Origin: a virus
Virus record (IMG/VR): IMGVR_UViG_3300031576_000180
Location: 1-37,990 of that record
DNA: 37,990 nucleotides
Reading direction: 5' to 3' (one strand)
In this document: positions 1 through 37,990 of the stretch, one piece after another
Position numbering within the stretch: the first letter of the stretch is position 1
Layout: each line of letters begins with the position of its first letter
Position numbers and translations under genes: made by a program
Notes under the pieces: model-generated
The model's input: only the letters and a program-made list of their open reading frames with translations
What the model was told of the DNA's origin: nothing
Databases searched by the model: none

Positions 1-14
1 AACTCTGTACCGCT

Positions 15-56
15 GGAATCAAAAGCCGCCACAGTCTCCCTGGGGACTCTGGCGGC
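15..56 (-). terminator. Intrinsic terminator of the leftmost leftward operon
   Basis: A hairpin at 25-56 pairs GCCGCCA (25-31) with TGGCGGC (50-56), and after one C-C mismatch AGTC (33-36) pairs with GACT (45-48). Read on the minus strand the stem is followed directly by TTTTGATT. It lies downstream of the last leftward gene candidate and matches the shape of the terminator at 35902-35939, which is also followed by TTTTGATTC. Transcription rather than sequence conservation was not checked. Confidence 0.7.
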
Positions 57-157
57 GGGGGGGGAACTTGCGCTAATCGTGCGTGCAATTACTCCGCTCG
101 ACTGGCGTATGCTGTAGGCCGCCCGCCGCCGCTTCCGTTCCGGGGTGAACCCGGTTA

Positions 158-223
158 TTACAGTTTTCTCCACGCTCTTTTTATGTCACTTTTCGCCCCG
201 CTTGAGCGATAGGGTTGGGTCAT
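158..223 (-). CDS. Possible 21-residue basic micropeptide
   Basis: A short reading frame starts at 223 behind a very strong ribosome binding site (AGGAGG, 8-9 bases before the ATG) and ends at the TAA at 158. The peptide is MTQPYRSSGAKSDIKRAWRKL minus its context, rich in Arg and Lys, with no recognisable domain. The start overlaps the end of the upstream gene, and the ribosome-site block is identical to that of the next gene upstream (518-534), so it could be a duplicated start left by a deletion rather than a real gene. No function can be assigned. Confidence 0.35.
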   Translation of the reverse strand: MTQPYRSSGAKSDIKRAWRKL

Positions 224-226
224 GGT

Positions 227-520
227 CTATTCCTCCTCTGCTGGATAAACACGGTCAATTGTGTCGAAAAACGATTGTTTGCCTACTATGTCCAACTTCG
301 CAAACGCGAGTCGGTATTTGGCGCGTAGCCATTCCGGGGCGTGCATCCTGTTACATCGCCCCTCGAAGGCGATGTGCTCGCGCCGGTCAAATATGGATTC
401 CTGCCTGGCCTCCTCTGCTGGAGCAAACACCTCCAGCGTTGCGGGTTGAGGCGTGCCACTGAACAAGGGCAGGTCGTCGGCAGCGGCGCTAAAGGCATTG
501 AGTTGGCGGCTGTGTTTCAT
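227..520 (-). CDS. Hypothetical early protein, 97 aa
   Basis: Unrecognised small protein. The start at 520 has a strong AGGAGG ribosome binding site. The first half is Ala/Pro-rich and loosely structured, while the second half is charged with an aromatic patch (EWLRAKYRLAFAKLD). It has no signal peptide, membrane segment or cysteine motif. It is the second to last gene of the leftward operon that carries ArdC, four bases after the stop of its upstream neighbour, so it is probably an early accessory phage protein. The long + strand frame over this stretch is its shadow. Confidence 0.7.
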   Translation of the reverse strand: MKHSRQLNAFSAAADDLPLFSGTPQPATLEVFAPAEEARQESIFDRREHIAFEGRCNRMHAPEWLRAKYRLAFAKLDIVGKQSFFDTIDRVYPAEEE

Positions 521-523
521 GGT

Positions 524-796
524 CTATTCCTCCTTCGGGGCGATCAACTCGCGGATTTCCTCAAGCGTCTTGGCGGCTTGAGTGTAATTCTTCCCGCCGA
601 ATCGCTTGCAGTTTCGGCGCTTGGTTTGCGGGTAGTACGCCTCTACCCATGCAACAGGCCGGGGTGTGAAGTCGGATTTGTACCCGTCACTGGCGCAATC
701 GGTGTACAACCTTACCCTCACGGGCTGATTGTCAATGATGCCGTTCAATTCCTCGCGCATCGTTGCGCCTTTGTAGGGGTGGACTCTGGCGGTCAT
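524..796 (-). CDS. Hypothetical early protein, 90 aa
   Basis: Unrecognised. The start at 796 is preceded by AAGGAAG at suitable spacing; a second in-frame ATG lies 12 codons later. The predicted protein is a mixed alpha/beta sequence with several Tyr, Trp and Arg residues in the middle (VAWVEAYYPQTKRRNCKRF) and a Glu-rich C-terminal helix (TLEEIRELIAPKEE). It has two isolated cysteines and no classical zinc motif. Part of the ArdC operon, and likely a small host-interaction or regulatory protein by position only. Confidence 0.7.
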   Translation of the reverse strand: MTARVHPYKGATMREELNGIIDNQPVRVRLYTDCASDGYKSDFTPRPVAWVEAYYPQTKRRNCKRFGGKNYTQAAKTLEEIRELIAPKEE

Positions 797-826
797 GGTC
801 TGGCTTCCTTCTGCTTTTTCTGCGAA

Positions 827-1588
827 TCACTTCGCCTCAACCTCAATGAATTTGACAATCTCCTCGACTGTCTTGAGGGCCTTCATAATCGCCTTGATCG
901 GGTCTTTGGGGTTGTAGACCTGCACGTATTCCCAAGTATTGCCCGTTGTGTCCTCGCCCTCATAGATTGCCATCAGCACGCAAGCGGCGAAGTCGGCCAC
1001 GGTCTCTACGTGCGACTTGACTCCCTTCAATCCCTCAATCCGGTTATGGATTGCGTGCGCCAGTTCGTGATAGAACGTCTTGGCGTAATGTGTGCCTAAC
1101 CTAATCCGGTCTTTGCTTGGCGCATAGTCGCCGTAGCGGTCTGGCGGCAATGGCTGATACGTTACGCTGATACCCAACTTCTCTGCCATTAGCGCGAGGG
1201 CGGGCAATTGCTCTGGGCTGTAGTCGGGCGGCGGGGGAAGCGGCTCACCCTCTGTATCAGCCACAGAAAAAACCGGGATGGGGGTAAAGCCGATCACAAT
1301 CGTCTTGTCCTTGTCTTTCGGGTCTGGTTTGACGCATGGCCCCCAAATGTAAGCGGCCTGACTGCCCTTCTTCACGTTGCGCTTTGCCGCTTCCCATTGC
1401 CGGTATCCCCGACAATCCAATTCGGCAGTTTGCATGTAGGCTAGCACGCGGTTGCTGAAACTCCACTTCTCACTTGGCATGTCTGTTGCTTCCGACTTGA
1501 TCATAACCGCCCGAAATGCCTTTGAGATGTTTCCTGATTTGAATTGCTCTACGATGTGAGTAATTGCCTCTTCCGATTTGGTAGACAT
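827..1588 (-). CDS. ArdC-like antirestriction protein (ssDNA-binding domain + zinc metallopeptidase)
   Basis: Residues about 10-85 match the ArdC N-terminal ssDNA-binding domain pattern (WSFSNRVLAYMQ, then GYRQWEAAKRNVKKGSQAAYIWGP). Residues about 130-220 form a zincin domain with HELAH (H174, E175, H178) and a downstream ETVADF segment that can give the third ligand. ArdC proteins of plasmids and phages protect incoming DNA from type I restriction and are usually close to 300 residues; this one is 253. I chose ATG 1588 over the longer frame because AAGGGAG precedes it by a proper distance. An 11-bp block covering the ribosome site is repeated just upstream (around 1623-1633). Its place in the leftward, operator-controlled operon fits immediate early expression. 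The family call is firm; the activity is inferred. Confidence 0.88.
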   Translation of the reverse strand: MSTKSEEAITHIVEQFKSGNISKAFRAVMIKSEATDMPSEKWSFSNRVLAYMQTAELDCRGYRQWEAAKRNVKKGSQAAYIWGPCVKPDPKDKDKTIVIGFTPIPVFSVADTEGEPLPPPPDYSPEQLPALALMAEKLGISVTYQPLPPDRYGDYAPSKDRIRLGTHYAKTFYHELAHAIHNRIEGLKGVKSHVETVADFAACVLMAIYEGEDTTGNTWEYVQVYNPKDPIKAIMKALKTVEEIVKFIEVEAK

Positions 1589-1638
1589 GGTGACTCCCTT
1601 CTGGTATACTGTGTAAGGCAAGGGTGACTCCCTGCCTT

Positions 1639-1670
1639 CCTCGTAACGTTCGCGCGTTGCGAGGTTTTTT
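1639..1670 (+). terminator. Rightward-facing intrinsic terminator inside the leftward operon
   Basis: A 10-bp stem (1639-1648 with 1655-1664, one T-G pair) encloses the loop TTCGCG and is followed on the + strand by six Ts (1665-1670). No + strand gene precedes it, so it may stop antisense transcription entering the ArdC operon. On the minus-strand mRNA the same bases form a hairpin upstream of the ArdC ribosome site. Confidence 0.55.
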
Positions 1671-1681
1671 GTTATGCTGCG

Positions 1682-1906
1682 CTATGCCTCCTCTGGCACG
1701 TACAGCGGCCAATTCAGCCGCGTCTCCTCAATAATCCGATACCCGCCGTTCGCAGTGGCGGCCAACTGGCGCGCTAGTTTGCGCGCTTTCTCCATCGTCT
1801 CAGCCGGTATTGCGCTCACCCTCTCGGCGTAGCTGGTCACGATGTAGCCCTCTCCGAGCGGGTGCGGGCTGATCACGATGCGGCTGGATTGCGGCTGGTT
1901 GTTCAT
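1682..1906 (-). CDS. Hypothetical early protein, 74 aa
   Basis: Unrecognised. The start at 1906 overlaps the stop of the upstream gene as ATGA and has a GAGGA ribosome site 8 bases upstream; the longer frame to 1945 would overlap the neighbour extensively and is not needed. The sequence suggests a short beta-strand N-terminus (SSRIVISPHPLGEGYIVTSYAE) followed by an amphipathic helix (ETMEKARKLARQLAATAN). This strand-helix pattern is common in small phage proteins but supports no specific function. Upstream of ArdC in the same transcript. Confidence 0.72.
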   Translation of the reverse strand: MNNQPQSSRIVISPHPLGEGYIVTSYAERVSAIPAETMEKARKLARQLAATANGGYRIIEETRLNWPLYVPEEA

Positions 1907-2148
1907 CCGTATATCCTCACTGAGGCCCCAGTCATGCAATCCCACGCCTTGCCCCGACGCATGTATAGCCCGTCGCGCTTGGCCTTGAAATAATCGGCGT
2001 GTCCCGGCTTGTCAAATTGCCAAGCTTTACCGTAGGTTGAAACGATAACCGTCTTCCCGGCCTGGAGCGCGCTCACAATCTCAGCCTGCCCCTTGCGCGC
2101 TCTGGCCCATCGCCCGTATCGGTCTGCTATCATCTGGTCGTTGCTCAT
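1903..2148 (-). CDS. Hypothetical early protein, 81 aa
   Basis: Unrecognised. ATG 2148 is preferred to GTG 2157 because AGAGGAAAG lies 9 bases before it. The protein is basic and aromatic, with a helical N-terminus (ADRYGRWARARKGQAEIVSALQ) and a strand-rich middle (KTVIVSTYGKAWQF). It is the first gene after the strong promoter at 2182-2210 and is translationally coupled (ATGA overlap) to the next gene. By position it is an early protein. Confidence 0.72.
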   Translation of the reverse strand: MSNDQMIADRYGRWARARKGQAEIVSALQAGKTVIVSTYGKAWQFDKPGHADYFKAKRDGLYMRRGKAWDCMTGASVRIYG

Positions 2149-2181
2149 GACACACACTTTCCTCTCTCTGAGTATGCCAGC

Positions 2182-2210
2182 ATTATCCCAGATTGTGGTT
2201 ACATAGTCAA
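2182..2210 (-). promoter_or_regulatory. Sigma70-type promoter for the ArdC-side genes
   Basis: On the minus strand TTGACT (2210-2205) is followed after exactly 17 bases by GATAAT (2187-2182). This differs from the consensus at one base per box. Transcription would start near 2175, about 27 bases before the ATG at 2148. It gives the distal genes of the operon a start independent of the palindrome-controlled promoter at 2571-2599. Confidence 0.75.
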
Positions 2211-2224
2211 GTAGCTCGTATCTC

Positions 2225-2431
2225 CTATTCCAGCCTCGCCATCTCTGCTGGGTGAACTATCGCCGTCAACCAGTCCGAGAACGACAGGTTGAGCCGCTCT
2301 AGCTCCGTGTGTAGCGCGTCCCGCGTTGCCGGTGTGATCCGCCCGGTTGGTATCAAGCAAGTCCTACCCCCCTTGTGCGCTCGGATGATGCGACCTTTCC
2401 AATTCCTTTTTGTTTTGATTCGCGGTTTCAT
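2225..2431 (-). CDS. Hypothetical basic early protein, 68 aa
   Basis: Unrecognised. The start at 2431 has AAGGA nearby. The N-terminal 25 residues are strongly basic (KPRIKTKRNWKGRIIRAHKGG), followed by an acidic/hydrophobic helix pair (TRDALHTELERLNLSFSDWLTAIV). A basic arm plus short helical region is compatible with nucleic acid binding, but no helix-turn-helix could be defined. It follows the GIY-YIG remnant in the transcript from the operator-controlled promoter. Confidence 0.65.
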   Translation of the reverse strand: MKPRIKTKRNWKGRIIRAHKGGRTCLIPTGRITPATRDALHTELERLNLSFSDWLTAIVHPAEMARLE

Positions 2432-2447
2432 AAATCCTTCCAGTACT

Positions 2448-2564
2448 TCAGCAAGCGCATTTGGGACTTGCTGTTTGCAAAGTGGACAGCCTTCTTGTTA
2501 TATCTTTGGTTGTGTAACCTACCTTGTAGAAACTGCTTCCTTCTTGTTGAATAATGTAGACCAT
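2448..2564 (-). pseudogene. Truncated GIY-YIG (T5orf172/MUG113-like) domain, 38 aa
   Basis: The frame from ATG 2564 to TGA 2448 encodes the start of a GIY-YIG-superfamily domain of the T5orf172/MUG113 type: VYIIQ at residues 2-6, then FYKVGYTT (the KIG-type second motif), then RRLSTLQTASP. The known domains run on for 50 or more residues with further catalytic positions. Here the frame stops just after the TASP motif, and I found no continuation in the other frames. The predicted transcription start of the overlapping promoter falls on or next to this ATG, so any peptide would be made from a leaderless mRNA. AT-rich codon use differs from the surrounding genes. It is either a decayed endonuclease or a small retained DNA-binding fragment. 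Confidence 0.55.
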
Positions 2565-2567
2565 ATA

Positions 2568-2591
2568 ATGAATATACTACTGTATATTCAT
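2568..2591. promoter_or_regulatory. Perfect 24-bp palindrome, candidate operator
   Basis: Two perfect 10-base arms (ATGAATATAC at 2568-2577 and its complement at 2582-2591) flank the spacer TACT. The palindrome covers the -10 box and most of the spacer of the minus-strand promoter at 2571-2599, the usual layout for a repressor operator. TATAAT on the + strand (2564-2569) also touches it. The binding protein cannot be named from this window. Confidence 0.7.
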
Positions 2592-2599
2592 GCTGTCAA
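2571..2599 (-). promoter_or_regulatory. Strong promoter of the leftward operon
   Basis: On the minus strand TTGACA (2599-2594) is separated by 17 bases from TATATT (2576-2571). The -35 box is a perfect consensus and the -10 box is close to it. Transcription would begin near 2565-2562. The 24-bp palindrome lies inside it, so this is most likely the regulated early promoter. Confidence 0.75.
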
Positions 2600-2710
2600 G
2601 AGCGTGTTCAATGCCTCGCCGGTGTGATGTGATGTGCCTGGTTGTTCTGCGATTGTCTCTCTCCAATTCGCTCCCCTACTCCTCACCTATAAGCGCCTCT
2701 TGCCTTCCCG

Positions 2711-2719
2711 TGCTATACT
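2711..2719 (+). promoter_or_regulatory. Possible extended -10 promoter for the small terminase candidate
   Basis: TGCTATACT reads as an extended -10 element (TG, one base, TATACT). No good -35 box is present at the matching distance. Transcription would start near 2726, leaving a leader of only about 7 bases before ATG 2733, which has no ribosome binding site. Confidence 0.4.
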
Positions 2720-2732
2720 ATCCGCAATACCT

Positions 2733-3182
2733 ATGGATACTATGTCAAGCGAAGATGTCAGACAAGACACGTACCCTGCACGTATCAAACCGTCTCATGG
2801 TTTTGGTGAGCTAACGCCGGTACGAAGTAGCGAGGCAGGCCGGGAGCTGGTGCGCAAGCGTTGGGACAACATGAGTCGCGCTGTTCGCGCCGGTGTCGCT
2901 AAAGCTGGCGAGGCCCTGCCTGCTGTCAATGCTCACTCGTCGCTCAAGGTCATCGAGTACCTGTCCGAGGAGCACGCCAAGCACGCCAGTGTACCGGGTG
3001 CGCGGGGTGCGGTGTCGTCGTTTGATATGATCCTGCGCCATGGTTGGCCGAGGCCGGAGCGCGAGCAAGGCGTGAGCGATACCGGCGAGGGCCTCACCAT
3101 TCACATGGACGGCGAGTTGGCGCAGAGACTGCTCGAGCGGCTCGCGGGGGGTAAGGTTGAAAGTTCTGCGGATACGCCTTGA
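2733..3182 (+). CDS. Putative terminase small subunit or related DNA-binding protein, 149 aa
   Basis: The frame is open further upstream, but ATG 2733 (or 2742) fits better with the promoter-like sequence at 2711-2719; no Shine-Dalgarno is seen for either. The protein has a charged N-terminal part, a helical region with ELVRKRWDNMSRAVRAGVAKAG, an acidic helix (LKVIEYLSEEHAKHA) and a C-terminal motif HMDGELAQRLLERLAG. The helical composition, the size and the place upstream of TerL suggest a small terminase or packaging-site recognition protein, which I infer rather than recognise. It is separated from TerL by about 600 bp that include a small basic gene. Confidence 0.6.
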   Translation: MDTMSSEDVRQDTYPARIKPSHGFGELTPVRSSEAGRELVRKRWDNMSRAVRAGVAKAGEALPAVNAHSSLKVIEYLSEEHAKHASVPGARGAVSSFDMILRHGWPRPEREQGVSDTGEGLTIHMDGELAQRLLERLAGGKVESSADTP

Positions 3183-3183
3183 A

Positions 3184-3211
3184 TTAGGGCATATTATCAG
3201 GTTCGTATAAT
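3184..3211 (+). promoter_or_regulatory. Possible promoter for packaging and structural genes
   Basis: A perfect TATAAT (3206-3211) lies 16 bases downstream of a poor -35 box (TTAGGG, 3184-3189), in a short AT-rich island just after the stop of the preceding gene. Only the -10 box is convincing. Confidence 0.4.
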
Positions 3212-3236
3212 TACACTTATACACACCACATCTGAC

Positions 3237-3332
3237 ATGACGCCAATCGAATTGCTCACGCTGTGCGTGTACGCGGTGCTGGTCTACTGGCTTGATGTCA
3301 TCGCCGATGCCGTTCACTCACTGCTACCCTGA
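3237..3332 (+). CDS. Possible 31-residue membrane peptide
   Basis: ATG 3237 to TGA 3330-3332 encodes a short hydrophobic peptide with one possible membrane helix (LLTLCVYAVLVYWLDVIADAV). It follows the candidate promoter at 3184-3211, but no ribosome binding site precedes it. This may be chance; it is listed because it is the only plausible frame in this gap. Confidence 0.25.
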   Translation: MTPIELLTLCVYAVLVYWLDVIADAVHSLLP

Positions 3333-3575
3333 CCCGACTATGACCACTGCCTCTACTCTCCCACTCTCTCCCTCTCTGTTCTCTCTGCCGCCCCTGGATG
3401 GTCTGGTCTGGTTTGTCTTGAACGCTACTAACATCATCACTACCACTACCGATAACACACCCACACACCCCCACCACCACAAACACAACAACGACCTCCA
3501 CCGCCCTGACCCCACCCACAAAATTTTCGTCAGTTTCACCTGACGCTTACAGATTTTCACAGAGGAGATGAGGCA
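3333..3575 (+). other. Pyrimidine-rich gap before the terminase genes
   Basis: About 200 bases (roughly 3340-3535) are almost purine-free on the + strand, with runs of CTCTCC, ACCACCAC and CACCC. The frames that are open across it encode only low-complexity Ser/Pro/Thr/His and are not credible genes. Between the small and large terminase genes, such a strand-biased segment could be part of the packaging (pac/cos) region, but no defined site is seen. The ribosome site of the next gene (AGAGGAGATGAGG) lies at its end. Confidence 0.5.
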
Positions 3576-3788
3576 ATGGTAAAGAAGAAGGCAAATTGGA
3601 TCAGGGGGGCAATCAAGAGGCCTGGTGCGCTGAGGAAAGCGCTGGGGGCCAAGAAGGGGAAGCCGATACCGGCGGGGAAGTTGAGGGGCGCGGCCAAGAA
3701 GGGGGGGAAGGTAGGGGCAAGGGCGAGGCTGGCGCTGACGTTGAAGAAGATGGCGAGGAAGAGGAAGCGTGGGAGAGATAAGAAGTAA
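3576..3788 (+). CDS. Small highly basic phage protein, 70 aa
   Basis: The protein is about one third Lys/Arg and starts MVKKKANWIRGAIKRPGALR. The WI(R/K)GAIK(R/K)PGAL motif is typical of a family of very small basic proteins found in tailed phage genomes, often beside packaging or structural genes, whose role is unknown; DNA compaction or head assembly are guesses. A strong ribosome binding site (GAGGAG) precedes ATG 3576. The stop TAA shares its last A with the ATG of TerL, so the two are translationally coupled. Confidence 0.85.
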   Translation: MVKKKANWIRGAIKRPGALRKALGAKKGKPIPAGKLRGAAKKGGKVGARARLALTLKKMARKRKRGRDKK

Positions 3789-5431
3789 TGGCAAAGAAGA
3801 AGGTGAAGCAGTCAGCAGTTGAGGAGGAGGCAACACCGTCTCGCGTGGTAGACCTGAACGCAATGAATGACGAGGAGTTGGATGCGTTCATTGATTCTGC
3901 CCCGCCTGAGTTCGTGGTCGAGTTTCGGGAGGCGCTGTTAGCCGCCAGTGCCAGGGATGCCAACAACGCCAAAGCCGTATGTGACTTTGGGGAGTTAGTC
4001 TTCGGCAAAGTAGCGGCCAAGCACCACCGGGAATGGTTGGAGGAGGAGACGCAGAGCAACCGGGTGTGCATTCAGGCTCCGCCGTCATCGGCCAAGACTA
4101 CCTGGATTACTATTATCAAGACGGCCTGGTTCATCGGCAAGCATCCTGAGAAGTCGAACGCGATCTGCTCTGCGGCAGACGATGCCGCAGAGGACATGGC
4201 GAAAGCCATAGCTGACACTATCGAACTCAATCCGAACTGGAAGAAGGTGTTTCCTCACATCATTCCCCATCCGGCAAAGGGCTGGAGTGCAAACGGTTAT
4301 CACGTCCGGGACGCCCGCTACACCGTCGAGGAGTGGGAGAAGGTGATCGGGGGCGATAAGAACCCGACCTTTCTGGGCGGGGGTGTGGGGAGCAAGCGTT
4401 TCAACGGTCTGCGTGTGACAGGCCGGTTCGTCATGGACGACGGCCACGACCGCAAGAGCAAGACCAGCGACGCCGATTGCAAGGGAGTGGTTGACTTTCT
4501 CAAGGACACGGCAGAACCGAGAGTCGAGGGCGGCTCACTGACCATCATCCAGACCCGCTGGAATCCTAAAGATGTCGTCAACCACTGTGAGACTCTGAAA
4601 CGGGATGACGGCACGAGCATCTACAAGGTCTTCAAACATCCGGCGCTGACTGAGGCGGGCGAGAGCTATTGGGAAGAGGTCAGACCTCTCAAGGAATTGG
4701 AAGATACTCGTCTTATCGTGGGTGAGATTGACTTTCAACTCATCTACTTGGGCAACGACACGGCCACGCAAGGCCAAATCCTCAAAGCCGAAGCCCTGCG
4801 CTGGTATCCCTATTTGCAAATCAAGTCTGAGTGGGAGCGATACTTCGGCGTAGACTTCGCCATGAAACTACAGGAATTATCCGCCGCCGACGAAGCCAAG
4901 CACAGCCGCTTTGCAGTGGCAATTCTGGCTTACAACGGACGGCATCTGGTGTTAGAGGATGGCTACGTAGGTGTCATCTATGCCGGTGAAGCCGAGGAGA
5001 CATTCTTTTCACTGGCTGACCTGCATCGCCCCGTTCGATGCGGTATTGAAGTCAATGCCCAGAATCGCCGCTTCTACAACGACCTGACGGCGAGGAAGAT
5101 CACCTCGGGCCGAGCCTGGCTCAACCTGATGAAAGTGGACACGACCCAAAACATGGGCGCGAGAATGGCGGAGATGGAGCCTGACTTCCGCTTGGGTACG
5201 ATCATGGTCTCCGATAGCGGCTTGCCATTCCTTGACGAGTTCAAAGCGGAGTGGTTGGGCTTCGGCAACAAGGGCGTCCGCAACGACACCCTAAGCGCCG
5301 CCCACCTCGCCCGCCACGCCGCCTACAATCTGCTCCCACGTGAGTCACCGGAACAGATACGTAGGCGGCAGAACGCCAAGACGCCGCTCTCAATTGGTCA
5401 ACAGATTGAAGCGGCCTATGGACTGCGATAA
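3788..5431 (+). CDS. terL: Terminase large subunit
   Basis: Packaging motor ATPase and nuclease, 547 aa, the expected size. The ATPase part has a deviant Walker A (APPSSAKTT, K103, T104) and a Walker B with D217-D218 (GRFVMDDGHD). A C motif-type segment TIIQTRWNPKDV follows at about 251-262. The nuclease part begins with VDFAM (D356) and continues with AVAILAYNGRHLVLEDGYVG, the RNase H-fold pattern of TerL nucleases. It cuts concatemeric DNA and pumps it through the portal encoded next door. It starts on the last base of the preceding gene and ends two bases before the portal ATG. The N-terminal 60 residues are acidic and variable. Confidence 0.95.
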   Translation: MAKKKVKQSAVEEEATPSRVVDLNAMNDEELDAFIDSAPPEFVVEFREALLAASARDANNAKAVCDFGELVFGKVAAKHHREWLEEETQSNRVCIQAPPSSAKTTWITIIKTAWFIGKHPEKSNAICSAADDAAEDMAKAIADTIELNPNWKKVFPHIIPHPAKGWSANGYHVRDARYTVEEWEKVIGGDKNPTFLGGGVGSKRFNGLRVTGRFVMDDGHDRKSKTSDADCKGVVDFLKDTAEPRVEGGSLTIIQTRWNPKDVVNHCETLKRDDGTSIYKVFKHPALTEAGESYWEEVRPLKELEDTRLIVGEIDFQLIYLGNDTATQGQILKAEALRWYPYLQIKSEWERYFGVDFAMKLQELSAADEAKHSRFAVAILAYNGRHLVLEDGYVGVIYAGEAEETFFSLADLHRPVRCGIEVNAQNRRFYNDLTARKITSGRAWLNLMKVDTTQNMGARMAEMEPDFRLGTIMVSDSGLPFLDEFKAEWLGFGNKGVRNDTLSAAHLARHAAYNLLPRESPEQIRRRQNAKTPLSIGQQIEAAYGLR

Positions 5432-5433
5432 CT

Positions 5434-7365
5434 ATGCCCGCCCGTAATCAGAAGCCAACCGATGCCAAGTGGGTGCTCGACCAGCACGAACATTCTTCTG
5501 GTCTATTCTCCGACTATCTGGAGAAATGCTACGAGGTCGAGAAGGTCTTCAAGGCCGAGTGGAACATTCCGAAGGACAAGGCGGACAAGGATTACATTTC
5601 CTCCCCGGATGTGATCAAGCCAGCCAGGCCTCGTGCTGTCGTAGACAAGTTCCTCACCATGCTGGCTGTCCGCTCCTCAATCTCGATGCGGGTCATGCCC
5701 AAGAAGGTAGGCGAGGAAGAGGAACGCAAGTGCAGTCTCATCGAGAACTGGCTACAGGGCTACCAGTGGCAATATCAGCTTGAGACGAAGAAAAGGGTCT
5801 GGAGGGATTTCGTCTACTGGTCAATCCTGCGCGGCAGGGGGTGCATCGAGACCCGCTACGACCCGTCCTATCTCAACACTGACTATCTCCCCATCCGTAC
5901 TCTCGTCCCTGACCCGATGACCGTCTTTCCAGTCTGGGGCGAGAACGGCATTGGCTGGTACACCAAGCAATACTCACGCTACAAGTGGGACATCCTCTCT
6001 GAGTTGAGTGAGAAAGAGGCTAACCTGCCTGATCTGTCAGACGTGGACGACAATGATATGGTGAAGGTGGTGGAGTATTGGAATAAGGAATGGTGTGCGC
6101 TTCTGGTCAACGAGAAGCTGGTGTGGAACAAAGAGCATAACTACGGTTTCGTCCCGCTCTCTGAGGCGCATATCCGGGCTACGCCGCTTGAGTCCGCCGA
6201 CTGGTCTGCTCAGTCCGTCCTCTACCCCATCCTTAACACCCTCAAGAATCAGTTCGCATTGGTTTCCAAGATGGCGACTGCCGTGGACGTTGGCTTCTGG
6301 CCGAAGGTGCTGTACCAGTCCGTATCCGGTCTGCACATGATTGACACCTCAAGCACTCCGCCCGGACTGGTGGATTCTGCCGCCGCCGATGCCAAGCTGA
6401 CAGTCATCCCCTACCAGCCGAATTATCAAGTCCTCAATGCGCTCATGGCCTGGTTGAGAGGGGACGAACAGGTAGGGGGCATCGTCGACATCGCTTGGGG
6501 TAGTGAACCGAACCAACTGGAGTCCGGATTCGCTATCTCCCAAGTCCTGGCCCAAGTCCAGGACAAGATTTGGGATGAGAAGATCGCCATTGAGATGGCC
6601 CTCGGTTGGGATGCCTCTCACAAACTGCAACTTATTGAGAAGTACGGCGATGTGGAGGGCAACAACCTGACTGTCCCCATCTCGTCAGAGGCGTATGCTG
6701 GCTACCCGAAGGCTACACGCCGTCCTACGCTGTTGGCGATCAAGTCCGCCGACGTCGAAGGCCGCCATCATGTTGAAGTTACCATCACCCCTGACATTCC
6801 ACAAGAGCGGATGGTCAAGTCGCAACTCGCCGCCGCCTACCGCACGCCGGGAGTGGACGGCCTGCCTCTGCTCGACGACATCACCATTCGGGAGCGAATC
6901 ATCGAGGACGACCACCCTGACCAGACCGCCCGCCGCATCCTCCATCAGATGTTAGCCTCTAGCTCGAAGGTCGTGCAAGAGACGCTGATGTTAGCGGCTG
7001 AGAAAGAGTGGCTGGACGAGAATAAGGAACTGGTGAAGATGGCCGCCAAGCGACAGGAAGAACTGACCAATCCCGACGACGAGGAGACGATCCCCGTCTC
7101 TCAGGTGAAGAAGTTGATTGACCTGGCGGTGAAGGATGCGCTATCGGGCGGCGCAGTGCAGGAGGCCATCGCTTTGCAAGACGCAACGGAAGCAGGCGAG
7201 ATCATGCCCCCTGTGCCTCTCCCGTCTAGCGTAGCTCCCCCTGGCGGCCCAAGCCCACAGACCATGCCCTCCCAGATGGGCATGATGCCTCAGGAAGAGG
7301 TAGGCAATCCTGATGAAATCCAGATGATGCAACAGCGGCGGATGCGCCCCCAAAACGGAAGGTGA
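5434..7365 (+). CDS. Portal protein
   Basis: 643-residue protein directly after TerL, the standard place for the portal. Visible portal-type features are an N-terminal helical region (KCYEVEKVFKAEWNIPKDKAD), a central strand-rich domain with many Trp and Tyr (LRGRGCIETRYDPSYLNTDYL), a long clip/stem region and a Gln/Met/Pro-rich C-terminal tail (MMPQEEVGNPDEIQMMQQRR). Portals form a dodecameric ring at the capsid vertex through which DNA is packaged and ejected, and in short-tailed phages they bind the adaptor. The length is at the large end, as in N4-like portals. Start ATG 5434 sits two bases after the TerL stop. Confidence 0.88.
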   Translation: MPARNQKPTDAKWVLDQHEHSSGLFSDYLEKCYEVEKVFKAEWNIPKDKADKDYISSPDVIKPARPRAVVDKFLTMLAVRSSISMRVMPKKVGEEEERKCSLIENWLQGYQWQYQLETKKRVWRDFVYWSILRGRGCIETRYDPSYLNTDYLPIRTLVPDPMTVFPVWGENGIGWYTKQYSRYKWDILSELSEKEANLPDLSDVDDNDMVKVVEYWNKEWCALLVNEKLVWNKEHNYGFVPLSEAHIRATPLESADWSAQSVLYPILNTLKNQFALVSKMATAVDVGFWPKVLYQSVSGLHMIDTSSTPPGLVDSAAADAKLTVIPYQPNYQVLNALMAWLRGDEQVGGIVDIAWGSEPNQLESGFAISQVLAQVQDKIWDEKIAIEMALGWDASHKLQLIEKYGDVEGNNLTVPISSEAYAGYPKATRRPTLLAIKSADVEGRHHVEVTITPDIPQERMVKSQLAAAYRTPGVDGLPLLDDITIRERIIEDDHPDQTARRILHQMLASSSKVVQETLMLAAEKEWLDENKELVKMAAKRQEELTNPDDEETIPVSQVKKLIDLAVKDALSGGAVQEAIALQDATEAGEIMPPVPLPSSVAPPGGPSPQTMPSQMGMMPQEEVGNPDEIQMMQQRRMRPQNGR

Positions 7366-7368
7366 ACC

Positions 7369-8286
7369 ATGCCCCAGAAAAGTAAGCCTCAAGGACAACG
7401 TCCACAGCCCAAGATGGGCGGCCCTACCGTAAGGCGCAATCAGCCTGGCCGCCCACAGCCCAGAATACAAGGCCCGTATCGCTCCTCTCCCCGGCCTAAT
7501 GCACCTCAGTCGCCATTCAATCGGCCTCCTCAGCGCCCGAACTATCCGCCTGGCCCGATGCCGCCAAACCGTCGGCCGCCTCGGCGACCCCAATGGCGGC
7601 CCGGTGGACAGCCGAATGGTGGTGGCCCGAAGGTATTCAACATGCCAGCAGCTTACCAGCACCTTCTCCGTGAGCGTTCGATGGGGGCAGGTCGTAGCGT
7701 AGGCGGCCCGGCCTTCCCTCAGCCTCCCGGTGGACAACTCCGCACTGTCCCCGGTGGTGTTCCACAGATGCCTCAGCGTCCCTCGATGGGCGCAAGCAGT
7801 GGTGCGCCGCAGATGCCGGTTGCGGGTGGTGTGCCTCGACCTCTGCCTGTTCGGCCCCAACCTGTTGCCCCTGACCAATACATGCAACAGTTCACTGATC
7901 CGCGTGACATCTACAAGGCGCAATTCGAGAACCGGGCAAGATGGGCGACCGGCTCACTTACTCCTCAAGCTCAACAATACGTGTTTTCCACACCGTTTTA
8001 CGTCGCTCCCAATCGTATCAGCAGTTACAACCCCGGCACAAACGCGATCTCATTCAACAATGCTTCGCCCTACCTCATGCAACACGAGTACAGTCACGGC
8101 TTAGGCTGGAACGCGGGACAGAACCGGTCTTTTCCATCCGGCTTTGACTCTGCCCTTCAGCAATACTATGGCGACGGACGCGATCCGGTAGAGTGGTATG
8201 CGTTCATGGCCCAATCGCCATCGTTTATTCCGTCTGAATTACGCCAGTTCTTTCCGCAGTTCAAACCGTCCGTGTACGGCCCATAG
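7369..8286 (+). CDS. Proline-rich virion protein with HExxH metallopeptidase motif (paralogue 1)
   Basis: The first 200 residues are Pro/Gln/Arg-rich and disordered-looking, with repeats of the form FNRPPQRPN. A compact C-terminal domain (about 205-305) contains QHEYSHGLGW with H239, E240 and H243, and an EWYAF segment whose E275 could be the third zinc ligand, followed by FIPSELRQFFPQF. The neighbour at 8296-9267 has the same layout, which supports a conserved zincin-like domain. The role could be cleavage of a virion or host envelope protein, or a structural zinc site. A ribosome site (AAGGTG) precedes ATG 7369. It lies between portal and the giant internal protein, so a virion location is inferred. 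Confidence 0.75.
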   Translation: MPQKSKPQGQRPQPKMGGPTVRRNQPGRPQPRIQGPYRSSPRPNAPQSPFNRPPQRPNYPPGPMPPNRRPPRRPQWRPGGQPNGGGPKVFNMPAAYQHLLRERSMGAGRSVGGPAFPQPPGGQLRTVPGGVPQMPQRPSMGASSGAPQMPVAGGVPRPLPVRPQPVAPDQYMQQFTDPRDIYKAQFENRARWATGSLTPQAQQYVFSTPFYVAPNRISSYNPGTNAISFNNASPYLMQHEYSHGLGWNAGQNRSFPSGFDSALQQYYGDGRDPVEWYAFMAQSPSFIPSELRQFFPQFKPSVYGP

Positions 8287-8344
8287 GAGATCGCCATGCC
8301 ACGTCAACCCCCACCCGGCTGGCAATTGCCGCCGTCCTTCAATC
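8280..8344 (+). repeat. 65-bp direct repeat, copy 1 (start cassette)
   Basis: These 65 bases are identical to 9261-9325. They cover the stop TAG of the preceding gene, the ribosome site GGAG, the ATG and the first 16 codons (MPRQPPPGWQLPPSFN) of the gene at 8296. Confidence 0.95.
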
Positions 8345-9267
8345 GGCCTCCTCGTGGCCCGAAGGCGTTCTATACGCCCCGACCGTATCGGCAACCTCCG
8401 CCAATGCGCCAACCGCCTCAGGGTTGGACTCCTCCACCTCCCTTCAATCTCCAGCAGGGACAGGTGCGATATCGATCTACTCCTCAATACGGATGGGCGT
8501 CAGAAGGGTGGGGCAACTTCCAAACCTCTCCGCCCGTCTCTCGCTTCGGCGCATTGCCAATTGCTGGTGGATACGGCGAATGGCTTCAGAGACGGCAGGC
8601 TGGCGTCGTTGCCCCTGGTCAGTTCGGAGTGAGTGGCGGCGCGCCCCAAGCGATACACGCCGGTGGTGTGCCTCGACGTATCCCAACTAATCCGATTGAC
8701 GCCACGAGTTCGGCTGAGGCGAGGTCTGATGCTTACAAGCGAATGCAAGAACATCGGATAGCAATGATGGCCGACCTCTCGCCTTACGGTCGCCAGATTG
8801 CTCTCCAGACACCTTTTGAAATGGGAGGACACGGCAGACGTCCGACTGAGGCGGATGCGTATTACTATCCCAACGTGAACCGGATAAGAGCCTGGTCGAC
8901 AAATCCCGGCCTCCTTCGTCACGAGTATGGACATGCTTTCGGTTGGGCGCAAGACCCTTCGGGTGTTCCGCAAGGTTTTCAGAATGCCGCAGAGAATGAT
9001 ATTGTCTGGGGCGGTTTCAATGGCCCTGCTGCACCGAATTTTCCGGGCATGTTCGGCAATCCCCAACCTCCGGGGGTTTGGGGTGGGCCAGCAGAATTTT
9101 ATGCTCATCTCAACACTGCTCCTGCATACATCCCGCCCAAATTGCGCCCGTACTTCCCGCAATTTAGCGAACAGACTTTTGCGCCTCGACCTGGTTGGGA
9201 CTGGAAGTATGTCACTTTTGAGGATGGGAGTCAGGGTTGGACTTATACTCCCATCACAAACCCATAG
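8296..9267 (+). CDS. Proline-rich virion protein with HExxH metallopeptidase motif (paralogue 2)
   Basis: 323 residues with the same plan as its upstream neighbour: a Pro-rich leader (1-80) with FNRPP and FNLQQ blocks, then a longer linker and a domain with RHEYGHAFGW (H209, E210, H213), a later AEFYAHL (E267) and YIPPKLRPYFPQF. The shared HEY(S/G)H...E(W/F)YA...(F/Y)IP..LR..FPQF order over both genes argues that the domain is functional in both, although the distance from HExxH to the Glu differs (32 and 54 residues). Ribosome site GGAG precedes ATG 8296. Probably virion-associated by context. The substrate is unknown. Confidence 0.75.
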   Translation: MPRQPPPGWQLPPSFNRPPRGPKAFYTPRPYRQPPPMRQPPQGWTPPPPFNLQQGQVRYRSTPQYGWASEGWGNFQTSPPVSRFGALPIAGGYGEWLQRRQAGVVAPGQFGVSGGAPQAIHAGGVPRRIPTNPIDATSSAEARSDAYKRMQEHRIAMMADLSPYGRQIALQTPFEMGGHGRRPTEADAYYYPNVNRIRAWSTNPGLLRHEYGHAFGWAQDPSGVPQGFQNAAENDIVWGGFNGPAAPNFPGMFGNPQPPGVWGGPAEFYAHLNTAPAYIPPKLRPYFPQFSEQTFAPRPGWDWKYVTFEDGSQGWTYTPITNP

Positions 9268-9325
9268 GAGATCGCCATGCCACGTCAACCCCCACCCGGC
9301 TGGCAATTGCCGCCGTCCTTCAATC
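9261..9325 (+). repeat. 65-bp direct repeat, copy 2 (start cassette)
   Basis: Identical to 8280-8344 in all 65 bases, again spanning stop codon, ribosome site, ATG and the first codons of the downstream gene. Perfect identity in otherwise diverged genes indicates a recent duplication or gene conversion. Confidence 0.95.
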
Positions 9326-10023
9326 TCCAGAATGCGCCTTATACGCCAGGGTGGACTCAAGGCGGGGCAGCTTCACCCCCGCCTAACTATCAGTCCTACA
9401 GCGGGGGTGCGCCGTCCCCGGCCAGCGGTGTCTACTCCGCCCCGCCCTCGTTCTATAATCCATCTTATGGCAGCTACTCAGCCTACTCTGCCGAACCAGA
9501 GCCTGCGCCGGAAAGCGAATCTGATTATTGGGATATGCCGAACCCCGGCGATTGGGCATTTCCGCCTGAGGGTGGGCCGGGGTTTCGCTGGGAGCCAACG
9601 ACGGGACAATGGCTTCCACCAAACTTTTTCTCCGATCTCAATTGGATGGACTATGACCAACCTTCATCGGGAGATGGTGAAGGGGAGCCTCCGCCCTGGT
9701 GGGGACAGACTGCTCCTGCCGTTCCCAAGCCAGTCAAGCCAAAAGCGCCCGGTTTTCTGTCTGTTCCCGGCACATCTCCCTTCCTGGAGTTCTCCGACCA
9801 GACTCTTGGCTACGGCTCGCCGGCGTTCCAACAATACCTGCCGCAGTTCCTCCAGAACGAAGGCTTCACTGGTGTCGGCAACATCGGCCAGTACGGAGAG
9901 CGAACCTACAAGCGACCCACGCCCTACAGCTTCACCGAGGAAGACTACGGCGCGGTAGCTGACCCAACGCTGAGATCGTGGTTGAGATACTTCCTCGGCG
10001 GGGGTGTTCTGCCCGGAGTGTAG
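9277..10023 (+). CDS. Proline-rich virion protein without peptidase motif (paralogue 3)
   Basis: 248 residues. The first 16 are identical to those of the gene at 8296, and NLQ at the junction matches the second block of that gene. The body is Pro/Ser/Tyr/Trp-rich. No HExxH is present. The C-terminal part has FQQYLPQFLQNEGFTGVGNIGQYG, where QYLPQF resembles the end motif of the two peptidase-like neighbours. I read it as a relative that kept the leader and the tail motif and lost or replaced the zinc domain. It stops 11 bases before the start of the giant gene. Confidence 0.7.
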   Translation: MPRQPPPGWQLPPSFNLQNAPYTPGWTQGGAASPPPNYQSYSGGAPSPASGVYSAPPSFYNPSYGSYSAYSAEPEPAPESESDYWDMPNPGDWAFPPEGGPGFRWEPTTGQWLPPNFFSDLNWMDYDQPSSGDGEGEPPPWWGQTAPAVPKPVKPKAPGFLSVPGTSPFLEFSDQTLGYGSPAFQQYLPQFLQNEGFTGVGNIGQYGERTYKRPTPYSFTEEDYGAVADPTLRSWLRYFLGGGVLPGV

Positions 10024-10034
10024 GAGTGTAGTAA

Positions 10035-13000
10035 TTGCCTGAGCGTCGCCAGCCTCCTCCCAGGTACAAGCCCAAGATCAAGCCTAAGCCATATACGCGG
10101 CAGAGGCCTCAACTACGTGGTCCACGTGTTCCTGCTCCACGTTCTCCTCTCTCTCCCGCTACCCCTGCACCCGGCTCGTCTCCCATCACGCCTCCGGGGG
10201 GGAGTGCCCCCCGCTACCCGCGTCAACGGCCACAGCCACAAGCCCCACGCCCCGGCCCTGGTCAGCCACAAGCCCCGCATCAACCCGGCCTCCCGCCCCA
10301 ACTCTCACCCTGGGCGCGGCTGGCCATGGCCAGACGTGGGCAGATTGCCCTCCCGCAAGCGCAAGGCGGCCCGTCCGAGAGATCACAGGGGCGACCGTCC
10401 CGCCCTTCGTCCTTCGACACGCTCAGGACGCTCAGGGCAGGCTTCGGCCCACCTCCGTCCATCCCCGGTGCGATCCTCCCTGCCGTTGCCCAGGCGGTCA
10501 TCCCACGCATCCCGCGGCCGCCTCAGGCCGTCGTCCAGCAACCCCCACCGCAACCACCCTACCAGTATCAACCTGAGCAACCCAACCGCATCCTGGCTGG
10601 CCTCGACCGTCTCAGCGAGATGTTTGGCAACAAGAGGGTTGCACCGGCGATTGAGGAAGCGATTGAACCGGGACTTGAGAACGTGCGTGAACTAACGGCT
10701 GAGACGTTGAACCGGATAGGGCGATGGGCGACGGAGGCTCACGAGCGAGTCTACGCCCCGAACTACGAGGAATATCTGCCGCCCGTTGCTGGTGCGACAC
10801 CCGTCGGCGCAAAACATCCTGCTGGCATTCTCAGCCAACAGCAAGGACAGGTGACGAGCATCGTAGACATTCAGCCTGACGAGAAGAAAGGCATCTTCTC
10901 CGGCACGGACTACGTAGTGGTTAGACCTGATGGGCAAGCCGAGTTTGCGCCCCGTACCCGCGTCACTCAGCCTACGGTGCTGAGACGGGCGGGCAGGCTG
11001 GCCCAAGAGGGGTTGATGGGCCTTCTGCAAGGCACGTTCGGCGTAGCGGCTGAGGCGGTGGAGCGTACTGTCATTGGGCCGATGGGGCGGCAGGCGCAGA
11101 TGCCAACCACTCCCATTGAGTTGCCCGTCAGACTTCCAACCGGACAGGGTGGAACGGTGACTTATCAGCCGCCCACTCAGGCCAATGCTCCTCTGACTCC
11201 TCTCCCCGAAGCCGCTCAATCCTTCCAGACTGAGACGCTGGAGCAGGCCGCCCTCCGCACCTTCGGCAATACACCAGAGGTAGCCGAGGCTCTGGAGACA
11301 ACAGATCGCATTGCCTTCACCGGGCCGGAAGCGAGGCTCCGGGCTGTGGCCCGCCTGCTCAACGGCGAGGATGTTGAAGATGTCCTCTATGGCAACGGCG
11401 GCTACGTCATGGACACCCTCATGGACTTGGGTTTTGCCGATGATCCACTGAGGGCAATCCAATCCGATCCGCAGACGAATTACTATTACACCCGCCGCAA
11501 GGCTGAAGGCGCTGAGGATGACGAGATTGTGCAGGAGGTGGCAACGCAAGGGCTGCCGGGTGAAGCCAATCCCTGGGCGGAGGCGCTTGGGCAAACGGTG
11601 TTTGACCCGACTAACTTCATTGGCCTTGGCCTCATGGATGAGGCAGTAGAAGCAACCCGCGTCGCCAACACGAAGAAATGGTTTAGCGGCTCGATGGAGT
11701 TGGACACTGCCATCTCACTCGCCCGCAAGGAGTACGAACCGGCGCTCAAACTCGGAAGCCGAACGCTCCCTCTCGACTGGATGCCCCACGTCCGTACTCC
11801 CTCTGCCGCCCTCGCCCGCACTGCTACCCTGGCTGCCGATGGCATGAATGCAACCACGATGGTCTTTGCCGAGAATGCGATCAAGCTCACCCCCGAAGCG
11901 CGGCAAGCCCACATCCTTACCCAGCTCCAAGCCTACGTTGACCTGGCCGCTCCTGCCCCCAGGTTGGCCGATTTCAGAGGCGCGGCAGAGGCGGCAGAGG
12001 AAATTGCCACGCAACTCCTCAAGGTAACACCTGAGCAACAGTTGGCAGAGGCTGCTGCCAAGTGGGAGAGCAAGCGTCGTTTGGCCGAGACTGTTCTCGG
12101 AGACGTTCCCGTATCCCGCAGTGGCGCGGGTCAACTCGGAAGCGCCGTCCTGCGCCAACTCGTCACCGACCCGGCGACGGGTAAGATTTCCAAGAAGCTG
12201 ACTGAAGCCATTACCAGCGGCGAGAGTACGGGCAAGGTGCTGTCCGAGGTGATGAACGGCCTCAACGATGCCACTCTGCAATTGCTTCAACCTGCCCGGC
12301 GCGGAGCGAAGACCATTGAGCAATTCGTAGAGCTAGGCGGCAAGGCCCAGGACTTCCCGATATTTGAGCGAGGTCTGGCGGGCGCGGTGGAGCGGTGGAC
12401 AGTTCACAAGGCGGCGGCTGAGGCGGGCCTCAAGTACGATGTCTCACCCGTCACCCGCGCCATTGCCGGGAGCAACTTCCTTCGCAAGCACGTTGACAAT
12501 GCGTTGTGGACAACCTTCGCCCGGATGTCTCCGGCTTACACCGTTCGCAATGCGCTCAACAACATCACCACTGCCATTGTAGACAACAAGCTGTCAATGG
12601 TGGCGGGTAAGGACATTGACGCCTTTGAACTGCTCCTCGGTTCGCCTTCTGCGGCCAACAGGGGTATCGGGCAGGGGATTCAAGTCGGCGTTGGGCAAGA
12701 GGGCTTTTGGAAGGGCGGCTTTGCCGGTGAGTTCAAAGTTGGCGGCGTCCCCATTGGCGCTCAGGCCGTCGAACGCGCCTTCTCCCGCAACATCTGGTAC
12801 ACCGGGGCCAAGCAGTTCCTCGACCGCCAGATGACGCTCGGTAAGGCCATTCCCAATCTCCCGGCTGGTGTCCGGCTCAAGATGGGCGAGGATGCCGCGA
12901 GGCAGTTCACTCAGATGGTGGCCCGCAACTACGGCAACCCGGCTGAGGCGATGGAGTGGTTAGGCAAGCGGCTCGGTGGTGAGGCTGAACTGTGGCGAGT

Positions 13001-16000
13001 GCTGGATGACGAGGACTTCAAGTTGCTCCAGCAACACGATCCAGCCCTTGCCAAGCGCCTGCAAACCCTCGCCCACAAAGCGGCTACCCCTGATGACTTC
13101 CGGCGCGGGATGTCAGGTCTGAGAGGTCAGACTGCTACCAAGCTGAACCAGATTGACGAGTCTATCCCGGCGATCATTGACCCGGACGATCCGCAGTGGG
13201 TAGGCATTGCCGAGGATGCGAAGCTGGCCGATGCCTCAGGCGTGGAAGTCCCGGTAGACGATTTCAACAAGCGAGTCAGTAAACAGCGTGAGTACGTGGA
13301 CGCGGCGCGGGGCAACGCCCTGGACGCACTCAAGAGCAAGCAGGGCGCAAGCGCCGAAGACGTATCGCGCTTTGTGGACACCGAGAAGCGAGTAAGCGGC
13401 GTTGCAGTGGACACCCGCAAGGCGCATGATGCTCTGCGCGATAAGGTGAAGCGTGATGATGCTCTCATCCACAGCACGGTGAGAAACCCGGCCCAGAGGC
13501 AGATACTCCTCGACAACCTCTGGGGTAACTACTTTGCCGAGCGGGATGAACTGTGGACAACCTTCCGCCACAATGCAACCGACGAGTGGGACAAGATGCG
13601 GGCGGCGATGACCGGGACGGAATGGCAACCCCGCGTCTACGCTGATACGCCTCGTCCCAAGACGGTCTCGCCGACTGATCCGTATACGCCTACCTCCAAC
13701 CCGACGCTCAACTCGAAGATACTTCGCGACTACGCAAGGAGCTTTGAAGAGTTCCCTATTTACACCGCGACCAAGATCGGCGCACCCAATGACAAACAAC
13801 TGCTCAACGCCCTCAACTTCAAGGACTACCGCCTGGCCGCTGGACTGGAAGAGGCCGCTCCGTTCACGGTGCAGGAGCTACGCGCTGGTCTCTCCCCCGA
13901 ACGCTTAGAGGAAGCCGAGTCGATCCTCTCCACCCGTTGGACAATCAAGCTGGCTGGTGGGCAACTGCCGCCGGCATTGTTGGAGCAACAGGCCGCCGAA
14001 GCCGCCTTCCGCGCCTCGCCCGAAGCGGCGCAGGCGCAACTGTCAGCGGTGCGGCAAGCGCAAGAGGCGGGTAATGTGCTGGTGAAAGATTTGCGCCGCC
14101 TGTTCAACCCGGACGGGACGGCGAAGGCGTGGGAGGCCAATAACCCTGGCAAGTGGCTGGAACAGGCGGAGGAGTTATTTCGTGGCACAGGTGGAGTAGA
14201 CATACCGGAAGATGCAGGGCGCGAGTTCTTTGAAGGTCTGGCGCAGAGTCAACTCCGCAACGTGGCGGCAGAGCGGACTGGGCGCGGCGTCGCTGGCCCT
14301 GCGCCCAGGATGAAGCAAGACAGACTTGGCGAAGTCCCGCCCCGACAAGGCCCGCCCATCCCACGACTAGGGGAGGAGGTAAGAGGCGTACACGGTGAAC
14401 TGCCGCTGGCCGCACAAGGGCCAGACGTGCCGCGTTTGGGGGAGGCCGTCTCAGTCCCCAAAGTTCCCACCGTTGGCAATGTTCAACTCGGCCTGCCTAA
14501 TGTCCACCTCCCCCCCAACGATCAGCACTCGCTTCTGCCCGTTCTTCAACGAGTCGAAAGCAAGGTGCTGAGCAAGTGGGGCCAGACCGCCCCCATCTCT
14601 CTCGGCCAATCCGATTGGGCGCTGATGCAGGCTTGGGCGGAGCAGGCCGGGCGGCAGGGGCAGGAAGCCCGGATCATCGCCGGGCAGGTTGGAAGTCAGG
14701 CCCGCGACTTCGCTCTCCTCAACTATGCTGACCGACGCAACATTGACCAGTGGCTCTCGGTAGTGTATCCCTATCACTACTGGTACACCCGGACCATGGG
14801 CAACTGGGCCAAACGGCTGGCGATGAACCCCGGCGCGATGGCAACCTACGGGCGTTACCGGGAGGCGCTCGACCAGATGCACGCCGCGCTCCCTGACTAC
14901 TGGAAGCAACAACTCTCTACTGAAGACCTGGGAATACCGCTTGACAACCCGCTGATGTTCAACCTCGAGCAAACAATGTCCCCACTTTACGGGCTGATGG
15001 GAGAGGACTACTCCGACGAGAAACGCAGACGAGCACAATTGGCCGGGATAGACAACGCGGGCGGCCTGGTGGAAGACCTCGGCCAGTTCGGGCCGTCGCT
15101 GTGGGCACCCATCACCTGGGCGCTGGTAGCCTCCAACGCCAGAAGCGACCCAGAAGCGGCGATGGCCTGGGGCAACAACTACCTCGGCGGCGGCTTCCGC
15201 GCTCTGCGAGGTGCTACTGCACTGGCGGGTGAGGCAGGCGTCCCCGGTATCCCCGCTGGCGGCCTCAACCTCGACCCGCAGATGATCCTCACCAATATGG
15301 CGGTTGGCAACGGGGCATCTACGCAGAACATGACGCAGTGGGAGCGCAACTCACTGGCAATGCAGTTCCAGCAACTCTACTCCTCCCCGCCTCCGCCCGG
15401 CGTCAATCCTCAGGACTGGAAGGCCCAAGTGATGCAGGCCGGGTATACCGAGTCCGGGCCGCTCTTTGACCAGATGTTGCAAAGCCTGATGGTCAAGACT
15501 TCGCCCGCCGTCCTCACCAGCTTCGGCCTCGGCCTCGGCTTCAAAGGACGCGGACAGGAGCAGGTGGAGATTGCTAACATCTGGGCTGAACTAGCCTCCA
15601 TCCGTTCTCACTACGACGATTGGTCGCCGGAGGAGATTGCACTTGCTTACAATGACCTGGAGCAGAGACACCCCGGCTACGACACGCTGGTGTTGCTCAG
15701 GGCTTCCGGCGCAGAACGTGATGACCAATGGACGTGGGAGGCAATCTCCCGCGTCGGCATTGGCTACTCAGACGCCTGGAAAGCGGCGGGCGTCTCCCAA
15801 GCCGCCTGGGATGAGTTCTACAAGCTGAAGACCACGGCCGCCATGTCTCCCGCTCTGCGCGACGAACTGCTGATGGGCGTCAACGCCGTCAACAGCATTG
15901 CCCGCGTGACAACGGTTGAGGAGGCAAGACGGCAGATTGAGGCTCGCAACACCTACAAGCAGATTGAGGCGCAGTTGCAAGGCGAGTTTGAGGCCGATAC

Positions 16001-19000
16001 CTTCGCTCTGCAAGACGAGTATTATCAGGTGCGCGATACGCAAGGGCCTGACGCGGCTGACGAGTTCCTGGCTCAACTCCCGCCCGACTCGCCGTTGTAC
16101 GAGTTGTGGGATAGACGCACGGAGCTTCTGGCCGCTGACCCGGACGCTTCCCGCTACTACCTTGACCCGGAACGCTACAAGTCCTTCCTCACCTCGCAGT
16201 GGTACGACACTCAAGACCCGGAGTTGGTGGAAGCCGCCCGCCTCCGCAAGGAGTACAAGGACAATGGCGACTTCCGGGCGGTGGACGCGGTGGACGCTCG
16301 CTATCCGCAACTCAAGCAGTTCTATCGGGAGCGCGATGCCTTCTATGACGCCCTTCCGGGTGAGGTGGCCTCGTGGCTGGATACCCTGCCTGAGGCCGAC
16401 CAGTTCCAACTGCGAGAGGACATCGCACCTACTACTCAGCTACAGAAGAACCTTGCCGGAGTGAAGGCGAAGGAAGAGGCGATGTTCAACCCGCTGCCTG
16501 AGGAACAGCCAACGCCTGGTCAGGGCGGCCTGCGTCAGGAGATTGAAGCCGAAGTTGCGGCGCAGTTGGACATCGAGACCAAGAAGAACGGCTACCTGAC
16601 TACTGACAACCGTAACGTCTACGAGACGACGCTCTACGAAGCAGTGCTGAGGGAGGCCAATGACGATCCGCAGATGGCCCAGGCGATGTTCGAGGCCACT
16701 CACCCCGGTGGCTGGCAGGTCTATGGCGGATTGAACTCCCCTGACGAACTGATTGCCTACGTGGGCAGTGCCAGCACCGGCCAGCTACGCGAGTCACTCC
16801 TCACCGACACCACCAACGAGTGGACACGCGCGCTGGCCTATATCCGCACTCTCGACCCGGCCACCATCGCTCAACTCAAGCGTTCCATCCCCGACATCGA
16901 AGTGGTAGCTCAACATGCGCAACAGTGGGGCTACGGCCCAAGCGAAGAGGCTAGGGCTGACATCGTGGGGGTCAAGGTGGCGTTCAATCTCGACGGGTCA
17001 ATGACCATCACCCGCCAGAAGGTGAATGACTACCTCGGTAAGACACCAGCGGAGGAAACAGCATTGGATAACCTGCTGGCCGGGATGCTTGGACTGCCAA
17101 CGACGCCTGTAATGTCTCAATCAGGTTATCAGCCTGCGCCAGTTCAGACTCAACCGGGATACCAACCAACGCCGGAGTCTTCGCCCACTGGCGGCCCGCT
17201 CGACACTTCCGGCGCACAGGCAACTCCCACCCAGACCGCTCCCTCCGGTGGTGGGGCAATGAAGTGGTACGACATGGCCGCGCAGTACGGGCAGGCCAAT
17301 GGCGTCCCGCCTGAGTTCATCCTGGCTCTCATTCAGACTGAATCAGGCGGCAACCAGTATGCGGTAGGTGATGGCGGCCACTCCGTAGGTCTCTTTCAAC
17401 TCTACGACAAGGGCGGAGTTGGCACAGGTTACACAGTTGAACAACGGCATGATCCGAAGTTACAATTCGACCTGATGATGCCGCGCATTGCCAGAGCGTA
17501 TCAACAGGGAGTAGCTCAGGGATTGGCCGGAGTTGAGTTGGCAACCTTCGTCGGCGGCAAGGCCGAGGGAAGCCAGCCGCAGTATCATTTCCGCTATGGG
17601 CAGAGCTACCAATCCATCCTGTCGAAGTTGGCGGGTGGTGTGCCAACTCAGGCGGCACAACCTGCGCCTGCGCCTGGGCCAACACCTTCGACAGGGGCAC
17701 AACCCGTCACCCAAGTTCCCGGCGCGCCTGACTATTCTGCTCTCGGCGAGCTATCCTCCTCTGACATCCAGAAAGCTCTCTTCCGAGTTGGTGAGCGCAA
17801 GTGGCCCGGCATCAAGCAGCTCTGGAATACCTTCGTCAACACGACTACCTTTCAAGGCTACGAAGCAGGCCAAGCCTTCTACGAGCAATACCCAGAGTTG
17901 TCTGAGTTTGACGACTTCCGAGACGAGGTGATGCAGAGGTTTAGTGAAGCCAAGAAGGGCGTAAAGGATAGTAAAAAGTTCAAGGGCGGTGCGAGTGGTG
18001 GAGGTTTTGACTATGGCGAGGCCCATCCTGATCCATCTGACCAATCTTACTGGAACTGGTCAGGGCGTGAACGTATTGATCAGGAAAACCTCCCGCCTGA
18101 GTTACTGCAATCCCCTGATGGCCGCTTCGCCGTCGAGGATAAAAAGAATGGGGCGCGTTACTACTTCGACAACCAGTATCAGGCTAGGGCTTTCCTCGCC
18201 GGCCTGGAGGGACAGATTGCCCGCGTCTCACCTGACGTTATCAATGCCGCTATCCAGTACGTCAACTTGCGGGGCGATGTTGGCTACGAGCAAAGCGTAG
18301 GCGGTAAGCCCGGCTGGATGCCTGATGTACCCGATCTCGGTTCAGAGGCGGCCAATGCCGCTTTGTTGAGGCTGGCCGATGCGATAGATGTCCTTCCCGG
18401 CAATCATCAACCAGCGTTCGAGATCGTGACGAGCTATCTCAACTTCATGGCGAAGGATGCCGACTATTTGAACGATGCGCTGGCCGATGCGCCGGAGTCT
18501 ATCAAGGCTGAACTGCAAGCATTGGGCAAAGCACTGGCGAAGCCGGACAGGAAGCGTAAGAAAGAGGACTTCACCACCGACCGGAACAAATACTACGGCG
18601 GGGAAGGGTCGCTTCGCCGAGGCAAGCCGCGTCGAGGCCGGGGCGGCGGGTCTGGTGGACGTAGCAGACGTGGCGGTGGGCAACAACCAGCCGCCACTGG
18701 TGAAGGAGCGTACCCCGCTCCCGCCGACGTGGGGGCCTGGACTTCCTTCGTCCAGGCGATGGGTGCCAACCCGCTCATGATCACCCGCCTCTCGGACTAC
18801 TTCGACTCCGACAACTTCACTCGTCAAGCGATGCTCGCCCGCTACCCCGAACTGGCGGCGCTCATTGCGCGATTGGGAGCGAACCTCACTAACTTGGAAG
18901 CCGCCTACTTCGCCTGGGTGGAGGGTAGAAGGCCAGCGGCTTATGGCGGAGGCCGCCGCCGCACTGGTGGCAACCTCCTCCGGGTCTACAAGAAACGAAG

Positions 19001-19019
19001 TGGAAAGGCTGGACTATGA
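10035..19019 (+). CDS. Giant internal virion protein with lytic transglycosylase domain, 2994 aa
   Basis: Starts at TTG 10035 behind GGAG; the first in-frame ATG is about 95 codons later. Residues 1-190 are Pro-rich and contain a repeat-encoded stretch (124-136). A long helical body follows, with SPAYTVRNALNN (about 835-846) and YPYHYWYTRTMGNWAKRL (about 1578-1595). A lysozyme-like SLT domain lies at about 2410-2530 (AAQYGQANGVPPEFILALIQTESGG), with likely catalytic E2436 and SVGLFQLYDKGG. The C-terminal end is Gly/Arg-rich then helical. Size, domain content and position between portal and scaffold fit the internal or ejected proteins of short-tailed phages (T7 gp16 type) that form a channel and open peptidoglycan during DNA entry. 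No polymerase motifs were seen. Confidence 0.82.
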   Translation: MPERRQPPPRYKPKIKPKPYTRQRPQLRGPRVPAPRSPLSPATPAPGSSPITPPGGSAPRYPRQRPQPQAPRPGPGQPQAPHQPGLPPQLSPWARLAMARRGQIALPQAQGGPSERSQGRPSRPSSFDTLRTLRAGFGPPPSIPGAILPAVAQAVIPRIPRPPQAVVQQPPPQPPYQYQPEQPNRILAGLDRLSEMFGNKRVAPAIEEAIEPGLENVRELTAETLNRIGRWATEAHERVYAPNYEEYLPPVAGATPVGAKHPAGILSQQQGQVTSIVDIQPDEKKGIFSGTDYVVVRPDGQAEFAPRTRVTQPTVLRRAGRLAQEGLMGLLQGTFGVAAEAVERTVIGPMGRQAQMPTTPIELPVRLPTGQGGTVTYQPPTQANAPLTPLPEAAQSFQTETLEQAALRTFGNTPEVAEALETTDRIAFTGPEARLRAVARLLNGEDVEDVLYGNGGYVMDTLMDLGFADDPLRAIQSDPQTNYYYTRRKAEGAEDDEIVQEVATQGLPGEANPWAEALGQTVFDPTNFIGLGLMDEAVEATRVANTKKWFSGSMELDTAISLARKEYEPALKLGSRTLPLDWMPHVRTPSAALARTATLAADGMNATTMVFAENAIKLTPEARQAHILTQLQAYVDLAAPAPRLADFRGAAEAAEEIATQLLKVTPEQQLAEAAAKWESKRRLAETVLGDVPVSRSGAGQLGSAVLRQLVTDPATGKISKKLTEAITSGESTGKVLSEVMNGLNDATLQLLQPARRGAKTIEQFVELGGKAQDFPIFERGLAGAVERWTVHKAAAEAGLKYDVSPVTRAIAGSNFLRKHVDNALWTTFARMSPAYTVRNALNNITTAIVDNKLSMVAGKDIDAFELLLGSPSAANRGIGQGIQVGVGQEGFWKGGFAGEFKVGGVPIGAQAVERAFSRNIWYTGAKQFLDRQMTLGKAIPNLPAGVRLKMGEDAARQFTQMVARNYGNPAEAMEWLGKRLGGEAELWRVLDDEDFKLLQQHDPALAKRLQTLAHKAATPDDFRRGMSGLRGQTATKLNQIDESIPAIIDPDDPQWVGIAEDAKLADASGVEVPVDDFNKRVSKQREYVDAARGNALDALKSKQGASAEDVSRFVDTEKRVSGVAVDTRKAHDALRDKVKRDDALIHSTVRNPAQRQILLDNLWGNYFAERDELWTTFRHNATDEWDKMRAAMTGTEWQPRVYADTPRPKTVSPTDPYTPTSNPTLNSKILRDYARSFEEFPIYTATKIGAPNDKQLLNALNFKDYRLAAGLEEAAPFTVQELRAGLSPERLEEAESILSTRWTIKLAGGQLPPALLEQQAAEAAFRASPEAAQAQLSAVRQAQEAGNVLVKDLRRLFNPDGTAKAWEANNPGKWLEQAEELFRGTGGVDIPEDAGREFFEGLAQSQLRNVAAERTGRGVAGPAPRMKQDRLGEVPPRQGPPIPRLGEEVRGVHGELPLAAQGPDVPRLGEAVSVPKVPTVGNVQLGLPNVHLPPNDQHSLLPVLQRVESKVLSKWGQTAPISLGQSDWALMQAWAEQAGRQGQEARIIAGQVGSQARDFALLNYADRRNIDQWLSVVYPYHYWYTRTMGNWAKRLAMNPGAMATYGRYREALDQMHAALPDYWKQQLSTEDLGIPLDNPLMFNLEQTMSPLYGLMGEDYSDEKRRRAQLAGIDNAGGLVEDLGQFGPSLWAPITWALVASNARSDPEAAMAWGNNYLGGGFRALRGATALAGEAGVPGIPAGGLNLDPQMILTNMAVGNGASTQNMTQWERNSLAMQFQQLYSSPPPPGVNPQDWKAQVMQAGYTESGPLFDQMLQSLMVKTSPAVLTSFGLGLGFKGRGQEQVEIANIWAELASIRSHYDDWSPEEIALAYNDLEQRHPGYDTLVLLRASGAERDDQWTWEAISRVGIGYSDAWKAAGVSQAAWDEFYKLKTTAAMSPALRDELLMGVNAVNSIARVTTVEEARRQIEARNTYKQIEAQLQGEFEADTFALQDEYYQVRDTQGPDAADEFLAQLPPDSPLYELWDRRTELLAADPDASRYYLDPERYKSFLTSQWYDTQDPELVEAARLRKEYKDNGDFRAVDAVDARYPQLKQFYRERDAFYDALPGEVASWLDTLPEADQFQLREDIAPTTQLQKNLAGVKAKEEAMFNPLPEEQPTPGQGGLRQEIEAEVAAQLDIETKKNGYLTTDNRNVYETTLYEAVLREANDDPQMAQAMFEATHPGGWQVYGGLNSPDELIAYVGSASTGQLRESLLTDTTNEWTRALAYIRTLDPATIAQLKRSIPDIEVVAQHAQQWGYGPSEEARADIVGVKVAFNLDGSMTITRQKVNDYLGKTPAEETALDNLLAGMLGLPTTPVMSQSGYQPAPVQTQPGYQPTPESSPTGGPLDTSGAQATPTQTAPSGGGAMKWYDMAAQYGQANGVPPEFILALIQTESGGNQYAVGDGGHSVGLFQLYDKGGVGTGYTVEQRHDPKLQFDLMMPRIARAYQQGVAQGLAGVELATFVGGKAEGSQPQYHFRYGQSYQSILSKLAGGVPTQAAQPAPAPGPTPSTGAQPVTQVPGAPDYSALGELSSSDIQKALFRVGERKWPGIKQLWNTFVNTTTFQGYEAGQAFYEQYPELSEFDDFRDEVMQRFSEAKKGVKDSKKFKGGASGGGFDYGEAHPDPSDQSYWNWSGRERIDQENLPPELLQSPDGRFAVEDKKNGARYYFDNQYQARAFLAGLEGQIARVSPDVINAAIQYVNLRGDVGYEQSVGGKPGWMPDVPDLGSEAANAALLRLADAIDVLPGNHQPAFEIVTSYLNFMAKDADYLNDALADAPESIKAELQALGKALAKPDRKRKKEDFTTDRNKYYGGEGSLRRGKPRRGRGGGSGGRSRRGGGQQPAATGEGAYPAPADVGAWTSFVQAMGANPLMITRLSDYFDSDNFTRQAMLARYPELAALIARLGANLTNLEAAYFAWVEGRRPAAYGGGRRRTGGNLLRVYKKRSGKAGL
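10402..10441 (+). repeat. Nested-hairpin repeat, copy 1 (in the giant gene)
   Basis: Forty bases are identical to 21795-21834. Outer arms GCCCT/AGGGC and inner arms GTCCT/AGGAC form a nested stem. Translated in frame it gives PSSFDTLRTLRAG (residues 124-136), exactly the same peptide as the copy in the gene at 21737. Confidence 0.9.
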
Positions 19020-19267
19020 CTCAAACTGTAGTGGCTGCTATCCCTATCGGCGACGTGATAATTGTCGAGGCCCAGTCTATCCGCTGTCAGAAGTGCGATC
19101 AAATCCTCGGCGCGATTTCTCGTCGGCAGGGTCGGACTCTGCTGATGATGGGAGGAGCACTTCTCATCATGGCTGAGGGAGAGTGTAACCACTGCGATGA
19201 ACCTTTCCGCTGGACTGCCTCCAAGCGCGCCCTGGACAGGCTACTACGGCACTATCCGAAGTCTTAG
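19016..19267 (+). CDS. Small zinc-ribbon protein, Com-like, 83 aa
   Basis: Two CxxC knuckles (CQKCDQ at about residues 23-26 and CNHCDE at about 60-63) frame a basic and hydrophobic middle. This spacing is that of a zinc ribbon and recalls Com of phage Mu, a small zinc protein acting on mRNA, though similarity is limited to the motif. ATG 19016 overlaps the stop of the giant gene as ATGA. It is the last gene before the hairpin-T tract at 19315-19357. A regulatory or assembly role would be a guess. Confidence 0.72.
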   Translation: MTQTVVAAIPIGDVIIVEAQSIRCQKCDQILGAISRRQGRTLLMMGGALLIMAEGECNHCDEPFRWTASKRALDRLLRHYPKS

Positions 19268-19314
19268 ACGAGTTGTGCTAGAATAACCCCAATCGAACAG
19301 GTACACGGAGTTTA

Positions 19315-19357
19315 CCGCCCGGCTGAGTCATGCGACTTGGCCGGGCGGATTTGTTTT
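19315..19357 (+). terminator. Strong hairpin-T tract upstream of the scaffold gene (terminator or attenuator)
   Basis: A perfect 9-bp GC stem (CCGCCCGGC at 19315-19323 with 19340-19348) is extended by six further pairs, two of them G-T, around a four-base loop, and is followed by ATTTGTTTT. A TAGAAT box at 19279-19284 upstream could be a -10 element, but no -35 is seen. Because it sits between co-directional late genes it can separate the giant-protein unit from the scaffold-capsid unit, with partial read-through setting the ratio. Confidence 0.75.
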
Positions 19358-19375
19358 GAAAGGATACTAATCACG

Positions 19376-20089
19376 ATGGAAACCAAGGTTGAAACTACGA
19401 ATGCCCAGGGAAACGCGACGGCTACCCCCGTTGAAACTCCCGTCATCGTACCCGCGACCACTCCGAAGGTTGATAAGGTCTACACCGAAGTTGACGTGAA
19501 AGCCGCCGAGGAACGCGCCCGGCGAGAGGCACAGTCAAAGGCAGATCAGGAGAAGGCTCGTATCCATCAGAACTACCAGCAACAGCTTCGCAACCGTACC
19601 GGCGCGGCCAAGCAAGCCATTGAGCGCGGCGACGACCCGAACCAGTGGGAACAGGGTGTTGCCGTCTGGGAGAAGGCACAGATGTATGACCAGATGGCGC
19701 AAGAGCAAGCGCAGTTGGCTGAGTGGCAAGGATTCGTCTCGCGTTCGGCGGCGAACGCTGGACTCGACGCAAGCGATCCGCGCCTGGCAAACATCGCGGA
19801 CGCCGAAGACCTAGCGGCCAAGATTGCTCGCGCCGTGCGTGAGGACGCCCGCAAGGAACTGGAGGCCGAGCGCCTGGCCGCCGAGAACGCCAGACAAGCG
19901 GCCCTGCAAGCGAAGGTGGCCTCGGGCGATCTGACCGTCCTCGGCGGCACTACTGCGGCCACCTCGCTTTCCTCTGCGGTTGACCTGGAGACGATCAACG
20001 CCGAACTGGCCGACCTCCTCCGCGAGCCGACGAAGAACAAAGACCGGATTGCCAAACTTCGGGCGAGACGGGACAAACTAAAAGGATAA
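19376..20089 (+). CDS. Capsid scaffolding protein
   Basis: 237 residues from ATG 19376 (AAGGA 11 bases upstream); the longer frame starting at 19337 begins inside the terminator hairpin and is rejected. The N-terminus is Thr/Pro-rich, followed by a long Ala/Glu/Gln/Arg helical region (VKAAEERARREAQSKADQE onward) with coiled-coil character, and a basic C-terminal helix (KDRIAKLRARRDKLKG). This is the standard form of scaffold proteins, whose C-terminal basic helix binds the capsid protein during prohead assembly. It is directly upstream of the major capsid gene (8-base gap). The assignment rests on composition and position. Confidence 0.85.
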   Translation: METKVETTNAQGNATATPVETPVIVPATTPKVDKVYTEVDVKAAEERARREAQSKADQEKARIHQNYQQQLRNRTGAAKQAIERGDDPNQWEQGVAVWEKAQMYDQMAQEQAQLAEWQGFVSRSAANAGLDASDPRLANIADAEDLAAKIARAVREDARKELEAERLAAENARQAALQAKVASGDLTVLGGTTAATSLSSAVDLETINAELADLLREPTKNKDRIAKLRARRDKLKG

Positions 20090-20097
20090 GGTGAAAT

Positions 20098-21312
20098 ATG
20101 CCTCAGACTACCAGTAATCTGTCCAACTCTCTCAGGACTCAATACATCGAGACCTATCAGGGCGCGGCAGATTTCGAGAAACTGTACGACCAGTTCGCCA
20201 CTCCCGCCGGGAAGGATATGGCGATGCTGGAAGAGGGGAGTTCGGTGCAAGTCCCGTTCCTCTCCGATATGACTCCCGGCACAACCGTGATCTCACAGAC
20301 CACTGATGTTACGCCCCAACAGTTGCGTGATGCAGTCGCAACCATTACTCTCACCTCACGCGGCGAAGCCCTCCAGTGGTCACAGTTGTTGAATATTCAG
20401 ACCTACACCGACTACGCCGACAAGCGAATCAAGGCTATCGGCAAGAACATGCAGGAGTCGGTGGAGCTTCTGGCGCTGGCGGCGGCTCTGCAAGGCGGTA
20501 ACGTCTTCCGGGCTGTAGCCCGTGCTTCGCTCGATGCGGGTACGGCTGGACATCGCCTGACCGACCTCATCATCAGCGAACTGGAAAGCCGATTGATGAC
20601 TCTCAAGTCGCCTCCATTCCTGATGGGCGGTGGAGATCGCAAGTGGGCGATGCTTGGGCATCCAGCAGTGTTCCACGACCTGCGGCAGGCGGCTAACGTC
20701 CTCGCCGTTGGGCAGTATCAGCAAGGCCGGATCATTCTCAACTTTGAACTGGGCGAGATTGGTTCGTTCAAGATCGTCCAATCCCCATGGGCAAAAGTTT
20801 TCGGCGCGGCTGGCGCGGATAACGGCTCAGTGGCCGCTACCACCATCGCCGCCGCAGTGACCGCAGGTGACAACAATGCTCTGGCGAAGTTCATTGAAGT
20901 GGCCTCGGCGACCAACATCACTGCCGGCAAGTGGCTCACCATCGGCACGGAGGAGACAGCCAACACTTTCCAGCCGACCAATGAGCGGGTGCTGGTCTCT
21001 GCCGATTACGTCTCTGGCACGCGCATTGACATCATCGGCGAGAGCGCCAATGGCGGCCTGCGCTTTGACCACGCGGTTGGCGCGGCAGTCCGCAATGCCG
21101 ACTCGGTCTACCCCGTTGTCTTCGGCGGCCCGATGTCCATCGCCAAAGTCTACGCAACTGAAGTCGGCGAGTACGGCGAGTTTGTTGAGCCAAACACTCA
21201 GGGCTTGCTCAACCAGTTCACCTCAGTGGGTTGGAAATTCTACGGCGGCTATGGCCGCTGGTCTGAGTCTTATATCCTGCGGGGCGAGTTTGCCTCAGTC
21301 CTGGACGCATAG
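20098..21312 (+). CDS. Major capsid protein, N4-gp56-like family
   Basis: 404 residues following scaffold. Features match the N4-gp56 family of HK97-fold capsid proteins: an N-terminal segment leading to DMTPGTTVISQTTDVTPQQL and ATITLTSRGEALQWSQL (the strand that gives the E-loop region), a long central spine-type helix (KRIKAIGKNMQESVELLAL), the HPAVFHDLRQAANV motif, the GEIGSFKIVQSP motif and a C-terminal VGEYGEFVEP and GWKFYGGYG. A domain at about 235-330 (AAATIAAAVTAGDN to GLRFDHAVG) looks inserted and exposed. Ribosome site AAGG precedes ATG 20098. The gene ends in TAG, which shows that TAG is a normal stop in this genome. Confidence 0.9.
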   Translation: MPQTTSNLSNSLRTQYIETYQGAADFEKLYDQFATPAGKDMAMLEEGSSVQVPFLSDMTPGTTVISQTTDVTPQQLRDAVATITLTSRGEALQWSQLLNIQTYTDYADKRIKAIGKNMQESVELLALAAALQGGNVFRAVARASLDAGTAGHRLTDLIISELESRLMTLKSPPFLMGGGDRKWAMLGHPAVFHDLRQAANVLAVGQYQQGRIILNFELGEIGSFKIVQSPWAKVFGAAGADNGSVAATTIAAAVTAGDNNALAKFIEVASATNITAGKWLTIGTEETANTFQPTNERVLVSADYVSGTRIDIIGESANGGLRFDHAVGAAVRNADSVYPVVFGGPMSIAKVYATEVGEYGEFVEPNTQGLLNQFTSVGWKFYGGYGRWSESYILRGEFASVLDA

Positions 21313-21324
21313 GAGGATACGAAT

Positions 21325-21735
21325 ATGCCTAGCTACGGAATTGGCGGGGATGCTGTCCGAACTATTGAAGCCAAGACAGCAGACTACCGCATGACCTATC
21401 TCGACCTCGGCAAGATCATCACCAATCGCGGCGCATCGGGCGCAGTGGTGTTGACTCTGCCGCCTACGGCTGACGTTCCCACCGGCTGGTGGGTGGATAC
21501 GTTCGTCATCGCCGACCAAGACCTGACGATCCAAACTCCGGCAGTGGATACGTTGATCTCGCAGAACGACGCGACGGCGGACTCCATCGCCTCCTCAACC
21601 GCCTCGCGACGGATTGGGAACGCAGTCCAGTTCGTCTGGGACGGCACAGGCTGGATGGCTTTCCAACACCTAGCCGTCGACGAGTTGGCGGCGACGGCTC
21701 TGGCTGGAGCGAACAACTTCAGCGTGGCGACCTAA
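21325..21735 (+). CDS. Putative capsid decoration or head protein, 136 aa
   Basis: The start has a strong GGAGGAT ribosome site 12 bases after the capsid stop. The protein is strand-rich with repeated short beta segments (AVVLTLPPT, WWVDTFVIADQDLTIQTP, GNAVQFVWDGTGWMAFQHL), no cysteines and a Thr/Ala-rich end. It resembles small beta-barrel virion proteins that follow capsid genes in many phages and often decorate the capsid or trimerise on fibres. No family name can be given with certainty. Confidence 0.75.
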   Translation: MPSYGIGGDAVRTIEAKTADYRMTYLDLGKIITNRGASGAVVLTLPPTADVPTGWWVDTFVIADQDLTIQTPAVDTLISQNDATADSIASSTASRRIGNAVQFVWDGTGWMAFQHLAVDELAATALAGANNFSVAT

Positions 21736-21736
21736 G

Positions 21737-22015
21737 ATGTTCAAGGGCAACAAAGGGAAGGGGATGGTCAAGTCCCCTTCCCCTCTTAGGGCAGGCCCTT
21801 CGTCCTTCGACACGCTCAGGACGCTCAGGGCAGGTCTTCGCAATCCCCAAGCGTTAGTGGTCACTCTCGACCCGCTCTACGCCGCTAAGTACGCTTCCAT
21901 CATTTACACCCCTCACGGTTGGATTGGAATCAACCGCAGTAGCGGCGGGGAGGAACTGCTCCCGCGTGAGGCGTTCAAACTGCGCCGGGTGGATGAACTG
22001 GTAGGCGATGATTAG
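21737..22015 (+). CDS. Small hypothetical head protein with repeat-derived N-terminus, 92 aa
   Basis: The first 34 codons are made of repeat DNA: an imperfect hairpin (21753-21784) and the 40-bp nested-hairpin repeat (21795-21834), which encodes PSSFDTLRTLRAG at residues 21-33. The remaining part (RNPQALVVTLDPLYAAKYASIIYTPHGWIGINRSS) looks like an ordinary small phage protein. The start ATG 21737 has no good ribosome site and lies one base after the previous stop. The original start may have been replaced when the repeat inserted. The C-terminus overlaps the next gene by 8 bases. Function unknown. Confidence 0.6.
   Translation: MFKGNKGKGMVKSPSPLRAGPSSFDTLRTLRAGLRNPQALVVTLDPLYAAKYASIIYTPHGWIGINRSSGGEELLPREAFKLRRVDELVGDD
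21753..21784 (+). repeat. Inverted repeat beside the nested-hairpin repeat
   Basis: About twelve-base arms, purine-rich (21753-21764) and pyrimidine-rich (21773-21784), are complementary with one mismatch and an 8-base loop. It lies 10 bases upstream of repeat copy 2, inside the first codons of the gene at 21737, and may belong to the same inserted element. Confidence 0.7.
21795..21834 (+). repeat. Nested-hairpin repeat, copy 2
   Basis: Identical to 10402-10441 over 40 bases, with arms GCCCT/AGGGC and GTCCT/AGGAC. Encodes the same 13-residue peptide in the same frame as copy 1. Confidence 0.9.
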
Positions 22016-22286
22016 GCGGGTCAAGAAGTGGGAGATTGTGAAGGCCACTATCCGCCCGCTGAAAGAGCTAGAGGTAGGCGGGCGGCGTATTCGCTTCAAT
22101 CGCAACGGGATAGCAGAGACGTTCGACGCCGGCCTAGCCCGTGACATTGAGGCGAAACACGGCTGGAAGAGGACGGGCGACGTGGTGATCAACGAGATTG
22201 ACTACGAAGACCCTTCCAGGGAACGCGGCCACGTCTATACCTTCACCGTCCCCGATCTTCCCTGGAAGCGCAAAAGGAAAAAGTAA
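22008..22286 (+). CDS. Small basic hypothetical protein, 92 aa
   Basis: ATG 22008 overlaps the end of the upstream gene by 8 bases and the stop TAA shares its last A with the next ATG. The protein starts with a basic segment (MIRRVKKWEIVKATIRP) and has a strand pair (VGGRRIRFNRNGIAETFDA) and a basic tail (PWKRKRKK). The pattern of a small strand-rich protein with a basic tail is compatible with a head-completion or DNA-contacting virion component. I do not recognise a family. Confidence 0.75.
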   Translation: MIRRVKKWEIVKATIRPLKELEVGGRRIRFNRNGIAETFDAGLARDIEAKHGWKRTGDVVINEIDYEDPSRERGHVYTFTVPDLPWKRKRKK

Positions 22287-22747
22287 TGGATACCAGTCTT
22301 TCCCTCATGCAACCGATTGTCACTTCTGTCGCCGGTGCTTACGCTTCCGGCGATGCGGTAGGGACGAAAATCACCTTCGACAATGCGCCCCGTTCAGGAG
22401 TGATTCATGCAATCTCGGTGACTGATCTCGACAAGCAATCGTTGGCCCTGGACATCATCTTCTTCCGTAAGAATCCAGCCGCTACTACCTTCACTGACAA
22501 TACCGCTCTCGACGTAGCCGATGCCGACTTGCTCTACATCATCGGCCACGTGGCGCTGGTGGCCGGTGACTACGCGGCTCTTGTGGATAGCTCATTTGCT
22601 ACCAAGTACGCTCTCGGCCTGCCGTTCCGGTTGGAAGGGCCGCGCGAAGGACTGGCCTTGTACGCCTGCGCGGTGACTCGTGGTACGCCGACCTATGCGA
22701 CTGCAAGCGCGCTCCAGCTAACCGTTCACATTCTGCAAGATGAATAA
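22286..22747 (+). CDS. Phage head/virion beta-protein, 153 aa
   Basis: The sequence matches a pattern I recall in many phage structural clusters: AYASGDAVGTKITFDNAP, SGVIHAISVTDLDKQSLALDIIFF, DVADADLLYIIGHVAL. These proteins are about 150 residues, all-beta, and lie between the capsid gene and tail genes. The role is not settled; decoration or head fibre is likely. No cysteine or membrane segment. Start and stop are both shared with neighbours (TAATG), so it is translated as part of a coupled head-gene series. Confidence 0.82.
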   Translation: MDTSLSLMQPIVTSVAGAYASGDAVGTKITFDNAPRSGVIHAISVTDLDKQSLALDIIFFRKNPAATTFTDNTALDVADADLLYIIGHVALVAGDYAALVDSSFATKYALGLPFRLEGPREGLALYACAVTRGTPTYATASALQLTVHILQDE

Positions 22748-23205
22748 TGAAGGGTAGAGGCAGTGTGCTGGTTGGAGTACGGCGGGCGCTCTTGATTGGC
22801 CCGGTGGTAGCTGTCGGCGGCGATGTCACTCCGCCGGCGTTCTCCTCAAGTGAAGAGGGCGACGTGACTGACCCGACGCTGAAGGTGGTGTTCTCCGAGG
22901 CTGTCAATTCCGACACGAGCGATTATGCGACGGGAGCGACGATCAAGATCAATGCCGTGCCGGTGACTATCTCCTCCGCTACTCGTCAGGCTGACCAATC
23001 CATTGTCTACTATGTGATAACTCCATTTGCGGACGCAAACGACGTGATCACCTACGAGTACAGCGACGTGGCCGGAAACATCGAAGACCTGAACAACAAT
23101 CAGCTAGGCGACATTGCGGCGCAGACGGCGGATAACAACGTCGGGGAGCATTTGCGCTTTGACGAGATCAGCGATGGCGTCCATCTGCTGACACAGTTGA
23201 CATGA
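22747..23205 (+). CDS. Ig-like (SbsA/SwmB-type) domain virion protein, 152 aa
   Basis: Residues about 22-125 follow the Ig-like pattern of cell-surface and phage adhesin domains: TPPAFSSSEEGDVTDPTLKVVFSEAVN, DYATGATIKINAVPVTIS, VYYVITPFADANDVITYEYSDVAGN, ending with a DLNNNQLGD loop. Such domains decorate capsids or tail fibres and give weak surface binding. ATG 22747 shares a base with the previous stop, and the end overlaps the next small gene as ATGA. The first 20 residues are basic and Gly-rich. Confidence 0.78.
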   Translation: MKGRGSVLVGVRRALLIGPVVAVGGDVTPPAFSSSEEGDVTDPTLKVVFSEAVNSDTSDYATGATIKINAVPVTISSATRQADQSIVYYVITPFADANDVITYEYSDVAGNIEDLNNNQLGDIAAQTADNNVGEHLRFDEISDGVHLLTQLT

Positions 23206-23363
23206 GACTCTTCAAGCTGACTATGGCCGTCTGGTATGAGCCGACTTGGGCCAAGTTCTTCCGCAAGTCCTGGCGCAAGCGCGGCTACTGGCTCGCTCAC
23301 CAACCGATGCAGTTCACTCTCGGCCCGATCCGGTTGGACGTGAAGCTGGAAGGTAAGCTATGA
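23202..23363 (+). CDS. Small basic aromatic protein, 53 aa
   Basis: A short gene fits exactly between its neighbours: ATG 23202 overlaps the previous stop as ATGA, and its own stop TGA at 23361-23363 overlaps the next ATG. The peptide is rich in Trp, Phe, Lys and Arg (WYEPTWAKFFRKSWRKRGYW), with a strand-like end (MQFTLGPIRLDVKLEGKL). No family recognised. The coupling on both sides supports that it is translated. Confidence 0.7.
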   Translation: MRLFKLTMAVWYEPTWAKFFRKSWRKRGYWLAHQPMQFTLGPIRLDVKLEGKL

Positions 23364-24628
23364 GTAATGTGACCGTCAAAAACGCGAGCGGCACAACCGT
23401 CTCCTTCAAGACCGATGGGGCGGGAAGTGACATTGATCCGCATATCTCGCACCTCGTCGTAGATGCTCCGCTCCCGGCGCTGGTAGCCGGTACGGCGAAC
23501 ATTGGCGACGTAGATGTGCTGACTCTGCCAGCGCTCCCGGCAGGCACAAACAACATTGGAGATGTAGACGTTCTGACTCTCCCGGCTCTCCCGGCTGGCA
23601 CCAATAACATAGGTGACGTAGACGTTCTGACCATTGCCGCTGGCGACAATAATATCGGCAATGTGGACGTGGTGACCATGCCGAGTATCACCATCGGCAC
23701 GATGGGCAATCTGACCGAGTCGCTGGTGGACGATGCCGCGTTCACTCCGGCGACAAGCCGTGTTGTGCCAGTGGGCTTCGAGTTTGACGATACCACGCCC
23801 GACTCGGTGAACGAGGGTGACATTGGCGCGGCCCGGATGAGCGCCAACCGTAACCTATACACCACACTCAGAGACGCGGCGGGGAACGAGCGGGGAGCGA
23901 ACGTTTCAGTCGGGAATGCACTGCTGGTGGATGCGAGTGCGACCACTCAGCCCGTCTCCGGCACAGTCAACGCTAACCTTGCGGCGGGGACAAACAACAT
24001 TGGCGACGTTGATGTTCTGACTCTGCCAGCCCTGCCTGCCGGAACCAATAATATTGGCGACATTGACGTTCTCACCCTTCCCGCACTTCCTGCCGGAACA
24101 AACAATATCGGAGATGTGGACGTATTGACCCTCCCGGCCTTGCCAGCTGGCACGAACAACATTGGCGACGTGGATGTTCTGACCATCGCCGCGGGTGACA
24201 ACAATATTGGTAATGTGGACGTGGTGACGCTTCCGGCACTGGTGGCCGGAACGGCCCTCGTCGGCTCAGTCAACGTTCAACTCGATGCCTCGACCATGCG
24301 CGACGGGGCGGGGACGGCGCTGACACCCAAGTTCGCAATCATTGACCATGCAACGAGCGGCAACAATACTTTGGTAGCGGCCGTGGCCTCCAAGAAAATC
24401 CGGGTGCTGGCCGGTCTTCTGATAGCGGCTGGCACAGTCATCGTTCGCTTCGAGTCTGGGGCAGATGGGACAGCCCTTACCGGCCAGATGAATCTCGTCG
24501 CCAACGTCGGCTTTCAAATCCCGTTCTGTCCAGTCGGCAACTTCGAGACGGCGGCCACTACCCTGCTCAACCTGGAGTTATCAGCGGCAGTGAGTGTAGA
24601 TGGCTGGATCGTTTACGTGGAGGTATAA
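23360..24628 (+). CDS. Repeat-rich virion protein (head or tail fibre type), 422 aa
   Basis: Two arrays of an 18-residue unit, consensus AGTNNIGDVDVLTLPALP, occupy about residues 38-115 and 208-300, with a shortened AAGDNNIGNVDVVT unit at the end of each. Between them is a conserved segment, SLVDDAAFTPATSRVVPVGFEF through RMSANRNLYTTLRD, which I recall from phage fibre or decoration proteins. The C-terminal 120 residues are a beta-rich head. The repeats suggest a beta-solenoid or fibrous shaft. The units are well conserved in protein but differ at many third codon positions, so the array is old and under protein-level selection. Start overlaps the preceding stop as ATGA. Confidence 0.82.
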   Translation: MSNVTVKNASGTTVSFKTDGAGSDIDPHISHLVVDAPLPALVAGTANIGDVDVLTLPALPAGTNNIGDVDVLTLPALPAGTNNIGDVDVLTIAAGDNNIGNVDVVTMPSITIGTMGNLTESLVDDAAFTPATSRVVPVGFEFDDTTPDSVNEGDIGAARMSANRNLYTTLRDAAGNERGANVSVGNALLVDASATTQPVSGTVNANLAAGTNNIGDVDVLTLPALPAGTNNIGDIDVLTLPALPAGTNNIGDVDVLTLPALPAGTNNIGDVDVLTIAAGDNNIGNVDVVTLPALVAGTALVGSVNVQLDASTMRDGAGTALTPKFAIIDHATSGNNTLVAAVASKKIRVLAGLLIAAGTVIVRFESGADGTALTGQMNLVANVGFQIPFCPVGNFETAATTLLNLELSAAVSVDGWIVYVEV

Positions 24629-24874
24629 ATGGCAATTCTAATCGCAGATGAACTAGCCGAACTACGGCGCAGTTGCGCGAGTGAGCGGGCGACGGTGGAC
24701 TATACCAAGCCGCAGATCAACGCCGCGCTTCAAGCGATTGAAGACTGGTTTGAAGCGAACCGGGCCTCGCTCGGAGCGGCGATTGAAGCGGCGGCGCCAA
24801 CGAAGTTCAACGCAACCGAGAAGCGGCGGCTGGTAAAGTTCTATCTCCAGCAAAAGTTCACGAGGGGAGGTTGA
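24629..24874 (+). CDS. Small helical hypothetical protein, 81 aa
   Basis: ATG 24629 follows the previous stop directly, with GGAGG just upstream. The protein is almost fully helical (ADELAELRRSCASERATVDY, INAALQAIEDWFEANRASLGAAIE, EKRRLVKFYLQQKF). Small helical proteins of this type with a WFE...RASL segment are common next to fibre and head genes in phages, function unknown. One cysteine, no membrane segment. Confidence 0.75.
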   Translation: MAILIADELAELRRSCASERATVDYTKPQINAALQAIEDWFEANRASLGAAIEAAAPTKFNATEKRRLVKFYLQQKFTRGG

Positions 24875-24875
24875 G

Positions 24876-25382
24876 ATGGCAACCCATCGTATTCCTATTC
24901 TCGGCTGGTCTGCTGTTCCTGATGGAAGCGGTAACGTCTTCTTCGAACCTTATGACGTGAAGGCCACTAACGACGTGTGGGACAGGTTGGTATTGACGTT
25001 CAATGACACCGCGACCCGCATCGGTATTCATGGCGGATTCACTGTTCCGAAAAACTATGTTGGAAGCGCGAAGTTGGTTGTCGTTTGGACAACAACAGCG
25101 ATAACCGGGGACGTAGAATGGGACTTTGATTATCGAGCCGTTGGCGGCGATGACACCGAGTCACTCGACCAGACTGGAACTCAAGAGTCAGTCAACCTCA
25201 ACGACACTGCGCCAAGCGCGGTCAACGAGCGGATGGAAACTGCCATAACTTTGACGGCGGGAAACTTTGCCGTAGACGACGAGGTTGAGTTTACTGCGTT
25301 CCGGGACGGCACAGACGCCGGTGATACTATCGCGGCGGCAGTGATGGTCTTCGCTCTGCTATTCGAGTACAGTGACGCCTGA
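24876..25382 (+). CDS. Beta-rich virion protein, 168 aa
   Basis: All-beta sequence with conserved-looking blocks: PYDVKATNDVWDRLVLTFNDTATRIGIHGGFTVP, AKLVVVWTTTAITGDVEWDFDYRAVGGDDTESLDQTGTQES and DEVEFTAFRDGTDAGDTIAAA. I recall related proteins in phage and environmental virus sequences, where they lie with fibre or head genes, but no function is assigned. No signal peptide. The stop overlaps the next start (TGATG), so it is coupled to the LamG-like gene. Capsid or fibre surface component by context. Confidence 0.78.
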   Translation: MATHRIPILGWSAVPDGSGNVFFEPYDVKATNDVWDRLVLTFNDTATRIGIHGGFTVPKNYVGSAKLVVVWTTTAITGDVEWDFDYRAVGGDDTESLDQTGTQESVNLNDTAPSAVNERMETAITLTAGNFAVDDEVEFTAFRDGTDAGDTIAAAVMVFALLFEYSDA

Positions 25383-26134
25383 TGGCTAGAGATTTCGATA
25401 ACAACACGGCTAACAATCTGTCCGTAGACGTAGCGGCGGTGGCTGTTGCGCCGCTGACGATGGCCTGCTGGTTCCGCTGTGACCTGAGTAACTCAGTAGA
25501 CGGGCTGATGTGGGTTGGGGATAAAGATGTAGCCGACCATTTCTGGGTGCTATTTGCTGATGGCGGTGTGGCAGGTGATCCAGTCAGGATGCGGGCAATT
25601 GCTGGCGGTACGGCCCAGACTGCCAGCACTTCCACCGGGTTTACGGCAGGTGTCTGGCATCATGCTTGCGGTGTGGAGGCATCAGCCACCAGCCGCTCGG
25701 CTTACATTGATGGCGGATCGAAAGCGACGAATACCACCAGCGTTTCTCCGGCTAACGCGGATCGAACTGCCATCGGTCTGTTCAACGACTCAACTCCATC
25801 AGGGCCTCATGATGGAAGAATTGCCGAGGCCGGGATTTGGGATGTGGCGCTTACCGACGCCGAAGTGAAAACGTTGGCCGATGGAGTATCTCCGCTTAAT
25901 GTCAGGCCAGCTAACCTCATTGCTTACTGGCCGCTTCACGGCAATCGCTCGCCAGAGCCGAACTTGGCTGGTGACCCGGCGCTGAATCTGACGATTGCCG
26001 GGACGGTAGCGCAAGCCGATCATGCGCCGGTGGCGCCGCCATTTGCTGAATTGGCTGGATGGCCGGGAGCATATACAGCGCCAGCCGCTCCAGGTGGACT
26101 CACACCCCGTCTGGCCCTATTAGGAGCAGGTTGA
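25382..26134 (+). CDS. LamG/concanavalin-like lectin-domain protein, 250 aa
   Basis: The first 200 residues follow the LamG-like jelly roll: LTMACWFRCDLSNSVDGLMWVGDKD, RMRAIAGG, GVWHHACGVEASATSRSAYIDGG, TAIGLFNDSTPSGPHDGRIAEAGIWDVALTDAEVKTLADG and NLIAYWPLHGN. The WHH and AEAGIWDVALTDAEV motifs are diagnostic. The end is Pro/Ala-rich. In phages such domains bind carbohydrate or proteins on the host surface, from the capsid or tail. Coupled to its neighbours on both sides (shared bases with the preceding stop and with the next ATG). Confidence 0.85.
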   Translation: MARDFDNNTANNLSVDVAAVAVAPLTMACWFRCDLSNSVDGLMWVGDKDVADHFWVLFADGGVAGDPVRMRAIAGGTAQTASTSTGFTAGVWHHACGVEASATSRSAYIDGGSKATNTTSVSPANADRTAIGLFNDSTPSGPHDGRIAEAGIWDVALTDAEVKTLADGVSPLNVRPANLIAYWPLHGNRSPEPNLAGDPALNLTIAGTVAQADHAPVAPPFAELAGWPGAYTAPAAPGGLTPRLALLGAG

Positions 26135-26775
26135 TGACGACCGGCACAGACGTAATCAACGCTTGCAACGCAAATCTGCCGAACAACGCGATCTTCAACG
26201 CAGTGGAGAAGCTGGCGGCGATCAACATGGCGATCCGGGGCGGCTGGCCGCATATTGTCGAGGTGGGTGTGGACTCGTCGCTAACGATTGCTTCCACCAC
26301 TTATGAGTACACCCCGACCGAACAGCCTCAGCTAGAGAAGGGTTACGCGATTGCCTACGTGACTATCCCTAGTAATCCTAAGATGAAGCTGACGCGGGTG
26401 ACGCAGAGACGGGATGGGACGGCCTGGACGATCATTCTGCCGGTTGACATCGTTTCCGGTCTGATCGGTCAAGTTCTGCACCTGCAATACTTCACGACCT
26501 ACGCGGCGATTACGGGCTTGACTGATACAATCAATATGCCGCTCGACTATCTGGAGAAGTACACGACGTATCGGCTGTGCCTGATTGGGATGGCGCGGGC
26601 GAGCGAGTTCGATCGGGAAGTGTACGAGCGGCTGGCAACTGTCTATCAGCCAATGGCTGAGCAAGCGAAGAGGGCGAACGTGACCGAGGGAGTAGAGTTC
26701 CTTATCCGCTCGGTGACGGAACACGGTGGGAACCTGTCGTCTGAACCATCAAGCGGGATTGGGGTGTATCTGTGA
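26134..26775 (+). CDS. Head-tail adaptor, T7 gp11-like (tail tubular A type)
   Basis: 213 residues from ATG 26134, which shares a base with the previous stop; the longer frame to 26059 would overlap the lectin gene for 75 bases. The start TTGTDVINACNANLPNN resembles adaptor proteins that begin with a short helix containing T-D-V-(I/V)-N-A-C. A strand-rich middle (TTYEYTPTEQ, RDGTAWTIILPVDIVSG) is followed by helices (YLEKYTTYRLCLIGMARASEFDREVYERL). Length and position directly before the nozzle candidate match T7 gp11. Adaptor rings join portal and nozzle. The family call is by pattern and neighbourhood, so not certain. Confidence 0.65.
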   Translation: MTTGTDVINACNANLPNNAIFNAVEKLAAINMAIRGGWPHIVEVGVDSSLTIASTTYEYTPTEQPQLEKGYAIAYVTIPSNPKMKLTRVTQRRDGTAWTIILPVDIVSGLIGQVLHLQYFTTYAAITGLTDTINMPLDYLEKYTTYRLCLIGMARASEFDREVYERLATVYQPMAEQAKRANVTEGVEFLIRSVTEHGGNLSSEPSSGIGVYL

Positions 26776-28706
26776 CTGTAGCAGCTACCTTCACCCACCA
26801 TATCACTCTGGAGTCTGGCGGCACCCGCTACGGTTTCAAGATCAGGCCCGGCAGTTATCGCCGGGAGCGGGCTGATGACTTCGCCCCGCGCATCTCGACT
26901 GGCAACGACCCGAAGACGCGGGAAGGGCTGTGGGACTCCTGGGCGCAGAACTCGGCGGCGGAGGGTATTGACCAACTGCTCGTCACCAACGTTAACAAGG
27001 TGTACAGAAGCGATGGCCTGGTCTTCCTCAACAAGCCGGAAGCGATCATGCTCGATGCGGCTTGGAATAGCTCTGATGCGGGCAAGGTGGCAACTGCGCC
27101 GATGGCGATTGATTTCCTGACGGATACGGTACTGGTGGGGGTAGGGACGAAGGTGAGGAACTACACCGTCTCAACCGGGCTGTGGGCCGACTCGACCACG
27201 ACGCTTGGGGCGAATGTAGTGTGGCTTCATCGGCACGGCGTGTACGCCTTCGCCGGTGTGGGCAACACGGTGGAGATGTACCGGACAGCAGACGGGTTGA
27301 CCTGGACTCAGGTGGCGACTACGCCCGCCACCCAACCCGCCTCGTGCCTGACCACCTGGGAGAATACAGTCACGGTCAATCTGGTACTCGGAGTGGACAG
27401 CACCATCAAGCTGTCTACCGACTCGGGCGTTACCTGGGGTGCGGCAATCAACGTTGGCAATGCGGCCTCGAACGTCACTGGATTGGGTGTCGCTTTTGGT
27501 CTGCTCATCATCGGCAAGGAGGACGGGCTGTACTCCTACGATGGGACGGACGTGGTGACGCTGTTGGAGTTCCCCAACTCAAAGAATGTGAACAACTGCA
27601 AGGCACTGGTGTACCACGAGGGCTTCCTCTACACTCATCTCCTCGGGCGTGTAATCAAACTCTCCTACTCCTCAGGCGCAGTGACCAACATGGTAGACAT
27701 CACTCCCCTCATGGTGGGTGATGAGAACAGGGACTTATATGGACACGGAACGATTGTCTGGATGTGGGCCGGAGTCAACCATCTCTATACCTGTTTCGAC
27801 GACGGCGAAAGCGTTTACCCGGAGGTGCTGTACTACACTGGCTTGGGTTGGCATCAAGCTTATCGCGGCGCGAGTGGCGATACGATGCGGGCCGGAGGCT
27901 ATAGCCAACTGGCGGCGAGGACTTTTATCAACGATGGCGCGACTCGTGCCAGACGACATCTAACGATCCGGGATGTGCCATTCCCGGATTACCCCGCTTC
28001 GGCGCAGTTCGAGACCAGCGACTTCGACGGCTCGCTCCCGTTCATGCTCAAGGCGTTCCGGGACATCTCGCTCGAATGCCGCAATCTGGACACGGCGACG
28101 GGCAGGAAGATCACCGTTGACTACTCCACCAACAAGGGCGTGACTTGGACGGCAATCGGCACAGTCGTCGCCGATGGCAAGACGGAGTTGAGCTTCGACA
28201 CCTCGGCAAGTGCTGTTGCCTCACAACACGTCAGGCTGAGGTTTACTCTGACGAGAGGAAGCACAACTACCGAGACGCCGGTGCTGGAGCGGTTCGCCGC
28301 GTCCTTCCTCAACCGTCCTAACCCTCTCTATATCCATTCAGTAGAAGCCCTCTTCGGGCCTAACCAAGCTTTGCTGGACGGCACAGTTGAACCAGATACG
28401 ACAGCCAAGAAGATGGACTACGTGAAATCGTTGGAGAATACTGCCATCCCGGTGCGATTTGTGGACGACGTAGGGACTAACTTCCTCGTTCTTATCTCCA
28501 AAACTTCAATGGGCCAGCCAAGTCTGCAAGAAGTAGCGAACGACCAGCGAGTTATGCAAATCGTCATGGTAGACGCCGTGACCGGACTGTGGCCGCAGAT
28601 TATCCAAAACCTGACTATCACCGTTGCCATAGAAGCTACATTGATTACCAAAACTCCGGCTCTCTGGGGAACGTTCGTCTGGGGTCAGGCACAGTGGGAG
28701 CCATAG
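26772..28706 (+). CDS. Tail nozzle, T7 gp12-like (tail tubular B type)
   Basis: 644 residues, starting at GTG 26772, which overlaps the previous stop as GTGA. The sequence is nearly all beta with a periodic pattern typical of a propeller: NVVWLHRHGVYAFAGVGNTVEMYRTADGLTWTQVA, TIKLSTDSGVTWGAAINVG, GLGVAFGLLIIGKEDGLYSYDGTD. A later domain (SAQFETSDFDGSLPFMLKAFRDISLECRNLD) is the jelly-roll-like platform seen in this class. The nozzle forms the distal tube of short-tailed phages, with fibres attached. Somewhat shorter than T7 gp12. Confidence 0.7.
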   Translation: MTVAATFTHHITLESGGTRYGFKIRPGSYRRERADDFAPRISTGNDPKTREGLWDSWAQNSAAEGIDQLLVTNVNKVYRSDGLVFLNKPEAIMLDAAWNSSDAGKVATAPMAIDFLTDTVLVGVGTKVRNYTVSTGLWADSTTTLGANVVWLHRHGVYAFAGVGNTVEMYRTADGLTWTQVATTPATQPASCLTTWENTVTVNLVLGVDSTIKLSTDSGVTWGAAINVGNAASNVTGLGVAFGLLIIGKEDGLYSYDGTDVVTLLEFPNSKNVNNCKALVYHEGFLYTHLLGRVIKLSYSSGAVTNMVDITPLMVGDENRDLYGHGTIVWMWAGVNHLYTCFDDGESVYPEVLYYTGLGWHQAYRGASGDTMRAGGYSQLAARTFINDGATRARRHLTIRDVPFPDYPASAQFETSDFDGSLPFMLKAFRDISLECRNLDTATGRKITVDYSTNKGVTWTAIGTVVADGKTELSFDTSASAVASQHVRLRFTLTRGSTTTETPVLERFAASFLNRPNPLYIHSVEALFGPNQALLDGTVEPDTTAKKMDYVKSLENTAIPVRFVDDVGTNFLVLISKTSMGQPSLQEVANDQRVMQIVMVDAVTGLWPQIIQNLTITVAIEATLITKTPALWGTFVWGQAQWEP

Positions 28707-28709
28707 ATT

Positions 28710-29057
28710 ATGCCAGTCACCACCGTAGGCTTGACTAATATTCTGACTCTCTGGGCGGCAGACCTGACCCATCTGGGCGTTGGCAGTGGCGCGAACAACC
28801 CAGCCCTGTCTGATACGGCTTTGCAGACGGAACTGGATCGCAATGAGATCACCCTGGAGACTCTGACCGGTAATCAATACATCGTCGAGTCCTTCTTCGC
28901 CACCGGGGAAGCGAACGGGACGATCCGGGAGATCGGCTTGTTCGATGCGGCGGCGGGCGGCAACATGGACTTCCGGGGTCAGCCCACTTCGCCACAGGTC
29001 AAGACGAGTACCAAGCAATTGCGGGTGACGATCACATTCACGTTAGTCAATGGCTAG
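28710..29057 (+). CDS. Small tail-associated (fibre-collar-like) protein, 115 aa
   Basis: The sequence has a GVGSGANNPALSDTALQTELDR segment and a QYIVESFFATGEANGTIREIGLFDAAAGGNMDFRG segment, the pattern of the conserved N-terminal domain of phage tail-collar fibre proteins and related small tail proteins (GIG/GLF motif). Full fibres carry a long shaft after it; here only the N-terminal domain remains. It could be an adaptor between nozzle and fibres. The end overlaps the next gene by 8 bases (ATG 29050 is inside). Confidence 0.7.
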   Translation: MPVTTVGLTNILTLWAADLTHLGVGSGANNPALSDTALQTELDRNEITLETLTGNQYIVESFFATGEANGTIREIGLFDAAAGGNMDFRGQPTSPQVKTSTKQLRVTITFTLVNG

Positions 29058-29469
29058 GACACTTCGCAATCTTCGCAGATGGGGCAAGCACCTCTCGGTC
29101 AGAAGCCGTAAGTTCGGGTACGCTTCGGGCGGGTTGCTAGATTCAATTATTCCTGCGCCGGGGATGAACAAGCCGGAGACGTTCATCACCAATGCTCTCG
29201 ACGAGTTGAAGATTGAGAACATCCCACAGTACAGCATCCTGGGCGGGGACATCCTGGGCGGCGGACGCGCAGACTGGTTGCTCCCCCAATACTTCATAGA
29301 CTTGGAGTACGCTGGCCCGTTCCATTCCACCAACGAGGGCCGCTACCGGGACTCGTTGCGCAATCAAGGATTCCTCAGCTTGGGCTATCGGGTGGAGACG
29401 CTGTACGAGCGGGACTTAGTGCGGGTCAAACCGCGTCTGCTGGAGATCGTCGGCAGGCCGACAGGTTAG
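29050..29469 (+). CDS. PD-(D/E)XK nuclease-like protein in the tail gene cluster, 139 aa
   Basis: A DUF559/Vsr-like layout is visible: a helical start, then GGGRADWLLPQYFIDLEYAGPFH (strands with D at about 73 and the DLE pair), then a helix RYRDSLRNQGFLSLGYRVETLYERDLV. In Vsr/DUF559 nucleases the strand-acid-strand-acid block is followed by R(D)xxR...L...GYxVLR...DL, as here. The catalytic Lys/Gln is not obvious (DLEYAG), so it may be inactive or use another residue. In a run of structural genes a nuclease could be an insertion, or act on host DNA or concatemers. Coupled to the gene before. Confidence 0.6.
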   Translation: MARTLRNLRRWGKHLSVRSRKFGYASGGLLDSIIPAPGMNKPETFITNALDELKIENIPQYSILGGDILGGGRADWLLPQYFIDLEYAGPFHSTNEGRYRDSLRNQGFLSLGYRVETLYERDLVRVKPRLLEIVGRPTG

Positions 29470-29481
29470 CCCGGAGCGAAG

Positions 29482-29519
29482 TCCTGAGCGACCCTGAGCA
29501 TCCGTCGAAGGGCGAAGGA
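29482..29519 (-). repeat. Nested-hairpin repeat, diverged copy 3
   Basis: On the minus strand this matches copies 1 and 2 in layout. The outer arms are TCCT (29482-29485) with AGGA (29516-29519) and the inner arms CCCT (29492-29495) with AGGG (29509-29512). Compared with the other copies the sequences of outer and inner arms are exchanged, yet base pairing is kept. Its right end supplies the GAAGGAG ribosome site of the gene at 29527. Confidence 0.75.
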
Positions 29520-29526
29520 GTGTGAG

Positions 29527-29985
29527 ATGCCAACAATTCTCAATGGACAAGTAGCCAGTGCAACAGATATTCTGAGAGGAATGACCTCAAGCGGATTCAT
29601 CCGCTTTGACGAGCTTATTTCAGACACAAACAAGACGATTGCCGGCGGAGTGCTGTTACCGACGAGCAATATGGTGTTCATCTCCCCGGAGAGTGGAACG
29701 AGAGATGATCTCGATACGATTACGGCGACGAGTCCTCTAGTGATAGATGATGGATCACTTATGTTGGCCGGCGTTTTCGGTTCGGCGGACAACGAAATTA
29801 CTCTCAAGCACAATACGGGTAATATCATCTGTCCTGAGGGGCGGGATATTCTTTTGCACGAGACACCATCCGGGCTAAGAAACTCTCTGGCGATTCTTGT
29901 TTACAAAGGCACGAAATGGATCGTCGTGGCCTGCAACACCATGACTCCTGAGCAAACCTTGTTCAATCATATGCATTTCAGCTAA
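29527..29985 (+). CDS. Putative virion/tail surface protein, 152 aa
   Basis: Strand-rich protein, with GFIRFDELISDTNKTIAGGVLLPTSNMVFISP, ITATSPLVIDDGSLMLAGVFGSADNEITLKHNTGNIICPEGRDILLHE and LAILVYKGTKWIVVACNT. Looks like a short tip or decoration domain in which a late strand pattern (KWIVV) resembles that of other phage tail-tip domains. No enzyme motif. Ribosome site GAAGGAG, supplied by the repeat copy 3, lies 8 bases upstream. Function unknown. Confidence 0.7.
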   Translation: MPTILNGQVASATDILRGMTSSGFIRFDELISDTNKTIAGGVLLPTSNMVFISPESGTRDDLDTITATSPLVIDDGSLMLAGVFGSADNEITLKHNTGNIICPEGRDILLHETPSGLRNSLAILVYKGTKWIVVACNTMTPEQTLFNHMHFS

Positions 29986-30007
29986 GTTCCCCTGATAGGA
30001 GATTTCG

Positions 30008-30406
30008 ATGTCCAGTTTTCCATCCTTCACCGCAACACCGCAAATAGACATTGCCCAAGTCACGACGGCCAATACTGCCAGAGACGGCACAGGAACGATT
30101 GTGGCTGTCATCACCGGCGCGGCCTCACCTAACTTCGTCAAGCCGGAGGCGATCGCCGTCAAAGCAATCGCTACCTCGCTCGATGGTGCAGTGCGGTTCT
30201 TCATCTCCTCAGATGCAGGTGTGACCTGGCGGCTACTGCACGAGATGGACGTGACGGCAATCACCGTTGGGGCATCTACCAGCGCCTTCGAGGACATCTG
30301 GTACTGTCCAGATGATTTGGTGCTGCCTTCGGCGTCGTACAAGATTGGCGCATCCACCGAGAAGACCGAGACGTTCAACCTGATTGCCATGAGCGGCAAG
30401 TTCTAG
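30008..30406 (+). CDS. Putative virion/tail surface protein, 132 aa
   Basis: Strand-rich and Ala/Thr-rich with ATPQIDIAQVTTANTARDGTGTIVAVITGAASPNF, then KAIATSLDGAVRFFISSDAGVTWRLLHEMDV and TFNLIAMSGKF at the end. The SLDGAVRFFISSDAGVTWRLL block resembles a small beta-sandwich common to phage tail and capsid-surface proteins. The start has AGGAGAT at optimal distance. No family name assigned. Confidence 0.72.
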   Translation: MSSFPSFTATPQIDIAQVTTANTARDGTGTIVAVITGAASPNFVKPEAIAVKAIATSLDGAVRFFISSDAGVTWRLLHEMDVTAITVGASTSAFEDIWYCPDDLVLPSASYKIGASTEKTETFNLIAMSGKF

Positions 30407-30431
30407 GCATGTCCATCGAAGGAAGGCCGGG

Positions 30432-30893
30432 ATGAATAAGGGACTCAACAGCGGTATCAGCGGGCCGAACAACGGGCCGAGACTGCACGCGACTCGAACG
30501 GCGGTTGTCTCGCTGACAACCTCCACCTTCACCGACATCGTGATGGATGGAATCTCGCAAGACAACGGCGGCATGAGTCAACTGGTCAAGAGTACGGGTG
30601 ACGTTCTAATTACAAAGGACGGAATGTATAAGATCATGACCCAGGCCGGATTTGCCGCGAATGGAACCGGGATACGAATCAGTGGTGTGCTGATCACTTA
30701 CGCTTCCGGGATTACCGAGCAATTTGCCGACTCTTCCGGCCCGGCCAGCGCGGCGGCAGTGACGGGTGTTCCAGCAAATGGGAGCATCTATCTGCACAAG
30801 GGTGATCGAGTTAAGCTAAGGCAGTGGCAGAACAGTGGCGGGGCGTTGAATACATCAGGGAGTTATATCAACGTGTCCTGGATTGGGCCGTAA
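30432..30893 (+). CDS. C1q/TNF-like jelly-roll receptor-binding candidate, 153 aa
   Basis: After a short N-terminus the sequence follows the C1q/TNF-like fold: RTAVVSLTTSTFTDIVMDGIS, ITKDGMYKIMTQAGFAANGTGIRISGVLI, GSIYLHKGDRVKLRQWQNSGGALNTSGSYINVSWIGP. The DGMYKI block, the GD.VKL..WQNSGG block and the terminal strand are the best markers of these trimeric heads, used in phages as tip or receptor-binding domains. It is the last gene of the late operon, the usual place of the host-range protein. Ribosome site GGAAGG precedes ATG 30432. Confidence 0.8.
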   Translation: MNKGLNSGISGPNNGPRLHATRTAVVSLTTSTFTDIVMDGISQDNGGMSQLVKSTGDVLITKDGMYKIMTQAGFAANGTGIRISGVLITYASGITEQFADSSGPASAAAVTGVPANGSIYLHKGDRVKLRQWQNSGGALNTSGSYINVSWIGP

Positions 30894-30905
30894 GCGGTTT
30901 TTCGG

Positions 30906-31568
30906 TCAATGCTCCGCCGCGTAGCCCTCGACGGCTGTTTTTTCTGTTCGCCCTTGCTTGCCGCTGTTTTTGCTGTTATTTGGGGATGTTTGTCGGAAAG
31001 AAGGTGGTTCGCCTATTGGGGCGGGGGGGTAATTGCCGCGCCCGATCTCGGCTAACATCCGGGCCGCAGACCAACCCTCAGCGGGTGAGGTGCTGGCCCG
31101 TTCAATGCTCACCCTCAGCCAGCCCTTGTCCTCCAGCGGTTCGGCAAATCCGCCCTCGAAGGCAGGCCAGGTCAGGAGTGCGCGGAGACATCCCTGATAG
31201 GTGAAATTGTCGCTATTGACGGCGACGTATTCCAGACAGATCGTCCAAAACTCTACCCAGCGGTAGAGGCGCTGGGCGTTCGGGTCAATGACAGTTTCGG
31301 CGCTCGAAGATTGCTCTTTCTCTCCGAGCCATAATCCCCGGTACTGCCTGGCCTCGGCCTTCACCCGCTCGGCCTCGGAGAGGTGGGTCATCAGTTCCCG
31401 GTAAACGGAGGGCCAGCACAGAATGATGTAAGTCAATGAGGATGCAATCCCCCACGTTGGCAGAGCGAACCAGTAATCTCCCGGCCTCGCAGTAGGATGA
31501 AAGGGGGAGTATCCGAGTGCAATCAGGCAAGCGGATAGAAACCCCACAATCAACGATAGCCTAAACAT
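30906..31568 (-). CDS. Membrane-anchored hypothetical protein, 220 aa
   Basis: Two predicted membrane helices near the start (LSLIVGFLSACLIALGY at about 4-20 and WFALPTWGIASSLTYIILCW at about 32-51) are followed by a soluble part with VEFWTICLEYVAVNSDNFTYQG and SIERASTSPAEGWSAARMLAEIGRGNYPPAPIG and a charged disordered tail. The soluble part looks helical but I cannot assign a known domain. It is the last gene of the leftward operon from 35443, so it could belong to lysis or host membrane interaction; this is inference. The end meets the late operon tail-to-tail. Confidence 0.65.
   Translation of the reverse strand: MFRLSLIVGFLSACLIALGYSPFHPTARPGDYWFALPTWGIASSLTYIILCWPSVYRELMTHLSEAERVKAEARQYRGLWLGEKEQSSSAETVIDPNAQRLYRWVEFWTICLEYVAVNSDNFTYQGCLRALLTWPAFEGGFAEPLEDKGWLRVSIERASTSPAEGWSAARMLAEIGRGNYPPAPIGEPPSFRQTSPNNSKNSGKQGRTEKTAVEGYAAEH
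30923..30943 (+). terminator. Weak terminator after the late operon
   Basis: A 4-bp stem (AGCC/GGCT) with a loop is followed by six T residues on the + strand, 30 bases after the last late gene. It lies inside the opposing gene. The stem is short, so this is only a candidate. Confidence 0.3.
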
Positions 31569-31571
31569 AGC

Positions 31572-31694
31572 CTACGATTTCTTAATTCTCTTTTCGATCA
31601 TATCGGCAATGCCACCCATCGCCAGCACGATGCTGACGACGATACCGGCCAGAGCAATAATAATGATCGTCTCTTGCATTGTGAATGGGAACAT
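31572..31694 (-). CDS. 40-residue single-span membrane peptide (holin-like candidate)
   Basis: ATG 31694 is preceded by the perfect ribosome site AGGAGGAGAT and the frame ends at TAG 31572. The peptide has one hydrophobic span (IIIIALAGIVVSIVLAMGGIA) with a charged C-terminus (EKRIKKS), the architecture of very small phage holins or holin-like peptides. It stands directly before the membrane-anchored gene at 30906-31568. Too short for most automatic gene calls, but the ribosome site makes it credible. The lysis role is inference. Confidence 0.65.
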   Translation of the reverse strand: MFPFTMQETIIIIALAGIVVSIVLAMGGIADMIEKRIKKS

Positions 31695-31702
31695 ATCTCC
31701 TC

Positions 31703-31864
31703 CTATTTGAAACTATCGTCCAGCCAGAGTTTTGATGCCTCAAAGCCGTGATAGACAATCACGGCGAATGCAATTTCTCCCTTATCGTAGCGAAAGTTTT
31801 GTTCGGCGGCAGCTTTTTCCATCAGCTTTCTAATTTTTCCACTTTCTTCGTTTTCGTAGTGCAT
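31703..31864 (-). CDS. Small hypothetical protein, 53 aa
   Basis: The frame runs from ATG 31864 (ribosome site AGGAGA 7-8 bases upstream) to TAG 31703. The peptide is charged, with a helical start (ENEESGKIRKLMEKAAAEQ) and a strand-like aromatic middle (IAFAVIVYHGFEASKLW). Not recognised. It sits 8 bases upstream of the membrane peptide gene. Lower GC than the flanks. Confidence 0.55.
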   Translation of the reverse strand: MHYENEESGKIRKLMEKAAAEQNFRYDKGEIAFAVIVYHGFEASKLWLDDSFK

Positions 31865-31873
31865 CGTAATCTC

Positions 31874-32266
31874 CTAAAAGTCTATCGTATTCACCGGCCA
31901 GATGGTGTTGAGCGGCTTTTCCTCAGAGTTGAATTGCTTGAAATTATCTAATAAAAGAATCAGTTTTTCTATTTTTGAATTTATTTGCAACCGGTAACCT
32001 AATGAAGATATTGGCATTCCAGGTTTAGAGTTGTCTCCAAGAACAAAATCGTGGTAATTGAGGCCAGCGTTAGTAAGAATGTCTAGATAGAAAGCCCACG
32101 TCATCTTGCCGCTATTTCTAAGATATGGCCCGCCCACGATGAAAAATGTTCCATCGCCTAGCTTCTCCAAACCCCGCGTTTTTACAATCTCAACAAATTC
32201 GTCGAAACTACGTATTCCTGCTCGTCTCAAATTTTCTCGCGCTTTTGCCGGCAATGTGCTTTTCAT
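31874..32266 (-). CDS. Hypothetical protein, 130 aa, AT-richer than flanks
   Basis: Unrecognised. The start overlaps the end of the upstream gene (ATGA at 32264-32266). The sequence begins with a basic helix (LPAKARENLRRAGIRSFDEF), which is a little like a short helix-hairpin module, then a strand-rich middle and a long hydrophobic helix (KIEKLILLLDNFKQF). The codon use is AT-richer than in the neighbours, which suggests a different origin. Confidence 0.65.
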   Translation of the reverse strand: MKSTLPAKARENLRRAGIRSFDEFVEIVKTRGLEKLGDGTFFIVGGPYLRNSGKMTWAFYLDILTNAGLNYHDFVLGDNSKPGMPISSLGYRLQINSKIEKLILLLDNFKQFNSEEKPLNTIWPVNTIDF

Positions 32267-32763
32267 AGTTTGTACTCTACTCGCTCCACCAGCGCCCGCC
32301 GCAGTTCGGCCAGCGGCAGGTCGCGCCAGCGGGTCGGCGGGTTGGCGCGGACGAGGCGGATTGTCGAAAGGCCGAGAGCGCGGCGAACGGCGTTACGCTT
32401 AGGCTCCTTTCCGGCAATCACTCTCTGTATTGTAGCATGAGAGATTTTCACTCCCGACTTGCTAAATTTTTCGGCAATCACCCGAAGCGTTTTTGTGGCG
32501 TTCATGTCCGTTAGCACGTTTATCAATTCCGAGAACTTGTACGCGGCGGGTACAAGGTTTCTGGCGCGATTGGCGGGTAAATTTTTCGAGTTGGCGGATG
32601 TCATTTCAACTCCATCTCGCTCTGCTCGGCCCTCTCCCCTCCAGACGGCCACGAATGCGAAACAAACCGACAGCACGAGCATCGTGATGAACACCGCTTC
32701 CCAGGCGCGGCGCTGGCGGCGGGTGCGCGAGTTGTTGCGGGCGATGTGATTTTCAATTTTCAT
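32263..32763 (-). CDS. HTH regulator with optional N-terminal membrane segment, 166 aa
   Basis: The long form starts at ATG 32763 (ATGA overlap; GAGGG upstream). Residues 20-42 are a membrane helix (AVFITMLVLSVCFAFVAVW). A second in-frame ATG at 32604 (residue 54) has GGAG five bases upstream, an ideal site, and would give a 112-residue soluble protein. The C-terminal half has an HTH-like LRVIAEKFSKSGVKISHATIQRVIAGKEPKRNAVRRALGL, similar to an XRE-type turn, so a DNA-binding role is likely. Alternative starts could give membrane-bound and free forms. A role in repression at the palindrome 2568-2591 is possible but not shown. Confidence 0.62.
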   Translation of the reverse strand: MKIENHIARNNSRTRRQRRAWEAVFITMLVLSVCFAFVAVWRGEGRAERDGVEMTSANSKNLPANRARNLVPAAYKFSELINVLTDMNATKTLRVIAEKFSKSGVKISHATIQRVIAGKEPKRNAVRRALGLSTIRLVRANPPTRWRDLPLAELRRALVERVEYKL

Positions 32764-32954
32764 TCAGCCCTCTTGTGTAGAAACAAATTAGTGGCCCGGC
32801 AAACGACTTTCCCGCCAGAGGCAACATCCGCAATGTAATACCATGTACATTCGACGATTTGAACGACGTATTCCTCTGCCGGTTTTTCAGATTTGCAATC
32901 CGGACACTGACAACCAACATAATGAGTATGAGTTATCTGATTTGATTTCTTCAT
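32760..32954 (-). CDS. Zinc-knuckle protein, 64-67 aa
   Basis: The sequence contains GCQCPDCKSEK (CxCxxC), then VVQIVECTWYYIADVASGGKVVCRATNLF, with further cysteines that could complete a zinc site. The first ATG (32963) overlaps the preceding stop as ATGA but lies directly at the ribosome site AGAAGGA; the second ATG (32954) has a better distance and is used here. Function unknown; small zinc proteins are frequent in phage early operons. Confidence 0.65.
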   Translation of the reverse strand: MKKSNQITHTHYVGCQCPDCKSEKPAEEYVVQIVECTWYYIADVASGGKVVCRATNLFLHKRAE

Positions 32955-32959
32955 TTTTT

Positions 32960-33232
32960 TCATTCCTTCTGTTTATCCTCTTTAGACGGGGCGACCATCC
33001 ATGACAACGCGAGTGGATTGGCCCGGCCCTCTCTAACTTGCGCCTCGTCAATTGTTAGGCCGCCATTACTCCCGCTGTGTGTTGCGCTGATGTCGTCTCC
33101 AACATTCAAAACGACGATCTCCAATCCCGTCGAATAGCCGATGATGATCCGCCTCCGGCAGGAGGGGCAACCCCACTCCTCCGCGCCGGATGGATAGGTG
33201 CGTTCAAGCGTCATCCGATGGGTATTATTCAT
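32960..33232 (-). CDS. Small zinc-ribbon-like protein, 90 aa
   Basis: One CPSC knuckle (WGCPSCRRRIIIGYSTG) at about 21-27 with strongly basic residues after it, then a strand-rich part and an acidic tail (APSKEDKQKE). The remaining zinc ligands are not evident, so it may be a half ribbon. Start overlaps the upstream stop (ATGA). Not recognised beyond this. Confidence 0.62.
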   Translation of the reverse strand: MNNTHRMTLERTYPSGAEEWGCPSCRRRIIIGYSTGLEIVVLNVGDDISATHSGSNGGLTIDEAQVREGRANPLALSWMVAPSKEDKQKE

Positions 33233-33423
33233 TCGTTAATCTCCGGGAGCGGCAGGGCACGCAGTTCTGAAGCCAGGAGCGGCCAGCGGGGATGACAAAT
33301 CAGATCGGAGATTTCTCTGGCGACTTCGAGCAACTTCAATTCACCATACCGCTTGCCTTCTTTCTTTGATGCGAACCGGACGCCGTCAATGATAACTGGC
33401 TCGGCCCTGTACTTTGCTGTCAC
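33229..33423 (-). CDS. N-terminal fragment of a DUF1064 phage nuclease, 64 aa
   Basis: GTG 33423 overlaps the preceding stop as GTGA. Residues 1-45 are a good match to the start of DUF1064 phage proteins: AEPVIIDGVRFASKKEGKRYGELKLLE, then VAREISDLICHPRWPL. Full members have about 110 residues, with a PD-(D/E)XK nuclease core (DF.Y then VEDVKG) after this point, and act on branched or phage DNA. Here the protein ends at residue 64 with a proline-rich end and the core is absent in the sequence that follows. Either a truncated pseudogene or a retained fragment. Confidence 0.7.
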   Translation of the reverse strand: MTAKYRAEPVIIDGVRFASKKEGKRYGELKLLEVAREISDLICHPRWPLLASELRALPLPEINE

Positions 33424-34025
33424 GCCTTCACTCCTTCCCCAAACAGCGCCAGCGCCTTCTCGATGGCGGCGTGGGCCGCCGACAGGAACGGGCGCGCGGC
33501 GGGCGGGACGTTATCGCTATCGGCCAGGTCTTTCAAGCTGTCATCAATGCGCGAGAGTTTATCCGCCCACGTCCGTTTTTGTTTGGGCGGTGTCTCATCG
33601 GCATACTCGGCGGCAAACTCCAGCGCCCGCTCCCGGTGTGCCGGTTCAATTTCATTTCCGGGCCGCCATCCGCTTCGCCGCCGCGCTTCGGACAGTTGAT
33701 GCCAGGTCACATTCTCCGGCAGTTGGTCGTGCATCGTCTGAAAGAATTCCCAGTTCCAGCACATCGCGCTAATGCTCTCGCGCCGCATTCCAATATCGTC
33801 AGCAAATGCCGAGAGCGTGCCGAGCGTTTCGCTTTTGCGCGGGCGTCCGCCGATAGGCCGCGACGTTCTGACGAATGACGCCAATTCGCCAAGCGCCCAT
33901 GACCATTTATCCCGCTCTTCCACAAACATCACGCCCATTGAAATGGCGGCTTCCCAGTCGGACAGGGCCGCTATTTGCGGAGAATAATCGGCAACGGAAA
34001 CTGTTTTTTCTGGCACAGTATTCAT
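33420..34025 (-). CDS. HTH-containing DNA-binding protein, 201 aa
   Basis: ATG 34025 overlaps the upstream stop as ATGA. The N-terminal half has AISMGVMFVEERDKWSWALGELASFV and LGTLSAFADDIGMRRESISAMCWNWEFFQ, an HTH of the kind seen in phage replication or partition-linked proteins, followed by WHQLSEARRRSGW. A charged linker and a helical C-terminal part with KQKRTWADKLSRIDDSLKDL complete it. The pattern resembles proteins that recognise phage DNA during replication or repress early genes. The specific target is unknown. Confidence 0.65.
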   Translation of the reverse strand: MNTVPEKTVSVADYSPQIAALSDWEAAISMGVMFVEERDKWSWALGELASFVRTSRPIGGRPRKSETLGTLSAFADDIGMRRESISAMCWNWEFFQTMHDQLPENVTWHQLSEARRRSGWRPGNEIEPAHRERALEFAAEYADETPPKQKRTWADKLSRIDDSLKDLADSDNVPPAARPFLSAAHAAIEKALALFGEGVKA

Positions 34026-34357
34026 TGTGAAATTAGCTCCGTCTGCAATTGCCATTCGCCAACCAAATAGATTCTACCCGACTCCACCCGGCGCGAGTAG
34101 GGCTTGCCGGGCATCTCCGGTTGCCGCTCGATGTAAGTCGTTCCGCCCGGCGCGCCCAACAGTTCTGTCACCGTCTTCCACTCTGACGGGTCGGGCGCAA
34201 TGTCCACCCGCGAGATTTCCAGGTGACACATGTCGTCACTCGTGACCCTGATATGAATAGACAAACCGCCCCGGAGCGGTTGGGCGAAGGCGCGTCCCCG
34301 GTGGGCGCGGGCGTCGGCCAACAGGTCGGTCAGGATTTCTTTGAGGGCTGTTTTCAT
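34022..34357 (-). CDS. Hypothetical protein, 111 aa
   Basis: ATG 34357 is chosen because AAGGTG precedes it and it overlaps the upstream stop (ATGA). Helical start (KTALKEILTDLLADARAHRG), then beta-rich body (LSIHIRVTSDDMCHLEISRVDI, TTYIERQPEMPGKPYSRRVESGRIYLVGEWQLQ). No known domain. Coupled into the long leftward chain. Confidence 0.65.
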   Translation of the reverse strand: MKTALKEILTDLLADARAHRGRAFAQPLRGGLSIHIRVTSDDMCHLEISRVDIAPDPSEWKTVTELLGAPGGTTYIERQPEMPGKPYSRRVESGRIYLVGEWQLQTELISQ

Positions 34358-34566
34358 ATCACCTTCTCCCCGCCGCCCCACTCGACGCCAAAATAAACAT
34401 TGAACACAATCAGCCCGCAGTCGCCAATGTCACCCCGCGTTTGCCGCCAGCGGATGCCGACGATGACCACGCCCGACACGATGACGCCGAGCAGGATACC
34501 CCACAGCGGGTAATCGGCATCGGTGACGTTGCCGATGAAAATTTGTGGCTGAAGTTGCTTTATCAT
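34354..34566 (-). CDS. Single-span membrane protein, 70 aa
   Basis: ATG 34566 overlaps the upstream stop as ATGA, while the longer frame to 34635 would run far into the neighbour. A hydrophobic span (PLWGILLGVIVSGVVIVGI) at about 23-41 is followed by a basic segment (RWRQTRG) and a short strand-rich end. Could be a minor membrane or holin-like component. No family recognised. Confidence 0.65.
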   Translation of the reverse strand: MIKQLQPQIFIGNVTDADYPLWGILLGVIVSGVVIVGIRWRQTRGDIGDCGLIVFNVYFGVEWGGGEKVI

Positions 34567-35099
34567 TTCGCCGCCTTTCGCTTCGCCAGCCACTCGGCCC
34601 GGATGCGGGCGTTCTCGGCGCGCTCCTCGTCCCACTCCTCAATAGTCCGGCCCTCCAAATAATCCACCGGTTCGTTCCTGGATAGTTGCACCGCCCGATA
34701 CGCCTTGATGCGCCCGGCGATGCTATACGCACTCTGACATTTTTTGCACGGCCCGGCCCACTCTGGGTCTGATTTCATTTTCTCTATCAGCCCTTCAACC
34801 GCCTCGATGTCTCCGTCGCATTCTATCAGCACTTGGCGGGCGGCCTGCCGCATCGTGCCTTGCACTCCCGGCCCGGCGGCCAAGTAATTCACTCCCCACA
34901 GTTCGCCTATCAAATGCGCTATCCGCCGGTTGGCCTGGGCATTTGCATGATGCTGGCTGTAGAGAGCGCCGGGTGATTCTGTTTCTCCGGGCCGAAGCTC
35001 ATCCAACGCCTTGCCGTCTTGCTTTCGGCGCGGCCCAAGCCATTTGCTAAGGTCATTGGATTCGCCGGGATAAGGTGGAGAGAGTGGAGCGGTTGTCAT
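34563..35099 (-). CDS. Hypothetical helical protein with CxxC, 178 aa
   Basis: ATG 35099 with AGGAGA upstream. The protein is mainly helical: LDELRPGETESPGALYSQHHANAQANRRIAHLIGELWG, then GTMRQAARQVLIECDGDIEAVEGLIEKMKSD, PCKKCQSAYSIAGRIKAY and an acidic, then basic C-terminal helix (EEWDEERAENARIRAEWLAKRKAAK). One CxxC knuckle (PCKKC) only. It may be a replication accessory protein, by position and helical content, but I cannot name a family. Confidence 0.65.
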   Translation of the reverse strand: MTTAPLSPPYPGESNDLSKWLGPRRKQDGKALDELRPGETESPGALYSQHHANAQANRRIAHLIGELWGVNYLAAGPGVQGTMRQAARQVLIECDGDIEAVEGLIEKMKSDPEWAGPCKKCQSAYSIAGRIKAYRAVQLSRNEPVDYLEGRTIEEWDEERAENARIRAEWLAKRKAAK

Positions 35100-35101
35100 G
35101 A

Positions 35102-35443
35102 TTATCTCCTAAGCGAATGTTTGTAACAATAAGTGCCGCCGCGCATGGCCCATGACGAACACCTTTTTCCGTCCGACACAAAGGCACATCGTCTGCTATC
35201 TCCTTCACTGCCCATCGTCTCTTGTGGCACGCGCCAGTCATAATCTTTGGCTGGCTTGGGCAGGTGAATTATCTCGTCCTCTTCGGGCTGTCCATCCTCA
35301 TCTATTCCGCGTGCGCCTCGACAATCGGGATAAGTGCCACAGCCCCAGAAAGGTTTCTAGGTCTGATTTTCTTTTGGCCGCCTGAGCGTCATCTTCGCTC
35401 CGCATAGCGGGCAGTACGGCTCTGGCTTGGTTCTGATGTTCAT
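35102..35443 (-). pseudogene. Topoisomerase-type zinc-ribbon gene interrupted by an in-frame TAG
   Basis: From ATG 35443 the frame encodes PYCPLCGAKMTLRRPKENQT, then TAG (35359-35357), then in the same frame KPFWGCGTYPDCRGARGIDEDG and, after a linker, RCAFVSDGKRCSSWAMRGG ending TYCYKH and stop TAA 35104-35102. CPLCG plus FWGC..YPDCRG is the four-cysteine ribbon of topoisomerase I C-terminal domains, so the reading frame clearly continues across the stop. TAG replaces what is often Trp or a polar residue at this place and can arise from TGG by one change. Since other genes use TAG as a true stop, a nonsense mutation or suppression is more likely than reassignment. A second C..C..C..H zinc module follows. 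Confidence 0.75.
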
Positions 35444-35900
35444 CGTGTAACTCGCTTCCTGTTGTAGCCTTCTGCGGGTAAGCTGTAGGCCATACCTCCC
35501 CCCCACTTAGGGGGAGAGATAGGGGTTACAGCCTACTGCGGTACAAGGTAGTCTTTACAGGTCACTACACCCGAGGCCGTTGGTTTGTGTCCAACGAACA
35601 CCCTACAGCCGCCGCTCATGGATAGCTCAAACGCGCCCAGGTCTGTCAATACTTACCGCTCGCTATCCACGCCCGGCCCGAAGGCCGCAGGACGGGGAGT
35701 GTTTTGAATCTGGGTCGGCGGATTTCTCGTGCATGGTTAGAGGCCGGTATGTTCGCTTCATTGTTTATCTTACGGCCCGTTTCCATCGTCGGCGCGGGAC
35801 TTCCGGCATTACCCTGCCCGCTGTTCCGGTCTGCGCCGCGCCGCGTTCGTCGTTGCTATGTAGCCCGCCGGAGGCGCGGCGGCGGGCGTTGGATGAATCA
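35444..35900. other. Structured non-coding region between the zinc-ribbon gene and the HNH gene
   Basis: I see no convincing gene here. Three hairpins are clear: a compound stem at 35478-35536 (outer 10 bp with one mismatch, 35478-35487 with 35527-35536; inner CTCCCCC/GGGGGAG at 35496-35502 and 35510-35516), CGTTGG/CCAACG at 35578-35583 and 35591-35596, and GCCCGCCG/CGGCGGGC at 35863-35870 and 35880-35887. It could be an mRNA leader, a small RNA or an origin. No known RNA family could be recognised. Confidence 0.5.
35619..35649 (-). promoter_or_regulatory. Weak promoter candidate for the leftward operon
   Basis: Minus-strand TTGACA (35649-35644) is a perfect -35 box, with TATCCA 19 bases downstream (35624-35619). 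The -10 box is poor and the spacing long. It would transcribe the structured region and then the zinc-ribbon gene and followers. Confidence 0.35.
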
Positions 35901-35901
35901 A

Positions 35902-35939
35902 AACGCGGCTCACCGGCTGTCCTCAGCCGGTGGCCGCGT
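35902..35939 (-). terminator. Intrinsic terminator of the HNH gene
   Basis: A 16-bp stem (ACGCGGC and CACCGGCTG paired with CAGCCGGTG and GCCGCGT, one bulged T) has a TCCT loop and is followed on the minus strand by TTTTGATTC. It begins inside the last codons and includes the stop of the HNH gene, so that gene is a closed unit. Confidence 0.78.
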
Positions 35940-36417
35940 CAAAATTTGTTACTGCAAACCCTCCAAATAATTCTCGTGCTTTTTCATCATAGGCGCGAGC
36001 GGCATCTTTTGGATTATCGAAAGTCCCAATACGAATGTCCCTGTTGGCGAATCCTATTTGAGCAAACCAGTTTTTGTTGTTTTTGCTCCAGAATACTCCC
36101 TTATATCCAGAAGTGTTGTTGGTTTGCTTCCCTCTATTGGCTAGGTTCTGACTGTGACTGCATACTCGAAGGTTAAGGCGTCTATTATCTCGTCTGTTAC
36201 CATTGGCGTGATCTATCTTGTCAGATGTAGATAATGCCCTTCCAGAAATTCTTTCAGCTATAACACGGTGCATTAGTAAAAGGGTTGGATTTGGGAATTT
36301 GCCAATCATTCTTTGGGCATATCCAGCATTATGACGATTCCATTTGAATTTACAAAGGTCTGCATCTTCGTCGTCAATAATAGCGGTTGTGTTTTTTGTG
36401 AGCGGGATGGTAATCAT
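35923..36417 (-). CDS. HNH homing endonuclease with AP2 DNA-binding domain
   Basis: 164 residues. Residues 45-90 contain the HNH_3-type core: LLMHRVIAERI, then DKIDHANGNRRDNRRLNLRVCSHSQN. Residues about 98-155 are an AP2 domain (GYKGVFWSKNNKNWFAQIGF, IRIGTFDNPKDAARAYDEKARELFG). HNH-AP2 proteins are free-standing homing endonucleases common in phages; they cleave an unoccupied target site and spread their own gene. AT-richer codon use, an own promoter (36585-36614), a leader hairpin and a terminator fused to the stop codon show a self-contained mobile unit. No flanking intron or split gene could be recognised. Confidence 0.9.
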   Translation of the reverse strand: MITIPLTKNTTAIIDDEDADLCKFKWNRHNAGYAQRMIGKFPNPTLLLMHRVIAERISGRALSTSDKIDHANGNRRDNRRLNLRVCSHSQNLANRGKQTNNTSGYKGVFWSKNNKNWFAQIGFANRDIRIGTFDNPKDAARAYDEKARELFGGFAVTNFDAATG

Positions 36418-36428
36418 AAAACAAAAAA

Positions 36429-36521
36429 CCTCTTGAGTCTGTCCGCTTGGCCGCTTGGCTAAAACATTTCCCCGCTGACGTTCGGGTACATGAGTTGGCG
36501 AAAGCGGGCAGACTCAAAAGG
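36429..36521 (-). promoter_or_regulatory. Leader stem-loop that covers the HNH ribosome site
   Basis: Two 20-base arms, 36429-36448 and 36502-36521, pair with one mismatch and one G-T pair around a 53-base loop. In the minus-strand RNA the 3' arm ends in AAGAGG, the only ribosome site for ATG 36417, followed by TTTTTTG. A tandem CCGCTTGG (36443-36450 and 36451-36458) gives alternative pairing, and CCCG/CGGG forms an inner hairpin. The structure can act as a ribosome-site block or an attenuator. Confidence 0.7.
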
Positions 36522-36584
36522 TCTTTCCGTTTCACGTCAGATAGGGTAGCCAGCCCCGGCCTAAGCCTTTATTTGATTGAGCTA

Positions 36585-36614
36585 ATTGTACTCCAGATGA
36601 TAGTTCATTGTCAA
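36585..36614 (-). promoter_or_regulatory. Strong sigma70-type promoter of the HNH gene
   Basis: On the minus strand TTGACA (36614-36609) and TACAAT (36590-36585) are separated by 18 bases. Transcription would start near 36578 and give a leader of about 160 bases containing the 36429-36521 stem-loop. The nearby AT-rich region is unlike its flanks. Confidence 0.75.
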
Positions 36615-36664
36615 CATGCTCGTATTGTATTGGAATCCGCGCTCCGGCGCAAGTGGGAAACGAG

Positions 36665-36886
36665 TCACTTCTCTGCCCGGTCGGGCCGCGTGGCCCTGAG
36701 ATACTCCAGCACTTCCAGAAGTTCCCGCCGCCGGTGTCTCAGCCGCGCCCACGTGAAATGATCGTCATCCGCCGCCATCCCCATTGACGCCCGCCACGTG
36801 CTCCACCTGATCAGCCAGTCGCATAACTCGGCAGTCCAGGCCAGCCCGTAGCGGGCGACGGCGCGGCTCTGGGCGGAAGCGGTCAT
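36665..36886 (-). CDS. Hypothetical basic aromatic protein, 73 aa
   Basis: ATG 36886 is used; the longer frame (to 37045) would run into the SSB-like gene. The protein has SAQSRAVARYGLAWTAELCDWLIRWSTWRASMGMAADDDHFTW, then a very basic helix (RLRHRRRELLEVLEYLRATRPDRAEK). Trp-rich and helical; not recognised. There is no clear ribosome site. It lies after a strong hairpin (36909-36939) downstream of the SSB-like gene, so it may be an end-of-operon gene. Confidence 0.5.
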   Translation of the reverse strand: MTASAQSRAVARYGLAWTAELCDWLIRWSTWRASMGMAADDDHFTWARLRHRRRELLEVLEYLRATRPDRAEK

Positions 36887-36908
36887 GGCGCTTTGATTAG
36901 CTCGGTTT

Positions 36909-36939
36909 CGGCGGCCCGCTCCCTGCTCGCGGGCCGCCG
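36909..36939 (-). terminator. Strong hairpin after the SSB-like gene
   Basis: CGGCGGCCCGC (36909-36919) pairs perfectly over 11 bases with 36929-36939 around a 9-base loop. No T-tract follows on either strand, so it may be an mRNA-stabilising or pausing hairpin and not a true terminator. Confidence 0.5.
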
Positions 36940-36962
36940 CTTCGTGTGCCGCGGTTCCCCGG

Positions 36963-37823
36963 TTAGAATGCCTCTTCCAGTGGCGGTTCGGCGTGTTCAA
37001 AAGCCGCATCGTCATCACTCGTTGGCCTCTTGGTGACAGGTGCATTTTTCCATGCGCCCAGCCATTCCTGGGCCTCGTTCAGAAGATGCGACATCTCTGC
37101 CGCAGTTTGTTTGCCAACATAGAATATAGCCAGTTTTGCCACATCCGTTTTTTCTGGCAGTTCAACACAGATGGGCGTGATGGGCGACTGCGATTTCTCC
37201 GGGCCGACCATCTTCACATTTGGATTTTCTCCGAACGTGCCAAGTTTGCGATAAAAGCAATTTGCCGGAACTTTCGGCGCGGCCTTGCGTCGTTCGCCGT
37301 CAATATGCTTTTCAAACTCTTTCAGGGTAGTAAGCAGGTTGCCAGCCTGATAACCCTTCGCCGATAACACCGTTGGGGCAAAGTAGAACACGCCTTTGGC
37401 CTCTTTGTTGTACTGACCCAACACGGTCAAAACTTGAACGTGCCGCCGATACCCTTCCACGTAGTCGGCGCTGGCCTGTTTGCCGTCCTTCGCTACCCAG
37501 CGATTACGGAATGCAATCGGAGCGACGATGAGAATTCGGGCAATGTAAGCCTCGTAGGTTTTGTTATCTTTGGTAGAGATTTCAGCCGGGGAAAAGATGG
37601 GCGGAAGTGGCTTTTCAAGGCGTTCGCACGCCTCAATGATTTGCTCGGCCTTACTTCCCCACCCGCCGAAATACTGCGGGCCGCCGACTTGCCTCAGCGC
37701 CGGATTACCATTGATGGCCCAAAAGTACAGAGCCGGGAATGGCAATTCGATTCCCTCGCCGCTCTTCATGCTGTCTTGAAGCGCGGCTGTGCTTGTTTCG
37801 TCAATATCAAATTGGTTTGTCAT
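36963..37823 (-). CDS. Putative single-stranded DNA-binding protein, 286 aa
   Basis: The N-terminus is short and acidic, followed by a domain rich in aromatic and Gly residues (IELPFPALYFWAINGNPALRQVGGPQYFGGWG), a middle with YIARILIVAPIAFRNRWVAKDG and a helical part (LLTTLKEFEKHIDGERRK). The C-terminus is a disordered acidic tail ending in Phe (SDDDAAFEHAEPPLEEAF), as in SSB proteins and T7 gp2.5, where the acidic tip with terminal Phe binds partner replication proteins. No match to a specific family was possible by eye. Ribosome site AAAGGAT precedes ATG 37823. The replication gene position supports the call. Confidence 0.55.
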   Translation of the reverse strand: MTNQFDIDETSTAALQDSMKSGEGIELPFPALYFWAINGNPALRQVGGPQYFGGWGSKAEQIIEACERLEKPLPPIFSPAEISTKDNKTYEAYIARILIVAPIAFRNRWVAKDGKQASADYVEGYRRHVQVLTVLGQYNKEAKGVFYFAPTVLSAKGYQAGNLLTTLKEFEKHIDGERRKAAPKVPANCFYRKLGTFGENPNVKMVGPEKSQSPITPICVELPEKTDVAKLAIFYVGKQTAAEMSHLLNEAQEWLGAWKNAPVTKRPTSDDDAAFEHAEPPLEEAF

Positions 37824-37929
37824 GGTAGTTTATCCTTTGTAGTGAAATTGTTTCGCGGTCTACACGCGCCGCGTTCGCGCTCTGGCTGGCCGGGCCGATT
37901 ACCGAGCCTGTTGCTCCTTCAGCTTTTAG

Positions 37930-37990
37930 TGGCGCGTCCGAGATTCGAACTCGGAGGGCGTGGGGCAGGCCGACCCTGCTCAGCCTTTCG
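37930..37990 (-). tRNA. 3' part of a tRNA or tRNA-like sequence (cut by the window end)
   Basis: On the minus strand a perfect 5-bp T stem (CCGAG/CTCGG) encloses the canonical loop TTCGAAT (37938-37954), followed by ACGCGCC as the acceptor 3' strand and a discriminator A (37930). No CCA is encoded. Upstream a 5-bp hairpin (GCAGG/CCTGC) could be a long variable arm, and CGAAA at the very edge could be a serine CGA anticodon with two As. About ten bases between the arm and the T stem do not fit a normal tRNA, so a remnant or att site is also possible. The acceptor 5' strand is outside the window. Confidence 0.45.

Follow-up and report, generated by a model that had tools for sequence, protein, structure and literature searches.

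A 40-nt palindromic element is present twice, without a single difference, in the 37,990-base window (the whole stretch of viral DNA analysed here). The element is very probably a REP-like bacterial palindrome that came from the host, was copied within the phage and is tolerated where it does no harm; its peptide would be a by-product. A repeat search of the window gives the two copies as an exact direct repeat (n = 2), and no third copy of the core is found in the window with up to 3 mismatches. The number of exact 40-mer pairs expected by chance in the window is about 1.5e-15. Both copies lie on the + strand, with the translation PSSFDTLRTLRAG. This confirms the initial annotation, which had reported forty shared bases read in one frame and had placed them in N-terminal regions (Table 1). 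The DNA is the same at every codon position, and the match stops at the edge of the element. Both carrying ORFs look real because of their start signals and gene overlaps. The giant ORF has a TTG start with AGGAG 8 nt upstream, and its N-terminus, (M)P, is as in neighbouring genes; the small gene follows immediately on the stop codon of the gene before it and overlaps the one after it.

Table 1. Positions of the repeat copies, their units and the genes referred to in the text.
Feature	Position	Strand	Remarks
Terminase large subunit	3788..5431	+	phrog_38
Giant gene, 2994 aa	10035..19019	+	SLT transglycosylase domain at aa 2415-2465; copy 1 in proline-rich N-terminal region
Copy 1, nested palindromic element	10402..10441	+	Codons 124-136 of giant gene, PSSFDTLRTLRAG
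Inner unit TCCTTCGACACGCTCAGGA of copy 1	10410..10428	+	In outer-unit loop; from sequence, core 10411-10426, and fold
Major capsid protein	20098..21312	+	phrog_1357; query for relatives
Small gene, 92 aa	21737..22015	+	3' of head-decoration-like gene; holds copy 2
Degenerate unit CCCTTCCCCTCTTAGGGCAGG	21775..21795	+	Abuts copy 2 on its 5' side; 0.00 expected
Copy 2, identical over 40 nt	21795..21834	+	Codons 21-33 of small gene, PSSFDTLRTLRAG
Inner unit of copy 2	21803..21821	+	From sequence, core 21804-21819, and fold

The element is a hairpin within a hairpin. The outer unit is CCCTTCG-ACA-CGCTCAGGGCAGG (arms GCCCTTCG..CGCTCAGGGCAGG in copy 1), with its ACA loop swapped exactly for TCCTTCGACACGCTCAGGA, which is itself a unit with an ACA loop of its own. 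The hairpin first described is therefore real but is not a single unit: two units are nested, and a degenerate third adjoins copy 2. Because of the degenerate unit, CTYAGGGCAGG occurs twice at copy 2, with a spacing of 39 nt (13 codons); a tandem junction of this kind is also present in a bacterial copy (L098). As DNA, the 40-mer folds into a two-tier stem with a z-score of -2.3, and 5 of 200 shuffles fold equally well. The RNA fold is a two-tier stem too (-17.2 kcal/mol). Of the six reading frames in the phage element, one contains TGA and the other five are open.

The unit belongs to a bacterial family with the form YCCTTCGACACGCTCAGGRCAGGC, about 24 nt long and with sharp edges. Across 105 aligned sites conservation ends at Y(-1) and C(+22), and the flanks are near random; core and loop (CTTCGACANGCTCAG) are conserved and the outer stem arms vary. 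The 22-mer CCTTCGACACGCTCAGGRCAGG has exact matches in 105 contig stretches of bacterial genomes, which represent at least 12 phyla. These include Chloroflexota (many Anaerolineae), Acidobacteriota, Pseudomonadota, Verrucomicrobia/Lentisphaerae, Planctomycetes, Bacteroidetes and Nitrospirae, and also Binatia, Methylomirabilota, Zixibacteria, Eremiobacterota, Latescibacterota and WOR-3. The core CCTTCGACNNGCTCAGG reaches 134 copies in genome G009, 114 in G015, 69 in G028 and 57 in G001; these belong to a set of 19 genomes chosen for holding the 22-mer, and their copy numbers are not typical values. None of the 19 has a match to the reversed-pattern control. Cellular genomes carry the unit on both strands in similar numbers. 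The reading as a mobile-looking dispersed repeat, abundant in Chloroflexota, is supported. Viruses rarely carry the core, which occurs in 9 stretches in a set of 2.9 million viral contigs. Viral matches L202-L204 were considered as insertions and rejected, as they have in common a native-looking coding sequence, DFTFDTLRTDL.

The nested form has a different distribution from the unit. The exact nested 38-mer is absent from both viral contigs and genome contigs, the exact 27-mer from viral contigs, and the nested 35-mer (up to 3 mismatches) from 32 genomes and from 400 genomes of the Chloroflexota phylum. A complete lack of bacterial matches, which the initial annotation had named as evidence against its own reading, applies to the exact nested 38-mer alone; matches to the unit are widespread. 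Since neither the 38-mer nor the 35-mer is found in the genomes searched, the phage could be where the nested form arose. A blastn search of the 40-mer against phages and plasmids gives partial matches only (E >= 0.1), and most of those in plasmids lie where no gene is listed.

Bacterial copies are located in intergenic DNA, in hairpin loops or other palindromes, in one another and in conserved genes. Nesting is seen at several bacterial sites (L078, L105, L064 and L052; also in G060 and G065) and on one Anaerolineaceae chromosome (L189, L196 and L199); at L199 the exact inner unit of the phage lies inside a different outer unit. Flanks pair with a stem of at least 8 at 6 of 123 sites, against a shuffle mean of 1.3 and a maximum of 5 in 200, in a test somewhat inflated by a few sites closely related to each other. 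Flank pairing is modestly above the shuffles and is consistent with sites in hairpin loops. Many copies in G009 form head-to-head pairs, with -/+ cores 21-32 nt apart; such pairs are not the rule in G018. The G009 pairs at L160-L166 are of a longer-arm subtype (CCGTTCGCCCTTCGACACGCTCAGGGTGAGCGG) and have complementary spacers in both orientations. At L081, L188, L192 and L197 the unit lies within another interspersed palindrome, of the GTCATTGCGAGC..GAAGCAATCTC type, which suggests that unrelated repeat families stack at hairpins.

Copies within bacterial genes are common, and all five open frames are used. Called ORFs hold 45 of 106 bacterial sites, distributed 12/9/7 over the frames of the + strand and 5/12 over the open frames of the - strand; the stop-containing frame has 0. 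By chance this absence would have a probability of 0.83^45 = 2.7e-4, and it partly follows from ORF calling: genes were called crudely, as the longest ORFs, a procedure that necessarily cuts them short at the stop frame. Subject to this bias, the idea that the repeat persists in genes only where its frame is open is supported. Three further genes end at the element's stop frame. At L029, L054 and L059 the TGA frame appears to give the flanking gene its stop (..GLS*, ..QSLP* and ..ASSLP*). Judged against distant homologues, several conserved bacterial proteins appear to carry the element as an in-frame insert. In a P-type ATPase it corresponds to an exact 8-residue insert relative to 6zhh; in an ETF-quinone oxidoreductase and in a clamp-loader delta-prime-like protein it falls in gaps of 6 and 11 residues, respectively, of a solved homologue. 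In SelA, where it is in the phage's own frame, and in MoeA it is part of a longer insert. Because of these inserts, in-frame residence in working-looking genes appears to be general and frame-neutral.

MW202842, listed as a Podoviridae sp. from Manatee Spring, is the closest annotated relative of the phage. It and the window are colinear across terminase, giant gene, capsid, decoration protein and the following genes, and L003-L006 are likewise colinear across the structural region. The giant proteins of the relatives align to that of the window only from residue 512 onward. They are shorter than the 2994-aa product or otherwise built. The proline-rich N-terminal region has no counterpart in the relatives found, and the small gene has no homologue in the syntenic relatives (L003-L006 and MW202842) or in viral contigs. 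As the colinear relatives have neither carrying segment, both copies appear to lie in lineage-specific sequence. None of the relatives' records contains the repeat core; the sole exact match to a loose pattern, CTTCGACCTTCTCAG in the record of L003, is without the family's GCTCAG half. Terminase, giant gene and the tail of the small gene gave no relatives as queries in viral contigs. No homologue of either carrying segment free of the element was found, and the insertion event was not directly seen.

A functional peptide motif common to two structural proteins (a binding, processing or packaging tag), kept by selection at the protein level, would account for the use of one strand and one frame for the same 13 residues near the N-terminus of two genes of the virion region. 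However, the DNA is identical at synonymous positions too, and the identity ends at the edge of the element and not at a protein boundary. The phage relatives found are without the repeat, and bacterial genes read the same DNA in four other frames. A common frame had initially been regarded as telling; going by the bacterial frame frequencies, two copies would have a common strand and frame by chance in about 22% of cases, and with five of six frames open a shared frame is in itself not improbable. The functional peptide offered as an alternative is thus not supported, and we regard it as highly improbable. That the two phage genes use a common frame probably reflects tolerance and chance. Insertion into unrelated proteins has also been held to argue against function (PMC3733652).

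A recombination or regulatory hairpin of the phage's own (such as an RNA element of the structural-gene transcript), lying in coding sequence by chance, is quite improbable. Such a hairpin would fit the good RNA fold and the location of both copies on the transcribed strand. However, no Rfam family is found in the window at the gathering threshold (matches in the element loci are all sub-threshold), the phage relatives have no counterpart, and the unit is dispersed in cellular genomes without strand preference. An assembly artefact, either a chimera or a misjoin at a repeat common to host reads, deserves mention as the repeat is of the host type at which assemblies break or join and the window comes from a sequence collection, as a virus contig. 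It is exceedingly improbable: both genes are open through the element, the window is colinear with MW202842 across it, and the frame would have to survive a misjoin in two places.

A bacterial palindrome taken up from the host would explain the two copies as follows. A host genome would have been the source of the unit YCCTTCGACACGCTCAGGRCAGGC. The nested form would have resulted from the insertion, or copying, of one unit into the loop of an earlier one, and would then have been copied once within the phage. Movement may proceed via single-stranded hairpin DNA, by means of an enzyme or of template switching. Tolerance in the two phage genes would stem from shortness, five open frames, a frame-keeping length (39 nt, 13 codons) and landing sites that are poorly conserved and probably flexible. 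PSSFDTLRTLRAG would then have no function as a peptide.

Y1 (RAYT) transposases are believed to mobilise REP-like elements (PMC3733652, PMC8266576). PF01797 is present in 12 of the 19 genomes in a profile search whose controls matched, but has no match in the genomes with 134 and 69 core copies (G009 and G028), which may be incomplete. RAYT as a required partner is not supported by these two genomes. The mover may be a Y1 enzyme that incomplete assemblies lack or a different enzyme, or the copies may arise by template switching during replication at hairpins.

Intragenic REPs and in-frame Rickettsia elements are already known, and the element works like both. It resembles REPs and REPINs (GTAG and CGTC super-families; PMC3733652, PMC3116915) as a short palindrome with high copy number in some genomes and on both strands, with some copies as inverted pairs (the head-to-head pairs of G009) and some within genes. 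Its size and copy number are also those of REPs (a hairpin unit of about 24 nt, 40 nt in the phage form, and up to 134 core copies). Unlike GTAG and CGTC REPs, it has no such terminal motif in the 105 aligned sites; unlike REPs, it has one 22-mer across at least 12 phyla, with conserved core and loop and variable outer arms. Rickettsia palindromic elements are likewise in-frame palindromic repeats in many unrelated protein genes (PMC3733652, PMC10969869), and the element here resides in frame in intact genes (those for the ATPase, the ETF-quinone oxidoreductase, the delta-prime-like protein, SelA and MoeA, and both phage genes). However, those elements belong to Rickettsia and are described as about 150 bp long (PMC10969869), in a general range of about 100-150 bp, whereas the unit here has 24-40 nt and occurs in many phyla and a phage. 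Membership is not claimed because each comparison lacks one defining feature. IS200/IS605-like single-strand (HUH, Y1) elements and their REP relatives (PMC6006769, PMC8266576) also have hairpins at or as the element and use hairpin-loop sites; unlike them, the element carries no transposase, and its richest genome has no Y1 match. By analogy, a single-strand (HUH, Y1)-type route is a plausible way of moving. In comparison with MITEs, no target duplication is conserved in the flanks, and the CTYAGGGCAGG that flanks copy 2 is part of the unit itself.

The initial annotation had also linked the phage to a Chloroflexota host. The flavour CCTTCGACACGCTCAGG is found in 9/100 genomes of the Chloroflexota phylum, 1/99 of the phylum of G028 and 0/98 of the phylum of G021 (sampled, with the centres left out); Fisher p = 0.018 for Chloroflexota against the phylum of G028. 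These frequencies are in line with the proposed link, but the 22-mer itself occurs in at least 12 phyla, and a search of 400 Chloroflexota-phylum genomes, run without a positive control, gave no relative of the capsid protein. A Chloroflexota host is no more than suggested.

Rickettsia and some REP-rich bacteria are the best-known sources of in-frame palindromic repeats. Here a short repeat has a near-identical core across many phyla and is present in housekeeping proteins in every open frame. The element and its peptides have no match in the open literature searched, and the palindrome family is apparently not described there. Odd peptides that such repeats add to predicted proteins from environmental genomes (PSTRSGQ, PFDTLRTG, LRHAQDR, ACPERVEG and LSVSKG) should be taken as repeat insertions, not motifs. 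A phage that carries the repeat could move it. It is a tentative and rather unlikely extension that a single palindrome family, 22 nt of it identical in at least 12 phyla, spreads via single-stranded DNA into hairpin loops (including its own) with no RAYT transposase resident in the genome, and is ferried between hosts by phages. What drives the spread can be tested in a genome such as G009.

The window contains other repeats. Two consecutive genes (8296-9267 and 9277-10023) share a 65-nt identical repeat (8280-8344 and 9261-9325) that covers their ribosome-binding sites and initial 16 codons (MPRQPPPGWQLPPSFN); several neighbours open with proline-rich MP.. segments. Just 3' of the head genes, a 422-aa ORF (23360-24628) has three imperfect 213-nt repeats with 62-77% identity (23471-24235). 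A tail-region gene encodes a Laminin-G-like (PF13385) lectin domain (25382-26134).
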